Below are positions 1-64,000 of a DNA stretch of 64,000 nt, piece by piece. Source of the DNA: Gammaproteobacteria bacterium (lineage in GTDB: Bacteria; Pseudomonadota; Gammaproteobacteria; AKS1); contig JALTKS010000056.1 in the NCBI GenBank assembly GCA_027006175.1, positions 62,001-126,000 on the forward strand. Reading direction: 5' to 3'. The first letter of the stretch is position 1. Every line of letters begins with the position of its first letter. The position numbers and the translations under genes were made by a program. The notes under the pieces are model-generated. The model was not told the DNA's origin, did not search any database, and was given only the letters and a program-made list of their open reading frames with translations.

Positions 1-93
1 GAAGTGCGTTTAACGCAATCTGCGATTGTTCTGGAGCAGGTTATTGGTCAGTTCCTCTACAGTCAGGCAGAAGGCGGTGGGGACGCGAAGTAA
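1..93 (+). CDS. mlaD: MlaD, C-terminal end (partial)
   Basis: The first 31 codons of the window, reading in frame 1 to a TAA at 91-93, are the tail of a gene that begins outside. The residues SAIVLEQVIGQFLYSQ match the C-terminal end of MlaD (E. coli has SAMVLEDLIGQFLYGS). MlaD is the inner-membrane-anchored MCE-domain ring of the MlaFEDB transporter, which moves phospholipids between the membranes. Its stop overlaps the next start codon (TAATG). The identification rests on a short segment plus context (mlaB, ibaG and murA follow), so it is good but not certain. Confidence 0.85.
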   Translation, partial: EVRLTQSAIVLEQVIGQFLYSQAEGGGDAK

Positions 94-413
94 TGCAAAC
101 GGACGATAATTCAAATATTGTTCTGAAGCGCCGCGAAGACGGGTGTTTTATCCTCTCTGGCACGCTGACATTTAAAACGGTGCCTGTTATTTGGCGTCAG
201 GGACTGGATTTATTCAGTGAGGCACCGTCATTGATGCTGGATCTATCGGATATTGAACGCAGTGATAGTGCCGGTGTTGCCCTGTTAGTGGAATGGATGC
301 GCTTTGCTCGAAGCCATAATAAACCTATTAGTTACATCAACATGCCCCAACAAATGCTGGCGATTGTGCGTGCCAGTAGTCTCGACACGATATTGCCGCT
401 AGCACGAGGCTGA
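93..413 (+). CDS. mlaB: MlaB, STAS-domain subunit of the Mla phospholipid transporter
   Basis: A 106-residue protein that is essentially one STAS domain. It contains LMLDLSDIERSDSAGVALLVEW (approximate residues 47-68), the STAS signature around the conserved Asp-Ser. In the Mla system MlaB is the cytoplasmic subunit that binds and stabilises the MlaF ATPase. The ATG overlaps the mlaD stop by one base, which implies translational coupling. In E. coli and Pseudomonas mlaC (periplasmic carrier) lies between mlaD and mlaB; here it is absent from that position. Downstream ibaG and murA are in the usual order. Confidence 0.88.
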   Translation: MQTDDNSNIVLKRREDGCFILSGTLTFKTVPVIWRQGLDLFSEAPSLMLDLSDIERSDSAGVALLVEWMRFARSHNKPISYINMPQQMLAIVRASSLDTILPLARG

Positions 414-495
414 GTTTTCCGCCTGTTTTTTAGCCTTCCCTCGTTTTTTTCTATAGAATAGACCGCCTTTGAACGACCTGATGGGCAGATTGAGT

Positions 496-750
496 ATGGA
501 ACCGAGTGCAATTAAAGAATTAATCGAAGCTGGGCTTGAGAATTGTGAGGCGCAGGTTACCGGTGATGGCAGTCATTTTGATGCTATTGTGGTGGGTGAG
601 ATCTTTGATGGAATGTCTTTACTTAACAAACAGCGTACTGTTTATGCGACTTTAGGCGATAGAATTACTTCAGGCGAAATTCATGCTTTAAGCATTAAAG
701 CTTATACGCCAGCAGAATGGGAAAAGGCCAGCAAGCTGAGAGTTTCCTAG
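496..750 (+). CDS. ibaG: IbaG, BolA-family protein
   Basis: An 84-residue BolA/IbaG protein. VTGDGSHF and VGEIFDGMSLLNKQRTVYATL, then HALSIKAYTPAEW near the C-terminus, match E. coli IbaG (YrbA) almost residue for residue. The family has a class II KH-like fold, partners monothiol glutaredoxin in iron-sulfur handling, and IbaG is linked to acid stress. I chose ATG 496 because the resulting N-terminus (MEPSAIKELIE) fits the family length. An upstream in-frame TTG (469) and ATG (481) would add residues the family lacks. It lies between mlaB and murA, the standard location. The AT-rich segment 440-465 may contain a promoter, but none is clear. Confidence 0.9.
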   Translation: MEPSAIKELIEAGLENCEAQVTGDGSHFDAIVVGEIFDGMSLLNKQRTVYATLGDRITSGEIHALSIKAYTPAEWEKASKLRVS

Positions 751-775
751 AAAGTTAAGGATGCAGCATAAATAG

Positions 776-803
776 GCCACCGCTTACGGTGGCTTTGTTT
801 TTT
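776..803 (+). terminator. Rho-independent terminator after ibaG
   Basis: A perfect 7-bp stem (GCCACCG 776-782, CGGTGGC 787-793) with a CTTA loop is followed by a T-rich run at 794-803. It lies 25 bp after ibaG and 25 bp before murA, so it should end mla-ibaG transcription and leave murA-his to its own promoter or to read-through. Confidence 0.8.
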
Positions 804-809
804 ATCTAG

Positions 810-2087
<1,278 letters not shown>

Positions 2088-2103
2088 GGGACAGGAACCC
2101 AGT

Positions 2104-2745
2104 ATGAGTAATAACACTATAAGCATTGCTGTATCCAAAGGCCGTATCTACAAGGAAGCGCTGCCATTGCTAGCGCACGCCGGTATTACCCCGATTGATG
2201 ATCCAGACAAATGTCGTAAGTTAATTTTGGATACCAATGATCCCGATGTGAAACTGGTGATCATTCGTGCCACAGATGTGCCTGTGTTTGTTAACTATGG
2301 TGCGGCAGATTTAGGTATTACCGGTAAAGACACGCTCATGGAATACGATGGCAGTGAACTTTACGAACCACTGGATTTAAAAATCAGCCCATGTAAGTTA
2401 ATGGTAGCCGGGCCTAAAGATCAGGATTTTTTAAATACCAAAGGTCGCTTGCGTGTTGCGACTAAATACGTGAACACCACGAAACGCTATTTCACTGACC
2501 GAGGTATTCAGGTTGAAATCATTAAACTCTACGGTTCAATGGAACTTGCACCCATGGTGAGTTTGTCAGATTGTATTGTTGATCTGGTTGATACCGGCAA
2601 CACACTCAAAGCCAATGGTCTGGAAGCGACCGACCACGTTTGTGATATTAGCTCACGGTTGATTGTGAACAAAGCCTCAATGAAGATGAAACACGATCGC
2701 ATTAAAAAAATCATTAGCCAAATCAGTGATGCGGTGAAAGGGTAA
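2104..2745 (+). CDS. hisG: ATP phosphoribosyltransferase, short form (HisG_S)
   Basis: A 213-residue protein. [18 protein letters not shown] and the PRPP-binding stretch [18 protein letters not shown] (about residues 157-174) identify HisG, which joins ATP and PRPP in the first step of histidine synthesis. Enteric HisG is about 299 residues with a C-terminal ACT-like feedback domain. This protein ends right after the catalytic domains, so it belongs to the short form, which in known cases needs the HisZ regulatory subunit. hisZ is not in this window. The gene is followed by hisD after 4 bp. Confidence 0.96.
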
Positions 2746-2749
2746 GGGT

Positions 2750-4048
2750 ATGGACATTAAACGTCTTAACTCCACTGACGCTGACTTTCAGTCACAACTG
2801 GATGCACTGCTTGCATGGGAATCCGTGTCGGATGATGCCGTATTTAATACGGTAAAAGGCATTCTTGCCGACGTACGTAAACGTGGTGATGATGCGGTAC
2901 TGGAATACACACAAAAATTTGATCGCCTTGATATTAGTTCAATGGCAGAACTTACGATTGATGCAGATCGTCTTAAAAAAGCTTACGATAGTATTCAAGC
3001 TGATCAACGCGATGCACTGGAAACAGCAGCAACGCGTGTGCGTGAATACCACGATAAACAAAAAATGCAGTCATGGTCATACAAAGATGAACACGATACG
3101 TTATTAGGGCAGCAAGTTACGGCTCTGGATCGTGTTGGTTTGTACGTACCTGGCGGTAAAGCAGCTTACCCTTCATCTGTACTCATGAATGCCATTCCTG
3201 CCAAAGTCGCGGGTGTTGCTGAATTAATTATGGTCGTGCCCACCCCAGACGGTGTGATTAACGAGCTCGTGTTTGCTGCTGCACATATCGCGGGTGTCGA
3301 TAAAGTCTTTGCGATTGGTGGCGCACAAGCCGTTGCCGCCTTAGCCTATGGCACAGAGAGTGTTCCGCCAGTAGACAAGATCGTTGGTCCCGGCAATATT
3401 TTTGTCGCGACAGCGAAACGTATGGTATTTGGTACGGTTGGCATCGACATGATTGCCGGCCCCTCTGAAATTTTGGTTGTGTGTGATGGTAAAACCGATC
3501 CAGACTGGATCGCCATGGATATGTTCTCACAAGCTGAACATGATGAAGATGCGCAATCCATTTTGTTATGCCCTGACGCAGACTATCTTGAGCAAGTTGC
3601 CACGAGCATGGCGAAGTTAGTGAAAGAAATGCCACGCGATGAGATTATTAATACTTCGATCAAGGATCGTGGCGCCTTAATTCAGGTAAAAGACATGGAT
3701 GAGGCGGTTGATGTGGCTAATCATATTGCCCCAGAGCATCTTGAATTATCAGTTGAAGATCCCATGACCATGGCAAAACAAATACGTCACGCCGGTGCGA
3801 TTTTTATGGGGCGTTACACGGCAGAAGCATTAGGCGATTACTGTGCTGGGCCCAACCACGTACTGCCTACCTCGCGCACTGCACGTTTTAGTTCACCATT
3901 AGGTGTGTACGACTTCCAGAAACGCTCAAGCCTGATTATGTGCTCAGCAGACGGCGCATCTGAATTAGGTAAAACCGCTTCTGTGCTCGCACACGGTGAG
4001 GGCTTAACCGCGCACGGCCGCTCAGCGGAATATCGCATTAAAAAATAA
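2750..4048 (+). CDS. hisD: Histidinol dehydrogenase
   Basis: A 432-residue protein of typical length. It oxidises L-histidinol to L-histidine with two NAD+ in the last two steps of the pathway. Diagnostic stretches are [63 protein letters not shown] and [11 protein letters not shown], which carries zinc/catalytic Gln and His. APEHLEL near residue 328 is also conserved. It starts 4 bp after hisG and is probably co-transcribed with it. A long palindromic element separates it from hisC. Confidence 0.98.
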
Positions 4049-4052
4049 TTTT

Positions 4053-4126
4053 GACAGGATTAACAAGATTCACATGATTCAAAAATATGATTTTTATAAA
4101 ATCATGTCAATCTTGTTAATCCCGTC
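4053..4126. repeat. 74-bp palindromic (REP-like) element between hisD and hisC
   Basis: Two 27-nt arms at 4053-4079 and 4100-4126 are reverse complements with only two mismatches, around a 20-nt A/T-rich centre. The arm starts GACAGGATTAACAAGATT, with an AACAAGATT/AACAGGATT-like cadence reminiscent of dispersed palindromic repeats in many proteobacteria. It begins four bases after the hisD stop and ends 11 bases before the hisC ATG, filling the whole intergenic gap. It could stabilise hisD mRNA 3' ends or attenuate read-through. No T-tract of terminator type directly follows. I see no second copy in this window. Confidence 0.8.
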
Positions 4127-4137
4127 TAAAAAATATT

Positions 4138-5214
4138 ATGACTGATAACGCTTACATCAAAAAACTGGTTCGAGACGAAATTCGTGCACTCTCGGCTTAC
4201 CATGTGCCGAACCCCGGTAATGCTACCAAGCTAGATGCCATGGAAAACCCCTATCAGTTTCCACCTGAGTTAGTTGAACAGTGGTTAGCCGTATTAAACG
4301 GGGCTGATCTTAATCGTTACCCGGATCCTTCCGCACAAGCACTCAAGCAACAATTACGTAACGCCATGCACATTCCAGATAACATGGACTGTTTGTTGGG
4401 CAATGGCTCGGATGAAATCATTCAAATTATCATCATGGCATTGGCTAAATCCGGTGCGGTGGTCATGGCGCCGGAACCGACGTTTGTTATGTATCGCATG
4501 ATCGCGACATTTTGTAATGTGGCTTATGCTGGCGTGCCGCTTCAAGGTGATTTTAGTCTCGATATGCCAGCCATGCGGAAGGCGATTAAACAACATCAAC
4601 CCGCCGTCATATTTTTAGCATGGCCGAACAATCCAACCGGAAACCTGTTTGATGAAGCCGATGTCATCGAGATTATTAAAAGCGCACCCGGTTTAGTCGT
4701 GGTTGACGAAGCCTACACCAGTTTCGCCGAGGTGAGTTTCATGGATAAGTTAGCGGACTACCAAAATCTGGTGGTGATGCGTACTGTCTCCAAATCAGGC
4801 CTGGCAGGTTTACGTCTGGGCTATTTGGCAGGTTCACCCGAGTGGTTAAATGAATTTGATAAAGTACGCATGCCCTACAATATCAACATTCTCACGCAAT
4901 TGAGTGCCAAGTTCGCCTTAGAGCATGTTGATGTATTAGATGAACAAGCCGCAAAACTTCGTGCGGCACGCAGCGACTTAATGCAGTCACTCAATGAAAT
5001 AAACGCTATCGACGCATTCGATAGCGCCGCTAACTTTATTTTATTCCGACTCGACAATGCCAGTGATGTCTTTGCTTGCCTGAAACAACAGAATATTTTA
5101 ATTAAAAATCTTGACCCTGTCGGTGGCGCATTAGTGAACTGCCTTCGTGTCACCGTGAGCACGCCAGAAGAAAATAAGGCATTTCTTTTGGCCTTAAAGT
5201 CTTGCTTAGCTTAA
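4138..5214 (+). CDS. hisC: Histidinol-phosphate aminotransferase
   Basis: A 358-residue fold-type I PLP aminotransferase that converts imidazole-acetol phosphate plus glutamate to histidinol phosphate. N-terminal KLDAMENPY, LNRYPDP, GNGSDEII (about 88-95), WPNNPTGN (162-169), VVDEAY (188-193) and the PLP-lysine segment TVSKSGLAGLRLGY, with Lys at residue 219, all fit HisC. It is third in the murA-hisG-hisD-hisC order known from Pseudomonas. The palindrome in front of it may partly uncouple its expression from hisD. Confidence 0.96.
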   Translation: MTDNAYIKKLVRDEIRALSAYHVPNPGNATKLDAMENPYQFPPELVEQWLAVLNGADLNRYPDPSAQALKQQLRNAMHIPDNMDCLLGNGSDEIIQIIIMALAKSGAVVMAPEPTFVMYRMIATFCNVAYAGVPLQGDFSLDMPAMRKAIKQHQPAVIFLAWPNNPTGNLFDEADVIEIIKSAPGLVVVDEAYTSFAEVSFMDKLADYQNLVVMRTVSKSGLAGLRLGYLAGSPEWLNEFDKVRMPYNINILTQLSAKFALEHVDVLDEQAAKLRAARSDLMQSLNEINAIDAFDSAANFILFRLDNASDVFACLKQQNILIKNLDPVGGALVNCLRVTVSTPEENKAFLLALKSCLA

Positions 5215-5319
5215 TCGTAGTAACAAGTATCAAGCGACAGCGATAAGTATTTATATTCCGTCTCTGAGAAATGTCCAGGGCATGTTTTTTTATAGAGAAA
5301 AATAAACTGGATATCGTTG

Positions 5320-5589
5320 ATGGTAAATAAAATAACAAATCCACTGAATAAATTACCGTCTTCACTTAAAAAAGATCTTGAAAAAAATCTATGCACCTGT
5401 AATGAGGTGCCTAAAATTGATATTATTAATGCTATTGCAAATGGCGCAATTACCATAGAAGCGATTAAAAAAGAAACCTATGCCACGATGGGAACAGGGT
5501 GTTGTATATTACAGATAGAACGGTTGATTGAGTGTCTCTGTGCACCCGATAAGGGAAGAAGAAAAAGAAAACGCGAAAAAGGAAGGTAG
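5320..5589 (+). CDS. Stand-alone BFD-like [2Fe-2S]-binding domain protein
   Basis: An 89-residue protein with a bacterioferritin-associated-ferredoxin-like domain. Cys25-Thr-Cys27 is followed after 33 residues by GTGCC (Cys61-Cys62). The helical text between (IINAIANGAITIEAIKKET) is typical of BFD domains in NirB, NasA and Bfd. The usual pattern is CxC-x(31-36)-CxxC. Here the second pair is adjacent (CC) and position 64 is Leu, while Cys72 and Cys74 follow. The C-terminal tail is strongly basic (GRRKRKREKGR). I chose ATG 5320 over an adjoining TTG (5317); no strong ribosome-binding site is seen. The partner is unknown. It could be an electron carrier or a cluster-delivery/iron-release factor. 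Confidence 0.65.
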   Translation: MVNKITNPLNKLPSSLKKDLEKNLCTCNEVPKIDIINAIANGAITIEAIKKETYATMGTGCCILQIERLIECLCAPDKGRRKRKREKGR

Positions 5590-5613
5590 TCTAATTCTGT
5601 TGGGTAGGAAAAT

Positions 5614-6165
5614 ATGAAAAAAAGTATCACACTGATTTTGTTTGTCATTATCGCTTTTACTTTGCCTGTCTTGATTTCATCTGACACCAAGGTTATTTTG
5701 CGTGCGCTGAATAAAACCGATGGGACACATTTTGAAACCCTGCTGATGCCGGGTTGGCTGGCCGATCTGAAATTAAAAAAACTGGGTATTAGCGATTGCA
5801 CATTGTCATTTGCGGAAGAGAATGACACGGGGCCCGTGATCAACTTCCTGGTGGCGGCTTACGGCGGTAAGCGTGTTAGCAATGAAAGAATTGAAACGTA
5901 CATTGCCCGATTTACTCAACAGGGTTGCAGTATTAATGAATACGGTTTAGCCGGTATGACACCTTTGCATGCGGCGGTATTATTTGCACAGCCTGAGTTA
6001 GTCAAAATTTTATTAAATAACAATGCTGATATGACAATGAAAATTCAACGTAAGGATAAGCGCGTTGATGGTATGGACCCGCTAAAGTTTGCGAAGTTTT
6101 TATTAAAATCCAATGACAGTCAGGCATTAAAAGAGATCGTCAATATTCTACAAAACCAAAAGTAA
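5614..6165 (+). CDS. Exported or membrane-anchored ankyrin-repeat protein
   Basis: A 183-residue protein. Residues 1-23 (MKKSITLILFVIIAFTLPVL...) form a signal peptide or N-terminal anchor, so the rest should be periplasmic. A clear ankyrin repeat, GMTPLHAAVLFAQPELVKILLNNNADM, occupies about residues 114-140. A weaker repeat (GMDPLKFAKFLLKSN) follows a lysine/arginine-rich insert. Ankyrin repeats mediate protein binding; no catalytic motif is seen. It follows the BFD-like gene by 24 bp and precedes tag by 7 bp, so the three may be one transcript, though no functional link is evident. Confidence 0.7.
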   Translation: MKKSITLILFVIIAFTLPVLISSDTKVILRALNKTDGTHFETLLMPGWLADLKLKKLGISDCTLSFAEENDTGPVINFLVAAYGGKRVSNERIETYIARFTQQGCSINEYGLAGMTPLHAAVLFAQPELVKILLNNNADMTMKIQRKDKRVDGMDPLKFAKFLLKSNDSQALKEIVNILQNQK

Positions 6166-6172
6166 CCTGAAA

Positions 6173-6733
6173 ATGACACGCTGCGACTGGGCTAACGGCT
6201 CTGAATTAGAAATGGCTTACCATGATAAAGAGTGGGGCGTGCCCGTGCATGATGACCGCCTGTTATTTGAAATGCTCATACTGGAAGGTGCGCAGGCAGG
6301 CTTGAGTTGGTCAACAATTCTACAAAAGCGACAGGGCTATAAAAAAGCCTTTGATGATTTTGATGTTAAAAAGGTAGCAAGATATACCCAGAAGCGGATT
6401 GATAAACTGTTACTTAACCCTAACATTGTTCGTAATAAGTTAAAGGTCAAGGCAACGGTTGAAAATGCCAAACAGTTTCTCAAAGTACAAAAAGAATTTA
6501 ACAGCTTTGATGCTTATATCTGGTCTTTTGTTAATGGGCAACCCGTAGTCAATCAATGGAAAAAAATGTCTGATGTGCCAGCAAGTACGCCTGAGTCAGA
6601 GGCAATGAGTAAAGCATTAAAGAAACGCGGCTTTAAGTTTGTTGGCCCGACTATTTGTTATGCCTTTATGCAAGGGGTCGGTATGGTGAACGATCATTTG
6701 CTGTCTTGTTTTTGTTATGCGAAATCCAGCTAG
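6173..6733 (+). CDS. tag: DNA-3-methyladenine glycosylase I
   Basis: A 186-residue protein of the constitutive Tag family, which removes 3-methyladenine from alkylated DNA. The N-terminus MTRCDWANGSELEMAYHDKEWG and the C-terminal VNDHLLSCF place the four zinc ligands at Cys4, His17, His175 and Cys179, exactly as in E. coli Tag. AGLSWSTIL near residue 42 is the conserved base-recognition segment. The stop overlaps the convergent Crp/Fnr regulator gene by four bases. No repair regulator lies nearby. Confidence 0.95.
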   Translation: MTRCDWANGSELEMAYHDKEWGVPVHDDRLLFEMLILEGAQAGLSWSTILQKRQGYKKAFDDFDVKKVARYTQKRIDKLLLNPNIVRNKLKVKATVENAKQFLKVQKEFNSFDAYIWSFVNGQPVVNQWKKMSDVPASTPESEAMSKALKKRGFKFVGPTICYAFMQGVGMVNDHLLSCFCYAKSS

Positions 6734-7389
6734 GATGTTCGACCCATCCCTTTTAATTCTTCACTGGACAAAAGGTTGATCTCGCCACGCGCGAGACGAA
6801 TACATTTCATTCGTTCAAGCTCTTTTAATATTCGGCTCACCATTTCGCGTGTTGTGCCTAATTCCTGCGCTATTTGAGCATGCGTTGTTTTTAAAGGTTT
6901 ACCTGCGGAACGTTCAAACATTTTTCCTAGATGGCAGGCAACTCTGAGATCTAAATGTTGAAATGTTACTTGTGAAACCAGTTGCATAATATCGCTAATG
7001 CGGCGAGACAAGATTTTTAACAGGTACCGGTGGAAATCATGCGAATTATCAAGCGCCTGATTAAACGTTTGTTTATTGAGTTGGAGCCCAAGTAAATCTG
7101 TTTCTGCTACGGCTTCAGCGGGGAAGCCTTCACCACATAATAATGACTGGATACTTAATACACATATTTCTCCTGGGTTGACACGATATAGGGTGATTTC
7201 ACGTCCTTCAGGCGAGTGCTTAAAGACCCTGACAGTACCTTCCAGGAGCCACATAAAGCTTTGGCACTGCTGCATCTCACGAAACAGCTGAGTACCTTGA
7301 GGAACTTCAACAGCCTGAGCATTAAGAAAACTTTCCTTTATCTCAGGTGGTAGTTGCGTTATTAAATCTGAATGATTTGATCGAGCCAT
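6730..7389 (-). CDS. Crp/Fnr-family transcriptional regulator
   Basis: A 219-residue protein from ATG 7389; an upstream in-frame TTG (7419) is less likely. The N-terminal half is a cyclic-nucleotide-binding-type beta roll (VPQGTQLFREMQQCQSFMWLLEGTVRVFKHSPEGREITLYRVNPGEIC). The C-terminal half has a winged helix with THAQIAQELGTTREMVSRIL. The recognition helix carries the E-x-x-S-R pattern of the FNR subgroup. The four-cysteine N-terminal cluster of FNR is absent, so oxygen sensing by a 4Fe-4S cluster is not predicted. The few Cys (QQCQS, GEIC, LLCGE) leave the signal open. It is divergent from a DUF2892 membrane-protein gene across a region with two palindromes, suggesting that it controls that gene and itself. 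Confidence 0.85.
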   Translation of the reverse strand: MARSNHSDLITQLPPEIKESFLNAQAVEVPQGTQLFREMQQCQSFMWLLEGTVRVFKHSPEGREITLYRVNPGEICVLSIQSLLCGEGFPAEAVAETDLLGLQLNKQTFNQALDNSHDFHRYLLKILSRRISDIMQLVSQVTFQHLDLRVACHLGKMFERSAGKPLKTTHAQIAQELGTTREMVSRILKELERMKCIRLARGEINLLSSEELKGMGRTS

Positions 7390-7437
7390 TATGTTTATTA
7401 TCCAGCGCCTTTGTACCAAAAGATACAGACTGATACT

Positions 7438-7463
7438 ACAATTATTGTGTATAAAAATACACA
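7438..7463. promoter_or_regulatory. Overlapping palindromes in the divergent Crp/Fnr-DUF2892 promoter region
   Basis: Two palindromes overlap here: ACAATTATTGT (7438-7448, five-base arms around one base) and TGTGTAT-AAAA-ATACACA (7446-7463, perfect seven-base arms). They sit 49 bp upstream of the regulator start and 82 bp upstream of the DUF2892 start. Either could be an operator for the adjacent regulator. Neither is the canonical FNR box TTGAT-N4-ATCAA, so the assignment is inferred from position and symmetry only. Confidence 0.45.
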
Positions 7464-7545
7464 GACTAATGACTGATGTTTGCCTTTAGGTACAACATGT
7501 CTGTCGTTAGTCATATTTAAGTAATTCTTGAGAAGGAGAGGGTAA

Positions 7546-7740
7546 ATGTCTGCAATTAGAGCAACAATGATTTCTGCTTCAGCGATGTTATGGCTGAGTT
7601 ACTGGTTATCGAATTGGCAAATTCATTGGTTGGCCTATGTGCCCGCGGCAATGCTGTTCATTGCCGGTATTATCGGTTTCTGTCCCGCTACATGGTTATT
7701 TGGAAAGATGGGTTTTAAACCAAGCAATTTAAAAGCTTAA
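7546..7740 (+). CDS. Small DUF2892 (YgaP-type) inner-membrane protein
   Basis: A 64-residue protein with two hydrophobic segments (about residues 8-24 and 30-48). A GFCPATWLFG motif follows, typical of DUF2892, the membrane tail of the YgaP rhodanese. Here the tail stands alone with no rhodanese domain. The start ATG 7546 has a strong ribosome-binding site (AAGGAGAG, 7533-7540). Divergent pairing with a Crp/Fnr regulator suggests a stress- or sulfur-responsive role, but this is inference. A strong terminator follows. Confidence 0.75.
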   Translation: MSAIRATMISASAMLWLSYWLSNWQIHWLAYVPAAMLFIAGIIGFCPATWLFGKMGFKPSNLKA

Positions 7741-7783
7741 TCTATAATAATAAAAACTCTTTACGTCATTGACTTTTGGTATA

Positions 7784-7838
7784 GGCATACGAGTCAGGTT
7801 CATTGTTGTAGTGAATCTGATTTGTATGCCATTTTTTT
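7784..7838 (+). terminator. Rho-independent terminator after the DUF2892 gene
   Basis: GGCATAC (7784-7790) pairs with GTATGCC (7824-7830), and an inner CAG-x-TTCA/TGAA-x-CTG pairing extends the stem. Seven T residues follow at 7832-7838. This isolates the small membrane-protein gene as its own transcription unit. Confidence 0.8.
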
Positions 7839-7906
7839 ATTTAGATGAACAACATTCTTTCATTCGTGGTTATAATGTTTAAATTGTAACCATAATTGAG
7901 AATGTG

Positions 7907-8488
7907 ATGACTACAGAACAAGATTTACATGCGCGCAGTGAATCAAAATGTGAGTTATGCAGTGCATCTGATGATCTCGTTGTTTACGAGATACCGCCTA
8001 CCTCGAATACAGAAGCAGATCAGTGCATATTGATCTGTCATACCTGCCTTGAACAAATTAATGATAAGACCAGAGTCGATGTAAATCATTGGCGTTGCTT
8101 GAATGACAGCATGTGGAGTCAGGTACCTGCTGTACAGGTAATGGCATGGCGCATGTTAACGCGTTTAAGCAGTGAAGCGTGGACACAAGATTTACTTGAT
8201 ATACTTTACCTTGATGAAGAAACGCTGACATGGGCACAAGCAGGTGGTGACGGCATCAGTGACGAGGAAATTGTAAAGTACCTCGATAGCAATGGTGCCG
8301 AGTTGGCAGCAGGTGATAGTGTGACCTTAATAAAAGATCTCACTGTTAAAGGTGCGAATTTTACGGCAAAACGTGGTACAGCCGTACGGAATATTTCATT
8401 AGTGGCGGATAATGCTGAACATATTGAAGGTCGTGTAAATGGTCAGCAAATTGTCATTTTGACAAAGTTTGTAAAGAAGTCGAATTAA
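7907..8488 (+). CDS. PhnA/YjdM-family protein
   Basis: A 193-residue protein with an N-terminal zinc-ribbon-like part (CELC near residue 15 and CHTC near residue 46) and the PhnA C-terminal domain (DSNGAELAAGDSVTLIKDLTVKGANFTAKRGTAVRNISLV...GRVNGQQIVILTKFVKKS). The N-terminal segment is longer than in the approximately 110-residue E. coli YjdM, which matches the longer PhnA subgroup. Despite the name the family has no proven role in phosphonate use, and no phn genes are near. I used ATG 7907; a GTG lies immediately before it. A TATAAT at 7871-7876 may be its -10 element. Confidence 0.85.
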   Translation: MTTEQDLHARSESKCELCSASDDLVVYEIPPTSNTEADQCILICHTCLEQINDKTRVDVNHWRCLNDSMWSQVPAVQVMAWRMLTRLSSEAWTQDLLDILYLDEETLTWAQAGGDGISDEEIVKYLDSNGAELAAGDSVTLIKDLTVKGANFTAKRGTAVRNISLVADNAEHIEGRVNGQQIVILTKFVKKSN

Positions 8489-8528
8489 AATTAATTTACT
8501 GTTTAGTTTATTGCTGAGTCAGGTGAAT

Positions 8529-8834
8529 ATGAAAAAATTATTGATAACAATATTATTATCGTTGAGCGTAACGACGCTTCAGGCTGAAACAATTAATCTT
8601 GAATGTGATGCGCTGGCTCATAAAATGGTCACGAGATTTGTCGAAGAAGGTTTGCTGTTAAAATCAGACAAGAATCAGGGGCGTGCCAGAGCCATTAGTG
8701 CAGAGCTTTGTCAGAGTGTGCAGAAATCAGCAGAGACGCAGCATAAAAAAGCGCAGACGTCTGCATTACAAAACTGGATTTTTGAAAACAGACCTGACAA
8801 GCCGGGCAACAAGCGTTTAAAGCGGTTGAAGTAG
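8529..8834 (+). CDS. Small secreted hypothetical protein
   Basis: A 101-residue protein beginning MKKLLITILLSLSVTTLQAE, a textbook Sec signal peptide with likely cleavage after QA (about residue 19). The mature part has two cysteines (LECDAL and AELCQS) and many Lys/Arg toward the end (RPDKPGNKRLKRLK). I recognise no family. ATG 8529 with AGGTGA just upstream is preferred to a TTG 18 bases earlier. It converges on algW with only five bases between them. Confidence 0.6.
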   Translation: MKKLLITILLSLSVTTLQAETINLECDALAHKMVTRFVEEGLLLKSDKNQGRARAISAELCQSVQKSAETQHKKAQTSALQNWIFENRPDKPGNKRLKRLK

Positions 8835-8839
8835 GGTGT

Positions 8840-9997
8840 TTAACGTTTGGGTCGTTCGCTAACCATGGCTTTTATTTCAAGTTTCTTACCCTGGCGAATA
8901 AGTCCCAAGGTAATGCTACTACCAGGTTTAACGCCCGCTATTTGATTTAGACTGTCACGTGAATTCGTGACAGGTTTATAATCAATGGTTACCACGATAT
9001 CACCCGGTTTTAATTCAGCTTTGTCTGCTGGACCACCTTGCAGCACACCCGCAATCAATACACCATCGGTACTATCAAAACCCAATGACTCGGCAAGTTG
9101 TGGTGTTAAGTCTTGCGCCTCAACACCTAGCCAGCCACGGCGGACACGGCCATGTTCAATAATTTCCTGCATGACATCACGTGCCAGTGATGCAGGAATA
9201 GCAAACCCAATTCCCTGTGACCCACCTGAGCGTGAAAAGATAGCGGTATTAATACCGACCAGTTTACCGTTTGCATTGATTAACGCGCCGCCGGAATTAC
9301 CGGGATTAATGGCGGCATCGGTTTGAATGAAATTTTCAAAGGTATTGATGCCAAGTTGATTTCTTCCCGTGGCACTCACAATTCCCATCGTCACTGTCTG
9401 ACCGACACCAAATGGATTACCAATGGCAAGTACCACGTCACCAACACGTAGTGCATCAGATTGACCAATCGTGATCGCAGGTAAATTGGTATAGTTGATT
9501 TTTAAGACAGCCAGGTCTGTATCAGGATCCGTACCAACGATTTTAGCAGAAGGTGTTTCGCCATTGGCGAGGATGATACGAATTTCATCAGCACCTTGAA
9601 CTACATGGTTGTTTGTTAAAATGTAGCCTTGAGAACTCACAATCACGCCTGAGCCAAGACTGGTTTCGAGTCGTTTTCGCGGACTGGCTGCATTATCTCC
9701 AAAAAAACGTTTGAAAAAAGGATCATCTTTTAAAGGGTTAGGACGTTCGGTAACAATTTTTGCGGTATAAATATTAACGACCGATGAGGCGGTGCGTTCC
9801 ACAGCACTGGCATAGGAAACAGGACCACTGCTTGGTATGCTGGGAGCATTGGGTGCCGGTTGTTTCTCTTGCAGAATTTCAACCACGGTATCACCATGAT
9901 TGATCAGTTCTGGCTTTAGAAACACCAGTACAATAAAGGCAGCTATGCCAACAGTTAGCGCCTGAAAAAGAAATTGTATGCTTTTGCCAAGATTCAT
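8840..9997 (-). CDS. algW: Periplasmic serine endoprotease of the DegS/AlgW type
   Basis: A 385-residue membrane-anchored protease. One N-terminal transmembrane segment lies at about residues 9-27. The trypsin-like domain has its triad in LTNNHVV (His131), DTDLAVL (Asp161) and PGNSGGAL (Ser235), and a single PDZ domain occupies about 275-380. One PDZ plus an anchor marks DegS/AlgW rather than the two-PDZ DegP/MucD. The known role is to sense misfolded outer-membrane proteins through the PDZ domain and start cleavage of the anti-sigma factor RseA/MucA. In Pseudomonas algW also lies just after hisC. It is divergent from the nif3-like gene. Confidence 0.93.
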   Translation of the reverse strand: MNLGKSIQFLFQALTVGIAAFIVLVFLKPELINHGDTVVEILQEKQPAPNAPSIPSSGPVSYASAVERTASSVVNIYTAKIVTERPNPLKDDPFFKRFFGDNAASPRKRLETSLGSGVIVSSQGYILTNNHVVQGADEIRIILANGETPSAKIVGTDPDTDLAVLKINYTNLPAITIGQSDALRVGDVVLAIGNPFGVGQTVTMGIVSATGRNQLGINTFENFIQTDAAINPGNSGGALINANGKLVGINTAIFSRSGGSQGIGFAIPASLARDVMQEIIEHGRVRRGWLGVEAQDLTPQLAESLGFDSTDGVLIAGVLQGGPADKAELKPGDIVVTIDYKPVTNSRDSLNQIAGVKPGSSITLGLIRQGKKLEIKAMVSERPKR

Positions 9998-10078
9998 AAT
10001 GACGCTACCCTAGCATTTGTTGATGGATGCGTCACACTATAGCGACACAAAACAGGAATATTTTTAACAGGATGAAAC

Positions 10079-10825
10079 ATGACGACCAGACGAACAATAC
10101 TTGCCTACCTGGATAATTTACTTGATGTAAGTCGATATCGTGATTACTGCCCGAATGGCTTACAAGTAGAAGGGGGCGATGAAATTAAGCATGTTGTCAG
10201 TGGTGTCACTGCAAGTAAGGCATTGATTGAGGTGGCGATTGAACAAAATGCAGATGCATTGTTAGTACACCATGGCTATTTCTGGAAAGGTGAAACTGCG
10301 ACGATTACAGGCATCAAGCAGCAGCGTATTAAACGCTTACTTGAGTCTGACATCAATCTTTTAGCCTATCATTTACCGCTTGATGGGCATGTCGAGCTAG
10401 GCAACAACGCGCAATTAGCACGTGTGCTGAATTTCACGATTGATGAGATCGCGGGTGATTCAGGATTATTATATGTCGGGAAGCCAGAACAAACCTGCAG
10501 CGGCGACGCATTGGCGGCACATATTAATGCTTGCCTAAATCGAATGCCTCAGCATATTTCAGCTGAAAAGCCGATTGAACGTATTGCCTGGTGTACAGGC
10601 GGTGCCCAGTCTTACATTGAAGAGGCGGTTGCTTTGGGTGTGGATGCATTTATCACCGGCGAGATTTCAGAACAAACGGTTCATATTGCACGTGAGACGG
10701 GTATTCATTTTTTTGCGGCAGGTCATCATGCAACAGAGCGTTATGGCGTGCAGGCACTGGGTCAGCATCTTGAAGCGCAATTTGACCTTAAACACACCTT
10801 TATTGATATCAATAACCCTGTATAA
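10079..10825 (+). CDS. Nif3-like dinuclear metal-centre protein (YbgI family)
   Basis: A 248-residue protein. DYCPNGLQVEG (about residues 22-32), LVHHGYFWKG (62-71), LLAYHLPLDGH (97-107) and the late FFAAGHHATERYG supply the His/Asp/Glu residues of the Nif3/DUF34 di-metal site. Members form toroidal hexamers, and proposed roles include GTP cyclohydrolase-type metal chemistry. The E. coli homologue YbgI has no settled function. The start ATG 10079 has AGGATG-type spacing. This gene next to algW is common in gammaproteobacteria. An inverted repeat follows its stop. Confidence 0.92.
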   Translation: MTTRRTILAYLDNLLDVSRYRDYCPNGLQVEGGDEIKHVVSGVTASKALIEVAIEQNADALLVHHGYFWKGETATITGIKQQRIKRLLESDINLLAYHLPLDGHVELGNNAQLARVLNFTIDEIAGDSGLLYVGKPEQTCSGDALAAHINACLNRMPQHISAEKPIERIAWCTGGAQSYIEEAVALGVDAFITGEISEQTVHIARETGIHFFAAGHHATERYGVQALGQHLEAQFDLKHTFIDINNPV

Positions 10826-10832
10826 CGTAGGA

Positions 10833-10875
10833 TATAGGCTTATTTAAGTGATTTTGGCCGATCATTAAGCCTATA
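10833..10875. repeat. Inverted repeat between the nif3-like gene and petA
   Basis: TATAGGCTTA (10833-10842) and TAAGCCTATA (10866-10875) are perfect reverse complements around a 23-base spacer. There is no T-tract after it on the plus strand, so it is a weak terminator at best. The rest of the 261-bp gap (10826-11086) is probably the petABC promoter region. TTGACC near 10923 with ACAATA about 18 bases later is a possible but poor sigma70 match. A good ribosome-binding site (AGGAGAC) precedes petA. Confidence 0.5.
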
Positions 10876-11086
10876 AAACCACTCATAAGCCATTGTAATA
10901 ACAGATAAAAAAAACTCTTCGCTTGACCAATCCGCGTACATGCTGGACAATACGGCTGATTTTTATGCTGGAAAGCGCAAATATTCTAATTTGCTGATGC
11001 AGATTCGGTATAGCTGGGTTTTCCTGGGTCGTGAATGCAAGGGTGTAGCCTGAACAAAATAGGGTGACGCTCACAGGAGACGGAAG

Positions 11087-11683
11087 ATGAGTACAGATGG
11101 CGTAGATAATAGTAAACGCCGATTTCTGACGGCTGCGACTGTTGCAGTAGGTGCTGTAGGCACCGGTTTTGTAGCAGTGCCGTTTTTGAAATCTTGGAGT
11201 CCAAGCGCAAAGGCATTAGCTGCTGGCGCACCGGTCGAAGTTGACTTCAGTAAATTACAGCCTGGTCAGTTAATGCGTGTTTTGTGGCAGAAAAAGCCAA
11301 TTTGGATACTTAACCGTACCGATAAAAATCTGACAGATCTTCCATTGCTGGATGACAAGTTGGTTGACCCTAATTCTGAAGTTGCTTCACAGCAACCAGA
11401 GTATATTAAGGGCACAAACCGCTCTCTTAAAGACAAGTATCTTGTCGCTATCGGTATTTGTACACACCTGGGTTGTTCTCCAACCTACCGTCCAGAAGTT
11501 GCGCCAGAAGATATGGGACCTGATTGGTTAGGTGGTTTTTACTGCCCATGTCATGGTTCTAAATTTGATTTGGCCGGACGTGTTTACAAGAACGTTCCTG
11601 CACCGACTAATCTGGTGATTCCACCTTATTCTTACTTAACTGATACCACCTTGATTGTTGGTGTTGATGAAGGAGCAGCCTAA
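11087..11683 (+). CDS. petA: Ubiquinol-cytochrome c reductase, Rieske iron-sulfur subunit
   Basis: A 198-residue protein. The N-terminus SKRRFLTAATVAVGAVGTGF is a Tat-type signal anchor with one transmembrane helix. Box 1 CTHLGC (Cys125, His127, Cys130) and box 2 CPCHGS (Cys153, Cys155, His156) give the 2Fe-2S ligands and the disulfide. The subunit passes one electron from ubiquinol to cytochrome c1 in complex III. Its stop overlaps the petB ATG (TAATG). petABC is one operon. Confidence 0.97.
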   Translation: MSTDGVDNSKRRFLTAATVAVGAVGTGFVAVPFLKSWSPSAKALAAGAPVEVDFSKLQPGQLMRVLWQKKPIWILNRTDKNLTDLPLLDDKLVDPNSEVASQQPEYIKGTNRSLKDKYLVAIGICTHLGCSPTYRPEVAPEDMGPDWLGGFYCPCHGSKFDLAGRVYKNVPAPTNLVIPPYSYLTDTTLIVGVDEGAA

Positions 11684-12918
11684 TGAGTATGTTAGAAAAA
11701 ACACTCGGTTGGGTCGATGACCGTTTTCCACTCTCCAAGATGTGGAATGATCACATGGCCGCTTACTACGCACCAAAGAACTTTAACTTTTGGTACTTCT
11801 TTGGTTCATTAGCGCTTTTAGTATTAGTGATGCAAATTTTCACTGGTATTTGGCTGACAATGAATTACAACCCTGACGAAACACTTGCCTTTGCATCTGT
11901 TGAGTACATTATGCGAGATGTGGAATGGGGCTGGTTAATTCGTTACCTGCATTCTACTGGTGCTTCAGCATTCTTTATTATTGTTTATCTGCATATGTTC
12001 CGCGGTCTGATGTACGGTTCGTACAAAAAACCACGTGAATTAATTTGGTTGTTCGGTATGTTTATTTACCTGGCACTGATGGCAGAAGCATTCATGGGTT
12101 ACTTGTTACCTTGGGGGCAAATGTCTTACTGGGGGGCGCAAGTTATTATCTCATTATTTGGTGCAGTACCATTTGTAGGCGAAGAATTGGCTGTATGGAT
12201 TCGTGGTGACTTTGTTATCTCGGGAGCTACATTAAACCGTTTCTTTGCTTTCCACGTGATTGCACTGCCAATCGTTTTGCTTGGTCTGGTTGTGGCGCAT
12301 ATCATCGCATTACATGAGGTCGGTTCAAATAACCCGGATGGTGTTGAAATCAAGAAAGTGAAAGGTGAAGACGGTGTTCCACTTGATGGTATCCCATTTC
12401 ATCCTTACTACTCGGTGAAAGACATTGTCGGTGTAGTTGTGTTCTTGTTCTTCTTCTCGGCAGTCGTATTCTTCATGCCTGAGTTAGGTGGTTGGTTCCT
12501 TGAAAAAGACAACTTTTTACCTGCAAATGAATTGAAGACACCTGAGCATATCGTTCCATTATGGTACTTCACACCGTTCTACGCGATTTTGCGTGCTGTG
12601 CCAACGATGTTCCAGTCACAGTTCCCGGGTGTTGTTGCGATGGGGCTGTCGATTGTGTTCTTGTTCTTATTGCCCTGGCTAGATCGTAGCCCGGTTAAAT
12701 CTATCCGTTACCGTGGCTGGATTTACAAGTTTGCATTAGCTGTGTTTGTTATCAGCTTTATTGCATTAGGTAGATTAGGCACATTGCCTGCGGGTGGTAT
12801 TTACTTGACGCTTTCACAGATCTTCAGTGTTCTGTACTTTGCGTTCTTTATTCTGATGCCTTGGTATACCAAGATTGATAAAACCAAGCCTGTTCCAGAA
12901 AGGGTGACATCGAAATGA
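11683..12918 (+). CDS. petB: Ubiquinol-cytochrome c reductase, cytochrome b subunit
   Basis: A 411-residue polytopic membrane protein. Haem-ligating histidines are visible in LHSTGASAFFIIVYLHMFRGL and in RFFAFHVIALPIVLLGLVVAHIIALHEVGSNNPDG. The Qo-site PEWY-type motif is present as PLWYFTPFYAILRAVP. It carries low- and high-potential b haems and both quinone sites of complex III. The stop shares bases with the petC start (ATGA). The approximately 410-residue length is typical of proteobacterial, non-split cytochrome b. Confidence 0.98.
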   Translation: MSMLEKTLGWVDDRFPLSKMWNDHMAAYYAPKNFNFWYFFGSLALLVLVMQIFTGIWLTMNYNPDETLAFASVEYIMRDVEWGWLIRYLHSTGASAFFIIVYLHMFRGLMYGSYKKPRELIWLFGMFIYLALMAEAFMGYLLPWGQMSYWGAQVIISLFGAVPFVGEELAVWIRGDFVISGATLNRFFAFHVIALPIVLLGLVVAHIIALHEVGSNNPDGVEIKKVKGEDGVPLDGIPFHPYYSVKDIVGVVVFLFFFSAVVFFMPELGGWFLEKDNFLPANELKTPEHIVPLWYFTPFYAILRAVPTMFQSQFPGVVAMGLSIVFLFLLPWLDRSPVKSIRYRGWIYKFALAVFVISFIALGRLGTLPAGGIYLTLSQIFSVLYFAFFILMPWYTKIDKTKPVPERVTSK

Positions 12919-13652
12919 AAAAAATAATCATTGCATTGGTAATGGTGACTTTCACAAGCTTGGTAAGTGCTTCGATGAAAGTTCACATGGATGAAGCAAA
13001 TATTGACCTTCATGACAAAGCATCGCTACAGCGTGGTGCCAAGTTATTCGTCAATTACTGTTTGAATTGTCACTCTGCGGCTTACATGCGTTACAACCGT
13101 GCGGGTAAAGACCTGGGTATTTCTGACAAACTGGTGAAAGATAATCTGGTTTTTTCTGATGTTAAGGTTGGCGACTTGATGAAGGTTGCGATGACGGTTG
13201 AAGATGGTGCGAGCTGGTTTGGTACGTCGCCACCTGATTTAACCATCATGGCACGTGCTAAAGGTGCAGGTTCTGAGGGCGCAAATTGGTTGTACACCTA
13301 CCTCCGTTCATTTTATGTTGATGAAAGCCGTCCATTTGGCGTTAATAACACCGTTTTTAAAGATGTTGGTATGCCTCACGTTTTGTGGGAATTACAAGGC
13401 ATGCAGAAACTGATGAATGCAGAAGAAGTACAGCATGGTGCAACACCTGAATTCGCTCTGGTTAGTACAGGAAAAATGACAGCAGAAGAATATGATACTG
13501 CTGCACGTGACCTGACTAACTTCATGGTTTACATGGGCGAGCCTTCACAGCTTAAACGCCGCAGTGTTGGCATTTGGGTATTAATCTTCCTTGTGTTCTT
13601 CTTCTTCGTTTCTTACGCATTGAAGAAAGAGTACTGGAAAGACGTACATTAA
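12915..13652 (+). CDS. petC: Ubiquinol-cytochrome c reductase, cytochrome c1 subunit
   Basis: A 245-residue protein with a Sec signal peptide (residues 1-20), one c-type haem motif CLNCH (Cys49, Cys52, His53) and a C-terminal anchor (IWVLIFLVFFFFVSYALKKEYW). It accepts electrons from the Rieske protein and passes them to soluble cytochrome c in the periplasm. A conserved Met in the late lumenal part is expected to be the sixth haem ligand. The gene overlaps petB by four bases. sspA begins 81 bp later, the same order as in Pseudomonas. Confidence 0.96.
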   Translation: MKKIIIALVMVTFTSLVSASMKVHMDEANIDLHDKASLQRGAKLFVNYCLNCHSAAYMRYNRAGKDLGISDKLVKDNLVFSDVKVGDLMKVAMTVEDGASWFGTSPPDLTIMARAKGAGSEGANWLYTYLRSFYVDESRPFGVNNTVFKDVGMPHVLWELQGMQKLMNAEEVQHGATPEFALVSTGKMTAEEYDTAARDLTNFMVYMGEPSQLKRRSVGIWVLIFLVFFFFVSYALKKEYWKDVH

Positions 13653-13733
13653 TTGGTATTGTGGTGGCGCAGTTTGTGCCACCATGGTTTCAAATTCATA
13701 TTAATTTAGTTTTTTTACTCAAGGGTCACCATC

Positions 13734-14363
13734 ATGGCGTCGATTGCAAACCGCCGTTCTGCAATGGCACTTTACTCAAGTGCTACATCACCATACAGCC
13801 ACAGAACACGTATTGTTCTCGCTGAAAAAAACATCAATCATGACATTCATGATGTCGGTGAGGGCGAACGTCCAGAAGATCTTATTGATTTGAATCCGTA
13901 CAATACGGTTCCAACATTGATTGATCGTGATCTGGTTTTATACGATTCACGTATTATCATGGAATATCTTGATGAACGTTTTCCGCATCCTCCTTTGATG
14001 CCGGTTGATCCTGTTTCTCGTGCTAATTCAAAACTATTCATGTATCGAATTGATCGCGATATGTATAGCGTATTGGATCAGCTGGAAGATGGCCCGGATA
14101 GCCGTGTCGCCACAAAGCTGCGAAAAGAGTTACGTGATAGCTTAACGGTGATTGCGCCAATTTTTGATCAGAAGCCTTACTTTATGAGCGATGAATTCAC
14201 CCTGGTTGATTGTTACATGGCTCCTTTATTGTGGCGTTTACCCAAGTACAAGGTTGAGCTACCTGCCCAAGCACGTTCAGTGAATACGTATGCTGAACGT
14301 TTATTTTCGCGTGAGTCATTCCAGATGAGTCTGAGCGAAATAGAAAGGGATATGAACAACTAA
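13734..14363 (+). CDS. sspA: Stringent starvation protein A
   Basis: A 209-residue protein with a GST-like fold: thioredoxin-like N-terminal domain (MALYSSATSPYSHRTRIVLAEKNI; LNPYNTVPTLIDRDLVLYDSRIIMEYLDERFPHPPL) then an all-helical domain. SspA binds RNA polymerase and adjusts transcription under starvation and acid stress. It is not a catalytic glutathione transferase. sspB follows after 18 bp. The cluster petABC-sspAB is conserved in gammaproteobacteria. Confidence 0.96.
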   Translation: MASIANRRSAMALYSSATSPYSHRTRIVLAEKNINHDIHDVGEGERPEDLIDLNPYNTVPTLIDRDLVLYDSRIIMEYLDERFPHPPLMPVDPVSRANSKLFMYRIDRDMYSVLDQLEDGPDSRVATKLRKELRDSLTVIAPIFDQKPYFMSDEFTLVDCYMAPLLWRLPKYKVELPAQARSVNTYAERLFSRESFQMSLSEIERDMNN

Positions 14364-14381
14364 GCCAGCACATGGGATTTT

Positions 14382-14768
14382 ATGATGACCTCTAGTCGTC
14401 CATACATGGTACGTGCGCTTTACGAGTGGATTATCGATAATGATATGACACCGTATCTTTTGGTTGACGCTACGATTGTTGGTGTACAAGTTCCGCATCA
14501 ATTTATTGAAGAAGGTAAAATCGTCCTTAATATCAGCCCGTCTGCAACGGAGGCAATGATACTCGGTAATCAACTAATAGAGTTCAGTGCACGGTTCTCC
14601 GGTGCGGAACAAATTGTATCGGTTCCAACAGAAGCTGTTTTAGCGATTTACGCGCGTGAGAATGGTCAAGGTATGTTGTTTGCGGATGAAAGTGATCAGG
14701 ATATGCCGCCACCTGATGGTGAGCCACCATCACCTTCAAATAAACCGCAATTACGCGTTGTAAAATAA
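14382..14768 (+). CDS. sspB: Stringent starvation protein B, ClpXP adaptor
   Basis: A 128-residue protein. RPYMVRALYEWIIDNDMTPYLLVDA and VPHQFIEEGKIVLNISPSA are the SspB substrate-binding fold that captures ssrA-tagged proteins. The C-terminal tail is a flexible acidic/proline linker ending in PQLRVVK, the ClpX-binding tail (E. coli ends LRVVK), so the delivery function appears intact. ATG 14382 and 14385 are adjacent. It is co-oriented with sspA and ends three bases before a convergent DUF3301 gene. Confidence 0.96.
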   Translation: MMTSSRPYMVRALYEWIIDNDMTPYLLVDATIVGVQVPHQFIEEGKIVLNISPSATEAMILGNQLIEFSARFSGAEQIVSVPTEAVLAIYARENGQGMLFADESDQDMPPPDGEPPSPSNKPQLRVVK

Positions 14769-14771
14769 ATT

Positions 14772-15083
14772 CTAAAGCAAAGTTCGTTGTCCATCGAAAT
14801 TGATTTCGAGGGGAGTCAGGCCAAGGATGAGGACATTCCCTGTTAATCGTTGCGCTGTATCATAGCAATATTCAAATTGGTAACGACGTTCAAATTGCAT
14901 GTGGCCATTGGGTCCACGACGTAGCTTGAGCTTTTTTAGCGAGACAGTTTCATCAAGTAATAAAGCCTGATTTTGTTCACAAATATGACGACAAATACCA
15001 AGAGAGAATTCGTGTGCGCGGCGGTCATTTAGCCAGAACCATATTCCGGCACAAAGTAAAATTAAATAAATAAATCCATCCAT
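14772..15083 (-). CDS. DUF3301-family membrane-anchored protein
   Basis: A 103-residue protein from ATG 15083 (MDGFIYLILLCAGIWFWLND). One N-terminal transmembrane helix is followed by a small soluble domain with LGICRHICEQNQALLLDETVSLKKLKLRR...RRYQFEYCYD, the DUF3301 pattern. The function is unknown. A longer reading frame begins at 15173, but its extra residues overlap a terminator hairpin and look non-coding. Confidence 0.75.
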   Translation of the reverse strand: MDGFIYLILLCAGIWFWLNDRRAHEFSLGICRHICEQNQALLLDETVSLKKLKLRRGPNGHMQFERRYQFEYCYDTAQRLTGNVLILGLTPLEINFDGQRTLL

Positions 15084-15144
15084 AATGGATCTATTAGAAC
15101 AGGGATGAACAAAATTTTCTATGAATGATACAGGTAACGACAGT

Positions 15145-15182
15145 AAGAAAAGACAACAAGGTGGGTTGCCCACCTTGTTGTC
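15145..15182 (-). terminator. Strong terminator after the superoxide-reductase-like gene
   Basis: A perfect 14-bp stem (15152-15165 with 15169-15182) and a three-base loop. On the minus strand the stem is followed by TTTTCTTAC. It lies nine bases after the stop of the superoxide-reductase-like gene and separates it from the DUF3301 gene. Confidence 0.85.
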
Positions 15183-15191
15183 AGTATCGAT

Positions 15192-15629
15192 TTAAACTTC
15201 AGCGACAGATAACCATGAGTCATGCAGGTTACAAACACTCAGCGCGTAAATCGGACCGCTGTGAGATTTAATGTTGAACTGTGATTCTGGTGAATCTTTT
15301 GTTGGGTCAAAGACTTTTTCATCCATAAAATTAAAGTCTTTGTCGAGTAACATGTGTTTAACAATATAGTGTTTATATTGTTTCATTGGATGGCTTGTTA
15401 CGACATTAACAATGATGCCACCTTTGCTTTTACTTACCGCAATATTGGGAGAGTGGGGCCCTGCTTTTTTTGCCCAGCGACCGGGTGAATCCATTGTGTA
15501 AAAGATCCCTCCTGACATTGGGTTACTACTTATTTTATGCCCCATATCACCAGCTAAAATCATTTTTGGTGCGATGATACCGGTGGCTGAACCCGCGACA
15601 GCGAGTCGTATAAAAGAACGTCTATCCAT
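15192..15629 (-). CDS. Tat-exported superoxide-reductase-like (desulfoferrodoxin-family) protein
   Basis: A 145-residue protein. The N-terminus DRRSFIRLAVAGSATGIIAP is a twin-arginine signal, so the folded, metal-loaded protein should be exported. The rest resembles the iron centre-II domain of superoxide reductases. HSPNIAV (His59), SHPMKQYKHYI (His80, His87) and CNLHDSW (Cys133, His136) can supply the Fe(His)4Cys site. Canonical enzymes have a Glu-Lys pair directly before the first His; here the text is AGPH, so the catalytic lysine is missing at that place. The second and third His are seven apart rather than six. It may reduce superoxide weakly, bind another ligand, or have another redox role. 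It is monocistronic. Confidence 0.75.
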   Translation of the reverse strand: MDRRSFIRLAVAGSATGIIAPKMILAGDMGHKISSNPMSGGIFYTMDSPGRWAKKAGPHSPNIAVSKSKGGIIVNVVTSHPMKQYKHYIVKHMLLDKDFNFMDEKVFDPTKDSPESQFNIKSHSGPIYALSVCNLHDSWLSVAEV

Positions 15630-15798
15630 GTAATATCTCCTAAATTAATATTGATGAATGAGTTACATCACAGAGAGAATTATTGTTAAGTTGTTATTCC
15701 CCAGGTAGTGATAAAACTCACCAGCAACTGAGTCTATTCTTATTGTTCAGGAAAACAAGTCGGAAAATGCTGACATTAAGTAAGGGAAAGTATGTGGC

Positions 15799-17199
15799 TT
15801 AATCAGGTAAGGTCTTGTCTTGATTAAGAATTTTTTCGGGGTCAAATTCCAGCCGAATAGATTGCATTAATTTTAGCGCATTCTTATCAAGTTCACGGGG
15901 AATGTAATCACGTTTTTCGATACCAACACCATGTTCGCCGGATAGGCTCCCTTCGAGCTTCAGGACCAGGGTAAATACCTCATCAAGGCATTCATGAGCC
16001 GCTTTCATTTCCACGGGATCATCGGGATCGATCAATAAATTAACATGAATATTACCATTACCCGCGTGGCCAAAATTAACGATTTTAATACCATGTTGTG
16101 TAGCAAGTTTTTCAAGACCATTAATGAGTTCGGGAATATGTGAAACAGGCACAACCACATCTTCATTAATTTTCTTCGGCGCTACTTTGCGAAGTGCAGG
16201 TGATAAGGCCTTACGCGTTGCCCAGAGTGCGGCTATTTCTTCTGCTGAGGTCGCTTCATCAAAACTGAGTAAGCCTTTATTTTTAGCTGCTTCATGAATA
16301 CTGTCAACGGCATCACTCATGGCACTGTTTGGGCCATCGACTTCAATCATGAGTAATGCACCGGCATTGTCGGGGAGTTTTGCTGTTGAGAAATCGCGGA
16401 TCATTTCAATGGCGGCATGATCAATGAACTCCAGGGCACAGGGCGTAACCGGTTGCGCCATGATTGCCGCAACGGCTTGACTGGCAGAGAAAATATCATT
16501 GTAAACCACACGCATGGTGCGTTTGCTTGCGGGTAGCGGTGTTAGTTTTAGCGTGGCCTCGGTGATGATGGCTAATGTTCCTTCAGAACCAATAATCAGC
16601 CGAGTAAGATCGTAACCAACAACCCCTTTAGTTGTGAATGTGCCAGTACGTAATTCATCGCCAGCACCACTGACTGCACGTAAGCCGAGTACATTGTCAC
16701 GTGGTGTGCCGTATTTAACCGCACGCGGACCTGCAGAATTATAGGCAAGGTTACCGCCAATACTACAGAACGCTGCACTGGTCGGATCAGGTGGCCAGAA
16801 AAAACCATGTTCGCCGGCCGCGATTTGTATTTCCTTATTGGTGACACCCGCCTCTGCAACGATGAGTCGATTTGCGGGATCAACACGTATGATCTTGTTC
16901 ATGCGTTCTAACGACAGAACAAGGCCGCCATGCAAAGGGACGGTTGCACCGGTCGTGCCTGTGCCTCGCCCTCGCGTGGTTAGCGGAATTTTATGTTGAT
17001 TGCATAAACCAACGATAGTGAGTACTTGCTCATGCGATATGGCGAATGCAACGGCTTGAGGCAGGGCATGACCACGACTATTGTCGTAACCATAATTCCA
17101 GCACTCATTTTTATCTGTTAACAGGTTTTTTTCACCGACACATTCAATTAATTTAGTAATAAATGTAGTGGGCAGTGGTTCCTGCATTTCGACAGACAT
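15799..17199 (-). CDS. FAD-linked oxidase of the GlcD / D-lactate dehydrogenase family
   Basis: A 466-residue flavoprotein. The PCMH-type FAD domain has TTRGRGTGTTGATVPLHGGLVLSLERMNKI (about residues 74-103) and DPTSAAFCSIGGNLAYNSAGPRAVKYG. The C-terminal FAD-oxidase domain ends with NFGHAGNGNIHVNLL and SGEHGVGIEKRDYI, which hold catalytic and metal-binding His residues. Members oxidise D-2-hydroxyacids such as D-lactate, glycolate or D-2-hydroxyglutarate and feed quinone or cytochrome c. There is no glcE/glcF neighbour, so a single-subunit D-lactate-type dehydrogenase is more likely than glycolate oxidase. The substrate cannot be settled from sequence. It lies 25 bp after dolP. Confidence 0.85.
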   Translation of the reverse strand: MSVEMQEPLPTTFITKLIECVGEKNLLTDKNECWNYGYDNSRGHALPQAVAFAISHEQVLTIVGLCNQHKIPLTTRGRGTGTTGATVPLHGGLVLSLERMNKIIRVDPANRLIVAEAGVTNKEIQIAAGEHGFFWPPDPTSAAFCSIGGNLAYNSAGPRAVKYGTPRDNVLGLRAVSGAGDELRTGTFTTKGVVGYDLTRLIIGSEGTLAIITEATLKLTPLPASKRTMRVVYNDIFSASQAVAAIMAQPVTPCALEFIDHAAIEMIRDFSTAKLPDNAGALLMIEVDGPNSAMSDAVDSIHEAAKNKGLLSFDEATSAEEIAALWATRKALSPALRKVAPKKINEDVVVPVSHIPELINGLEKLATQHGIKIVNFGHAGNGNIHVNLLIDPDDPVEMKAAHECLDEVFTLVLKLEGSLSGEHGVGIEKRDYIPRELDKNALKLMQSIRLEFDPEKILNQDKTLPD

Positions 17200-17224
17200 A
17201 AATCAGATATAACGTGTGAAATTG

Positions 17225-17812
17225 TTAATCGAGGTATTCAAACAATTTCACAACACGTTGCACACCACTAATCTTACGTGTTGCATCGATAACAAGATCT
17301 GCTTCAGAGCGTTTGAGAATACCCATTAGGAAAACGGTGCCATTTTCACTGATAACTTTAACTTTGGTTGGGTCAAAACCAGGTGCATTTTTAATTTGAA
17401 ATAAACTGGTTTTAACTTTGGCGGTGATCCATGTATCGCTGCTTCGTGTCAGCAATGAGCTCGGGGCGGCAATAACTATTTCATTGTGTATTTTACGTAC
17501 TTTGGGAATGGGTGAAATAATATTATAAGCCTTGGCTTTGAGTGCCTCAGTAGGAGCTTCACCACTTAACAACACAATATTGTTATAAGAGGTGATATTG
17601 ATATGCGTGTTATCAAAAATTTCTTGATCTGAAAATAAACGTTTGGTTGCTTTTACTTCGATAATCTCATCGTCAACAAAGGTGCCAACAGTTCGTCGAT
17701 CATTGGCAACCGTAACACCGGTTGCTGCGCCACCGACAACGGCACCTGCGCAGCCCTGTAGTAACGTAGCGGAGAGGAGTAATGCAGTCACAGCTAAAAC
17801 ATTAAATTTCAT
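17225..17812 (-). CDS. dolP: DolP (YraP), BON-domain outer-membrane lipoprotein
   Basis: A 195-residue protein with a lipoprotein signal (LLLSATLLQGC, lipid-accepting Cys at residue 21). Two BON domains follow (about 50-115 and 125-193), containing HINITSYNNIVLLSGEAPTEALKAKA and VISENGTVFLMGILKRSEADLVIDA. In E. coli DolP binds anionic phospholipids and supports outer-membrane integrity and BAM function. Placement beside diaA, yraN and lpoA is the conserved enterobacterial order. Confidence 0.93.
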   Translation of the reverse strand: MKFNVLAVTALLLSATLLQGCAGAVVGGAATGVTVANDRRTVGTFVDDEIIEVKATKRLFSDQEIFDNTHINITSYNNIVLLSGEAPTEALKAKAYNIISPIPKVRKIHNEIVIAAPSSLLTRSSDTWITAKVKTSLFQIKNAPGFDPTKVKVISENGTVFLMGILKRSEADLVIDATRKISGVQRVVKLFEYLD

Positions 17813-17815
17813 TTG

Positions 17816-18439
<624 letters not shown>

Positions 18440-18461
18440 CTATTATAACGATTGTCGGGCG

Positions 18462-18824
18462 CTACGTCCCGAAAGCATTTTCGATCCAGTTTATGGATAA
18501 ATTGGCATCATTGCCACTGATAGCGACTACATCAAAACGGGATGCCAATGGTGTTCGGGTTTGTTGTAAATAATGTCTGGCGGTAAAAATGAGGCGTTGC
18601 TGCTTGTGGTAATTAATACTTTCAAGCGCACTGCCAAAACGATCATTTTTTCGGTATCGAACCTCAATGAAAACCAGATAGTCACGATCACGCATAATGA
18701 GATCTATTTCGCCTCGGCGACAATAGTAATTTCTTTCAATGAGCTGAAAGCCTCTGGACTCCAGGTATTGGCAGGCAAGCTTTTCTTTTGATTTGCCGCT
18801 TATTTGCTGTGGTGTGGGTAACAT
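18462..18824 (-). CDS. yraN: YraN-family (UPF0102) nuclease-like protein
   Basis: A 120-residue protein. KLACQYLESRGFQLIERNYYCRRGEIDLIMRDRDYLVFIEVRYRKNDRFGSALESI contains the E-x-D-(x)n-E-V-(K/R) restriction-endonuclease-like core of UPF0102 (GEIDLI, FIEVRYR). The biochemical role is unsettled; Holliday-junction-resolvase-like nucleases are the nearest fold. The ATG has a near-perfect ribosome-binding site (AGGAGG complement at 18829-18834). It lies between lpoA and diaA. Confidence 0.92.
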   Translation of the reverse strand: MLPTPQQISGKSKEKLACQYLESRGFQLIERNYYCRRGEIDLIMRDRDYLVFIEVRYRKNDRFGSALESINYHKQQRLIFTARHYLQQTRTPLASRFDVVAISGNDANLSINWIENAFGT

Positions 18825-18845
18825 ATGACCTCCTTGTCATGGTGT

Positions 18846-20807
18846 TTATACGCCGGGTTTAGGGAACCCCGACTGAATGGGTTGTTCTATATCAGGTTTG
18901 AAGGGTTTTGTTTCGGTAACAATGGGAGCCAGACGCGGTTTGCCGGCACGAAACCTGGCCCAGCTAAGCTGGCGAATAATCCGCAAATTTTCATCAAGCC
19001 GGAGGCTACCGGTTACACCGTTATAGCGCTCAAAGGGATAGCGCTGCAAGCGTTGCAGGTGGGGGATAACGTTGTAGGCATCAATGCCAAAGGCATAAAA
19101 CCGGGTTAATTTTTCACTACGTGTTTGCCATAAGGTGGATAAAGCCGATTTTAAGTCGGTTTGCTGGTTTGCAATGGTCCAAGGCATATCACTAAAAATA
19201 ATACCATTCATATCGCGGTCACGTTGCTTGTTAATATGACCAGTATAAACATGCGAGGTAGCATAAACAGGAATGTTACTGGCATTGTAAAATTTAAGTT
19301 GGGGGCGGATTTGGCGTGCTTGCTCAGGGAACGAGGCAAGGAAAATAAAATCAAAGTCCTGCCGGCGCCGTGCTTCAAACTCGGGTTTGCCACCGATAAT
19401 TCGTTTTAATTGGCGGAAGCGTTTTTTACTGTCGTCAATATTGAGCACTTCACGAACTGGTTTAGCATAATCACGACTTGTTAGTGAGTAAGCCTGAATA
19501 TCCACTAACTCGCCACCAAGGTATTGCCAGTGTTGCTGAAATGCTTTGCCTACGCGTTCACCCCAATTTGATTCAGGATAAATGATAATGCCTTTGCTGT
19601 GTCCTTCGAGCCAAACCCGTTCGGCAACCTGACGTGTTTCATCTTCAGGTAGCAATGCAAATTGATATAAACGGCTATGAGGAACCATGGTTTCATCACT
19701 GGCGTTTAGCATCAGTGTTGGCACCGTGAAATCGCTTTGCAGACTCAGTTGTTTGACCGCATCTTTATCAAGAGGACCGACAACGAAGTCTGCACCATCA
19801 GTGATGGCTTGTTGATAAACCGCGTCAATGTTACTGGCATTCGCATCATAGAGCCGAATAGATGTATTTCCCTGATTAGCTTTGTGGCGGTAATAAGCCG
19901 CGAGGAAACCATCGCGTATTGCACGTGCCGGTTCTGCGATACGGCCACTTAACGGTAATAAAAGGGCAATTTGTGTTGGGGTACGAGTCGTACTTTGTTC
20001 AATGTTACGTAAAGTAGCAAGAAAGCGTGATACAGCAGGATGTAACGGATGTTTACGTTGCCATGCATCAAGTTGTACGGTTCCGCCTATTTGTTTTGCT
20101 TGTTTGCTGAGGATGGCCAGTTCCAGCCAGTCACGGAAATGACCGGGTGTGGTGACAGCATGAATATTTGAGAGCGCAGCAATAGACAGTTGATTTAAGT
20201 CAGCCCATAATTTTGCATGATTACTGTCTTGACTGAGCGCATCATTAAGCAAGGAATCTAAGGCAACGCGTTGTTGCGCCGCTTCAAGGTAATTACCCAA
20301 ACGGCTATAAGCATTTGCGAGTAGACTTAAGCGTTGTTTTAATAAGTTATTGTCTAAATTATCGGGTGAAACATTAAGTAAAATATTCAATGTGTCAGTT
20401 GGCTTGTTGAGCAGCAGTTGCAACTGAGCAGACATAATTTGCCACTGCGGTGTTGTTTGTTGTGATACTGAGTTTAGTATTTGTTTTGCCTGTTCAGCAT
20501 CGGGTACCTGCAGCAAAGCAGACGTAGCTTGAAGCAGGTATCTATCACGCTGCTCGATTTGTGTATCACTGATTTTGTTGGCAAGCGCCAGCCACATCTT
20601 TGCCGCACCACGATAATCACCTTGTGCGGCAAGAATTTCAGCTGGTTGTCTTGCTTCATTGACCACAGTAGGTTGATTGTCCGTTGATGTGATAGTTGAA
20701 TCACCAACCGTTTGGCAAGCCGTTAAGGCGACAATGCTTGAGTAGAGAGAGAGCTGTAGAACGCGGTTAAGGGCTCGTTGGCCTGAATATGCTAAAGTTG
20801 TCTTCAT
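18846..20807 (-). CDS. lpoA: LpoA, outer-membrane lipoprotein activator of PBP1A
   Basis: A 653-residue protein from ATG 20807. The lipobox IVALTAC places the lipidated Cys near residue 30. Residues of about 50-260 are TPR-like helices (AEILAAQGDYRGAAKMWLALANKI). From about 280 on there is a periplasmic-binding-protein-like domain (IALLLPLSGRIAEPARAIRDGFLAAYYRHK; DGADFVVGPLDKDAVKQL). This two-domain build is LpoA, which reaches through the peptidoglycan to stimulate the synthase PBP1A. It is divergent from rsmI across 38 bp and heads lpoA-yraN-diaA-dolP. Confidence 0.94.
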   Translation of the reverse strand: MKTTLAYSGQRALNRVLQLSLYSSIVALTACQTVGDSTITSTDNQPTVVNEARQPAEILAAQGDYRGAAKMWLALANKISDTQIEQRDRYLLQATSALLQVPDAEQAKQILNSVSQQTTPQWQIMSAQLQLLLNKPTDTLNILLNVSPDNLDNNLLKQRLSLLANAYSRLGNYLEAAQQRVALDSLLNDALSQDSNHAKLWADLNQLSIAALSNIHAVTTPGHFRDWLELAILSKQAKQIGGTVQLDAWQRKHPLHPAVSRFLATLRNIEQSTTRTPTQIALLLPLSGRIAEPARAIRDGFLAAYYRHKANQGNTSIRLYDANASNIDAVYQQAITDGADFVVGPLDKDAVKQLSLQSDFTVPTLMLNASDETMVPHSRLYQFALLPEDETRQVAERVWLEGHSKGIIIYPESNWGERVGKAFQQHWQYLGGELVDIQAYSLTSRDYAKPVREVLNIDDSKKRFRQLKRIIGGKPEFEARRRQDFDFIFLASFPEQARQIRPQLKFYNASNIPVYATSHVYTGHINKQRDRDMNGIIFSDMPWTIANQQTDLKSALSTLWQTRSEKLTRFYAFGIDAYNVIPHLQRLQRYPFERYNGVTGSLRLDENLRIIRQLSWARFRAGKPRLAPIVTETKPFKPDIEQPIQSGFPKPGV

Positions 20808-20845
20808 GATGAAACGTAGTATCTTGACCGCGCCGAGTTCTGTCA

Positions 20846-21691
20846 ATGAGTGAAGGCATACTTTACATTGTTGCGACACCTATTGGGCATTTAAATGACC
20901 TGTCACCGCGTGCCAGCGAAGTACTCGCCGATGTCGATTTGATCGCGGCGGAAGATACGCGTGTAACACGAAAATTACTTCAACATCTTGGCTTGAATAC
21001 AGCGATGTTGTCTTTGCACGAGCATAATGAGCAACAACGCATAGAAACCCTATTATTAAAGCTACAAGCGGGTGAGTCGGTGGCGTTGGTTTCTGATGCG
21101 GGTACGCCACTTATCAGTGATCCAGGATATCCGCTGGTTAAAGCGGTCAGGCTTGCTGATATAAAGGTTGTGCCGATTCCAGGGCCCTGTGCGCTCATTT
21201 CCGCCCTGTCTGTGTCGGGTTTGCCAACGGATAAATTCATTTTTGAAGGTTTTTTACCGGGTAAATCCTCTGGGCGGCGTGGAAAGTTTGAAGAATTAAA
21301 GCAGGAGCCTCGCACGCTGATCTTTTATGAGTCACCACACCGTATTTTGGCCTGTCTTGATGATTTGGAAACAGTCATGGGGGCAGAACGGGAAGTTGTG
21401 GTGGCACGAGAGTTGACTAAAGCGTTTGAGACAATTCATTCTGGTTCTGTCGCTGAAACAAAAAATTGGGTCGAACAGGATCAAAATCAGCAGCGTGGTG
21501 AAATAGTGCTGCTGGTGGCGGGGGCACAGGTTGTAAAGAAGCAGCATCAGGATCAGGAGCGGATTCTGGGCTTATTAATGGAAGAGTTACCCCTGAAACA
21601 GGCCGCGGGCCTTACCGCGAAGATATGCGATGCAAAACGCAACGAGTTATATCAAAAAGCCCTTGAAATTAAAGCCTCTAAAGAAAAGTAA
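20846..21691 (+). CDS. rsmI: 16S rRNA (cytidine1402-2'-O)-methyltransferase RsmI
   Basis: A 281-residue protein of the tetrapyrrole-methylase (SPOUT-unlike, class III) fold. LYIVATPIGHLNDLSPRASEVLADVDLIAAEDTRVTRKLL, SLHEHNEQQR, LVSDAGTPLISDPGYPLVKA and ESPHRILACLDDL are family signatures. It 2'-O-methylates C1402 in the decoding centre together with RsmH, whose gene lies 2.6 kb downstream. It starts divergently from lpoA. Confidence 0.97.
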   Translation: MSEGILYIVATPIGHLNDLSPRASEVLADVDLIAAEDTRVTRKLLQHLGLNTAMLSLHEHNEQQRIETLLLKLQAGESVALVSDAGTPLISDPGYPLVKAVRLADIKVVPIPGPCALISALSVSGLPTDKFIFEGFLPGKSSGRRGKFEELKQEPRTLIFYESPHRILACLDDLETVMGAEREVVVARELTKAFETIHSGSVAETKNWVEQDQNQQRGEIVLLVAGAQVVKKQHQDQERILGLLMEELPLKQAAGLTAKICDAKRNELYQKALEIKASKEK

Positions 21692-21806
21692 CCACTTACT
21701 TGTATTCCCTTCCTTGCTAGTCGTAAACTACTCCTCCCCCAGACAAACAATAATATAATAAGTCGATAAGGGAATTTTTTTGGAAAAGTAGTAAGGAGAG
21801 GACACT

Positions 21807-22286
21807 ATGGAAGGAAATAAAATCTACCGAGATTATGCGGTGATGAGCCCTGAATTTAGAGAAGGCATTGCGGCACTCGCCAAAGGTGATCATCAAAAAG
21901 CACTGGATGCCTTTGCTTTAGCTGATCACAAAACCTCACGCGATGACGTTTATAAAAATAAATATCAGTCATTTCATGGTCTTATGTTGGTCTATGCAGG
22001 GCAATCCAAGGGCATAGAATTATGTCGTGCTGCCTCAGCGAGTGAATGTTTTGATGGCGATGTGTTTTATAATCAGGCACGTGCTGAACTGGAATTAGAT
22101 CATCGACGTCATGCGGTAATGGCATTGCGGCGTGGTCTTAGCTTCGATCGTTCTCACCCCGATTTACTGCGTTTACGGCAGCGTTTAGGTGTTCGGCGCG
22201 GTTTGGTTATCCCTTTTTTGGGGCGTGATAATATCTTTAACAAGTTCCTTGGCAGGTTAACCTACCAACGTTTGCAAATGATTTAA
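21807..22286 (+). CDS. Hypothetical TPR-like protein upstream of rnpB
   Basis: A 159-residue, probably all-helical cytoplasmic protein. MSPEFREGIAALAKGDHQKALDAFALADHKT and DVFYNQARAELELDHRRHAVMALRRGLSFDRSHPDLLRLRQRLG read as tetratricopeptide-like repeats, with a basic C-terminal segment (RRGLVIPFLGRDNIFNKFLGRL). There is no signal peptide and no enzyme motif. It has a strong ribosome-binding site (AAGGAGAGG) and stands between rsmI and rnpB. I do not recognise a named family; protein-protein scaffolding is the default guess. An ATTCCCTT/AAGGGAAT pair with seven Ts (21704-21781) before it could be a weak long-loop terminator of rsmI. Confidence 0.65.
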   Translation: MEGNKIYRDYAVMSPEFREGIAALAKGDHQKALDAFALADHKTSRDDVYKNKYQSFHGLMLVYAGQSKGIELCRAASASECFDGDVFYNQARAELELDHRRHAVMALRRGLSFDRSHPDLLRLRQRLGVRRGLVIPFLGRDNIFNKFLGRLTYQRLQMI

Positions 22287-22321
22287 GCGTTATTTTCAGA
22301 GCAGACAAGGTATACTCCGCG

Positions 22322-22680
22322 CGGGAGTTGGCCAGGCGATCGCCTTCGTGTCCTTGTGACACGGGGGAGGAAAGTCCGGGCTCCATCGGGCAGGGTGCCA
22401 GGTAACGCCTGGGCGGCGCAAGCCGACGGAAAGTGCCGCAGAAAATATACCGCCAGCCGCTGTTTCGGCAGTAGAGGTAAGGGTGAAATGGTGCGGTAAG
22501 AGCGCACCGCGCATTTGGTAACAAATGTGGCAGGGTAAACCCCACTCGGAGCAAGACCAAATAGGGGAACATTAGGCGTGGCCCACGTTGTTCCCGGGTA
22601 GGTTGCTTGAGGTGTGCGGCGACGCACATCCCAGATGAATGGTCGTCCACGACAGAACCCGGCTTATCGGCCAACTCCCA
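22322..22680 (+). ncRNA. rnpB: RNase P RNA (M1 RNA, type A)
   Basis: The catalytic RNA of RNase P, which matures tRNA 5' ends. GAGGAAAGTCCGGGCTCCAT (about 22366-22385) is the conserved P4/J3-4 region, followed by GGGCAGGGTGCCAGGTAACG. The partner strand appears near the 3' end as ACAGAACCCGGCTTATCGGCC. Eleven bases at 22323-22333 pair perfectly with 22669-22679 to form helix P1 and set the ends. A TATACT at 22311-22316 is correctly placed as -10 element. The T-rich CTTTCTTTTT after P1 may aid termination. Antisense reading frames across it are artefacts. Confidence 0.97.
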
Positions 22681-22895
22681 CTTTCTTTTTGAACACTTTC
22701 AATGTGGTATTTCATACATTAAATGCTTAGGCATTATTATTAATGTTCTTTCTAGTTAAAACACATAACATATTGTTTTGTATGGTTTCGTGAAAAACGA
22801 AAATTGTTGTTTTTATGCCATTTTTCCAGCCACCCATTTTTCTCTAAGTGATTGTCCACAAAGAAAGAAATCTACTTTTGAGTGGTTTTCATTGG

Positions 22896-22924
22896 TTGAC
22901 AGTGGGCTAGTTGAAGCCTATAGT
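22896..22924 (+). promoter_or_regulatory. Consensus sigma70 promoter of the dcw cluster (Pmra)
   Basis: TTGACA at 22896-22901 and TATAGT at 22919-22924 are separated by exactly 17 bases. Transcription should start near 22931, leaving a 5' leader of about 65 bases before mraZ. The remainder of the 316-bp gap after rnpB (22681-22895) is AT-rich and shows no clear gene. Confidence 0.8.
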
Positions 22925-22932
22925 GTCAAAAA

Positions 22933-22957
22933 GTGGTACAAAGTGGAATTTAATGGA
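22933..22957 (+). promoter_or_regulatory. Putative MraZ operator: three 10-bp-phased repeats
   Basis: GTGGT (22933-22937), GTGGA (22943-22947) and ATGGA (22953-22957) are spaced exactly five bases apart, i.e. phased at 10 bp. MraZ is known to bind short TGG(G)-containing direct repeats separated by five bases just upstream of its own gene. The repeats begin right at the predicted transcription start of the -35/-10 promoter at 22896-22924, a position suited to repression. The repeats are degenerate relative to the E. coli TGGGN form. Confidence 0.65.
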
Positions 22958-22996
22958 TCCAAAAAGAGATCCAGACTGGAGGCAACAAGAACAACA

Positions 22997-23446
22997 ATGT
23001 TTCGCGGAGTGAACCAAATCACGCTCGATGCCAAAGGGCGCATGGCGATGCCGACTCGTTACAGAGAACGGTTGCAGGAGCGTTGTGCCGGGCAGCTGGT
23101 GGTGACCGTGGATCAGGATCATTGTCTGTTGATGTACCCACTCCCTGAATGGGAAGAAATTGAACGTAAGTTGGTGCGCCTGCCGAGTTTGAATAAACAG
23201 GCACGCCGTTTACAGCGTTTGCTGATTGGTCATGCAACGGAATGTCAGCTAGACAGCAATGGGCGCGTCTTGTTATCGCAGCCTTTGCGTGATTTTGCCA
23301 GTTTGCAACGCCATGCGGTGCTCATTGGTCAAGGTAATAAATTCGAAATTTGGGATGAACCTACCTGGAACGAACGACGTGATGTGTGGTTGTCAGAAGA
23401 AGATGAACTTGAACTGCCAACGGAACTTGAATCCTTATCACTGTAA
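22997..23446 (+). CDS. mraZ: Transcriptional regulator MraZ
   Basis: A 149-residue protein with two SpoVT/AbrB-like DNA-binding repeats: FRGVNQITLDAKGRMAMPTRYRERL at the start and ATECQLDSNGRVLLSQPLRDFASL at about 77-100. MraZ forms a ring-shaped oligomer and represses the dcw promoter in E. coli. ATG 22997 (MFRGVNQ) matches the family N-terminus. A longer reading frame begins at 22778, but its extra 73 codons cover the promoter and operator and are not credible. RsmH follows after two bases. Confidence 0.95.
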   Translation: MFRGVNQITLDAKGRMAMPTRYRERLQERCAGQLVVTVDQDHCLLMYPLPEWEEIERKLVRLPSLNKQARRLQRLLIGHATECQLDSNGRVLLSQPLRDFASLQRHAVLIGQGNKFEIWDEPTWNERRDVWLSEEDELELPTELESLSL

Positions 23447-23448
23447 CC

Positions 23449-24393
23449 GTGAATAAGGCGACAGAAAAAAATTTTGAACATGCACCGGTGTTGCTGGTTG
23501 AGGTGCTTGAAGCATTAAACATTAAACCAGACGGTGTCTATGTCGATGGCACATTTGGTCGCGGTGGACATGCACGCGCCATACTGGAAAAACTGGGACC
23601 AACAGGGCAGTTGATAGGTTTGGATAAAGATCCACAAGCTATCAAAGCCGGCGAGGCGTTGGTTAAGCAAGACGAACGATTCAGCATAGAAAGAGGTTCG
23701 TTCACGATGTTGCAAACGGTTATTCGAAACCGTGGTCTGGAAGGTAGGGTCGATGGTCTTCTCCTCGACTTAGGGGTTTCCTCCCCCCAATTAGATGATC
23801 CCTCGCGCGGATTCAGTTTTATTAATGATGGCCCACTCGATATGCGTATGGACAATGAAAATGGATTGTCTGCCGCAAAATGGATCGCGTCTGCCAGGGA
23901 AAGAGAAATTAGTCAGGTGTTGTTTGATTTTGGTGAAGAGCGTTATGGCAAACGAATTGCACGTGCCATTTGTCGCGCGCGTGAAGAACAGGAAATAACA
24001 ACAACACTGCAGTTGGCAAAAATTATCAGTGATGCAAATCCTTCGCATGAAAAACATAAACACCCGGCAACGCGTAGTTTTCAAGCTATTCGTATTTTTC
24101 TTAACAAAGAATTAGATGAAGTCAGTAGTGTGCTGGAACAATCCATGAGTGTATTGGCAAAAGGTGGTCGCCTGGCGGTGATTAGTTTTCATTCACTCGA
24201 AGATCGTATTGCAAAGCGCTTTATTCGTAAGCAGGTCAAGGGTGATGATCTACCAAGACACCTCCCTGTTACTGTGGATGCGCTGAATCAGAAGTTTAAA
24301 AGTATTGGCAAAGCGATTCGTGCAGGTGAAGAAGAGCTTTCCGTTAATCCACGTGCGCGTAGCGCGACGTTACGTGTGGCGGAGAAACTCTGA
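23449..24393 (+). CDS. rsmH: 16S rRNA (cytosine1402-N4)-methyltransferase RsmH
   Basis: A 314-residue protein starting with GTG. HAPVLLVEVLEALNIKPDGVYVDGTFGRGGHARAIL is the SAM-binding motif I region. GLLLDLGVSSPQLDDPSRGFSF and DMRMD follow, with RSFQAIRIFLNKELDEV and VISFHSLEDRI toward the C-terminus. It methylates N4 of C1402 in 16S rRNA, the same nucleotide that RsmI modifies. The stop overlaps the ftsL start by one base (TGATG). Confidence 0.97.
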   Translation: MNKATEKNFEHAPVLLVEVLEALNIKPDGVYVDGTFGRGGHARAILEKLGPTGQLIGLDKDPQAIKAGEALVKQDERFSIERGSFTMLQTVIRNRGLEGRVDGLLLDLGVSSPQLDDPSRGFSFINDGPLDMRMDNENGLSAAKWIASAREREISQVLFDFGEERYGKRIARAICRAREEQEITTTLQLAKIISDANPSHEKHKHPATRSFQAIRIFLNKELDEVSSVLEQSMSVLAKGGRLAVISFHSLEDRIAKRFIRKQVKGDDLPRHLPVTVDALNQKFKSIGKAIRAGEEELSVNPRARSATLRVAEKL

Positions 24394-24659
24394 TGTTTGC
24401 ACGAATTGGTTTTGTGACATTAAGTATTTTAGTCATGGTGTCGGCTATTGCAGTGGTATATAGCCGCCATGAAAGCAGAAAATTATTTGTTGAATTACAA
24501 AGCAAACAAGAATTACGTGATGCAATGAATATTGAATGGGGAAAACTGCAAATTGAACAAAGTACCTGGGCGACCCATTCACGTGTTGCCAGTAAAGCGA
24601 TTACACAACTCGGTATGGTTGTACCGGAAATAGAAGATGTACGGATTATTAAAAAATAA
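24393..24659 (+). CDS. ftsL: Cell division protein FtsL
   Basis: An 88-residue bitopic protein: a short cytoplasmic N-terminus, one transmembrane helix (about residues 3-23) and a periplasmic coiled coil (SRKLFVELQSKQELRDAMNIEWGKLQIEQSTWA). FtsL forms the FtsQLB complex and activates FtsWI septal synthesis. The sequence is poorly conserved, so identity rests mostly on size, topology and position between rsmH and ftsI. It overlaps rsmH by one base and abuts ftsI directly. Confidence 0.92.
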   Translation: MFARIGFVTLSILVMVSAIAVVYSRHESRKLFVELQSKQELRDAMNIEWGKLQIEQSTWATHSRVASKAITQLGMVVPEIEDVRIIKK

Positions 24660-26387
24660 ATGAATACATCAACAACACAAATCAGTTCTGCCTGGCGCAA
24701 TCACTTCCTTTTGGGTGTATTGTTGTTGGCGGCGGCTATGTTGATGTGGCGTATGGTTGATCTACATGTTTTGCGACATGATTTTTTACAGGGGCAAGGT
24801 AATGCGCGTTCATTAAGAACGGTGAGCATGGCGGCACACCGGGGCATGATCACCGATCGTCATGGTGAGCCATTAGCTATCAGTACACCGGTTGATTCTA
24901 TTTGGGCGAATCCTCAGGTATTGAGCTTACATCGAGACCGTTTGGCCGATTTGGCAAAAGCCTTGGGTAAAGACACGGATGACCTGCAACAGTTAATTGG
25001 TTCCAAACGTAAACGTGAATTTGTTTATTTAAAACGACATAGCCATCCGGATCGTGTACAAAAAGTCATGGCACTGAATATTCCCGGTGTCGCCTTGCAG
25101 CGTGAATATCGCCGTTACTATCCTTCTGGTGAAGTAACAGGACATTTAGTCGGCTTTACAAATATTGATGATGTGGGTCAGGAAGGTGTTGAACTTGTTT
25201 ATGATGATTTGTTAAGAGGCGTTCCAGGTAGCAAGCATGTTGTAAAAGATCGCCTTGGTCGCATTATAAAGAATATCGACAGTATCAAGTTACCAGAACC
25301 TGGTGGTGTGCTGGTATTAAGTATTGATCGTCGTATTCAATATCTAGCTTATAGCGAATTAAAGAAAGCAGTGTTGAAGCACAAAGCCAAGTCTGGTTCT
25401 GCAGTTGTGCTGGATGTTGTTACTGGTGAGGTGTTGGCAATGGTTAATCAGCCATCATTTAATCCTAACAATCGCCGTAAGTTAAAAGGGCGTAATTACC
25501 GCAACAGGGCAGTGACAGATGTCTTTGAGCCGGGTTCAACACTGAAGCCTTTTACAGTTGCTGCGGCATTAGAATCGGGTAAATACAAGCCATCTACATC
25601 GGTCAATACGAGTCCGGGTTATTTTAAAGTAGGCAGTAATACGGTAAGAGATAGCCATAACCTCGGTACTATTGATGTTGCTACAATTTTACAAAAATCC
25701 AGTAATGTCGGTGCGAGTAAAATGGCGTTGTCTTTAACACCAGAACAGCACTGGCATATGTTGGCACGAATGGGCTTTGGTGAAGTGACGGGTAGCGGTT
25801 ACCCTGGTGAATCAAGCGGCATGTTATCTGATTACCGTAAATGGCGAGAAATTGATCGAGCCACTCTGGCTTATGGCTATGGTATTTCTACTACATTACT
25901 GCAACTAACACAGGCGTATAGCATTTTAGCTAATGATGGTATTGCACGACCTATAAAATTAACACGCGTTGATGACTTGAAATATGTTCGGGATCAACAA
26001 CAACGCGTGATTGAATCCAGTACCGCAAAACAAATTCGCAGAATGCTACAGCGTGTCGTTGAACCTGGTGGTACTGGCACACGCGCGGCAATCAAAAATT
26101 ATCATGTTGCAGGAAAAACCGGCACAGTAAGAAAATCAGGTGTGGGTGGCTATCTGGAAGATCGCTACTTATCTTTATTTGCGGGGATTGCACCAGCCAC
26201 CAACCCTCGTCTAGCCATGGTGGTTTTAATTAATGAACCTAATAATGGCGATTACTACGGTGGTGTGGTGGCTGCACCGGTTTTCTCAAATGTGATTGCA
26301 GGTGCGTTAAGATTGCTTAATGTAAGCCCTGATAACCTGCCTGAAGCACATTCTCCTCTGTTGAAAGTTGCTGGAGGTCGTTCATGA
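24660..26387 (+). CDS. ftsI: Peptidoglycan D,D-transpeptidase FtsI (PBP3)
   Basis: A 575-residue class B penicillin-binding protein. The membrane anchor is at about 16-33, the pedestal domain at about 50-210, and the transpeptidase domain carries STLK (Ser293-Lys296), SSN (347-349) and KTG (486-488). It crosslinks septal peptidoglycan and is the target of beta-lactams such as aztreonam. The ATG directly follows the ftsL stop. Its own stop overlaps murE by four bases. Confidence 0.97.
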   Translation: MNTSTTQISSAWRNHFLLGVLLLAAAMLMWRMVDLHVLRHDFLQGQGNARSLRTVSMAAHRGMITDRHGEPLAISTPVDSIWANPQVLSLHRDRLADLAKALGKDTDDLQQLIGSKRKREFVYLKRHSHPDRVQKVMALNIPGVALQREYRRYYPSGEVTGHLVGFTNIDDVGQEGVELVYDDLLRGVPGSKHVVKDRLGRIIKNIDSIKLPEPGGVLVLSIDRRIQYLAYSELKKAVLKHKAKSGSAVVLDVVTGEVLAMVNQPSFNPNNRRKLKGRNYRNRAVTDVFEPGSTLKPFTVAAALESGKYKPSTSVNTSPGYFKVGSNTVRDSHNLGTIDVATILQKSSNVGASKMALSLTPEQHWHMLARMGFGEVTGSGYPGESSGMLSDYRKWREIDRATLAYGYGISTTLLQLTQAYSILANDGIARPIKLTRVDDLKYVRDQQQRVIESSTAKQIRRMLQRVVEPGGTGTRAAIKNYHVAGKTGTVRKSGVGGYLEDRYLSLFAGIAPATNPRLAMVVLINEPNNGDYYGGVVAAPVFSNVIAGALRLLNVSPDNLPEAHSPLLKVAGGRS

Positions 26388-27955
26388 TGACAGCGAATGA
26401 CTTAACAGTTTCAGGGTTCCCATTGTATGAATTGCTTGCCGGATTTATAGATGATGATTGTGTGGTGGATACGCAATGTCTGATTAACGGCATGAGTTTG
26501 GATAGCCGCCAGATTGAAAAAGGTTTCCTCTTTGTTGCTTGTCAGGGAATGCAGCAGCATGGTCTGGTTTATGCGCAGAATGCTATTAATGCGGGTGCCT
26601 CAGCGATTATTTATGAAAAATCATTAACACAAAAAGAAGAAATTGTTGATTATATTAGCCGCTTGCAAGCAGCTAACATCCCTTTGATTGAAGTTGATAA
26701 ATTAAGTGTAAAAGTCGGTTTTATTGCAGACCGTTTTTATGGTCGTCCCAGTCAGTCACTGAAGGTGACGGGTATTACCGGCACCAATGGTAAAACGTCA
26801 TGTAGCCATTACCTTGCAGCGTTATTTTCCAGTTCAAATAAAACTGCGGTGATGGGGACATTAGGGAATGGTCAGTGTGGTGACTTACAGGCGAGTGATA
26901 ACACCACGCCCGATGCGGTCACCGTTCATCATTTTATGGCTCGTATGTTGGAGCAAGAAGTCAGTCACGTGGTGATGGAAGTATCATCACATGGACTTGA
27001 TCAAGGTCGTGTAAATGGGGTGCATGTTGATACGGCGATTTTTACTAATCTGAGCCGTGATCATCTTGACTACCATCACAGCATGATTGATTACGGGGAG
27101 AGTAAACAGAAATTATTTGCTATGGCAGGTTTACGCTATGCGGTGATTAATGCAGATGATGAGTTTGGTCGCCAGATTCTTGAAACCTTACCCGATACAG
27201 TTCAGTCGGTGGCATATAGTTTAAGTGATGCAATGAATGCAGATGCGTCTGTTTTACGTAGTAGTTTGATGCACCTTGGTTGTGTTCAAGGCAGTGATCT
27301 GCAATTTACTGAAACAGGCTTAAGCATGCACGTCAGCAGCCCCTGGGGAGACACGGTTGTTAAAAGTGCCTTGTATGGGCGTTTTAATGCAGAAAATATT
27401 CTGGCAGTACTGGCAGCAGCATTAACAAATGGTATGCGCTTAAGTGATGCAGTAGAGGGGATTGAAAAACTTACCGCAGTTGCAGGTCGTATGCAGCGTA
27501 TTGCGGGAAGTAAAAATCAGCCAACCGTCATCATTGATTATGCACATACCCCTGATGCCTTAGAGCAAGTTCTAACATCGGTTAAAACGCATTGTAAGCA
27601 AAAAGTGTGGTGTGTTTTTGGATGTGGTGGTGAAAGAGATATCGGTAAGCGTTCACTGATGGGAAATGTTGCTGATACGCATGCCGATGAGATTGTTCTA
27701 ACAGATGATAATCCTCGTAGTGAAGCCAGCAAGGATATTATCGAGCAAATACGCGAAGGTATTCAGCGTCATCAACACCTAACTGTCGAACAAGAACGCA
27801 GTGCGGCGATTAAATATGCGATAGAAAATGCATCACGCGGTGATGTGGTTGTTATCGCCGGTAAGGGCCATGAAGATTATCAATTAATCGGTGAGCAGCG
27901 TTTATCGTTTAGTGACATAGAAACAGCGAAAAAAGTATTAAGGGAGTTGCAATAA
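26384..27955 (+). CDS. murE: UDP-MurNAc-tripeptide synthetase MurE (meso-DAP adding)
   Basis: A 523-residue Mur ligase. The ATP loop is TGTNGKTS at 132-139, and DNPRSE in the C-terminal domain is the signature that selects meso-diaminopimelate, so a Gram-negative-type stem peptide is expected. VIDYAHTPDALEQVL and FGCGGERDIGKR are also diagnostic. Two ATGs in tandem (26384, 26387) follow GGAGGTCGTTC. The gene overlaps ftsI, and its stop overlaps murF by one base. Confidence 0.97.
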   Translation: MMTANDLTVSGFPLYELLAGFIDDDCVVDTQCLINGMSLDSRQIEKGFLFVACQGMQQHGLVYAQNAINAGASAIIYEKSLTQKEEIVDYISRLQAANIPLIEVDKLSVKVGFIADRFYGRPSQSLKVTGITGTNGKTSCSHYLAALFSSSNKTAVMGTLGNGQCGDLQASDNTTPDAVTVHHFMARMLEQEVSHVVMEVSSHGLDQGRVNGVHVDTAIFTNLSRDHLDYHHSMIDYGESKQKLFAMAGLRYAVINADDEFGRQILETLPDTVQSVAYSLSDAMNADASVLRSSLMHLGCVQGSDLQFTETGLSMHVSSPWGDTVVKSALYGRFNAENILAVLAAALTNGMRLSDAVEGIEKLTAVAGRMQRIAGSKNQPTVIIDYAHTPDALEQVLTSVKTHCKQKVWCVFGCGGERDIGKRSLMGNVADTHADEIVLTDDNPRSEASKDIIEQIREGIQRHQHLTVEQERSAAIKYAIENASRGDVVVIAGKGHEDYQLIGEQRLSFSDIETAKKVLRELQ

Positions 27956-29313
27956 TGAACGCATGTCAAATGCCATTGTCGCAAGCAGCCCAATATCTTG
28001 GTGCCGACTATTCTGGTGAGGATATTGAATTTCATGGTGTAAGTACAGATACGCGCTCAGTTCAGGCGGGTGAATTATTTATTGCTTTACAAGGTGAAAA
28101 CTTTGATGCTCATGACTTTATTCAAAAAGCGATTGATGCAGGTGCGGTTGCCGCGGTCGTCAGTCAACCGGTAAAAATTCAGGTTCCTTTCTTATTGGTG
28201 GATGATACGCGTCAGGCGCTGGGGCATCTTGCCAGTGCATGGCGTTCAAACTTTAACCTTCCTGTTGTGGCGGTAACGGGCAGTAACGGTAAGACAACGG
28301 TTAAAGAAATGATTGCGAGTATTTTGTCAGTCAAGGGTGCACCACTGGTAACGCAAGGTAATTTAAACAACGACATTGGTGTTCCGCAGACCCTGTTTAA
28401 TATTGATACTCAACATACTCATGCTGTGATTGAAATGGGTGCAAATCATATCGGCGAAATTGCTTATCTTGCCAGCCTGGTGAAACCGGATGTTGGCATC
28501 GTGACCAATGCAATGTCAGCACATCTTGAAGGCTTTGGTAGTCTGGATGGTGTGGCGGTGGCAAAAGGTGAAATGTTTGATGCCCTGAAAGAATCGGCAA
28601 CCGCCATTATTAATGTTGATGATCAATATGCGGAACAGTGGCGCCAACGGGCACAGCCTGCACGCGTGCTTGGTTTTGGTTTTTCTGATCTGGCCGAGGT
28701 AAGTGCTGAAAACATTCAGTTTAAACCCATGGATTGGAATACGCAGTTTGATTTAAAAACACCGAGTGGTGAAATAGCGATTACTTTACCGCTAGCAGGT
28801 TGTCATAACGTTAAAAATTCTTTAGCTGCAGCGGCAGCCTGCCTCTCACTGGATGTCTCATTGCAAGATATACAACAAGGTCTTGCCAATATGCATTGCG
28901 TGAGTGGTCGATTGATGGCAAATGTTTTACCACAGGGCGCCACCATTATTGATGATAGCTATAACGCTAATCCTGCTTCCTTACAGGCAGGGCTGGAAGT
29001 GTTAGCTATGATGCCGGGTAAACGTATTCTTGTTATTGGCGATATGGCTGAGCTGGGTGATAACAGTGAATCATTGCATTCAGAGATTGCATCGTTAGCA
29101 CGGGAACATGATGTGCAATATTTATTCGCGCTTGGCGAACAATCAGCGGCTGCAGTTGAGAAATTTGGCAACGGTGGTAAGCACTTTAATAGTCATGAAG
29201 AACTAGAAGCCTCATTACGGACTGAGCTTGATGAGCACAGTGTAGTGTTAATTAAAGGCTCGCGGCGGATGCAGATGGAACGCATTGTCAACGCGATGCA
29301 TGAGGAACACTAA
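27955..29313 (+). CDS. murF: UDP-MurNAc-tripeptide:D-Ala-D-Ala ligase MurF
   Basis: A 452-residue Mur ligase adding D-Ala-D-Ala to the tripeptide precursor. VAVTGSNGKTTVKEM near 105-119 is the ATP-binding loop. NNDIGVPQTLFNI, EMGANHIGEIAYL and IDDSYNANPASLQAGLEVL are MurF signatures. It overlaps murE by one base and precedes mraY by three bases. Confidence 0.97.
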   Translation: MNACQMPLSQAAQYLGADYSGEDIEFHGVSTDTRSVQAGELFIALQGENFDAHDFIQKAIDAGAVAAVVSQPVKIQVPFLLVDDTRQALGHLASAWRSNFNLPVVAVTGSNGKTTVKEMIASILSVKGAPLVTQGNLNNDIGVPQTLFNIDTQHTHAVIEMGANHIGEIAYLASLVKPDVGIVTNAMSAHLEGFGSLDGVAVAKGEMFDALKESATAIINVDDQYAEQWRQRAQPARVLGFGFSDLAEVSAENIQFKPMDWNTQFDLKTPSGEIAITLPLAGCHNVKNSLAAAAACLSLDVSLQDIQQGLANMHCVSGRLMANVLPQGATIIDDSYNANPASLQAGLEVLAMMPGKRILVIGDMAELGDNSESLHSEIASLAREHDVQYLFALGEQSAAAVEKFGNGGKHFNSHEELEASLRTELDEHSVVLIKGSRRMQMERIVNAMHEEH

Positions 29314-29316
29314 GCG

Positions 29317-30399
29317 ATGTTGTACGCACTCACACAATATTTAGCCGAAACTTACAGTGGATTTAATGTCTTCCAGTATCTCTCATTCAGAGCGATTCTG
29401 GGTGTTCTAACGGCATTAATTATTTCATTCCTGATTGGTCCTACCATGATCCGCCGTTTGAGCATGAAACAAATTGGTCAGAACATTCGTGATGATGGTC
29501 CTCAGTCACACCTTAGCAAGGCTGGCACACCTACCATGGGTGGCGCATTAATTATTGTTGCTATCACAATCAGTACGTTACTGTGGGCAGATTTGTCGAA
29601 TCGATTTATTTGGGTTGTATTGGTCACTACCCTGGCATTTGGTGTGATTGGTTTCTACGATGATTACATCAAGTTAGTCCGCTGTGATCCAAATGGGCTG
29701 AAAGCACGCTATAAATACTTTTGGCAATCAGTGGTCGGTTTGGCCGTTGCTGTTTTCTTGTTTGAAACAGCAGTAAGCCCGACTGAAACAACACTGATTG
29801 TGCCTTTCTTTAAAGAAGTTTCCTGGCAGTTGGGTTGGTTGTTTATCCCACTGACGTATTTGGTCATTGTCGGTACAAGTAACGCCGTTAACCTTACCGA
29901 TGGTTTAGATGGTCTGGCAATTTTACCGACCGTACTTGTTGGTGGTGCGCTGGGTTTATTTGCTTTCTTAACAGGTAACGTCAAGCTCGCCAGTTATCTG
30001 CTGATTCCCTATGTCCCCGGTGTGGGTGAGGTGGTTATTTTTGCGGGTTCAATAGCCGGTGCAGGTCTTGGGTTCCTCTGGTTTAACGCTTACCCGGCAC
30101 AGGTATTTATGGGGGATGTTGGTGCGTTGGCATTAGGTGCCGCGATTGGTGTACTTGCTGTTGTGGTGCGTCAGGAGTTGGTGTTGGTCATCATGGGTGG
30201 TGTTTTTGTGATGGAAACCGTGTCAGTCATTTTACAAGTTGCCTCATTCAAGTTAACCGGCAAACGTATTTTTAGAATGGCGCCCTTGCATCATCATTTT
30301 GAATTAAAAGGTTGGCCCGAGCCACGGGTGATTGTTCGTTTCTGGATCATCACCGTGATTTTAGTATTGATTGGATTAGCATCGCTGAAGATACGATAA
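29317..30399 (+). CDS. mraY: Phospho-MurNAc-pentapeptide translocase MraY
   Basis: A 360-residue protein with about ten membrane helices. It transfers phospho-MurNAc-pentapeptide to undecaprenyl phosphate to make lipid I. Motifs include [18 protein letters not shown] (catalytic Asp pair), [24 protein letters not shown] and the HHHFELKGW loop. Length and position in the cluster are standard. Confidence 0.98.
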
Positions 30400-30403
30400 A
30401 ACT

Positions 30404-31744
30404 ATGCAAATAGAGTCACTACAAACATTGATTGTTGGTCTGGGTAAAACCGGGCTGTCTTGTGCGCGTTATCTCGCGGCGCAGGGTGAATCATGTGTGG
30501 TGACAGATACGCGTTTACAACCGCCTGGTTTGAGTGAGTTGGAAAAGGAATATCCCGATATGCCGATACATGTTGGGGGCTTTCGTGAGGATGATTTTTC
30601 TTCAGCGAAGCGACTGGTATTAAGTCCTGGTGTTTCATTAAAAGATAAACACGTCAGTTCAGCGGTGCAACGTGGTGCGGAAGTGCTGGGAGATATTGAA
30701 TTATTTGCGCGCAGTGTTACCGCCCCTGTTGTTGCCATTACCGGCACCAATGGTAAAAGTACGGTGACAACTTTATTGGCAGAAATGGCCAGCGCGGCAG
30801 GTCGTCAGGTTCGTGCGGGTGGAAACCTGGGATTACCTGCACTTGAATTACTGGATAGTATAGAAACAGATTTGTATATCCTCGAATTATCCAGTTTCCA
30901 ACTGGAAACAACACAAAGTTTAAATGCGGTTGCTGCAGTGGTGCTGAATATCAGCCCTGATCATATGGATCGTTACGAAACACTCGAACAATACACTGAG
31001 ACCAAAGCAGCGGTTTATAACGGTCATGGTGTGATGGTTATTAATAGTGATGATGCTGCTGTTAGCAGTATGGCGAAGCCACAAAGAACGATCATTCGAT
31101 TTGGTTTAGCAAAACCTGATGAGGGTGAGTTTGGCATCATTCATGAGGCTGGTCAGGATTTCCTCGCCTTCGGCTCAGAAAAATTACTCTCAACAGCAGC
31201 GTTAAAAATTCCCGGTAGTCATAATCTATCTAATGCCCTTGCCGCGCTTGCATTGGGTACAGCTATTAATTTGGATATGACGGCAATGTTGGCAACATTG
31301 TCAGAATTTAAAGGTCTTGCACATCGTAGTGAATGGGTGGCAGAGCAAAATGGTGTGCGTTGGTTCAATGATTCAAAAGCAACCAATGTCGGGGCAACGG
31401 TTGCGGCATTACAAGGTATGCCGAGCCCATTGATTTTAATTGCCGGCGGTGATGGCAAGTCAGCAGACTTTTCTGAATTACATGATGTGATTGCAACGCA
31501 GGTACGAGAAGTTATTTTACTGGGTCGTGATGCCGATAAGATAGAACAAGTGATTAATGGTGCCGTTCCCGTTCATCGTGCCGCAGACATGAATGATGCG
31601 GTTAAGATTGCACAGCGTATTACTCAATCAGGTGACAGTGTTTTGTTATCACCGGCCTGCGCCAGTTTTGATATGTACAGCAATTATATGCAACGAGGAG
31701 ATGATTTTGCTAACGCAGTTCGTCAGGAGGTGATGCATGGCTAG
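30404..31744 (+). CDS. murD: UDP-MurNAc-L-alanine:D-glutamate ligase MurD
   Basis: A 446-residue Mur ligase. An N-terminal Rossmann-like domain (LIVGLGKTGLSCARYL) binds UDP, AITGTNGKSTVTTLL is the ATP loop, LELSSFQLE and LNISPDHMDRY follow, and WFNDSKATNVGAT is the MurD signature in the C-terminal half. It adds D-glutamate to UDP-MurNAc-Ala. Its end overlaps the ftsW start by eight bases. Confidence 0.97.
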   Translation: MQIESLQTLIVGLGKTGLSCARYLAAQGESCVVTDTRLQPPGLSELEKEYPDMPIHVGGFREDDFSSAKRLVLSPGVSLKDKHVSSAVQRGAEVLGDIELFARSVTAPVVAITGTNGKSTVTTLLAEMASAAGRQVRAGGNLGLPALELLDSIETDLYILELSSFQLETTQSLNAVAAVVLNISPDHMDRYETLEQYTETKAAVYNGHGVMVINSDDAAVSSMAKPQRTIIRFGLAKPDEGEFGIIHEAGQDFLAFGSEKLLSTAALKIPGSHNLSNALAALALGTAINLDMTAMLATLSEFKGLAHRSEWVAEQNGVRWFNDSKATNVGATVAALQGMPSPLILIAGGDGKSADFSELHDVIATQVREVILLGRDADKIEQVINGAVPVHRAADMNDAVKIAQRITQSGDSVLLSPACASFDMYSNYMQRGDDFANAVRQEVMHG

Positions 31745-32942
31745 TATTGCATCACAGGCAACATTGCGTACCTCGCAGCGGCAGACAAGCCGTGTGGAAG
31801 CGGCATCAAAGTTTGATTTGCCATTAGTGCTTGCCGTGTTGGCATTGATTGCTTTTGGTCTTGTTATGGTCGGTTCGGCTTCTATCGCGATTGCTGATCG
31901 GGAACTGGGCCAGCCGTTTTACTATTTAATCCGTCAGGCAATCTATGTTGCTCTGGGGCTTGGAATTGCCTCGGTGGTTATTTTTATTCCACTGAATGTT
32001 TGGGAACGCTTTAGTGCCTTATTGTTATTAGCCGGCATGATGTTATTGGTGGTATTACTTATTCCCGGTGTGAGTCAAAGTATTAATGGCAGCACACGCT
32101 GGTTGTCATTGGGTGTGATTAATCTGCAACCATCAGAGTTTATGAAATTATTTGTCGTGGTGTATTTAGCCGGTTATCTGGTGCGACGTGGTGAAGAAGT
32201 CCGTACCCGGGTATGGGGTTTCTTGAAACCGATGTTGTTGTTAATGATTATTGCGGTGTTATTACTTATGGAACCTGATCTGGGTGCTGCGGCGGTTATT
32301 TTTGCGACCGCGCTCGGTATGATGTTTATCGGTGGCGTAAGACTTTGGCAATTCGCGGTGTTATTGATGTTGGTGTTATCGAGTATTGCGGTATTGACGA
32401 TTACATCACCTTATCGTCTTGAGCGAGTCACCGCATTTTTGAACCCTTGGGCTGATCCTTTCAACAGCGGTTTCCAGTTAACACAATCTCTGATCGCTTT
32501 TGGTCGTGGTGAATGGTTTGGTTTAGGGCTGGGTGGCAGTATTCAAAAACTATTCTATTTACCTGAAGCACATACTGATTTCGTTTTTGCGATTTTGGCA
32601 GAGGAAACAGGTTTGTTTGGTAGCCTCATTGTTGTTTCGCTATTTTCATTTATTGCATGGCGCGCATTTAAAATTGCTAACAAAGCACAATACCTTGGCT
32701 TACATTTTGCGGCCTATATTGCATTTGGTCTTACGCTCTGGATCACCATGCAGGCGTTTATCAATATTGGTGTCAACATGGGTGTGCTACCAACCAAAGG
32801 GCTTACCTTGCCATTAATGAGTTACGGTGGCAGCAGTATGTTGGCATCGTGTATGGCGATTGCTTTGTTACTGCGAGTCGATATCGAAACACGTCTTGCA
32901 TGGTTGAATTTCTCCGGTGTGAAAGGAGGAGGTCGGCGATGA
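31737..32942 (+). CDS. ftsW: Septal peptidoglycan glycosyltransferase FtsW (SEDS family)
   Basis: A 401-residue polytopic SEDS protein with about ten membrane helices. NGSTRWLSLGVINLQPSEFMKLFVVVYLAGYL, MEPDLGAA (with the catalytic Asp region) and GVNMGVLPTKGLTLPLMSYGGSSML are family signatures. It polymerises glycan at the septum together with FtsI. It overlaps murD by eight bases and murG by four. Confidence 0.97.
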   Translation: MASIASQATLRTSQRQTSRVEAASKFDLPLVLAVLALIAFGLVMVGSASIAIADRELGQPFYYLIRQAIYVALGLGIASVVIFIPLNVWERFSALLLLAGMMLLVVLLIPGVSQSINGSTRWLSLGVINLQPSEFMKLFVVVYLAGYLVRRGEEVRTRVWGFLKPMLLLMIIAVLLLMEPDLGAAAVIFATALGMMFIGGVRLWQFAVLLMLVLSSIAVLTITSPYRLERVTAFLNPWADPFNSGFQLTQSLIAFGRGEWFGLGLGGSIQKLFYLPEAHTDFVFAILAEETGLFGSLIVVSLFSFIAWRAFKIANKAQYLGLHFAAYIAFGLTLWITMQAFINIGVNMGVLPTKGLTLPLMSYGGSSMLASCMAIALLLRVDIETRLAWLNFSGVKGGGRR

Positions 32943-34030
32943 TCACAGGAACACAACGCATCATGATTATGGCAGGTGGCACAGGTGGGCATGTCTTCCC
33001 TGCACTTGCAGTGGCAGATCGTTTACGCAGCGCCGGTATTGATGTGATCTGGTTGGGTACCGAACGTGGTATTGAATCACGCGTTATTCCTGATGCAGGT
33101 ATTGAATTAGCAACCATTCCAATAGCTGGCTTACGCGGTAACGGTATGCTGGGTTGGTTATTAGCGCCGTTTAGAATTACTTATGCAATTTTTATGGCAA
33201 TGCGACTTATTCGTCAGTGGCGTCCACAAGCGTTACTTGGCATGGGTGGTTTTGTAACAGGGCCCGGCGGCATTGCCGGTTGGTTATTACGCAAGCCGGT
33301 TTTAATTCACGAGCAGAATGCCATTGCTGGAATGACAAATCGTATTCTTGCTCGCTTTGCGCGGGTTGTGATGGAAGCTTTTCCAGGTGCCTTCACCCCC
33401 AGGTTTTGTGCAAGACAAACAGGTAACCCGGTTCGGGCAGACATCATGACAATTGCTGAACCGGATAAGCGTTTTGCCGAGCGCAGTGGCGCATTAAGAG
33501 TATTAATTGTTGGTGGGAGTTTGGGGGCAGCCATATTGAATAAAACTGTGCCACAAGCGGTGACAGCCATGACCAGTCACGATGTTGAAATCTGGCATCA
33601 AACCGGTCGCCATGAATTGGAAGAAACACAACAGCGTTATGCTTCTGCAAACATTAATGCCAAGGTTGCCGCATTCATTAATGATATGTCAGAAGCCTAT
33701 GAGTGGGCGGATATAGTTATATGCCGAGCGGGTGCATTAACCGTGACAGAGTTAGCCAGTGCCGGTGTCGCATCGATTCTAGTTCCTTTTCCACATGCAG
33801 TGGATGATCATCAAACTGCCAATGCGCGTTTTCTTGAACATGCGGGGGCGGCATTGCTAATTCAACAAAACAGATTTACATCAGAGTGGTTAGCCGAACG
33901 ACTCAGTGAGTTTGTGGATCGCCGTGAACGTTTATTGGCAATGGCACAGGCAGCAAAAGGCCAGGCACGTAACAATGCTACCGAAGACGTTGCTCAGATC
34001 TGTATGCAAGCTATCAAGGGGGCGCTATGA
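32939..34030 (+). CDS. murG: UDP-GlcNAc:lipid I N-acetylglucosaminyltransferase MurG
   Basis: A 363-residue GT28 glycosyltransferase that converts lipid I to lipid II on the inner leaflet. [21 protein letters not shown] near the N-terminus is the donor loop. [17 protein letters not shown] and [36 protein letters not shown] complete the family pattern. ATG 32939 follows an AGGAGG-type site and overlaps the ftsW stop. A longer frame from 32849 runs over ftsW and is rejected. Its stop overlaps murC. Confidence 0.97.
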
Positions 34031-35484
34031 GTAGCAAGGTGCCTATGCAAGAAAACTTGCCACACGTACATAGCCGTATGCAGCACATGCGTCATATTCA
34101 TTTTGTGGGTATTGGCGGTGCAGGCATGGGCGGTATTGCTGAAGTCATGCTGAATCTGGGGTTTGATGTATCTGGTTCAGATATACAAATGAATGCGATG
34201 GCAACACGGCTTAAAGATTTAGGCGCAACGATTCATATTGGTCATCATCAAGACAATATTGTTTCTGCTGACGTAGTGGTTGTGTCAACAGCGGTTGATG
34301 CTGAGAACCCTGAAATCACAGCGGCACAGGAAAAACGTATTCCTGTAGTACCTAGAGCAGAAATGTTAGCTGAGTTAATGCGTTTCCGTTATGGCATCGC
34401 TGTAGCAGGGACACATGGTAAAACGACCACTACTAGTCTGGTTGCGAGCATTATGGGTGAAGCCGGTCTTGACCCTACCTTTGTAATTGGTGGCAGGTTA
34501 AACAGTGCCGGTGTGCATGCACGTCTTGGTGAGAGTGAATACCTTGTTGCAGAAGCCGATGAAAGTGATGCTTCATTCCTTTACCTGCAACCGGTCATTG
34601 CGATTGTAACGAATATAGATGCCGATCATATGCAAACCTATGGTGGTGACTTTGCACAATTACGCCAGGCCTTTATTGATTTCTTACACCACCTGCCTTT
34701 TTATGGTTTAGCTGTACTTTGTATGGATGATGAATCAGTGAGAGATATTTTACCTGAACTGAGTCGTCCTGTTTTGACCTACGGTTTACATGAAGATGCT
34801 GACTTGCGTTGTGAAAATCTGGTTCAGGATGTGGCTGCAACCAGTTTTGATTTAATTCGTGAAGGTAAGCCCACGCTTAATATTCGTCTTAACCTGCCGG
34901 GTGAGCACAATGTACAAAATGCGATGGCAGCGATTGCTATTGGTCTTGAATTAGGTGCCAGTGATGAAGATATTCAACACGCATTGAGCAGTTTTCAGGG
35001 TATCGGAAGACGTTTCCAGATTAATGGCGACATCACCACCAGTGCAGGTAGTGTGTTGCATGTGGATGATTACGGACACCATCCACGCGAATTGGAAGTC
35101 ACCATTGAGGCTGCACAGGCGGCATGGCCAGACAGACGTTTAGTGGTTGTGTTCCAGCCACATCGTTATACACGTACCCGTGATTTGTTTGAAGATTTTA
35201 CCCGCGTGCTATCAAAAGTAGATGTGTTGTTAATGCTTGAAGTTTACGCCGCAAGTGAAACACCAATTGCAGGAGCAGATTCTCGTAGCCTGTGTCGCGC
35301 TATTCGTACGCGTGGTTTAGTGGATCCAGTCCATGTAGAAAATGTTGATGAGCTACATAACGCACTTGATGCTGTATTGAAAGATGGCGATGTGTTGTTG
35401 ACATTGGGGGCTGGCAATATCGGCATGATTGCAGCAGAACTTGAAGAACAGTTAGGGATGGTTAACGGAGGAAGTGGCGCATGA
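34027..35484 (+). CDS. murC: UDP-N-acetylmuramate:L-alanine ligase MurC
   Basis: A 485-residue Mur ligase that adds L-alanine to UDP-MurNAc. [23 protein letters not shown] binds the UDP moiety, [15 protein letters not shown] is the ATP loop, and [16 protein letters not shown] and [17 protein letters not shown] are MurC signatures. It overlaps murG by four bases. Its stop (TGA, 35482-35484) shares bases with the ATG of a 53-codon reading frame. Confidence 0.98.
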
Positions 35485-35642
35485 CCCATTACAAGATGAA
35501 TCGATTACACCTTGGTTGTGGCGAGTCTTTATCAACGTTTTATCGTCGTAGTGAACCTGCTATGAGGCAGGAAGAAAGTCGTAGCGTGAAGAAAGCGACA
35601 ACGAAGAAACCTAAAACAGTGAGGCAGTGCCGAGGATCATGA
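35481..35642 (+). CDS. Possible small coupled ORF between murC and murB
   Basis: A 53-codon frame starts with an ATG overlapping the murC stop (ATGA) and ends with a TGA overlapping the murB ATG (ATGA). It encodes a small basic protein ([20 protein letters not shown]..., then a Lys/Arg-rich tail [17 protein letters not shown]). I recognise no family. The double stop/start overlap mimics the coupling used throughout this cluster. It may be a real small protein or only a bridge that keeps ribosomes moving from murC to murB. Without it murC and murB would be separated by about 150 bases, unusually far for this cluster. Confidence 0.4.
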
Positions 35643-36538
35643 TGGCAGCGCAGCAACAGACAGCCTGGCAGGGTGAACTTCTTCATCAGGAAATGATGGC
35701 GAAGCACACCAGTTGGCGCGTGGGTGGGCCTGCGGATAATTACTATAAGCCAACTGATCTGGATGATTTGTGTGTTTTCTTGAGCGAGTTACCTGTTGAT
35801 GAGCCTTTAACCTGGTTGGGGCTTGGCAGTAATTTACTTGTGCGTGATGGCGGGATTCGCGGCACTGTGATCAGCACCAGTGGTTTGTTAAATAAACTCT
35901 CATTACAAAATGACACAGAACTTTATGTGGAAGCCGGTGTTAGTTGCGCCAAGGTGGCGCGTTTTGCCGCACGACAAAATTTAACCGGTGTTGAATTTCT
36001 GGCTGGCATACCCGGCACAATGGGTGGTGCCCTGGCAATGAATGCAGGTGCATTTGGTGGTGAAACCTGGACGAAAGTAAAAAACGTCACCACGCTAGAT
36101 CGTAAAGGAAAACGTAGCCAACATGATCGTAATGAATACCAGATTGGATACCGTAGCGTCAAAGGACCTAACAATGAATGGTTTGTTGCGACAACGCTGT
36201 TGCTAGAAAACGGTGATGTGGATGCAGGTCAAAAGAGAATTAAACAGTTACTGGCAAAACGGGCAGAAACACAGCCAACCAAACTGGCAAGTTGTGGTTC
36301 GGTATTTCGTAACCCTGATGGTGATCATGCGGCAAGATTAATAGAAACAGCAGGTTTAAAAGGATGTTGTATTGGTAAAGCCTGTGTCTCGGAAAAACAT
36401 GCAAACTTTATTATTAATACAGGTGATGCCAAAGCCGCAGACATCGAAGCACTGATTAAAAAGGTGGCTGAGGTAGTACAACAAAAACATGGTGTAGCAC
36501 TGCATCGTGAAGTACACATTATTGGTGAGGCGAAATGA
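35639..36538 (+). CDS. murB: UDP-N-acetylenolpyruvoylglucosamine reductase MurB
   Basis: A 299-residue flavoprotein of the shorter MurB class (E. coli MurB is 342). HTSWRVGGPADNYYKPTDLDDL, LGLGSNLLVRDGGIRGTVI and EFLAGIPGTMGGALAMNAGAFGGE bind FAD. LASCGSVFRNPDGDHAARLIE contains the catalytic Ser. It reduces the enolpyruvyl group with NADPH to give UDP-MurNAc. Start ATG 35639 is preferred; a GTG at 35627 is possible. murB inside the dcw cluster is unlike E. coli and Pseudomonas. It overlaps ddl by four bases. Confidence 0.96.
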   Translation: MMAAQQQTAWQGELLHQEMMAKHTSWRVGGPADNYYKPTDLDDLCVFLSELPVDEPLTWLGLGSNLLVRDGGIRGTVISTSGLLNKLSLQNDTELYVEAGVSCAKVARFAARQNLTGVEFLAGIPGTMGGALAMNAGAFGGETWTKVKNVTTLDRKGKRSQHDRNEYQIGYRSVKGPNNEWFVATTLLLENGDVDAGQKRIKQLLAKRAETQPTKLASCGSVFRNPDGDHAARLIETAGLKGCCIGKACVSEKHANFIINTGDAKAADIEALIKKVAEVVQQKHGVALHREVHIIGEAK

Positions 36539-37449
36539 ACGCATTGTCACAACAATTTGGCAAAGTAGCTGTGTTGATGGGGGGATTGTCAGCAGAGCGC
36601 GATATTTCCTTATTGACAGGAAAAGCCGTGCTGAGTGCCTTGCTGGAAAAAGGTGTTGATGCCGTAGCAATTGATGCGGGCAAGGATGTGATTGAAAAAT
36701 TATCGCAGGGAAATTATGAGCGTGTCTTTATCGCATTACATGGTCGTGGTGGTGAAGATGGCACGATACAGGGAGCACTCGAAATATTGTCATTACCTTA
36801 TACCGGCAGTGATGTTTTGGGTTCGGCGCTATCAATGGATAAATTACGCTGTAAACAATTATGGCAATCTGAAGCGTTGCCAACACCGGCATGGAAAGTA
36901 CTCACAGAAGAAAATGATTTGAAAACGGTAGAAGCGTTACAGCTACCCGTCATGATGAAACCGGCGCACGAAGGTTCCAGCATTGGCATGAGTAAAGTGG
37001 TTAATGCCGAAGATATAAAACAGGCATGGCAGCAGGCAAAAAAATATGATGATTCAGTGATTGCCGAACAATTTATTGAAGGTGCTGAATACACGGTAGC
37101 GATTCTTGATGGCGAAGCACTACCTGTTATTAAACTGGAAACAGATAACGACTTTTATGATTTTGACGCCAAATATCAGTCAGAACAAACACGTTACTTA
37201 TGCCCATGTGGTTTAAGTGAAGAACAAGAACAGCAAATTCAGGCCTTGGCATTGAAGGCGTTTCATGTGGCAGGAGCAAGTGGCTGGGGACGTGTTGATT
37301 TGATGATGGATGCGGAAGGGAATGCATGGTTGATAGAAGTGAATACCGTGCCGGGTATGACAAGCCATAGTTTGGTGCCGATGGCGGCACGCGCCGCTGG
37401 TTTGGAATTCCCGGAACTGGTGGTAAAAATTTTGGCAACGGCGGCATAA
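36535..37449 (+). CDS. ddl: D-alanine:D-alanine ligase
   Basis: A 304-residue ATP-grasp enzyme supplying D-Ala-D-Ala for MurF. AVLMGGLSAERDISLLTGKAVLSAL, FIALHGRGGEDGTIQGALEILSLPYTGS, MKPAHEGSSIGMSKV and LIEVNTVPGMTSHSLVPMAA are the substrate, ATP and metal motifs. The Tyr of SLPYTG and the normal C-terminal loop point to D-Ala rather than D-lactate specificity. It overlaps murB and precedes ftsQ by one base. Confidence 0.97.
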   Translation: MNALSQQFGKVAVLMGGLSAERDISLLTGKAVLSALLEKGVDAVAIDAGKDVIEKLSQGNYERVFIALHGRGGEDGTIQGALEILSLPYTGSDVLGSALSMDKLRCKQLWQSEALPTPAWKVLTEENDLKTVEALQLPVMMKPAHEGSSIGMSKVVNAEDIKQAWQQAKKYDDSVIAEQFIEGAEYTVAILDGEALPVIKLETDNDFYDFDAKYQSEQTRYLCPCGLSEEQEQQIQALALKAFHVAGASGWGRVDLMMDAEGNAWLIEVNTVPGMTSHSLVPMAARAAGLEFPELVVKILATAA

Positions 37450-37450
37450 C

Positions 37451-38230
37451 ATGGCACGTAAGAAGCTAAACAAGTTACATAAAGATCGGCAAGCCGAGAA
37501 CCGGGCGGTGATTCATTTCTTGTTGACGGGTATTGGTAGCCTGGTGTTTGTTGCCGTAGTTATCTGGGGTGTTCTTGAATTTCAGAGTACAACAACATTA
37601 CCGATTAAAAATGTAGAAGTGAAAAGTGAATTTATTCACATTACAGAAAAACAGATTCAGGAAATTGTAGCGAAAAATGATTTAGGCGGTTTCTTTGATA
37701 CAGATGTCGAAGCCATCACTGAAAGTATGCGTCAATTACCGTGGTTGGAAATGGTAACCGTACGTCGCGTTTGGCCAGACACAATACAGCTGGAAATAAG
37801 AGAGCGTAAAGCGATTGCCTATTGGAATAGAACCGCATTGTTAACAGTGGATGGCGTTGTTTTTAGTCCGGCAGTGGAAAGTTATCCATCGGGTTTGCCT
37901 CAGTTGTTTGGTCCAGTTGGAACAGAAAAAAATGTATTAAAAAATTACATTACATTAAATGCCGATTTGAAAAGACTTTATCTGAATATAGATGAATTAA
38001 AACTGGATAAGCGTCGAGCATGGACGGTTCGTTTGGAAAATGGAACTGTTCTGGATTTAGGGCGTAAGGAAATTAATAACCGTATGCAGCGTTTTATTAG
38101 TATCTATAACGATTATATTGCGAAGCAGGGAAACAAGATTGATGTGGTTGATCTTCGTTATACCAATGGTTTCGCAGTACGTTGGAAGAAAGAACTTAAA
38201 AAAGTAGCCGCTAAGGCTCAGTTAGGATAA
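37451..38230 (+). CDS. ftsQ: Cell division protein FtsQ
   Basis: A 259-residue bitopic protein. The basic cytoplasmic N-terminus is followed by a membrane helix (about residues 22-44), a POTRA domain (PIKNVEVKSEFIHITEKQIQEIV...LPWLEMVTVRRVWPDTIQLEIRERKAIAYWN) and the FtsQ-specific beta domain ending YTNGFAVRWKK. It nucleates the FtsQLB complex. It lies one base after ddl and six before ftsA. Confidence 0.95.
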   Translation: MARKKLNKLHKDRQAENRAVIHFLLTGIGSLVFVAVVIWGVLEFQSTTTLPIKNVEVKSEFIHITEKQIQEIVAKNDLGGFFDTDVEAITESMRQLPWLEMVTVRRVWPDTIQLEIRERKAIAYWNRTALLTVDGVVFSPAVESYPSGLPQLFGPVGTEKNVLKNYITLNADLKRLYLNIDELKLDKRRAWTVRLENGTVLDLGRKEINNRMQRFISIYNDYIAKQGNKIDVVDLRYTNGFAVRWKKELKKVAAKAQLG

Positions 38231-38236
38231 CGAGAC

Positions 38237-39472
38237 ATGTCCAGAAAAACTGAAAAAAATCTGATTGTTGGACTCGATATCGGGACATCGAAAATCGTTG
38301 CGATTGTTGGTGAAATTACCGATGAAAATACCATTGAGATAATTGGTATCGGTTCACATGTATCGCGAGGCCTTAAAAAAGGTGTGGTCGTGAATATTGA
38401 GTCGACTGTGCAATCAATTCAACGCGCAGTTGAAGAAGCTGAGTTGATGGCGGGTTGCCAAATTAACTCTGTTTACACGGGGATAGCAGGTAGTCACATA
38501 CGCAGTATGAATTCGCACGGTATTGTTGCGATTAAAGATAAAGAAGTAACTCCAAATGATGTTGAACGCGTGATTGATGCGGCAAGAGCCGTTGCCATAC
38601 CCGCTGATCAGCGCGTTCTGCATGTACTGCCACAGGAATTTATTATCGATAACCAGGAAGGGATTAAAGAACCTGTTGGTATGTCAGGTGTACGTCTTGA
38701 GGCAAAAGTACATTTAATTAGTGGTGCGATGAGTGCGGCACAAAACATTCTTAAATGCGTACGCCGTTGTGGTCTGGAGGTTGACGATATTATTTTAGAA
38801 CAGCTGGCATCCAGTCATTCTGTTTTAACAGAAGATGAAATGGAGTTAGGTGTATGTCTGGTTGATATTGGTGGTGGCACAACGGATATCGCTGTGTTTA
38901 CGGAAGGTGCGATACGTCATACCGCGGTTATTCCGATTGCAGGCGATCAGGTTACTAATGATATTGCTGTCGCACTACGTACGCCAACACAATATGCAGA
39001 AGAAATAAAAATCAAGTATGCCTGTGCATTAACACAATTAGCAGGTTCAGAAGAAACAATTGAAGTGCCAAGTGTTGGTGATCGTGCACCACGGCGCTTA
39101 ACAAGACAAACGTTAGCAGAAGTAGTTGAACCACGTTATGAAGAATTAATTACATTGGTTCAGGCTGAGTTACGCCGGAGTGGGTTTGAAGATCTTGTTG
39201 CCGCTGGAATTGTTTTAACCGGCGGCACCTCGAAGATGGAAGGTGTTGTTGAGCTGGCTGAAGAAATATTTCACATGCCAGTCCGTTTAGGTGTGCCACA
39301 TAGTGTGACAGGGTTAGTGGATGTTGTGAAAAACCCGATTCACGCCACCGGCGTTGGTTTGTTGTTGTTTGGTCATGAGCAACGTAAGACAGGCAGTGTA
39401 GAAGCATTGTCTGGAAGTAATGTGAATGCGCTATGGCAGCGTATGAAAAGTTGGTTTCAAGGGAATTTTTGA
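38237..39472 (+). CDS. ftsA: Cell division protein FtsA
   Basis: A 411-residue actin-like ATPase. VGLDIGTSKIVAIVGE is the phosphate-1 motif, LVDIGGGTTDIAVFTEGAI phosphate-2, and GIVLTGGTSKMEGVVELAEEIF the adenosine motif. The 1C domain lies between. The C-terminal amphipathic helix ALWQRMKSWFQGNF anchors FtsZ filaments to the membrane. ftsZ follows after 86 bp, with a good ribosome-binding site (GGAGGGG). Confidence 0.98.
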   Translation: MSRKTEKNLIVGLDIGTSKIVAIVGEITDENTIEIIGIGSHVSRGLKKGVVVNIESTVQSIQRAVEEAELMAGCQINSVYTGIAGSHIRSMNSHGIVAIKDKEVTPNDVERVIDAARAVAIPADQRVLHVLPQEFIIDNQEGIKEPVGMSGVRLEAKVHLISGAMSAAQNILKCVRRCGLEVDDIILEQLASSHSVLTEDEMELGVCLVDIGGGTTDIAVFTEGAIRHTAVIPIAGDQVTNDIAVALRTPTQYAEEIKIKYACALTQLAGSEETIEVPSVGDRAPRRLTRQTLAEVVEPRYEELITLVQAELRRSGFEDLVAAGIVLTGGTSKMEGVVELAEEIFHMPVRLGVPHSVTGLVDVVKNPIHATGVGLLLFGHEQRKTGSVEALSGSNVNALWQRMKSWFQGNF

Positions 39473-39558
39473 GATGGTTGATTATAAAGTCATCGCAAGA
39501 GTTGTTGTTAATAATAGTAGTAGTTTTAATAAAGTAGTTCTTAACTGGAGGGGCGATT

Positions 39559-40728
39559 ATGTTTGAATTAATGGATGCGTATAGTCAAAACGCGGTAATA
39601 AAAGTAATAGGTGTTGGTGGCGGTGGCGGTAATGCTGTTGAACACATGGTGAGTACTGATATTGAAGGCGTGGATTTTGTTTGTGCTAATACTGATGCAC
39701 AGGCACTGAAGAACTCTTCAGCAAAAACCATGTTGCAATTAGGTACGTCAATAACAAAAGGCCTGGGGGCAGGTGCAAACCCTGACATTGGTCGTGAATC
39801 GGCAATGGAAGATCGCGAACGTATTCGTGAAGTGATTGATGGCGCAGATATGCTGTTTATTACCGCGGGTATGGGGGGCGGCACAGGTACCGGTGCGGCA
39901 CCCGTGATTGCAGAAATTGCAAAAGAGATGGGTATCTTAACCGTTGCGGTTATTACACGACCTTTTTCTTTTGAAGGAAATAAGCGTAGCTCGATTGCTG
40001 CAGAAGGTATTAAAGAATTAGAAGCCAATGTGGATTCGCTTATTACCATTCCAAATGAAAAGCTGTTATCTGTGCTAGGTAAAAATGTGAGTTTGCTTGA
40101 AGCTTTTAAAGCAGCGAACAATGTATTACTGGGTGCGGTACAGGGCATTGCGGAATTGATTACACGTCCTGGTTTAATCAATGTCGATTTTGCTGATGTG
40201 CGTACAGTGATGTCTGAAATGGGTATGGCTATGATGGGATCAGCCAGTGCGCGTGGCGAAGGTCGTGCAGAAGCAGCGGCAGAGCAAGCCGTTGGTAGCC
40301 CGTTACTTGAAGATGTTAATCTTTCTGGTGCACGCGGTATTTTGGTGAACATTACCGCCGGTATGGATTTAACCATTGGTGAATTTGAAGAAGTAGGTGA
40401 AACGATTCGTCAGTTTGCATCGGATAATGCCACGGTGGTGGTGGGTACTGTGATTGATCCCGACTTATCAGATGAATTACGCGTCACTGTTGTTGCAACC
40501 GGACTAGGTGAACTTCAAAAAGCACAATTACCAAGAGATGAAGCACCACTTCGCGTTGTTGATGATAGTGCTGGTGCAACAACTTCTGGCGAAGAGCCTG
40601 ATTACGCAGAATTATCACGGCCAACAATCTTGCGTAAAAAAGCTTCGGGTGATGATTCTTTAATGGATGAAAGCACTGATTTGGAATATCTCGATATTCC
40701 CGCATTTTTACGTCGTCAGGCAGACTAG
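39559..40728 (+). CDS. ftsZ: Cell division protein FtsZ
   Basis: A 389-residue tubulin-like GTPase. The tubulin signature GGGTGTGAAPVIAEIAKEMG lies near 108-127, NVDFADVRTVM holds the synergy-loop Asp, and the C-terminal peptide YLDIPAFLRRQAD binds FtsA and ZipA. It polymerises into the division ring. A long open frame antisense to it is a composition artefact. A hairpin follows 31 bp after the stop. Confidence 0.99.
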   Translation: MFELMDAYSQNAVIKVIGVGGGGGNAVEHMVSTDIEGVDFVCANTDAQALKNSSAKTMLQLGTSITKGLGAGANPDIGRESAMEDRERIREVIDGADMLFITAGMGGGTGTGAAPVIAEIAKEMGILTVAVITRPFSFEGNKRSSIAAEGIKELEANVDSLITIPNEKLLSVLGKNVSLLEAFKAANNVLLGAVQGIAELITRPGLINVDFADVRTVMSEMGMAMMGSASARGEGRAEAAAEQAVGSPLLEDVNLSGARGILVNITAGMDLTIGEFEEVGETIRQFASDNATVVVGTVIDPDLSDELRVTVVATGLGELQKAQLPRDEAPLRVVDDSAGATTSGEEPDYAELSRPTILRKKASGDDSLMDESTDLEYLDIPAFLRRQAD

Positions 40729-40759
40729 TACGGCAACGATTGTAAAAATAATAGCTTAG

Positions 40760-40804
40760 GACGCCGTGCCACGACGGATTCGCCCCCTGAAGTGGCATGG
40801 TGTC
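40760..40804 (+). terminator. Hairpin after ftsZ, possible terminator or attenuator
   Basis: GACGCCGTGCCAC (40760-40772) can pair with GTGGCATGGTGTC (40792-40804) through 13 pairs including two G-U, around a 19-base loop. Only a short TTTCCTC run follows, so termination may be partial. It lies between ftsZ and lpxC, where reduced read-through would separate division genes from lipid A synthesis. Confidence 0.5.
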
Positions 40805-40952
40805 TTTCCTCATAATATCAGTCTCTTATCTTGATTTTGTGAGCGGGGTCACTATGAAAAGACTTAGTCTCTGTGCTACTATCTGTTCAGATTTTGGAAA
40901 AAATGACTCTTTTTTAGCCGCCAGATGAACTAAGCTATTGAAATATAAAAAA

Positions 40953-41864
40953 ATGATAAGGCAGCGTACTCTCAAAAACGTTATTCGAGCAACGGGTGTA
41001 GGGCTACATACAGGTGAAAAAATTTACCTGACCCTGAGACCAGCCGCTGTCGATACAGGAATTGTGTTTCGTCGCGTTGACCTGGACGTGCCGGTTGATA
41101 TTCCTGCTCGCCCTGAATACGTTGGTGATACGCAGCTATGTACCACGGTTTGCCGTGATGACACACGTGTTTCTACTGTAGAACATTTATTATCTGCATT
41201 GGCGGGTCTTGGTATTGATAATGCTTATATTGATTTAAGTGCCGCCGAAGTGCCTATTATGGATGGTAGTGCGGGGCCTTTTGTTTTTCTTATCCAATCT
41301 GCGGGTATCGAAGAGCAAAATGCACCGAAGAAATTCGTACGAATTAAAAATCCGGTTATTGTCGAAGAAGATGATAAGTGGGTTAAATTTGAGCCTTTTG
41401 ATGGTTTTAAAGTTAGTTTTAGTATCGACTTTGACCACCCTGTTTTTCAGACCCATACGCGTACCGCCGAGTTGGATTTTTCAACGACCTCTTTCGTTAA
41501 AGAAGTGAGTCGTGCTCGTACCTTTGGATTATTGAAAGACGTTGAACAACTTCGCGAGAATAACCTTGCGCTTGGCGGCAGTTTAGATAATGCCATTGTT
41601 GTTGATGATTACCGTATTTTGAATGAAGATGGCTTGCGCTACGAGGACGAATTTGTAAAACATAAGATCCTCGATGCAGTAGGTGACCTCTATTTACTGG
41701 GACATAGTCTGATTGGTGCCTTTAGTGGCTATAAATCGGGCCATGCGCTGAATAATCGTTTGTTGCGTGCATTAATTGCAAACGAAGACGCGTGGGAAAT
41801 TGTCACCTTTGAGGATACTGATAATCTGCCGATAGCATACTCAAAGCCGGTTCAGGCTAACTAG
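40953..41864 (+). CDS. lpxC: UDP-3-O-acyl-N-acetylglucosamine deacetylase LpxC
   Basis: A 303-residue zinc deacetylase, the committed step of lipid A synthesis. [31 protein letters not shown] matches E. coli LpxC. Zinc ligands lie in [15 protein letters not shown] and [20 protein letters not shown], with a conserved His in the latter. ATG 40953 gives the family N-terminus; a TTG 15 bases upstream is rejected. In enterics LpxC is degraded by FtsH through its C-terminus; here the tail [11 protein letters not shown] differs, so that control cannot be assumed. Confidence 0.97.
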
Positions 41865-41893
41865 TCACTGGAAAATAACGGGTTTACTGCTAG

Positions 41894-41915
41894 AATCAAG
41901 ACTAATTGCTTGATT
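41894..41915. terminator. Possible bidirectional terminator between lpxC and dciA
   Basis: AATCAAG (41894-41900) and CTTGATT (41909-41915) form a seven-base stem with an eight-base loop between convergent lpxC and dciA. The T-run after it on the plus strand is only four bases, and the A/T context on the other side is similarly weak. Confidence 0.45.
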
Positions 41916-41933
41916 TTACAAAGAAATAGTAAC

Positions 41934-42398
41934 TTATTTTTTATGGTTTTCAGCTAACTTCAGCCATTGTTGGCGGAGTTCATCGTCACGGATGGCGCAG
42001 GCAAGTTCACGTATTTGCTGGGCTGTCGCTGAATCCATATAGCGTTGAGCCGATATTTTAGATGTATTGGATTGTTGTTGAGGCTGAACACGAACAGTCA
42101 CCTTTTCAACAAGATGGTAACCGGCCTGACGACGAATAGTCGGTAAAAGCGTGGTTAACTGGAAACGTAATTTTGCTGCCCAGCCAGAACTGTCAGCATG
42201 AATAATTAAAGTATCATGTTTGAGTTGAGCACTAAGGCAATGTGATTGGCTGTTTTCAGGAAGCAGCGCCTGAATAGTTGAAAGTAGAGCGGAATGCGCC
42301 CGATTTTGTTTGAGCAGTTGTACCTGATGACTTTTAACAGGACTTGCAGACAAAATGGTCTGAATTGAGCGTAGTGATTTTTTGTTGGATTTAGTCAC
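41934..42398 (-). CDS. dciA: DciA-like protein (DUF721), candidate helicase loader
   Basis: A 154-residue protein. Its middle part, QNRAHSALLSTIQALLPENSQSHCLSAQLKHDTLIIHADSSGWAAKLRFQLTTLLPTIRRQAG, is the DUF721/DciA domain. DciA is the ancestral loader of the replicative helicase DnaB in bacteria lacking DnaC. The extensions are hydrophilic and rich in Gln, Ser and Lys. A DUF721 gene between lpxC and secA is also found in Pseudomonas. It is divergent from the M23 peptidase gene. Confidence 0.85.
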   Translation of the reverse strand: MTKSNKKSLRSIQTILSASPVKSHQVQLLKQNRAHSALLSTIQALLPENSQSHCLSAQLKHDTLIIHADSSGWAAKLRFQLTTLLPTIRRQAGYHLVEKVTVRVQPQQQSNTSKISAQRYMDSATAQQIRELACAIRDDELRQQWLKLAENHKK

Positions 42399-42453
42399 GT
42401 TAGTTTTATCTGGGCTAAGTTTATTTGTACATAATAACCGGTGTTACTAGACG

Positions 42454-43371
42454 ATGAACATAGTTTTTTTGTCACACAGTAAAGGGCATGTAGGTAGTGT
42501 CAATATTAATCGTAATAGATTGATACTCATTGCTATTTCTGCACTTATTATTCCTGCAGCCATGATCTATGCAGGCTATCAGTGGGGAAATAGTGCTCAA
42601 ATTGCCAGTGATCCAGCCAATATTGAAATGCAAATTGAGCTAGCGTCACAACGTGAAGAGTTAAACCATGTTGTTTCTGAAGCAGATCGTCATATGAACT
42701 CGCTGTCAAAACAGTTGGGCAAAGTTCAGGCACGTGTTATTCGACTCGACGCCTTAGGACGTCGCCTCACTAAAATAGCCAAGCTTGATAAAGGCGAATT
42801 CAACTTTGATGAAGCGCCGGCACAAGGTGGTCCTGTTAGTAGTGAGCACTTACAGTCAGCTTCTGTTCCTGATTTTATGCAGCAACTCGAAGAGTTATCA
42901 CGTCAAATTGACAGTCGTGGCGAGCAATTAAGTGTGCTCGAAACCATGATGATGAGTAATAAATTACAAAAGAAGGTGATCCCGACAGGTCGGCCTATTT
43001 CCAAGGGCTGGATGTCTTCTTATTATGGTATGCGTAACGACCCGTTTTCCGGTAAGCGTGAACACCATAAAGGCATTGATTTTGCTGGAAAAGATGGCAG
43101 TTCTGTTAATGTCGTTGCATCCGGTGTTGTAACCTGGGCCTCCGAGCGTTATGGCTACGGTAATATGGTTGAGGTTAACCACGGCAATGGCTTTACAACG
43201 CGTTACGGGCACAATAAGAAGATATTGGTAAAAGTAGGCGATAAAGTAGCGAAAGGCGATAAATTGGCGTTAATGGGGTCAACTGGCCGCTCAACAGGAC
43301 CTCATGTGCATTTTGAAGTACTAAAAAATGGCCGAAACGTTAATCCAACCAAATACGTCAACGCCCGATAA
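42454..43371 (+). CDS. Membrane-anchored M23-family metallopeptidase
   Basis: A 305-residue protein with an N-terminal membrane segment (RLILIAISALIIPAAMIYAGY, about 22-42), then a coiled coil (about 60-115). The C-terminal LytM domain carries HHKGIDFAG and GPHVHFEV, which keep the zinc ligands H-x3-D and H-x-H. Active M23 enzymes cut peptide crosslinks in peptidoglycan; coiled-coil members can also be amidase activators, but the intact ligands favour an active peptidase. It sits just upstream of secA, as in Pseudomonas. Confidence 0.88.
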   Translation: MNIVFLSHSKGHVGSVNINRNRLILIAISALIIPAAMIYAGYQWGNSAQIASDPANIEMQIELASQREELNHVVSEADRHMNSLSKQLGKVQARVIRLDALGRRLTKIAKLDKGEFNFDEAPAQGGPVSSEHLQSASVPDFMQQLEELSRQIDSRGEQLSVLETMMMSNKLQKKVIPTGRPISKGWMSSYYGMRNDPFSGKREHHKGIDFAGKDGSSVNVVASGVVTWASERYGYGNMVEVNHGNGFTTRYGHNKKILVKVGDKVAKGDKLALMGSTGRSTGPHVHFEVLKNGRNVNPTKYVNAR

Positions 43372-43517
43372 AAATAGTGATTTGGCAATAAAATCTGTCT
43401 AGTTGCACTACGCACTAAACTCCCCTAAAGTAGCTGCGGAATTAACATTCTGGTGTTTATCTATATAGCGTAAACAGCAGGTTCTCTATAACGAATATTC
43501 AGATAGTCCCTAATATC

Positions 43518-46238
43518 ATGGTACGTAAGCTTTTACGCAAAGTCTTTGGTAGTCGAAATGATCGACTGGTAAAGCGTTATTTATCAAAAGTCACCAGCAT
43601 CAATGCGCTTGAGCCAGACTTAGAGTCGCTTTCTGATGCCGATTTGCAAGCTAAAACACAGGATTTTCGTTCGCGTCTGGACGCAGGTGAAACGCTTGAT
43701 GACATCATGCCAGAAGCCTTTGCTGTTGTGCGTGAAGCCAGTAAACGTGTCATGAACATGCGACCGTATGATGTGCAATTAGTCGGTGGCATGGTGCTGC
43801 ATGACGGAAATATTTCTGAAATGCGCACAGGTGAAGGTAAAACATTAGTGGCAACCTTACCGGTTTATTTGAATGCATTGTCCGGTAAAGGTGTTCATGT
43901 TGTTACGGTGAATGATTACCTTGCAGAGCGTGATGCGAAATGGATGGAGCCGCTGTATAACTTTTTAGGTTTAACAGTAGGGATCATCATCGCAGGGATG
44001 TCAGCAGACGAAAAGCGCGCAAGTTACGCTGCAGATATTACTTACGGTACTAATAACCAATACGGCTTTGATTATCTGCAAGATAATTTGTCGTTTTCAA
44101 TTGAAGATAAAATGCAGCGCGAACTGAATTTTGCCGTGATTGATGAAGTCGATTCAATCTTGATCGATGAAGCACGTACCCCATTAATCATTTCCGGTGA
44201 AGCAGAAGACAGTTCTGATCTCTATATTAAAATTGATAAATTAATCCCTAAACTGACCGAGCAAAAAGAAGAAGACGGTGAAGGTGATTACACATTGGAT
44301 GAAAAAGCGCGCCAGGCGCTATTAACCGAAGCGGGTCATGAGCATATTGAAAACCTGCTTGTTACTGAAGGCATTCTTAAAGAAGGCGAAAGTCTTTACG
44401 ATGCCGCAAATATTATGATCATGCAGCATGTCGATTCCGCTTTACGTGCCCACACATTGCATCAACGAGATGTTCACTATGTTGTGCAGCAAGGTGAAAT
44501 CATTATTGTTGATGAGTTCACCGGACGTACCACACCCGGCAGACGTTGGTCTGAAGGTTTGCATCAAGCGGTTGAGGCTAAAGAAGGTGTTGCCATTCAA
44601 AGTGAATCGCGCACGGTTGCCTCGATTACGTTCCAGAACTTCTTCCGTCTTTATAATAAATTATCAGGCATGACGGGTACGGCCGACACGGAAGCATTCG
44701 AGTTCCAGCAAATTTACGGTCTTGAAGTGGTTGTGATCCCAACAAACCGTCCTATGGCACGTGATGATCGCAGTGACCTTATTTTCCTTAATAAACAGGC
44801 TAAATTTAATGCTGTTATTGAAGATATTCGAGCTTGTCAGGAACGAGGACAACCGGTATTAGTTGGTACCGCTTCGATTGAGGCCTCTGAAGAACTTTCA
44901 CAGATGCTGGATAAAGCCAAAATAAAACACCAGGTACTGAATGCAAAATTCCATGAACGTGAAGCAGAGATTATTGTTGAAGCCGGTCGCCCAGGTGCGA
45001 TAACCATCGCAACCAATATGGCAGGTCGTGGTACAGATATTGTATTAGGTGGTAACCTGGAAGCAGAGCTGAAAGCACTGGGCGATGTTGATGAGGCCAC
45101 ACGCAAAGCACATGAACACGAATGGCATGAACGCCATACTAAAGTGTTAGAAGTGGGTGGTTTGCATATCATTGGAACAGAACGCCACGAGTCACGTCGT
45201 ATTGATAATCAGTTACGAGGTCGTGCAGGTCGTCAGGGTGATCCCGGTTCAAGTCAATTCTTCGTTTCACTGGATGATAACTTAATGCGTATTTTTGCAT
45301 CCGATCGAGTTGCAGGAATGATGAAGCGTTTAGGTATGGAAGATGGCGAAGCCATTGAGCATCCATGGATTAATAAAGCGATTGAAAATGCGCAGCGCAA
45401 GGTTGAAGGGCATAACTTCGATATTCGTAAGCAATTACTCGAATATGATGATGTTGCCAATGATCAGCGTAAAGAAATTTACAATATGCGTAATGAGTTA
45501 ATGGCAGAGGAAGATGTATCAGAACGTATTATCAGTATGCGAGTTGATGTTCTTAATGCCGTAATCAGTGGGCATATCATTCCTGGCAGTATCGAAGAAC
45601 AGTGGGATATTGATGGGCTTGAAGATGAACTCGAATCAGAGTTTATGTTGAAGCTGGATATTAAATACTGGTTGAAAGCCGATGATTCACTGCACGAAGA
45701 AACACTTCGTGAAAAAATCATTGATGAAGCTGTGCGTATTTATAAAGAAAAAGAAGAATTGGCAGGAACCGAGGTGTTAAGGCATTTCGAAAAGGCCATG
45801 ATGTTACAAGTGCTCGATTCGTTCTGGAAAGATCACCTTTCTTCAATGGATTACCTGCGTAACAGTATTGGTTTGCGTGGTTACGCACAGAAGAATCCGA
45901 AGCAAGAATTCAAACGTGAAGCGTTTGAAATGTTTGCCAGCATGATTGAGCGTATTAAGCATGAAGTCGTCTCGATGTTATCTAAGGTACAGATCCGTGA
46001 TGAAGAGGATGTTGAGGCAGTTGAAGAGCAACGTCGTCGTCAGGGAACAATGACGTTTGAGCATGATGCTGCGGCAGAAATAACGGATTCAGGGTCGGCG
46101 GGTGAAGCGGGTGTTGCTGATGTACCGGAAGATGCTGAGGCTCCGTTTGTGCGAGATGGGCGTAAGGTTGGGCGTAATGAGCCTTGTCCTTGTGGTTCGG
46201 GTAAGAAGTATAAGCAGTGTCATGGGAAGTTGAGTTAA
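43518..46238 (+). CDS. secA: Preprotein translocase ATPase SecA
   Basis: A 906-residue motor protein, typical length. [17 protein letters not shown] is Walker [22 protein letters not shown] the DEAD-like Walker B, and [15 protein letters not shown] plus [18 protein letters not shown] belong to the second helicase domain. The C-terminal zinc finger [14 protein letters not shown] binds SecB. No secM arrest gene precedes it; the 146-bp leader has no comparable reading frame. It is followed by a 663-bp region filled with palindromic repeats. Confidence 0.98.
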
Positions 46239-46249
46239 TTTTATTCGTG

Positions 46250-46817
46250 GCACCGTAGCCTGCTGTCAGTCATCAGCTGCTGGCTCAGGGAATCTCACTA
46301 CGTTCGATTCAATTCGCCATCATCTGATGCCTGACATCAGGCTACTCTGAAGTAGGATTAAAATTTACCTAGTTAAGCGCTATCAGGTGAATTATTCCGA
46401 CGCATTGGTGCAGTGCAACGAACCTCTAAGAAGGAATCATTCACCTGATAGCGCCGACTATGCACCGTAGCCTGCTGTCAGTCATCAGCTGCTGGCTCAG
46501 GGAATCTCACTACGTTCGATTCAATTCACCATCATCTGATGACTGACATCATGCTACTCTGAAGTAGTCATTAAGATTTACCTCGCTAAGCGCTATCAAG
46601 TGAAAAATTCCGACGCATTGGTGCAGTGCAACGAACCTCTAAGGAGGAATTATTCACTTGATAGCGCGAACTTGGCACCGTAGCCTGCTGCCAGTCATCA
46701 GCTGCTGGCTCAGGGAATCTCACTACGTTCGATTCGATTCGCCATCATCTGATGCCTGACATCATGCTACTCTGAAGTAGTGATTGAGATTATTAACCTG
46801 ATAGCGCGAACTTCGCA
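46250..46817. repeat. Tandem array of two alternating ~106-bp palindromic modules (A-B-A-B-A-deleted B)
   Basis: The secA-argJ gap holds A copies at 46250-46355, 46462-46567 and 46675-46780 (106 bp each), alternating with B at 46356-46461 and 46568-46674. A truncated B (about 46781-46817) lacks its left arm and loop. Each A can fold into a stem of about 29 bp with a few mismatches around a conserved loop with GGGAATCTCACTACG. Each B has 22-bp arms (46377-46398/46433-46454 and 46590-46611/46646-46667). Between the two B copies the arms differ at a position where both sides changed together (G-C to A-T), and the loop is almost unchanged. No coding frame or transposase is seen. The remaining bases to argJ (46818-46901) are AT-rich, probably its promoter. 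Confidence 0.9.
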
Positions 46818-46901
46818 CAAAATTTTCTAACTACCCTCTAAAAGCTTTGCAGTGATTTCCATTAAATAGTCTATAATCTCCTTTTTATTGAGGACTGAAT
46901 T

Positions 46902-48122
46902 ATGGCTATTGGTCTAACAACACCAAAAAACTTATTAGCAATTGAAGGTATCCGCCTTGGTATTGCCGCGGCCGGGATTCGTTATCCTGATCGTCATGAT
47001 CTGTTGTTGTTGGAAATAGCAGAGGGATCGCAGTGCGCGGCTGTTTTTACAAAAAATGCATTTTGTGCCGCGCCGGTGCTGGTTTGTCGGGAGCATCTTG
47101 CTAAGTCGGCGCCTCGTTATCTGGTGATTAATAGTGGCAATGCCAATGCCGGGCTTGGTGAGGCGGGCATGCTTGCATCCAGAGATAGCTGTGCGGCAGT
47201 AGCGGAATTGATGGGCTGTGAACCGGATGCTGTGTTGCCATTTTCTACGGGGGTGATTGGTGAAACCTTTCCAACTCAAACGTTAATAGATGGCTTGCCT
47301 GCAGCAAAAGAATCGTTGCTAGCGGATAACTGGTTACCTGCAGCAGAAGCGATAATGACAACGGATACTATCGCTAAAGGTGTGAGTGAATTAGTGTCGC
47401 TGGGTGGTAACACGATTACGATCACCGGTATTGCGAAGGGCTCAGGTATGATTCGGCCGGATATGGCAACGATGTTGGCTTATATGGCAACGGATGCCAA
47501 TGTCAGTGGTGAGTTGCTTGAGTTGGCGTTGAAACAGGCGGTGGATGATTCCTTTAATCGGATCACGGTTGATGGGGATACATCAACCAATGATGCGTGT
47601 TTGTTGATGGCGACAGGTAAGGCAGGCAATGAGCAGATTTCAGATACTCATTCGGAAGACGCTAAGACATTTTTTGCTGCGGTAGCTAAAGTAGCGAAAC
47701 ATCTTTCTGAATCCATTATCAGGGATGCGGAAGGGGTGACGAAATTAATTACGATTACGGTTGAGCAAGGCAAGGATACCGCTGAATGTGATGCGGTGGC
47801 ATTTACGGTTGCACACTCGCCCTTGGTTAAAACGGCTTTCTTCGCGGGGGATCCAAACTGGGGAAGAATTCTTGCCGCAGTGGGTCGGGCTGGGCTGGAT
47901 GCATTGGATGTCGATAAGGTTGATATCTATCTTGATGATGTATGTATTGTCAGTCAGGGTGGTCGGGATGCCGCTTATACAGAAGAAGCCGGGCAAGCGG
48001 TTATGCAGCAGGAGATGATCACGGTCAGAATTAGTCTGGCAAGAGGTGATGCTGTGACGAGCGTGCAAACCAGTGATTTGTCGTATGACTATGTACGTAT
48101 CAATGCCGAGTATAGAAGTTAG
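46902..48122 (+). CDS. argJ: Bifunctional ornithine acetyltransferase / N-acetylglutamate synthase
   Basis: A 406-residue protein. It recycles the acetyl group from N-acetylornithine to glutamate and can also use acetyl-CoA. GSGMIRPDMATMLAYMATDA contains the autocleavage site between Ala189 and Thr190, with Thr190 the new N-terminal nucleophile. NSGNANAG, FSTGVIGE, TVDGDTSTND and GDPNWGRILAAVG are other signatures. Placement downstream of secA and before mutT matches Pseudomonas. Confidence 0.97.
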   Translation: MAIGLTTPKNLLAIEGIRLGIAAAGIRYPDRHDLLLLEIAEGSQCAAVFTKNAFCAAPVLVCREHLAKSAPRYLVINSGNANAGLGEAGMLASRDSCAAVAELMGCEPDAVLPFSTGVIGETFPTQTLIDGLPAAKESLLADNWLPAAEAIMTTDTIAKGVSELVSLGGNTITITGIAKGSGMIRPDMATMLAYMATDANVSGELLELALKQAVDDSFNRITVDGDTSTNDACLLMATGKAGNEQISDTHSEDAKTFFAAVAKVAKHLSESIIRDAEGVTKLITITVEQGKDTAECDAVAFTVAHSPLVKTAFFAGDPNWGRILAAVGRAGLDALDVDKVDIYLDDVCIVSQGGRDAAYTEEAGQAVMQQEMITVRISLARGDAVTSVQTSDLSYDYVRINAEYRS

Positions 48123-48123
48123 T

Positions 48124-49083
48124 ATGGCTAAGGCATCAGTCGTTCATGTGGTTGCCGCTGTTATCACGAATTCACAAGGTGAAGTGCTGATAGCAAAGCG
48201 GCCGGATGATAAGCATCAAGGCGGTTTGTGGGAGTTTCCCGGTGGTAAGTTGGAAACGGATGAAACACGTCAAGCGGGTCTTGCGCGTGAGTTGCAGGAA
48301 GAATTAGGTATTACCGTTCAATCCAGTCAGCCACTGATTAAAATTCGCCACGATTATTCAGATAAATCTGTCTTGCTGGATGTGTGGCGGGTAACCGCCT
48401 TTTCGGGCGAAGCACATGGGCGAGAAGGGCAGGTGGTAAAATGGGTTTCATTGGATGCCCTGGATGACTATGATTTTCCAGCTGCAAATCAACCGATTAT
48501 TCGTGCAGCACGACTTCCTGATTGTTATATGGTCACGCCAGAACCTGATCCTGAAAATATTGATGCCTATTTAGCGAAGCTTAAACAGGCATTAAGTTCG
48601 GGGGTGCGCTTGGTTCAGTACCGTGCCAAGAAATTATCCCCAGTGCAATTACTGTCCGTTGGTAAAAAGGTGGTTGAACTTTGTGAGGCTTATCAAGCAA
48701 AATGCATCGCGAATATGTCAATTGAGGATGCCTTGGCTATTTCTGCGCACGGTGTGCATTTAACCAGCCAACGTTTGTTTAGTGCGGAGCAACGCCCCGT
48801 TGGAAAAGATATTTTGTTGGTTGCTTCCTGTCATACCCGGGATGATTTACAGCAGGCACAGAAAATTGATGCTGATTTTGTCGTGTTATCACCGGTCAAA
48901 GCAACCGCTTCTCATCCTGATGCGATCCCCTTGGGTTGGGAAAGGTTTGCTGACATGGTTGCTGATATTACCGTGCCCGTTTATGGCTTAGGTGGTATGC
49001 ATGTTGATGACATTGACGATGCACATAAAGCCGGGGCGCAGGGTATTGCGGCTATTCGAAGTCTTTGGCCTGTTCAGACATAG
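48124..49083 (+). CDS. Nudix (MutT-like) hydrolase fused to a ThiE-like domain
   Basis: A 319-residue two-domain protein. Residues 1-130 form a MutT-type Nudix domain, with the box GGKLETDETRQAGLARELQEELGI holding the REx2EE metal ligands; it should remove 8-oxo-dGTP from the nucleotide pool. Residues from about 135 to 319 resemble thiamine-phosphate synthase (LVQYRAKKLSPVQLL, HLTSQRL, SCHTRDDLQQAQKIDADFVVLSPVKATASHP, YGLGGMH). The domain lacks the full ThiE substrate set, so thiamine synthesis is doubtful. This fusion is well known in gammaproteobacteria. The 3' end overlaps convergent yacG by 32 bases. Confidence 0.92.
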   Translation: MAKASVVHVVAAVITNSQGEVLIAKRPDDKHQGGLWEFPGGKLETDETRQAGLARELQEELGITVQSSQPLIKIRHDYSDKSVLLDVWRVTAFSGEAHGREGQVVKWVSLDALDDYDFPAANQPIIRAARLPDCYMVTPEPDPENIDAYLAKLKQALSSGVRLVQYRAKKLSPVQLLSVGKKVVELCEAYQAKCIANMSIEDALAISAHGVHLTSQRLFSAEQRPVGKDILLVASCHTRDDLQQAQKIDADFVVLSPVKATASHPDAIPLGWERFADMVADITVPVYGLGGMHVDDIDDAHKAGAQGIAAIRSLWPVQT

Positions 49084-49234
49084 GTGTGTCTTCTGCTTCA
49101 ATGCTATAACTGCCATCTGCCCAGGCACCAAGATCGATTAATTTACAGCGTTCACTGCAAAATGGTTTGGTCTTCGAGGGTAAATCGATATCAAAGGTTT
49201 CACCACATTGTGGGCATTTAATGAAGTTAGTCAT
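49052..49234 (-). CDS. yacG: DNA gyrase inhibitor YacG
   Basis: A 60-residue zinc protein: Cys7-x2-Cys10 and Cys26-x3-Cys30 (CPQCGETFDIDLPSKTKPFCSERC), then LIDLGAWADGSY, all typical. YacG binds the GyrB C-terminal part and blocks DNA binding by gyrase. It begins two bases after the zapD stop. Its end overlaps the Nudix-ThiE gene on the other strand. Confidence 0.93.
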   Translation of the reverse strand: MTNFIKCPQCGETFDIDLPSKTKPFCSERCKLIDLGAWADGSYSIEAEDTPMSEQAKDFE

Positions 49235-49236
49235 GT

Positions 49237-50007
49237 TTAAAGTTGGCAGCAGCTAAGCAGGAATTCAATATCTTGTTCGGCCTGAACCGGGCGTTGTGCT
49301 TTGTCGAGTGTCTGCATAAAGCGAATAGTAAAACGATGTTTACCGGCACTGATTTCAGCAAAATACAAATGATCACTGGGTAGGCAAACACGAATCAACT
49401 GATAGGGGATATTGCTATCAAGTGATTGTTGATAAAAACCATTGTTAGCGGTTTGTTTCTGGTTCGGTGCGCCATCGCGGATTAAATTAAGTATCATTCG
49501 TATGGCGTCGCGTATCGGCAGGAAATCATTACTCCATTCAGCAATATCACTTGCTCGTTGTTCGCTGGGTAACAATAGCCATTGATGGTAGGCAGGAAGA
49601 TCAAAGTCAGAATTTCCGCCGGCAATGGTGCTGCGTTGCTGAATGGTATTGAGAAATTCGTTGTCACGGATTGTTTGCCCGGGTTGACCATTGATAGCAT
49701 GTAGTCGGTCAGTAATAACATCAAGTTGGTCGAGCACATTATTAAGCATCTCATTATCGACATTAGGGTTGTCATCGAGTTGCGCAAGATTTTCTGCCTG
49801 TCGTTCGATTTCTTTGAGCAAATCCTTACTGATGTCAGAACGACCTAGTACCTGCTGGATTTCAAACAAGCTATTGAGCACAGCACGACTGTGCCAGGCG
49901 CTGCCTCCATTCATCCAGACATCCATTTGCGCGAACAGATGTTCGAGCCGGAGCAGCATACGTATGCGCTCGTTTAAGGGTTGTTCGTAGTAGATATGTG
50001 TAGCCAC
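49237..50007 (-). CDS. zapD: Cell division protein ZapD
   Basis: A 256-residue protein (YacF family). IYYEQPLNERIRMLLRLEHLFAQMDVWM and FLNTIQQRSTIAGGNSDFDLPAYHQWLLLP are family signatures. ZapD bundles FtsZ filaments by binding the FtsZ C-terminal peptide, present in this window's FtsZ. It lies between coaE and yacG, the conserved coaE-zapD-yacG order. Confidence 0.95.
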   Translation of the reverse strand: MATHIYYEQPLNERIRMLLRLEHLFAQMDVWMNGGSAWHSRAVLNSLFEIQQVLGRSDISKDLLKEIERQAENLAQLDDNPNVDNEMLNNVLDQLDVITDRLHAINGQPGQTIRDNEFLNTIQQRSTIAGGNSDFDLPAYHQWLLLPSEQRASDIAEWSNDFLPIRDAIRMILNLIRDGAPNQKQTANNGFYQQSLDSNIPYQLIRVCLPSDHLYFAEISAGKHRFTIRFMQTLDKAQRPVQAEQDIEFLLSCCQL

Positions 50008-50086
50008 AATATTTTGTTATTGCACTCGCCAAATAGGTCATACCATTATAATCGAGATTGTGTCTTGGGTCTGAATCTTTTTTATA

Positions 50087-50674
50087 TCATAGTTTCATAT
50101 ATTTATCGTGCATTTGTTGTGTGGCAGCTTTTAATTCGGGTAAGCCGTGATCGTTAATAATGACATCATCGGCAGCATTAAGGCGTTGTTCACGAGTAGC
50201 TTGAATAGCGATTAATTTTTCAATACTGGCATTCTCAAGCCCATCGCGGTCGGCAATACGCTTTATTTGCTGGCTGACCGGCGTATCAACCACAAGGATT
50301 CTGTCAAGCATTGGGTAATGTGCCTTTTCGACGAGCAGTGGAATGACCACAATGCAGTAACTGCCTGTCACGAGTTCTATTTGTTTTATGACAGCTTGTT
50401 GAATGAGAGGGTGGAGAATATCTTCCAGAATGAGGCGTTCTTGTTCGTTATTAAGAATACGTTGTTTCAGTACGGCACGGTTTAGTGTGCGATTGGGCAA
50501 TAAAATGTCATTGCCAAATTTTTTAACAATATCAAGGTAGGCGGGTTTATCGATTTCAACAAGATCTCTTGCAATAATGTCGGTGTCTATAATTGGGACA
50601 CCCATGCCTGCAAAGAGTTCTGCTACAGTGGACTTACCACTACCGATACCACCTGTTAGCCCGACAATCATCAT
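50087..50674 (-). CDS. coaE: Dephospho-CoA kinase
   Basis: A 195-residue P-loop kinase for the last step of coenzyme A synthesis. MMIVGLTGGIGSGKSTVAELFAGMGVPIIDTDIIARDLV carries the Walker A loop and the conserved Asp, and HPLIQQAV and VVIPLLVEKAHYPMLDRILVVD follow. I start at ATG 50674; a longer frame to 50716 would overlap pilD. It follows pilD by four bases, the common pilBCD-coaE arrangement. Confidence 0.95.
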   Translation of the reverse strand: MMIVGLTGGIGSGKSTVAELFAGMGVPIIDTDIIARDLVEIDKPAYLDIVKKFGNDILLPNRTLNRAVLKQRILNNEQERLILEDILHPLIQQAVIKQIELVTGSYCIVVIPLLVEKAHYPMLDRILVVDTPVSQQIKRIADRDGLENASIEKLIAIQATREQRLNAADDVIINDHGLPELKAATQQMHDKYMKL

Positions 50675-50678
50675 GTCG

Positions 50679-51560
50679 TTATTGTATATAAGCGAAATAT
50701 GCTTCTGTGATGTCATTGCCCCACAGCAAAGCTATCCAGCCTGCTGTAGCGAGGTAGGGGCCGAAGGGAATAGGAATATTTCGATCTCGACCAAGAATAA
50801 TAATCATCGCAATACCGATAACCGCACCAACGATAGATGAGAGCAGGACAATCACAGGCAATAGTTGCCAACCCATCCATGCCCCCAGCAAGGCAAGTAA
50901 TTTAAAGTCACCGTAACCCATGCCTTCTTTGCCAGTCAGTAGTTTGAATAGCCAGAAGATTAGCCAGAGTGATAAATAGCCAGCAACGGCGCCAATAAGG
51001 CTGGTATGGCTATCAACAAAGATGGGAAACATACTCAGGATGAGTCCAATCCAGAGCCAGGGAAGTGTAATATCATCCGGTAATAACTGGTGATCAACAT
51101 CAATGAAGCTCATGGCAACAAGAGCCCATGTTAACAACATTGCAGCGCCAGCTTGCCAGCTAAAACCAAAATGCCATGCCACGATAGCGGTTAAAATACC
51201 GGTTAATAATTCAATCAAAGCATAGCGAGGCGAGATAGGTTCAGCGCAAGATGAGCATTTTCCTTTAAGAAATAAATAACTAAAGACAGGAATATTTTCT
51301 AACGCGGTAATTTTGTGATTGCATTTGGGGCAACGCGAACGGGGCGTGTAAAGATTAAACGTTTCTGGTTCTTTTTTTTCGCTGGTGTTGTCGCTATCCG
51401 GGTGCAGTAATTCATGGCATTGCTGTTGCCATTCTCTGTTCATCATCACCGGTAAACGATAGATAACAACATTTAGAAAACTGCCAACTAATAACCCCAG
51501 GATTAGTGAACTAACAATAAAGGTAACGGGTTGAGTCTGTAAAAGTACAACAACATCCAT
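50679..51560 (-). CDS. pilD: Prepilin peptidase / N-methyltransferase PilD
   Basis: A 293-residue polytopic protein from ATG 51560. The N-terminal loop has two zinc-type Cys pairs (CPKCNHKI and CSSCAEPI). The aspartyl-protease residues lie in SFIDVDHQLLPDDIT and GMGYGDFKLLALLGAWMGW. It cleaves the leader of type IV prepilins after Gly (as in this window's PilA) and methylates the new Phe, and also serves type II secretion pseudopilins. It is in the pilB-pilC-pilD operon. Confidence 0.95.
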   Translation of the reverse strand: MDVVVLLQTQPVTFIVSSLILGLLVGSFLNVVIYRLPVMMNREWQQQCHELLHPDSDNTSEKKEPETFNLYTPRSRCPKCNHKITALENIPVFSYLFLKGKCSSCAEPISPRYALIELLTGILTAIVAWHFGFSWQAGAAMLLTWALVAMSFIDVDHQLLPDDITLPWLWIGLILSMFPIFVDSHTSLIGAVAGYLSLWLIFWLFKLLTGKEGMGYGDFKLLALLGAWMGWQLLPVIVLLSSIVGAVIGIAMIIILGRDRNIPIPFGPYLATAGWIALLWGNDITEAYFAYIQ

Positions 51561-51567
51561 AACTGGT

Positions 51568-52788
51568 TTAAACGACGGCACCAAGTTTGAAAATAGGTAA
51601 GTACATCGCAACGACCATGCCACCAATGAGAACACCGAGTACAACCATAATAAGTGGTTCCATCAAACTACTCATGGCATCAACGGCATCATCGACTTCT
51701 TGTTCGTAAATATCAGCTACTTTTGCCAGCATAGAATCAATGGAGCCGGCTTCTTCACCGATGGCAACCATTTGCACAACCATGTTAGGGAATAAATTAC
51801 TTGCACGCATAGATATATTAAGTTGCTGACCCGTGGATATTTCGTCACGCATTTTTAAAATGGCGGTTGAAAAAATTATGTTACCAGCGGCACCAGCGAC
51901 CGAGTTCATTGCTTCAACAAGCGGTACACCTGCGGCAAACATAGTAGATAGTGTTCGAGAAAAACGGGCAATGGCTGCTTTTTTAAGCAATGGGCCTATT
52001 ATGGGTAGTTTTAGGGATAATCGTTGTAGAAAGTGGTTGAATTTAACGGAACGTTTTTTCCCTTCCACAAATGCGTAGCCTGCACCCAATAGGCCACCAA
52101 AAATAAGATACCAGTATTCTGAGAAGAAATCAGAAGCGCCAACAACAAATAGTGTTAAAGCAGGAAGATCGGCACCAAAGGTGGTAAATATTTTTGCAAA
52201 CTCAGGGATAACGAAAATTAACAAGATTGCAGTAATAATAAACGCAACAACAATGATGGCAGTTGGATAAAATAACGCCTTTTTAATTTTCCCTTTGATG
52301 GACTCAACTTTTTCTTTGTATGTAGCTATTTTATCAAGTAAGTCTTCAAGTATACCGGCATGTTCGCCTGCTTGTACAAGGTTACAGAATAATTCATCAA
52401 AGTAGTAGGAGTGCTTTGCCAGTGATTCAGCGAGTGTTGAACCACTTTCGATATCAGACTTAATAGTGAGTAGAAGTTCCTGCATACGTGGATTCTCATT
52501 ACCACGCCCAGCAATTTCAAAGGATTGTACTAATGGCACACCTGCTGACATCATGGTTGATAACTGTCGAGTGAATACCGATATATCTGCAGGTGTGATT
52601 TTTTTACCTGTTTTGCCACCAAAAAGAGGCTTGGGTTTTTTGCGAACCTTGATGGGTTTAATGCCTTGACGACGAAGTTCTGCTTTCACCAGTGAAGCAC
52701 TGCTGCCGTTTGTTTCACCTTTAACTTTGGCTCCTTTTCTATCAGAGCCTTCCCAGACAAAAATATTATCTGCTGTATTTTCTGCCAT
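51568..52788 (-). CDS. pilC: Type IV pilus inner-membrane platform protein PilC
   Basis: A 406-residue protein with two T2SF domains, each of the form VFTRQLSTMMSAGVPLVQSFEIA / FSRTLSTMFAAGVPLVEAMNSVAGAAGN, and three main membrane segments. It couples the PilB motor to pilin assembly. It lies between pilB and pilD, four bases from pilB. Confidence 0.96.
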   Translation of the reverse strand: MAENTADNIFVWEGSDRKGAKVKGETNGSSASLVKAELRRQGIKPIKVRKKPKPLFGGKTGKKITPADISVFTRQLSTMMSAGVPLVQSFEIAGRGNENPRMQELLLTIKSDIESGSTLAESLAKHSYYFDELFCNLVQAGEHAGILEDLLDKIATYKEKVESIKGKIKKALFYPTAIIVVAFIITAILLIFVIPEFAKIFTTFGADLPALTLFVVGASDFFSEYWYLIFGGLLGAGYAFVEGKKRSVKFNHFLQRLSLKLPIIGPLLKKAAIARFSRTLSTMFAAGVPLVEAMNSVAGAAGNIIFSTAILKMRDEISTGQQLNISMRASNLFPNMVVQMVAIGEEAGSIDSMLAKVADIYEQEVDDAVDAMSSLMEPLIMVVLGVLIGGMVVAMYLPIFKLGAVV

Positions 52789-52792
52789 CGTC

Positions 52793-54508
52793 CTAATCCT
52801 TTGTCACGCGATTGATTTCATCGATAGTGGTAATACCATCTTTGACTTTTTTAAGCCCTGATTTACGTAGATCAGCAATACCTTCTTTTTCAGCTTGTTC
52901 AGCAAGCTGTAAGGCATTACCACCTTCCATAATAATTCGTCCCATATCTTCAGAGATAGACATGACTTGATAAATACCGACACGACCTTTATAGCCATTA
53001 CTGCATTGGTCACAACCCACTGGGCCAAAGATTTTAAGTCCACTTGAAATATCTTCTTCAGTGAAACCTTCTTCAAGCAGTGTTTCATGGGGTATATCTT
53101 GTACTTTTTTGCATTGAGAACATAACCGGCGAGCGAGGCGTTGAGCAATAATCAGTGATACAGATGAAGCAATATTATAGGCAGGCACACCCATATTCGC
53201 TAAACGGGTTAAGGTTTGCGGGGCATCATTTGTATGTAAGGTTGATAATACCAGGTGACCGGTTTGTGCTGCTTTAATCGCAATTTCAGCTGTTTCCAGA
53301 TCACGTATTTCACCAACCATAATAATATCCGGATCTTGCCGTAAGAAAGCACGAAGCGCACTGGCAAACGTAAAGCCAACTTTGTTGTTCACATTGACCT
53401 GATTAATACCGGTTAAATTAATTTCAACTGGGTCTTCTGCAGTTGAAATATTTCTATCTTCAGTATTCAGGATATTTAATCCTGTATAGAGCGAAACAGT
53501 TTTACCACTACCTGTTGGACCGGTGACAAGAATCATGCCATAAGGCTTTACAAGATTTTCTTCGTAGAGCTGACGTTGTTCATCTTCATACCCTAATGCT
53601 TCGATACCCAGCTTGGCGCTGCTTGAATCCAGGATACGCATGACGATTTTTTCGCCAAACAAGGTTGGGCAGGTGTTAACACGAAAATCGATAGCGCGGT
53701 TCTTGGACAAGGTCATTTTCATTCGACCATCCTGAGGGATGCGTCGTTCAGAAATATCGAGTCGTGACATGACTTTTAAGCGGGCAGCAAGCCGACTACC
53801 TAGGTTGACGGGGGGGGATGCCACTTCGATTAAGACACCGTCCATACGCAGCCGTACACGGTAAGATTTTTCATAGGGTTCAAAATGAATATCTGATGCA
53901 CCTTTGTTGATAGCATCAAGCAGTACCTTATTGACAAAACGTACAACAGGAGTGTCATCGACATCAGACTCACTACTATCATCCTTAGGGTCTTCATCGC
54001 CAGCTGTGATTTCCAGATCATCAAGATCGCTATCTTCCAGGTCAGATAAGCTTGTATCTTGCGCATCCATGGCGCGGTCAATAGTTTCAGCGAGCTTATC
54101 CTCTTCAACCAAAATGGCTTCAGTGTTCGCTCCCACATGGAACTTGATTTCATCAAGCCCCTGTAAATTAGTTGGGTCTGAAACCGCAACATAAAGTCGG
54201 TTACCACGTTTAAATAATGGCAGTGCATGGTGTTGTCTAACCAGTTTTTCTTCAACTAATTTTGTGTCAGCTACTTCCATGTCCATAGTACTGATATCAA
54301 ACAGAGGAACCCCAAACTCATGAGATGCAGCATTGGCAATGGTTAATGAATCAAGTAATTTTTTTTGCACTAAATGGGTTACAAAGGGAATTTTGTTTTT
54401 AAGCGCCTGATCATGAGCAAGCGCAGCATCGGTCTCAGAGAGACTGCCATCATTGACCAGTCGGCGTGCCAGACCACTGAGATTAATTTGAGGGTTCGTT
54501 GTTGCCAT
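52793..54508 (-). CDS. pilB: Type IV pilus extension ATPase PilB
   Basis: A 571-residue GspE-family ATPase. An N-terminal MshEN-type domain is followed by the motor domain with DIHFEPYEKSYRVRLRMDG, GPTGSGKTVSLYTGL (Walker A), EDPVEINLTGINQVNVN, DPDIIMVGEIRDLETAEIAIKAAQTGHLVLSTLHTND (Asp and His boxes) and a tetracysteine zinc site (CSQCKKV ... CDQCSNG). An acidic stretch rich in Asp lies at about 155-180. It powers pilus extension. Confidence 0.97.
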   Translation of the reverse strand: MATTNPQINLSGLARRLVNDGSLSETDAALAHDQALKNKIPFVTHLVQKKLLDSLTIANAASHEFGVPLFDISTMDMEVADTKLVEEKLVRQHHALPLFKRGNRLYVAVSDPTNLQGLDEIKFHVGANTEAILVEEDKLAETIDRAMDAQDTSLSDLEDSDLDDLEITAGDEDPKDDSSESDVDDTPVVRFVNKVLLDAINKGASDIHFEPYEKSYRVRLRMDGVLIEVASPPVNLGSRLAARLKVMSRLDISERRIPQDGRMKMTLSKNRAIDFRVNTCPTLFGEKIVMRILDSSSAKLGIEALGYEDEQRQLYEENLVKPYGMILVTGPTGSGKTVSLYTGLNILNTEDRNISTAEDPVEINLTGINQVNVNNKVGFTFASALRAFLRQDPDIIMVGEIRDLETAEIAIKAAQTGHLVLSTLHTNDAPQTLTRLANMGVPAYNIASSVSLIIAQRLARRLCSQCKKVQDIPHETLLEEGFTEEDISSGLKIFGPVGCDQCSNGYKGRVGIYQVMSISEDMGRIIMEGGNALQLAEQAEKEGIADLRKSGLKKVKDGITTIDEINRVTKD

Positions 54509-54759
54509 GTTGCTAACTATAGCTAGTTTTGAGTCATTTTACTGTGAAATATACGACATTTTTCTTGTTCAGTTCATCAAATAGTAGAGTATAAACCGAA
54601 TTTATCCAAGAGCTTATCGGTTAAAAGTATAAAATCTGTGATGTTTTTATCTTATCCCACTGTTTTGTAAAAGAAATATGCAGAGAGTAAGGGGGAGGCA
54701 ATAATTGTTTATAACTTATTTGGTGAGGTTGAGTAGATAGAAATATGCATAAGCTGGGC

Positions 54760-54793
54760 AAAAAAAAGAGACCACCTTAGTGGTCTCTTTTTT
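54760..54793. terminator. Bidirectional terminator after pilA
   Basis: GAGACCACCTTAGTGGTCTC spans 54768-54787: an eight-base perfect stem with a CTTA loop. It has seven or more A before it and six T after it, so it works on both strands. It ends pilA transcription 20 bp after the stop. The 304-bp pilA-pilB gap (54509-54812) otherwise contains only AT-rich sequence, presumably the pilB promoter. Confidence 0.85.
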
Positions 54794-54812
54794 GCCTAGA
54801 GGTCTAATTTAG

Positions 54813-55220
54813 TTATGCGCGGCATTCTGCTGGAACATACTTGGTATTACTTGGGTTATTACAGTCCCATGTTACACCATTAGAGCCTAATGTACCTTCG
54901 AGTCTGAATGTAACGGTAGTGCTGTTAATACCTGTTGCAACACTGACACCGATTCTGGTTGTTGTGCCAGCAGTACATGTTATGGTTGTAAGACCAGTTG
55001 TGCCTGTGTTTACGCCGCTACAACTTTGGTTTGCAGCCAGGTTAGATAAGTTTTCAGCAACGGTTGCTTTTGCACCACTGGCAACAATCAGACCTTCAGA
55101 AACTTTGGCACGGATAGTGTAGTCTGTATAAGCAGGTAGTGCGATTGATGCCAGAATCCCGATGATTGCAACAACAATCATTAATTCAATGAGTGTAAAA
55201 CCTTTTTGAATAGATTTCAT
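54813..55220 (-). CDS. pilA: Type IV major pilin PilA
   Basis: A 135-residue prepilin. [43 protein letters not shown] has the short basic leader, the Gly-Phe cleavage site after residue 7, Glu5 of the mature protein and the hydrophobic helix. Two Cys pairs occur: the later one ([14 protein letters not shown]) forms the usual C-terminal disulfide loop, and SCSGVN/ITCTAG may form another. It is monocistronic, with a sigma54 promoter upstream and a strong terminator downstream. Confidence 0.95.
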
Positions 55221-55309
55221 ATATATCTCCAGTTAATTTGTAAAATATTCAGCGGTCTGAAAGTTCACAGCCTGCTGTGGGTGTGAGTTCATTCCTTGCG
55301 CATATATTT

Positions 55310-55325
55310 TGCAAGTGCTGTGCCA
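55310..55325 (-). promoter_or_regulatory. Sigma54 (-24/-12) promoter of pilA
   Basis: On the minus strand this reads TGGCACAGCACTTGCA, an exact TGGCAC-N5-TTGCA element. Transcription should start near 55297, about 77 bases before the pilA ATG. PilR/PilS, the known sigma54 activator pair for pilA, are encoded 2.5 kb away. The rest of the gap to the sulfatase-family gene (55326-55552) is very AT-rich; PilR sites are expected there but none could be defined by eye. Confidence 0.9.
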
Positions 55326-55552
55326 TATTTCAATAAATGAATAAAATAAATAATTATAATTATCAAGTATATGATAAATAAATATTTTATTTTTTAATAA
55401 GTAGTTATTAATATTCTAATTATTGGTATTTAATTGCAAGGTAAAATGTTTATTTTAGTCATAAACTGACGCATATTGTCAGTTCTGTCGTTTTTTATGC
55501 GGTTATACTACGATTAAACATATTGGTGTGAGACCTAAAACCATAGTCATAG

Positions 55553-57688
55553 ATGAAAATATGGCTTTGTGTAAAATTATGTCGGTATAGATTAATGGAG
55601 TGTAAAAAAGGGGAAGGAGTGGGGATTTTTAGAGAAAAACGTTATTGGTTAACGGTGTTGATATTTGTATTTTTTGCCATGTATCAATTTTTAGGGATAT
55701 GGAAACACTACGCATTACAATTTGTTGACACGAAACCTCACCGAGTTGTGGAAATGATAATTAACAGTGTTGATTTGGTTTTTTATTTAACTATCTTTTG
55801 GCAGGTGTTTTTTATTTTTATCGTCCATCTGGTCGCCGCGACATTTGCATATTTATTATGGAAATATTTATCATTTAAAATAATTAAAAAGAATTATTTT
55901 TATTTTTTTATTTTCATGGCAGGCATTCTTTTGCTTTCAGTTCTGTGGAATCGAATTTTGTTCCCAAATTCTATCTCGTTTGAATGGTCAGATTTATTGT
56001 TAGTTCAAACATATAGCTTGTCGGTTTTTTATACCTTGAATGTTATATATGCAATTTTTCTTTTCATGGCATTGTATTTTTTTCTTTCTCGTTTGGAGAT
56101 TAAAAAACACATAAGAACTCATCGTATTTACTATATAACGATAGTTACTGGCAGTGTATTGCTTATTAGCTTTTCTAATATTAGTTTTAATAATCAAGGT
56201 GTTGCTGGAAAAGCATTTGACTCAAATCCTAATATAATATTTATTGGAATTGACTCATTGCGATTGAATAACCTTGGGTACTTTGGTTTTAAAACCGGAT
56301 TAACCCCAAATATAGATGGCTTCCTTGAAGGTGCGGTTGTGTTCGATGATACGTTGTCCCCAATTGCCAGAACATTTCCGTCTTGGATGAGTGTTTTAAC
56401 GGGTAAGTACCCTGTTCATCATGGTGGCAGGTATAATCTTTACCCACGAAGTACGATACCGAAAGAATCATTATTGCCAAAACTATTACAAAATAAAGGT
56501 TATAAAACATATTATTTAACCGATGAAGTTCGTTTTGCAAATTTTACCAAGGAGTATGGTTTTGATGTGTTGAGTACGCCTAAAATGGGCGTTCTTGATT
56601 TCAGTCTAGGGGCAACTTTAGATTTTGTGTTTTTAAATTTATTAACAAGAATCGATTTTCTTAGTGTTCTGTTCCCCTATACCTATGCAAATAGGGCTGC
56701 AAAAACAATATATGTACCTGAAAGTTTTGTTTCTAGAACAACAAAAACAGTCGAGAAAATAAAAACGAAGCCTTTTTTTATGGTGGCTCATCACTGTTTA
56801 CCTCATTGGCCTTACTTTAACCAAATAGGAGGAGAAGGTGGTTTTGTTAAAAAATATCTTAGAAATGATGATGCCCCATTACGCTACTTGAATGCGCTTT
56901 ACCTTGCTGATAAACAGGTTGGCAATTTACTGGATCAATTACAAAAAGCAGGCTTGCTTGAAAATAGTATTGTCGTAATGCTTTCAGATCATGGTGAATC
57001 ATTTGGTGTCAGTGGAGATGCAATGGTTGCGAAAGGAGAGGTAGATATTCCATATGGAATGGGGCATGGAACTTTTGCTCTTTCTTTAGTTCAGCACCGT
57101 GTATTGTTAGCAATGCAGAGATATGTTGATGGCATACCGCTTTGGGATTCAGGAAAAAGGCAGAATAAAGCCTCGCTTATTGATATAGCGCCAACTATAT
57201 CGACGTTACTTTCAATTGATTTAAATAATTATGATGGTAAATCTCTCCTGCCTTATATTATAAATAATGTTCCACCTGAAGGTACGCGCCTTCGTTACAC
57301 GGAATCTGGTTTGACATCATCTGTTGTAGATACAAAAAATCCGAATGAAGCAAAACTGTTTAAACAGTACTCACAGTTTTATGAAATTAATGACGGATTG
57401 GTGCAGCTTAAACCTAAATATCTTGAGCTTTTGAATGATACAAAACAGCGAGCAGTCATTAAGCATAATAGAGCATTGATGCACCGAAAAACTCTCTATG
57501 TTGGGGAACAATGGCTATATGCAGATTATAGTAATAATAGTGTGATGAAAATTAGTAATCCGGATAACTTTAGTATAGAAACTAAATATTTGAAGCGAAT
57601 GTTATGCCAGCAGTTTAGTAGTGACATTAATTTTTATGAAAATAGTTGTTCCAGTAAAGAAACGCTGGCTGGTGTTACTCCAAATTGA
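55553..57688 (+). CDS. Membrane-anchored sulfatase-family (alkaline phosphatase superfamily) enzyme
   Basis: A protein of up to 711 residues. Four or five hydrophobic helices occupy about 30-215, then a periplasmic sulfatase-like domain begins at NIIFIGIDSLRLNNLGYFG (metal Asp). TLSPIARTFPSWMSVLTGKYPVHHG is the nucleophile region, with Thr/Ser rather than Cys. HHCLPHWPY, VVMLSDHGESFG and GHGTFALS supply further metal ligands. This build is shared by lipid-dependent phosphoglycerol and phosphoethanolamine transferases. The gene is clearly more AT-rich than its neighbours and sits between pilA and pilR, so a pilin- or envelope-modifying role is possible. The start is uncertain (ATG 55553, ATG 55595 or GTG 55619). 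It overlaps convergent pilR by 14 bases. Confidence 0.75.
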   Translation: MKIWLCVKLCRYRLMECKKGEGVGIFREKRYWLTVLIFVFFAMYQFLGIWKHYALQFVDTKPHRVVEMIINSVDLVFYLTIFWQVFFIFIVHLVAATFAYLLWKYLSFKIIKKNYFYFFIFMAGILLLSVLWNRILFPNSISFEWSDLLLVQTYSLSVFYTLNVIYAIFLFMALYFFLSRLEIKKHIRTHRIYYITIVTGSVLLISFSNISFNNQGVAGKAFDSNPNIIFIGIDSLRLNNLGYFGFKTGLTPNIDGFLEGAVVFDDTLSPIARTFPSWMSVLTGKYPVHHGGRYNLYPRSTIPKESLLPKLLQNKGYKTYYLTDEVRFANFTKEYGFDVLSTPKMGVLDFSLGATLDFVFLNLLTRIDFLSVLFPYTYANRAAKTIYVPESFVSRTTKTVEKIKTKPFFMVAHHCLPHWPYFNQIGGEGGFVKKYLRNDDAPLRYLNALYLADKQVGNLLDQLQKAGLLENSIVVMLSDHGESFGVSGDAMVAKGEVDIPYGMGHGTFALSLVQHRVLLAMQRYVDGIPLWDSGKRQNKASLIDIAPTISTLLSIDLNNYDGKSLLPYIINNVPPEGTRLRYTESGLTSSVVDTKNPNEAKLFKQYSQFYEINDGLVQLKPKYLELLNDTKQRAVIKHNRALMHRKTLYVGEQWLYADYSNNSVMKISNPDNFSIETKYLKRMLCQQFSSDINFYENSCSSKETLAGVTPN

Positions 57689-59084
57689 GTTTTTTTAGCT
57701 TGTAACGTAGTGCACGGAAAGTAATACCAAGTAATTTTGCAGCAGCGGTTTTGTTATAGCGTGTTTTTTCCAGAGCCTGCATGATGGCATCTTTCTCGAT
57801 GTTGCCAAGATAATCATCTAGTGGAAGCACTGGGTTAGCTTTAGTTGGTGACGTTGAGAAGGAGTCTGTCTGAGTACGATTAACATCGGTTGAAAGCATG
57901 CTGTCAGGCAGTTGCAAGTCATCAGCGGTGATGGTATTGCTTTCGCAGAGTGTCATGGCGCGCTCAAGAATATTTTCCAGTTCACGAACATTGCCCGGGA
58001 ATGCGTATTGTTGCAGAGCAGCCAGAGCATCATTGCCAAGTTGCACATTAGTATCTGTAGCATTGCCAAGCCTTTGTAAAATATGTGCAGCGAGAACAGG
58101 GATGTCATCAATACGTTGGCGTAGGCTCGGTACACTGAGTTCAATCACATTTATTCGATAGAATAAATCCTGGCGAAATTCACTGTCAGTCACTAGCTTA
58201 GCGAGATCTTTGTGAGTGGCACTAAGAATACGCACATCAATAGCAATTTCCTGTTGCCCGCCGATAGGCCTAACCGATTTTTCCTGAATAGCACGTAGTA
58301 GTTTTACCTGCATGTGTAGGGGAAGCTCTGCAACTTCATCCAGAAATAGTGTGCCTCCATCTGCAGCTTGAAACAGACCTGCCTTGTCATTAATAGCGCC
58401 GGTAAAGCTCCCCTTTATGTGACCAAAAAATTCGCTTTCCATCAGGTCTTGAGGAATAGCACCACAGTTAACAGGAATAAAAGCCTGTTCAGCTCGTGGC
58501 CCCTGGTTGTGGATAAGGCGTGCTACCAGCTCTTTACCACTACCGGATTCACCACTTATATAAATAGGTGCTTGACTACGAGCAAGTTTCTTAATGGTTG
58601 CTCTGGTTTTGATCATAATTGCCGATTGACCAAGTAGTTTTTCTTCGCCTTTTTGCGGGGGCGTTGTAACAGGGGAGGTATCTGTCATTTTGGTTGCAGT
58701 ACCTGCAGAGGTCTTATGAGATAATTTTAGAGCAGTATTAACGAGGTTTCGTAGTACGGTTAAATCGACTGGTTTGGATACGAAATCAAACGCGCCAGTT
58801 TTTAAGGCAGTAATCGCGAGTTCCATATTACCGTGAGCAGTAATGACAGCAACGGGAATATTGGCATAATGTTGTTGCATGTGACGGACTAAATCGATGC
58901 CATCACCATCAGGCAGGCGCATATCGGTAAGGCAAAGGTCAAAACTGTGTTGTTCTAATAAATCATAAGCACTGGCAAGATCGGCAGCGCTTTTACAATC
59001 AATATCCATGCGTGCCAATGTCATCTCGAGTAATTCGAGAATATCCGGTTCATCATCAACAATTAAGGCGAGGTAGCGTTCCAT
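57675..59084 (-). CDS. pilR: Sigma54-dependent response regulator PilR
   Basis: A 469-residue protein. The receiver domain (Asp54 in LTDMRLPDGDG) is followed by the AAA+ domain with GESGSGKELVARLIH and the sigma54-contact loop ESEFFGHIKGSFTGAI. It ends with a Fis-type helix-turn-helix (NKTAAAKLLGITFRALRYKLKKL). The usual loop is GAFTGA; here it is GSFTGA, a conservative change. PilR activates pilA from its sigma54 promoter. It lies two bases after pilS. Confidence 0.93.
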   Translation of the reverse strand: MERYLALIVDDEPDILELLEMTLARMDIDCKSAADLASAYDLLEQHSFDLCLTDMRLPDGDGIDLVRHMQQHYANIPVAVITAHGNMELAITALKTGAFDFVSKPVDLTVLRNLVNTALKLSHKTSAGTATKMTDTSPVTTPPQKGEEKLLGQSAIMIKTRATIKKLARSQAPIYISGESGSGKELVARLIHNQGPRAEQAFIPVNCGAIPQDLMESEFFGHIKGSFTGAINDKAGLFQAADGGTLFLDEVAELPLHMQVKLLRAIQEKSVRPIGGQQEIAIDVRILSATHKDLAKLVTDSEFRQDLFYRINVIELSVPSLRQRIDDIPVLAAHILQRLGNATDTNVQLGNDALAALQQYAFPGNVRELENILERAMTLCESNTITADDLQLPDSMLSTDVNRTQTDSFSTSPTKANPVLPLDDYLGNIEKDAIMQALEKTRYNKTAAAKLLGITFRALRYKLKKLNLE

Positions 59085-59086
59085 AT

Positions 59087-60706
59087 TTAAGTTATTTGTT
59101 GTTGTTTTCGTCTTGGGTCGGCAAAGGTAATTCTAAAGCAACTGCCGCCGCCATTTTCGTTTGATATTTTTATATAGTCTAGTCTAGCCTGGTTACCCTC
59201 ACAAAGTTCACGAGCAATGTAAAGTCCTAAACCGACACCAGAACTTTCAGTTGTGTAAAAAGGCTCAAAAATATGGAGTGTTTGTTCAGGACTAATACCG
59301 GGACCATGATCGATAATGTCTAAATAGGGTTTTTTTTCATTGTCAGGGATACCCGTTTTCAAAATGACTTTGGGCTGCCCTTCGTAATCATTGCTATGTC
59401 GTAAGCCGTTGCGGACAAGATTCCAGACGACTTGATGTAGTTGGCTAGGATCCATGCGAACTTCCAGCGCTTTGCTTGTTGGATCTATTTCAAGGTCAGC
59501 GTTATCAATTTGTTCGCTACGCAAGAAATCATCAGTAAACCCATCTAACCATTCAAGAAGATTGAATAAAACAGGTTCTGCTCGATCACGGCGGCTAAGA
59601 CGCATGACATTTTCAATAATACCGTTAACGCGTTTGGTGTGATCAGCAATAATTTGAGTAAGACGAATATCAGCTGTATCAAGATTGGGCGATTCACCTA
59701 ATAGTTGACTGGCATGACTGATAGCACCAAGCGGATTACGAATTTCATGAGCGATACTAGCCGTGAGCCTACCGAGTGATGCAAGTTTTAATTGCTGCGC
59801 ACGTTGTGCCATTGCTGAAGTATCTTCAAGGAAGATTAGAAAGCCTGCGGTAGTTTCGTTGCCGAGGCGGGCAAATTTGGGCTGAATCTCGGGGGATGTT
59901 TTTGACGAACGGAAAGTAATCGGTTGGGTATCCAATGATTCTTTCCATACTTGTAATTGATCTTGTAAGACCAGGGAAATATTTGAAAGCGGCATCGAGG
60001 AAGAAGGACTTGTAATATTTAACAGTCTGCGTGCTGATTCATTAATAAGTATGACGTCGTTGTTTACATCAACAACCAGAATACCGGTTTGCATGTGTTG
60101 AATAATATAATCATTAAGTTGTTCTAAATTTGCAAGATCAAGGCTGCGTTGCTTCGCGAGTGCTTCACTTTCAACACTACGGCGAGCGAGAAAATTGGTA
60201 GCAAGGGCGGCGGTAACGAGTGTTGCGCCAAGTATGCCTGTTTGGGTGTAATGGGTGACAACATTTATGCCGTGTATTAACTGATAACTTTCAGCGGCCA
60301 GTACAGAAATGGTCGCCAGGCTACCATAGAACAGGGCGATTTTCCGACTGGTTAGCAGGCTGCCAGTACCAACGCTAATGAGCAATAAGGTGCCAAGTCC
60401 ACTGATGACACCGCCACTGGCATGCATCAATAATGTTATGGCAATAATGTCGCTAACAACCTGGATATTAAGTTGTGAATGAAATGGTAACCAATGTCTG
60501 TTTATTGAAAAGCTATAGAGAATACTCAGACCTAAATAACCTAGAATGGTGTATAGAAATAATGCAGGAAATTCACTACCCAGCGTTTGTATTGTAGAGG
60601 CGGTGAGAAATAGGGTAAGGAATAATCCTGAAAGTGTCAGGCGGTATAGGTTAAACAGGCGTAAAGGACGCCAATTGATCTCGATGTTTTCTGTTGACGC
60701 CGTCAT
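59087..60706 (-). CDS. pilS: Sensor histidine kinase PilS
   Basis: A 539-residue protein. About six membrane helices (residues 20-180) are followed by a PAS-like domain (about 200-310) and a kinase core. The H-box is LASLGRLTASIAHEIRNPLGAISHASQLL; the core also has VVWNLVRNGLRHS, DHGPGI and GVGLGLYIARELCEGNQ. PilS senses pilin in the membrane and sets PilR phosphorylation. ATG 60706 overlaps the stop of the upstream small gene (ATGA), which supports this start over the 36-base-longer frame. Confidence 0.93.
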   Translation of the reverse strand: MTASTENIEINWRPLRLFNLYRLTLSGLFLTLFLTASTIQTLGSEFPALFLYTILGYLGLSILYSFSINRHWLPFHSQLNIQVVSDIIAITLLMHASGGVISGLGTLLLISVGTGSLLTSRKIALFYGSLATISVLAAESYQLIHGINVVTHYTQTGILGATLVTAALATNFLARRSVESEALAKQRSLDLANLEQLNDYIIQHMQTGILVVDVNNDVILINESARRLLNITSPSSSMPLSNISLVLQDQLQVWKESLDTQPITFRSSKTSPEIQPKFARLGNETTAGFLIFLEDTSAMAQRAQQLKLASLGRLTASIAHEIRNPLGAISHASQLLGESPNLDTADIRLTQIIADHTKRVNGIIENVMRLSRRDRAEPVLFNLLEWLDGFTDDFLRSEQIDNADLEIDPTSKALEVRMDPSQLHQVVWNLVRNGLRHSNDYEGQPKVILKTGIPDNEKKPYLDIIDHGPGISPEQTLHIFEPFYTTESSGVGLGLYIARELCEGNQARLDYIKISNENGGGSCFRITFADPRRKQQQIT

Positions 60707-60939
60707 GACTCGTTGTCTGCGTCTAAATGTTGTTGCGAACAATAAACTTTTTTGCCTTTTCGAAGCGCTTCATTTTCAGGAATATGCATTTTACAAACGT
60801 AGCAGGCAACCATATCAGGTATGTTTTTTTGTGATTTTGACGATGAGGTCATCTTTTTTGCCTTGCTTCGGTAGTTTTGCCAAATTCGGTAGGCAATCCA
60901 GACTGCGAGGGCAATAATAATCAGGCGGAATAAGTTCAT
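60703..60939 (-). CDS. PP0621-family small membrane protein with a zinc-like motif
   Basis: A 78-residue protein. The N-terminal membrane helix (FRLIIIALAVWIAYRIW) is followed by a Lys/Ser linker and CYVCKMHIPENEALRKGKKVYCSQQH, which has a Cys-x2-Cys ... Cys-x3-His pattern suited to zinc. This is the PP0621 family commonly found just before pilS. The function is unknown. It overlaps pilS by four bases, so the three genes form one operon. Confidence 0.85.
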   Translation of the reverse strand: MNLFRLIIIALAVWIAYRIWQNYRSKAKKMTSSSKSQKNIPDMVACYVCKMHIPENEALRKGKKVYCSQQHLDADNES

Positions 60940-61029
60940 AAGCTCAAAAAGTCGGTATGATTAGGTTCATAATATCCTGCTTTGCGTCTTTGTGCCATTT
61001 GCTGGAGAATATGGCTCAATTTCTTCTGG

Positions 61030-61115
61030 TTATTCGTGCTCGGTCTTGTCTTCTCGACGCATTGATGCATCGCAGCGAATCCCTAAGGAGGGAAGACAAG
61101 ACCGGGCGTGAATAA
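61030..61115. repeat. Single palindromic element upstream of sucC, related to the B modules
   Basis: Arms 61030-61053 and 61092-61115 (24 bases each) pair with only three G-U-type mismatches. The 38-base loop begins TCGACGCATTGATGCA and ends CCCTAAGGAGG. That loop aligns with the loops of the B modules at 46399 and 46612 (CGACGCATTGGTGCA...CTCTAAGGAGG), but the arms are unrelated in sequence. It ends 55 bp before sucC. The rest of the 231-bp gap shows no gene. Confidence 0.85.
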
Positions 61116-61170
61116 CGTCAGGGCCAAGTAAGAGTACGATAGTTGTGAATAAATTATTTAAGAGCAAACC

Positions 61171-62340
61171 ATGAACATACATGAATTTCAGGCTAAGCAG
61201 TTATTTCGGGATTACGGTATTGCTGTGCCAGCAGGTTCGCCTGCTACAACGGTGACAGAGGCGGTGGCTGTTGCCCGTGGTATTGATAGCGATGGCTGGA
61301 TGGTCAAGGCGCAAGTCCATGCAGGTGGTCGCGGCAAGGCGGGTGGCGTGAAGCGGGTCAGTAATGTTGAAGAAGTTGAGCAAATCAGCGGCACATTGCT
61401 GGGTACGAATTTGGTGACGCATCAAACTACAGCGGAAGGACAGCCCGTCAATACGCTATTGATTGAAGCAACCAGCAGTATTGAGCGTGAAATGTATTTC
61501 GGTATGTTGGTGGATCGTGCGACCAGGCGCGTGGTGATGATGGCATCCACTGAAGGCGGGATGGATATTGAGGAAGTTGCTGCCAACACGCCTGAAAAGA
61601 TTCTGACCATTGCGGTTAGTCCGGTTGCAGGCTTGCAAGGTTATCAGGTGCGAGAGCTGGGTTTTGGTTTGGGTTTAAGTGGCGAGCAGATCAAGGCGCT
61701 GGGTAATATCATGCGCGCACTGTATTTATTATATCGAGATAAAGATTGTTCTCTGGTTGAGATTAACCCCTTGATCACAACGTCAACCGGTGAGTTGATG
61801 GCGCTCGATGCCAAGATCACGTTTGATGATAATGCTTTATATCGTCATCCGGATATCACGGCATTGTTGGACGCGAGTCAGGATGATGAGAAAGAACACC
61901 ATGCCCAGCAATTTGGTCTTAACTATATCAGTTTAGATGGCAACATCGGTTGCATGGTCAATGGTGCGGGTCTGGCAATGGCGACAATGGATTTAATTAA
62001 GTTGCACGGTGGTGCACCGGCAAATTTCCTTGATGTCGGCGGCGGCACCAGTGCCGAGAAAGTTGCAGAAGCGTTTAAACTGATTTTGTCAGATCACAAA
62101 GTGAAAGCGATTCTGGTGAATATTTTTGGCGGTATCGTGCGTTGTGATTTGATTGCCGAGGGCATCATTAAAGCGGTTAAAGAAGTGGGTATTGATATTC
62201 CTGTTGTAGTGCGTCTTGAAGGCACGAATGTGGAAGAAGGACGTGCGATTTTGCAACAAAGTGATGTGGCGATTATTACCGGCGACAATCTCACCGATGC
62301 GGCGAGTAAAGTAGTGGCTGCTGTTCAAGGAGGCGAGTAA
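61171..62340 (+). CDS. sucC: Succinyl-CoA synthetase beta subunit
   Basis: A 389-residue ATP-grasp protein. [20 protein letters not shown] and [18 protein letters not shown] bind nucleotide. [21 protein letters not shown]-type text ([16 protein letters not shown]) and [18 protein letters not shown] contact the alpha subunit and CoA end. It forms ATP, succinate and CoA from succinyl-CoA in the TCA cycle. The stop overlaps sucD by one base. Confidence 0.96.
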
Positions 62341-63215
62341 TGAGCATTCTTGTTAACAGTGAGACTAAAGTTATTTGTCAGGGATTCACCGGTAAACAGG
62401 GAACATTCCATTCAGAACAGGCAATTGAATACGGCACAAAAATGGTCGGTGGTGTGACACCGGGTAAGGGCGGTCAGCAGCATCTGGATCTACCGGTATT
62501 TAATACGGTACGCGATGCGGTGGACACGACGGGTGCCGAGGCAACCATGATTTATGTTCCTGCTGCTTTTGCGGCAGATGCGATTCTGGAAGCGGCTGAT
62601 GCGGGTATTAAAGTGATTGCCTGTATTACAGAAGGTATCCCCGTATTAGATATGCTGCGCGTTAAAGCGGCATTGGCAAGTTATGATGCACAATTAATTG
62701 GTCCTAATTGCCCCGGTTTAATTACACCGGGTGAATGCAAGATAGGCATTATGCCCGGCTTTATTCACCAGCAAGGCAAGATTGGTATTGTGTCTCGTTC
62801 AGGTACGCTTACGTATGAAGCGGTACATCAAACCACACAAAATGGTCTGGGTCAGAGTACCTGTATTGGTATTGGCGGCGACCCGATTCATGGCATGGAC
62901 TTCATTGATTGCCTCGAGCGATTTGAACAAGATCCGCAGACTCAGGGTATTGTGATGGTGGGTGAAATTGGTGGTAGTGCTGAAGAAGCGGCCGCTGAAT
63001 ATATTCAATCTCATGTTAGCAAGCCGGTGGTGGCTTACATCGCCGGCGTCACCGCGCCTGCCGGTAAACGCATGGGACATGCCGGCGCTATTATTGCAGG
63101 CGGTAAAGGCACGGCAGATGAAAAATTTGCCGCGCTCGAAGCTGCGGGCGTAGGTATTGCGCGCTCACCGGCTGAAATGGGTGAGCGCATGCTGGAAGTG
63201 GTGAAAGCTGGATAA
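62340..63215 (+). CDS. sucD: Succinyl-CoA synthetase alpha subunit
   Basis: A 291-residue protein. The CoA-binding Rossmann domain ([21 protein letters not shown]) is followed by [21 protein letters not shown]. The phosphohistidine loop is [18 protein letters not shown], with the active His at about residue 247. It works with SucC. The stop overlaps the nadE start (TAATG). Confidence 0.97.
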
Positions 63216-64000
63216 TGAGTATGCCCTCTACCCTGCGTATCACCATGGCTCAGATCAATACGACAGTGGGCGATATTGATGGCAATGTTGCGCAAATTAT
63301 TGATGCCGCCACACAAGCACGAGACGAGCTACAGGCAGATGTCATTGTTTTTCCTGAACTGACCTTAACGGGGTATCCCCCTGAAGATTTATTACTGCGC
63401 CCCGGTTTTACCATGGCAGCATTGCATGGTCTGGAGCGTGTCAAACAAGCCGTATCCGGAATTGATGTGGTAATCGGTTATCCAATTCAGGAAGGCGCAG
63501 GGCTTTATAATGCGGCTGCCTTAATTCGTGATGGCAAGATTATTGGCCGTTACCATAAGCAACACCTTCCTAATTACAGCGTATTTGATGAAAAACGTTA
63601 TTTTGTGGCGGGTCAAAATGCCTGCGTGGTGGATGTAAAAGGCGTGCCAATTGCATTAACCATTTGTGAAGATATCTGGCTACCCTCACCCATGCAACAA
63701 GCCGCTGAGGCGGGTGCCCGATTAATGCTTAACCTGAATGCCTCACCGTTTCATCGAAATAAACAACAAGAGCGTGAAGCTATTTTATATCAGCGTTCAA
63801 CCGAAACGGGTTTGCCGATTGTGTATGTGAATTTAGTCGGTGGTCAGGATGAGTTGGTGTTTGATGGTGGCTCTATGGTGGTGAATGCCGAAGGTGAAAT
63901 TTGCCAACGTGTTGCGTCATTTGAAACCGGTTTATTTAGTGCTGATTTTACCGTGCATGATGATGGCAGTATTACGCCGGTTGAAGCGGATATCTCGGTT
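63215..64000 (+). CDS. nadE: Glutamine-dependent NAD+ synthetase, N-terminal part (partial)
   Basis: The first 262 codons of a gene that continues beyond the window. They form a nitrilase-type amidase domain with the triad Glu in FPELTLTGYPPEDLL, Lys in GRYHKQHLPNYSVFDEKRYF and Cys in LTICEDIW. This domain releases ammonia from glutamine for the C-terminal NAD synthetase domain, which should follow outside the window. The ATG overlaps the sucD stop by one base. A second ATG six bases on is also possible. Confidence 0.93.
   Translation, partial: MSMPSTLRITMAQINTTVGDIDGNVAQIIDAATQARDELQADVIVFPELTLTGYPPEDLLLRPGFTMAALHGLERVKQAVSGIDVVIGYPIQEGAGLYNAAALIRDGKIIGRYHKQHLPNYSVFDEKRYFVAGQNACVVDVKGVPIALTICEDIWLPSPMQQAAEAGARLMLNLNASPFHRNKQQEREAILYQRSTETGLPIVYVNLVGGQDELVFDGGSMVVNAEGEICQRVASFETGLFSADFTVHDDGSITPVEADISV

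Follow-up and report, generated by a model that had tools for sequence, protein, structure and literature searches.

The window, a 64,000-nucleotide stretch of a gammaproteobacterial contig, carries on its reverse strand a gene for a small protein with a predicted twin-arginine (Tat) signal and the iron ligands of superoxide reductases (SORs), referred to here as Tat-SOR. The coordinates of the gene and its features are collected in Table 1. The genome to which the window belongs (G000) lies within the Sulfuriflexus group, and it was compared with three genomes of the same genus, namely G001, which contains the contig of locus L022 labelled Sulfuriflexus sp., the complete genome G002, and G003.

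The Tat-SOR gene is solitary in the window. An FAD-linked oxidase is encoded upstream and a DUF3301 protein downstream, and beyond the latter, on the opposite strand, follow the genes for SspB, a GST-type protein and the bc1 complex, the Rieske subunit of which matches a Tat-signal model. A strong terminator-like hairpin is situated about 10 bases past the stop codon, and therefore the gene probably terminates its own transcript at this site. The hairpin is retained in the congener L021, where the loop-side part of the stem differs and pairing is still possible. The promoter search at the window gene revealed no promoter-like site.

Table 1. Features of the Tat-SOR locus, numbered from the first nucleotide of the window.
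Feature	Position	Strand	Evidence or conservation
Tat-SOR coding sequence, stop included	15192..15629	(-)	145 aa; PF01880 E 8.8e-8; AlphaFold model
AGGAG ribosome-binding-like site, just 5' of the ATG	15637..15641	(-)	sequence reading
Predicted twin-arginine signal, residues 1-26 (RRSFI, hydrophobic stretch, ILA-GD cleavage-like)	15552..15629	(-)	sequence reading, low pLDDT
K55, Lys at -4 relative to H59	codon 15465..15467	(-)	20/20, 81/81; helix 50-59
H59, first iron ligand	codon 15453..15455	(-)	invariant, 20/20 and 81/81
H80 to H87, second and third iron ligands, seven apart	15369..15392	(-)	invariant
C133-N-L-H136, Cys ligand and fourth His	15222..15233	(-)	invariant CN.H
Strong terminator-like hairpin past the stop	15152..15182	(-)	sequence analysis

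Iron ligands and predicted fold

The conservation of the protein was evaluated in two sets of sequences. The first comprised the window sequence and 19 BLAST-found loci, and the second (81 aligned members) the window sequence and the best 80 of 352 confirmed loci, which were derived from 405 pattern matches; the sets overlap in some genomes. Since K55 and C133/H136 form part of the two search patterns, the 20/20 obtained with BLAST is the fairer figure for these residues. An earlier sequence-only reading had placed five iron ligands in this ORF. We confirmed the strand and the length of the ORF as well as the ligands H59, H80, H87, C133 and H136, all of which were invariant in 20/20 BLAST-found and 81/81 aligned members. 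The same reading had stated that the second and third His are one residue further apart than usual. This was also the case: the spacing is 7 in the window protein versus 6 in the canonical SORs L101-L103, and the wider spacing is a trait of the branch, being present in 81/81 aligned members and in 17 of the 20 sequences of the BLAST set (6 in the three others, L018-L020). In addition, H92 and D137 were invariant in both sets, and K91 was present in all 81 aligned members and replaced by Arg in three sequences of the BLAST set (L018-L020); none of these three residues was seen in L101-L103.

The Pfam Desulfoferrodox profile aligned to residues 55-139 of the window protein with 33.1 bits (cut-off 22.2), and the NCBIfam SOR models TIGR00320 and TIGR00332 scored far under their cut-offs (25.9 of 146.9 and 21.5 of 61.9 bits, respectively). 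The AlphaFold model, based on 57 sequences, had a mean pLDDT of 84, with values mostly above 90 in the mature domain (about 87-98 per block from residue 31 onward) and below 50 in residues 1-26. When this model was compared with solved structures, as the sequence-only reading had suggested, SORs headed both rankings. All of the Foldseek ranks 1-24 were SORs, and in VIA-align SORs occupied ranks 1-19, the highest scores being those to the I. hospitalis SOR (Z 13.8 for 4brv and 12.9; rmsd 2.4 and 2.9 over 109 and 107 residues), followed by the SORs of N. equitans (Z 12.6) and P. furiosus (1do6, Z 12.6). The fold of the model is that of a 1Fe superoxide reductase, the SOR beta-sandwich. Two other assignments were considered and rejected: a SoxYZ sulfur carrier, because all SOR iron ligands are present and the SoxYZ-type chains reached Z 8.5-8.9 versus 13.8 for SOR, and a 2Fe desulfoferrodoxin (Dx-SOR), because the N-terminal Cys4 domain is absent and C133 is the single Cys of the protein.

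The Glu-Lys pair and the lysine at position -4

Ahead of H59, residues 57-58 are Gly-Pro, and the classical Glu-Lys motif is absent. This replacement, which had already been pointed out in the sequence-only reading, proved to be common to the whole branch, as Lys at -1 occurred in 0/20 members of the BLAST set and 0/81 aligned members, and Glu at -2 in 2/81. The loss of the classical motif could be taken to mean that the protein is a degenerate former SOR without an iron function. However, the ligands are invariant, and the dN/dS values for the window gene versus the congeners L021 and L022 were 0.048 and 0.050, respectively. The gene is under strong purifying selection and is therefore no decaying copy, which contradicts degeneration and makes it highly improbable.

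It had further been proposed that the altered site reflects a different substrate or role. According to this explanation, the iron site would be intact and the lost Glu-Lys would mean a loss of selectivity for superoxide, the protein serving, for example, to carry electrons in the periplasm or to sense or scavenge NO, peroxide or sulfur species. The absence of a Glu-Lys pair from every one of the 81 members is consistent with such a change, as are the extra invariant residues H92, D137 and K91, the presence of the SoxYZ sulfur carrier among the structural neighbours (Z 8.6), and a cytochrome c'-type gene that adjoins one member (L094). On the other hand, the five ligands are invariant and SORs rank far over SoxYZ (Z 13.8 versus 8.6-8.9), and an invariant Lys could compensate for the lost one. 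In the AlphaFold model a helix at residues 50-59 (GRWAKKAGPH) ends at H59, and K55 is located one helical turn earlier. In the profile alignment K55 was aligned to the -4 Lys of the I. hospitalis SOR and of both Pyrococcus SORs; at -1 the Pyrococcus enzymes have Lys and the I. hospitalis enzyme has Thr. In the canonical Dx-SORs L101-L103, which belong to the same bacterial class, position -1 is occupied by Lys and position -4 by Ser or Ala. As judged from these alignments, the SORs compared (the window branch, I. hospitalis, Pyrococcus and L101-L103) carry a Lys at -1, at -4 or at both positions.

The I. hospitalis SOR (neelaredoxin type, 4bk8) is the best match of the window protein both in sequence and in fold; it likewise lacks the -1 Lys and possesses the -4 Lys, and the N-terminal segments of the two proteins are similar. 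It differs in being archaeal and in having kept Glu at -2, no Tat signal is present in the PDB chain that was matched, and the identity is 27-28%. Because this solved SOR is also without the -1 Lys, the absence of Glu-Lys is not disqualifying. The wild type and the mutants T24K and E23A of this enzyme reportedly all reduce superoxide at normal rates, so that an SOR devoid of the Lys, or of both Glu and Lys, would still be a fast enzyme. By their PDB titles, the three proteins are 4bk8 (wild type), 4brj (T24K) and 4brv (E23A). Given that the change is branch-wide, that K55 is invariant and that 4bk8 has no -1 Lys, a different substrate or role is not supported, and we consider it unlikely. The sequence-only reading had itself named, as an observation that would speak against its claim, a catalytic position occupied by a Lys of another part of the protein. 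Such a Lys is suggested by the invariant K55 in the model, which falls short of proof; the supposedly missing catalytic lysine appears to lie a few residues earlier, at -4.

Two further types of SOR-family proteins were encountered. The Tat-start SOR L106 (genome G266) has Glu-Arg-Met-His, a His spacing of 6 and CNQHG, and carries neither the -1 nor the -4 Lys. By its sequence it represents a second kind of Tat-SOR, and the -1/-4 Lys rule is accordingly not universal. In L104 and L105 (genomes G025 and G172), which have an N-terminal hydrophobic stretch, the CN.H region reads APNHSAPW. The Cys ligand is gone, and the question arises whether these proteins may represent an SOR-like fold without the classical iron site.

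Export and gene neighbourhood

The usual description of SORs is that of enzymes in the cytoplasm of anaerobes, with rubredoxin as their electron donor. The Tat start of the window protein (MDRRSFI...ILA-GD) is conserved in the branch, with R3 in 81/81, R4 in 80/81 and RRx[FLM] in 79/81 aligned members, and TatC is encoded in 4/4 genomes (G000-G003). The conserved arginines and TatC support the earlier proposal of a Tat-exported protein with an SOR fold, the Pfam TAT_signal match of the window protein (E 0.28) being under the cut-off, and Tat-SOR is probably sent across the inner membrane. Alternatively, the protein could be a cytoplasmic superoxide reductase whose N-terminus is an anchor or a non-functional signal. 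The sub-threshold TAT_signal match would fit this, and so would rubredoxin, the usual cytoplasmic donor, which is encoded in all four genomes and would be cytoplasmic there; moreover, a cytoplasmic scavenger would be sensible in a genus in which no Fe/Mn or Cu/Zn superoxide dismutase (SOD) was found. Against it stand the near-complete conservation of the RR motif, the cleavage-like ILA-GD, the presence of TatC and the pairing of the gene in relatives with genes for a cupredoxin-like protein and a diheme cytochrome, both with signal-like starts, and cytoplasmic action therefore seems very unlikely to us.

ORF clustering of the best 80 of 352 loci placed a cupredoxin-like protein near six SOR genes and a diheme cytochrome c near six; the ORF caller picked up the SOR gene in 71/80 loci, and these neighbour counts are lower bounds. 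The missed SORs are apparently due to the caller preferring longer overlapping ORFs. The order SOR, cupredoxin, diheme cytochrome c was found at L023, L024, L025, L029 and L039 and also in the complete same-genus genome G002 (L004), and shorter versions at L028 (SOR then cupredoxin) and L030 (SOR then cytochrome). That close relatives, among them the complete congeneric genome G002, share this order is new here, and no paper on an SOR with a cupredoxin partner was present among the literature matches listed. The cupredoxin gene is present in G002 and was found in none of G000, G001 (89% complete) and G003 (80% complete); by these genome sequences, the window species would have lost this cupredoxin or never had it. 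An ECF-type sigma factor, recognised by eye, was encoded near 7 of the best 80 loci.

The identity of the neighbour rests mainly on its C-x4-H-x4-M pattern, which we take to be the cupredoxin copper motif. Pfam Cupredoxin_1 was under the cut-off in one member and gave no match in another, and the matches to CopI/plastocyanin profiles were weak. The structural model had a pLDDT of 71 (below 50 in the last residues), and in Foldseek copper nitrite reductases and SufI appeared just above E 0.001 amid unrelated beta proteins. These profiles and the modest model weakly support a cupredoxin. The top PDB sequence-profile matches were driven by repeats.

In at least 28 of the 80 loci, a number inflated by common ancestry among methanotrophs, the SOR gene stands in a mostly same-strand run with another C-x4-H-x4-M protein; these loci are mostly from Methylococcales. 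In the Methylococcales loci (L042-L100) a conserved run precedes the SOR. It encodes a protein without a Pfam match (28 of the 80 loci), a cupredoxin-like protein with the sequence CDIAQHMEKGM (28 loci), a VTT-like protein (26 loci) and a multi-pass protein that is uncharacterised (29 loci). Ten upstream neighbours outside both the cupredoxin/cytochrome group and the Methylococcales cluster were mostly unrelated (branching enzyme, Lon, acyl-CoA dehydrogenase, GMC oxidoreductase, aldolase, HypD and a cyclic-nucleotide-binding protein), one was without a Pfam match, and the redox exceptions were a multihaem cytochrome (L045) and the cytochrome c'-type protein of L094.

Distribution, other superoxide enzymes and proposed function

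The Tat-SOR branch was detected in 18/274 sampled genomes of the class (threshold E 0.001), and a match to the Pfam family was present in 21/274, exceeding the cut-off in 20 genomes. Among the best 80 of 352 loci most were from Gammaproteobacteria, with many Methylococcales; the others included single Krumholzibacteriia and Leptolyngbyaceae MAGs, a Betaproteobacteria-labelled MAG, a Hydrogenophilales MAG and three Alphaproteobacteria, and some of these carriers could be binning errors. The Leptolyngbyaceae-labelled contig (L097) carries the same Tat-SOR, which would be due either to gene transfer or to wrong binning. In a tree built quickly from 112 columns, in which many forks stayed open, a very long branch separated Tat-SOR from four outgroup SORs (SH-aLRT 94), and the window sequence joined L021 and L022, with the cupredoxin-operon set coming next. 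Nine pattern-matching stretches in viral contigs encoded no relative and the plasmid collection gave no pattern match; therefore, these collections show no sign of Tat-SOR being a mobile or viral gene.

Fe/MnSOD was found in none of G000, G001 and G002 (the control gave a signal in 12/14) and Cu/ZnSOD in none of G000-G003; for Ni-SOD there were no matches in 10 genomes, the control genomes being equally silent. Three genomes (G000, G001 and G002) of a genus related to sulfur oxidisers thus appear to encode no recognisable Fe/Mn or Cu/Zn SOD, which is a new observation here. Tat-SOR is the only SOR-family match in G000. Di-heme peroxidases were found in G001-G003 and none in G000. In the class as a whole, Fe/MnSOD was present in 9/18 Tat-SOR carriers versus 180/256 other genomes (Fisher P = 0.11; P = 0.27 after a rough genus collapse applied to the carriers only). 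An anti-correlation between Tat-SOR and SOD across the class was rejected as not significant; therefore, the replacement of SOD by Tat-SOR is suggestive in this genus and no general rule.

We consider it likely that the window gene encodes a Tat-exported one-iron superoxide reductase which works in the periplasm with a relocated lysine and is fed by the respiratory chain. Such a protein would take up iron and fold in the cytoplasm, as the Tat signal and TatC suggest, and would then be exported folded. In the periplasm its Fe(II)-His4-Cys centre, indicated by the fold and the ligands, would reduce superoxide to hydrogen peroxide, K55 supplying the positive charge that is given by the -1 Lys in classical SORs. 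The oxidised site could then be re-reduced by periplasmic carriers. In close relatives the co-encoded cupredoxin and diheme cytochrome c are a plausible electron supply; in the window species, where no such cupredoxin was found, the donor would presumably be a cytochrome c of the respiratory chain. Against this explanation speak the low NCBIfam scores, the sub-threshold TAT_signal match, the solitary position of the window gene with no cupredoxin found in G000, G001 or G003, the lack of a significant replacement of SOD across the class, and the failure to find a di-heme peroxidase in G000; moreover, a periplasmic SOR leaves the cytoplasm of a SOD-less cell unexplained.

The window protein is ordinary in kind and informative in detail, the details being the conserved lysine at its apparently relocated position and the probable feed by cupredoxin and cytochrome in relatives. 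SORGOdb named TAT-SOR as a class in 2011, with seven SORs predicted to be Tat-secreted and with Desulfovibrio, Desulfuromonas and Geobacter as named examples (PMC3116461). The combination on which this class is based, a twin-arginine signal preceding the SOR active site (centre II), is predicted in the window protein; compared by description, the class accounts in the portions of that source consulted do not include the Glu-Lys loss, the -4 Lys or the cupredoxin/cytochrome partners (PMC3116461). As far as the excerpted account goes, uncultured Sulfurimonas pluma, which is SOD-less and oxygen-exposed, highly transcribes a TAT-1Fe-SOR, for which periplasmic scavenging was proposed (PMC10066037). 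It resembles the window case, by description, as a chemolithotroph with an exported SOR and no SOD, and differs in having a cytoplasmic 1Fe-SOR as well, in contrast to the one SOR-family match in G000. With the published class, the Sulfurimonas case and the 18 carrier genomes, a periplasmic SOR is less unusual than the earlier remark had suggested.

More tentatively, Tat-SOR might represent an SOR branch whose catalytic Lys was relocated from -1 to -4. Its members would be linked with aerobic respiration by a cupredoxin and a diheme cytochrome c dedicated to them, and electrons from quinol would thereby reduce periplasmic superoxide in aerobic sulfur oxidisers (in methanotrophs with another cupredoxin), the enzyme being in some genera the only recognisable superoxide enzyme. 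If true, this exported gammaproteobacterial branch, with its relocated lysine and co-encoded periplasmic carriers, would show that superoxide reduction can be wired in a second way and would allow the importance of the Glu-Lys motif to be judged from a natural case; it could also explain how sulfur oxidisers that lack SOD cope with superoxide. Cupredoxins and diheme cytochromes are known as partners: in the consulted part of one report, the cupredoxin AcoP and cytochrome c4 of Acidithiobacillus exchange electrons, which resembles the gene order of the relatives, and the context there is iron respiration with no SOR (PMC5982212). The literature covered also included PMC9916283, PMC4853749, PMC6491731 and PMC7465337. 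Thiomargarita nelsonii is reported to possess an operon of SOD, desulfoferrodoxin and cytochrome c peroxidase.

Follow-up and report, generated by a model that had tools for sequence, protein, structure and literature searches.

The hairpin upstream of sucC is genuine and is a member of a dispersed family, in which a folded apex stays constant while the long arms change in sequence and remain paired. We put at about one half (0.5) the probability that these are REP-like long-stemmed palindromes whose folded apex strand is recognised, which spread as single-stranded DNA with a candidate REP-associated tyrosine transposase (RAYT), and whose arms drift by template switching. The window here is the whole stretch of 64,000 nucleotides that was analysed. 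Its source genome (G000, 2.47 Mb) was compared with a same-genus MAG (G003, JALTKP01) and with two further related genomes, G001 and G002, the latter complete.

The sucC-upstream copy occupies positions 61,029 to 61,116 of the forward strand, where a hairpin had been predicted at 61,030 to 61,115. Its left arm of 26 nt (61,029 to 61,054) forms 22 Watson-Crick and four G-T pairs with the right arm (61,091 to 61,116), and this 26-bp stem encloses a 36-nt apex of type 1 (61,055 to 61,090, CGACGCATTGATGCATCGCAGCGAATCCCTAAGGAG), which scores 84.4 bits with R1, a covariance model made from 14 of the copies. Two further type-1 copies, the B modules, lie on the forward strand in the secA-argJ interval, each with a 21-bp stem. 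B copy 1 has its left arm at 46,377 to 46,397, its apex at 46,398 to 46,433 (88.2 bits) and its right arm at 46,434 to 46,454; B copy 2 has them at 46,590 to 46,610, 46,611 to 46,646 (89.4 bits) and 46,647 to 46,667. The sucC and B copies have the loop motifs (A/G)TGCA, CGAA(C/T)C and CTAAG(A/G)AGG in common, and their arm pairs are almost perfectly complementary, both as the original prediction had claimed. RNA folding energies of the window hairpins were 5.4 to 7.8 sd below those of dinucleotide shuffles, and in the copies measured the stems had 16 to 26 bp around an apex of 35 to 36 nt.

The same interval holds three A modules on the reverse strand, at 46,255 to 46,345, 46,467 to 46,557 and 46,680 to 46,770. 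The first has the core GCGAATTGAATCGAACGTAGTGAGATTCCCTGAGC and the feet GTAG...CTAC, and it matched R1 at 46,259 to 46,341 (45.4 bits, E=1e-8). The A and B modules alternate between secA and argJ, from 46,248 to 46,818, with a tandem period of 213 bp, and a right-arm relic stands at the end. This relic (ATTATTAACCTGATAGCGCGAACTTCGCAC, repeat D3, 46,789 to 46,818, forward strand) is alone, with neither apex nor left arm, and is 80-90% identical to the right arms of B copies 1 and 2.

Through the apex pattern and R1, we found 18 copies in G000, about 13 in G003, one divergent copy in G001 and none in the complete genome of G002, with 14 to 15 in the sister species combined; divergent copies may be missed by these model and pattern searches. 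The flanks of the loop were inverted repeats in 18 of the 18 copies in G000, as expected for a family with self-complementary arms. Paired copies were present on its contigs C1, C25 and C101. When 242 kb of G000, in stretches picked partly because copies lie in them, were searched blindly for hairpins with a long stem and a long loop, 26 came up, and most had the family apex or a related one. Among 369 genomes sampled from the class, in a scan which scored few candidates per genome and so may miss weak copies, only one further genome (G146, a distant gammaproteobacterium of another family) carried the hairpin, as a single type-2 copy whose arms had no clear relation to those of other copies. 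Across 85,000 prokaryote genomes the exact type-1 pattern was matched only by the same-genus MAG. Viral contigs gave no match to the exact apex patterns, and plasmids and phages none by similarity search. The Rfam 15 covariance models at gathering score detected in the window only RNase P (the bacterial class A RNA, at 22,324 to 22,682); the hairpin matched no family, and at lax thresholds its best sub-threshold matches were unrelated families.

The centre had been described as a loop between variable arms. It is not an open loop but a structured apex with covarying pairs and conserved non-canonical positions. Apex identity among copies was 83-88%, against 45-50% for the arms. There are two apex types, type 1 CGACGMATTGRTGCANNGYANNGAAYCYCTRAGGAG (36 nt) and type 2 CGACGCATTGYGCANNGNANNGNARCCCTAAGGAG (35 nt). 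Numbered from C1 of the type-1 apex, the pairs 1-36 and 4-33 enclose a tandem G-A (2-35 and 3-34), which is swapped for Watson-Crick pairs in L043 (CTGC/GCAG) and L050 (CGAC/GTCG). The pair 11-26 covaries, being G-C in most copies and A-T in L042, L044, L049, L051 and L076, and the pairs 16-22 and 17-21 covary (GC/GC, GT/AC, AC/GT) and enclose a triloop that is mostly GNA. The pair 7-30 is A-T everywhere but in the G001 copy, where it is C-G; positions 6 and 31 switch jointly (C with A, A with G); and the type-2 pair beside the tip, otherwise T-A, is C-G in L078, L082 and L116. Both the GNA triloop and tandem G-A pairs of the sheared kind are known for their stability in DNA. At the shared site L145/L086 the apex is identical at 35 of 37 nt, counted by eye, and such conservation suggests a possible additional use of the apex to the host where sites are shared.

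The arms had been said to share no sequence. We found instead that the left arms of 30 copies averaged 48% identity in register, compared with 27% (sd 0.5%) when shuffled, and that the sucC arm is 74% identical to that of the G003 copy L083 (p=0.001). One arm type predominates in each species, GCGCTATCAGGTGAATNATTC in G000 and GCGGTCAGTCTTATCTTTC in G003, and in a minority of copies (L043, L048, L052 and L116) the arms show no clear relation. The two unrelated arm sets were seen at first because the window holds only two subfamilies. Judged from these alignments, most arms descend from common ancestors and have diverged while staying paired. At the L043 locus (G000:C25, about 38,950-39,200), two tandem half B hairpins, each a degenerate apex with one arm, stand before the complete copy.

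In the 14-copy alignment, double-sided changes occurred in 27 of 32 pairs, which none of 500 shuffles reached, with 125 double-sided cells and very few one-sided ones. Three sites are common to G000 and G003: pepP (L040/L079), the convergent L145/L086 site, and a related D hairpin at the pyrE site; the pepP pair is a type-1 versus a type-2 copy and may be neighbouring copies instead of strict orthologues, though the flanks match. Across these sites 16 pairs had changed on both sides with pairing kept, a single one had gone to G-T and one was broken; eight of the 14 changes from one Watson-Crick pair to another had no wobble intermediate (e.g. T-A to A-T). In L080, the arms and apex are inverted relative to the conserved outer flanks TTTAA...AACCAT. 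When a polymerase switches template between inverted repeats, two products result, homogenised arms and an inverted spacer (PMC8604942), and the paired arm changes and the L080 inversion fit such homogenisation. We infer template switching, beyond selection, as the most economical cause of the paired changes; selection alone is disfavoured because more intermediates would remain.

The imperfect arm pairs are strongly asymmetric between strands. Counted on the apex strand over fixed 19-bp arms, 536 pairs were Watson-Crick, one was A-C and 22 were G-T (events not fully independent, some copies being shared by descent), besides nine purine-purine and two pyrimidine-pyrimidine mismatches. A G-T on the apex strand would appear as A-C on a hairpin of the complementary strand. 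Template switching gives no reason to favour G-T over A-C, and the folded apex strand is therefore under constraint, as RNA or as single-stranded DNA. By a tally from simple ORF calls, 10 copies lie sense and eight antisense between co-directional neighbours, 12 between convergent genes and one between divergent genes. The antisense copies are as well formed as the sense ones, pairing quality is equal across orientation classes, and the G-T excess holds whichever way the neighbouring genes run. The quality of the antisense copies speaks for single-stranded DNA over mRNA as the active form.

The matching intervals in the sister genomes were located by concatenated flanking proteins. At the L051 site no arm sequence was found in the sisters, where the interval measures only 41 bp (G003) or 80 bp (G001). 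Likewise empty were the L054 site in G001 and G003, the L045 and L046 sites wherever a matching interval was found in the sister genomes, and, in G000, the sites of the G003 copies L074, L083, L084 and L087. The L055 site in G003 keeps GTGAACAATTC beside GCATAGC, a one-arm sequence which reads best as a deletion remnant. The empty sites lack the whole hairpin; thus the loop did not enter ready-made inverted repeats, and whole hairpins come and go. The lineage-specific copies in the sister species argue for recent spread.

A transposase had been suggested to accompany the element, and G000 does encode a RAYT (NF047646, 158 bits against a cut-off of 80), whose nearest solved chain is TnpA_REP 4er8 (E=9e-35). 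It is also present in G003 (92% identical) and G001 (82%), and all three genomes carry the hairpin. An orthologue is absent from G002, which is likewise free of the hairpin and has other Y1 proteins; this co-occurrence across four related genomes is weak evidence and could reflect ancestry. In G146 the query used found no RAYT despite the one hairpin copy. No copy of the hairpin lies within 1.5 kb of the RAYT genes. TnpA_REP acts strand-specifically on folded single-stranded DNA, through bulges, mismatches or loops (PMC8266576), and the asymmetry of G-T over A-C is consistent with such recognition by the candidate enzyme.

Further hairpins of these genomes are built on a similar plan. The A modules of the window are members of one superfamily with the B modules, although they lie on the other strand, and the alignment of the A core to the B apex beat all 2000 shuffles. 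A narrow pattern search gave about 12 A modules in G000 and none in G001-G003; the count was made by pattern because the A/X/Y/D superfamily alignment is too gapped for a covariance model. Several A-type hairpins stand at contig ends of G000 (C22, C78, C111, C118 and C43); the assembly is probably interrupted by this repeat, whose count is then too low. The A modules carry GTAG, but in paired form. X, Y and D hairpins have the same apex plan as the B hairpins. The X-type hairpins L156 (G000:C1:6677) and L159 (G000:C25:45321) have a common outer arm GGGTGTTC and a common core, with a middle arm that differs in sequence between them and is fully complementary in each.

A separate repeat, the C module (...CATAATGAAGC...TTCTATGAGT... 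with GAACC...GGTTCAGGGCA), is distinct from both B and A hairpins. It was found inside the apex of B hairpins in G003, at L087 (G003:C61:23465-23593) and in the upstream copy of L079 (G003:C246, about 50-190), and inside the apex of A-type hairpins in G000 (L162, L163, L169 and L170). Apparently it entered hairpin tips several times independently, as if the tips were its target. REPs of the CGTC type (TGTCATTGCGAG...GCAATCC) occupy the same intergenic intervals as B hairpins of sister species, at L096 (G003:C34), L074, L080, L084 and L079, and at L095, L137 and L146 (G001). Homology of the apex to these REPs was considered as well; the two are alike by eye, mostly non-significantly so against shuffles, and the idea was dropped.

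As a mechanism, we propose that the recognised part would be the folded apex of one strand, with its tandem G-A, its symmetric internal loop with co-varying positions and its GNA triloop, and that the element would most likely spread as a single-stranded DNA hairpin, as is thought for REPs. The RAYT is possibly the enzyme of this mobilisation and would be the first candidate. The arms would need complementarity only: DNA polymerase template switching would copy one arm onto the other, so that a change in one arm becomes paired, and the same switching could invert the apex between the arms. The original prediction, in which the loop is recognised and the stem maintained at each locus, agrees with the constant apex, the strand-specific constraint and the arms that stay complementary while drifting; its other part, insertion into inverted repeats, was not upheld. 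A stricter proposal is that recognition, by a dedicated factor from the host or a transposase, is confined to the folded apex of one strand, the stem being free in sequence and correcting itself through template switching. This we advance tentatively, with clearly less confidence; if true, copies would gain locus-specific stems without losing activity, and these genomic palindromes would be a class with its own design, mobile or regulatory.

A rather unlikely alternative, to be taken seriously nonetheless, is a structured RNA family, in which transcription of the apex strand yields an RNA whose apex binds a protein or functions in 3' UTRs, and the covariation of the arms is ordinary RNA coevolution. 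Covariation in both stem and apex, the strong preference for G-T over A-C on one strand and the many copies sense to the upstream gene would all suit it, and many REPs have been argued to be transcribed, their G-T stem pairs being taken as pointing to RNA (PMC3733652). Against it, no Rfam family is reached at gathering score, and eight of the 18 copies between co-directional genes run antisense to the genes on either side, yet are no worse in form. At the shared sites wobble or mismatched intermediates are rare compared with paired changes (2 versus 16), most of the paired changes having no wobble path. GNA triloops and tandem G-A pairs are no less typical of DNA hairpins than of RNA. The copies could also be inert relics of an old repeat, with palindromes kept perfect solely through template switching and no present recognition. 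Template switching alone does cover the homogenised arms and the inverted L080 apex (PMC8604942), but it predicts equal numbers of G-T and A-C where 22 to 1 were observed, and it offers no reason for an apex conserved above arms and flanks, or covarying. The lineage-specific copies in the sisters speak against relics too, and we disfavour this explanation as improbable.

The 36-nt loop could be a mobile insert that lands at the centre of inverted repeats or terminators already in place, which would account for a constant centre in a variable palindromic surround and for some arms being T-rich outside and terminator-like (L044); REP dimers inside palindromes, described for Anabaena and Halothiobacillus (PMC3733652), are a precedent. 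However, the element-free sites (L051, L054, L045, L046, L074 and L084) have neither an inverted repeat nor an arm, which refutes insertion into ready-made repeats at the sites tested. The arms are also related across loci and, at shared sites, inherited with gradual change, against the further claim that an inserting loop makes new inverted repeats; we regard a mobile loop as very improbable. Intrinsic transcription terminators with a common loop are the least credible of the alternatives. The family is enriched between convergent genes, and the stem foot of L044 has an A-tract and a T-tract, but most copies lack a T-run after the stem, and separate ordinary terminators (GCCCG...CGGGC-T runs) stand in the same intervals at the L054 and L080 sites.

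The family shows how a stem drifts without losing its fold. Palindromic repeats are usually tracked by their stem sequence; here the stem is fast-changing and the apex constant, so sequence-only searches will miss copies. It also offers a natural test of inverted-repeat upkeep, as the ratio of double to single changes, the missing wobble paths and the apex inversion are measurable across species. If the RAYT binds the apex, this would be a recognition mode for TnpA_REP without a GTAG guide.

Several known systems resemble this hairpin in part. Integron attC sites (cited in PMC8266576) likewise work as one folded strand, in which some unpaired features are conserved and other parts vary. Their boxes are conserved at the ends, whereas this hairpin keeps its centre constant between variable ends, and identity with attC was dropped on this anatomy. 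The inverted repeats homogenised by template switching (PMC8604942) have the same paired changes without intermediates and the same inverted spacer; the present hairpins differ as a dispersed family with a conserved, strand-specific spacer, for which we infer the process from sequences. TnpA_REP with REPs of the E. coli type is alike in that a RAYT of this type is present and in having a hairpin specific to one strand, whose mismatches may be where recognition occurs; it differs in the GTAG guide, which the present family lacks. In the REPtron the RAYT is usually flanked by its REPs, while copies of this family flank no RAYT gene.

The closest likeness is to REP elements themselves, which are likewise palindromes between genes, number in the tens and stand alone, in pairs or in BIME-like clusters, with a RAYT in the genome. 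REPs are placed mostly in convergent or unidirectional intervals (PMC3733652), as the present hairpins are. The copy number here is moderate, and the stems have 16-26 bp, compared with mostly 6-13 bp in REPs, whose whole element has 20-40 bp. The unpaired GTAG/CGTC foot of REPs is absent; the feet of recent subfamilies are TTTAA/AACCAT in G003 and TAA/GAAC in G000. The family works as REPs do and has their setting, but because both the foot and the short stem are lacking, we file it as a REP-like variant and not as REP. The original contrast with REPs, as conserved stem and variable loop, was right about the constant part, which is the stem in REPs and a structured apex of 35-36 nt here, and too sharp about the stems, for those of REPs also vary, with alternative complementary residues and G-T pairs (PMC3733652), a variation which the two have in common.
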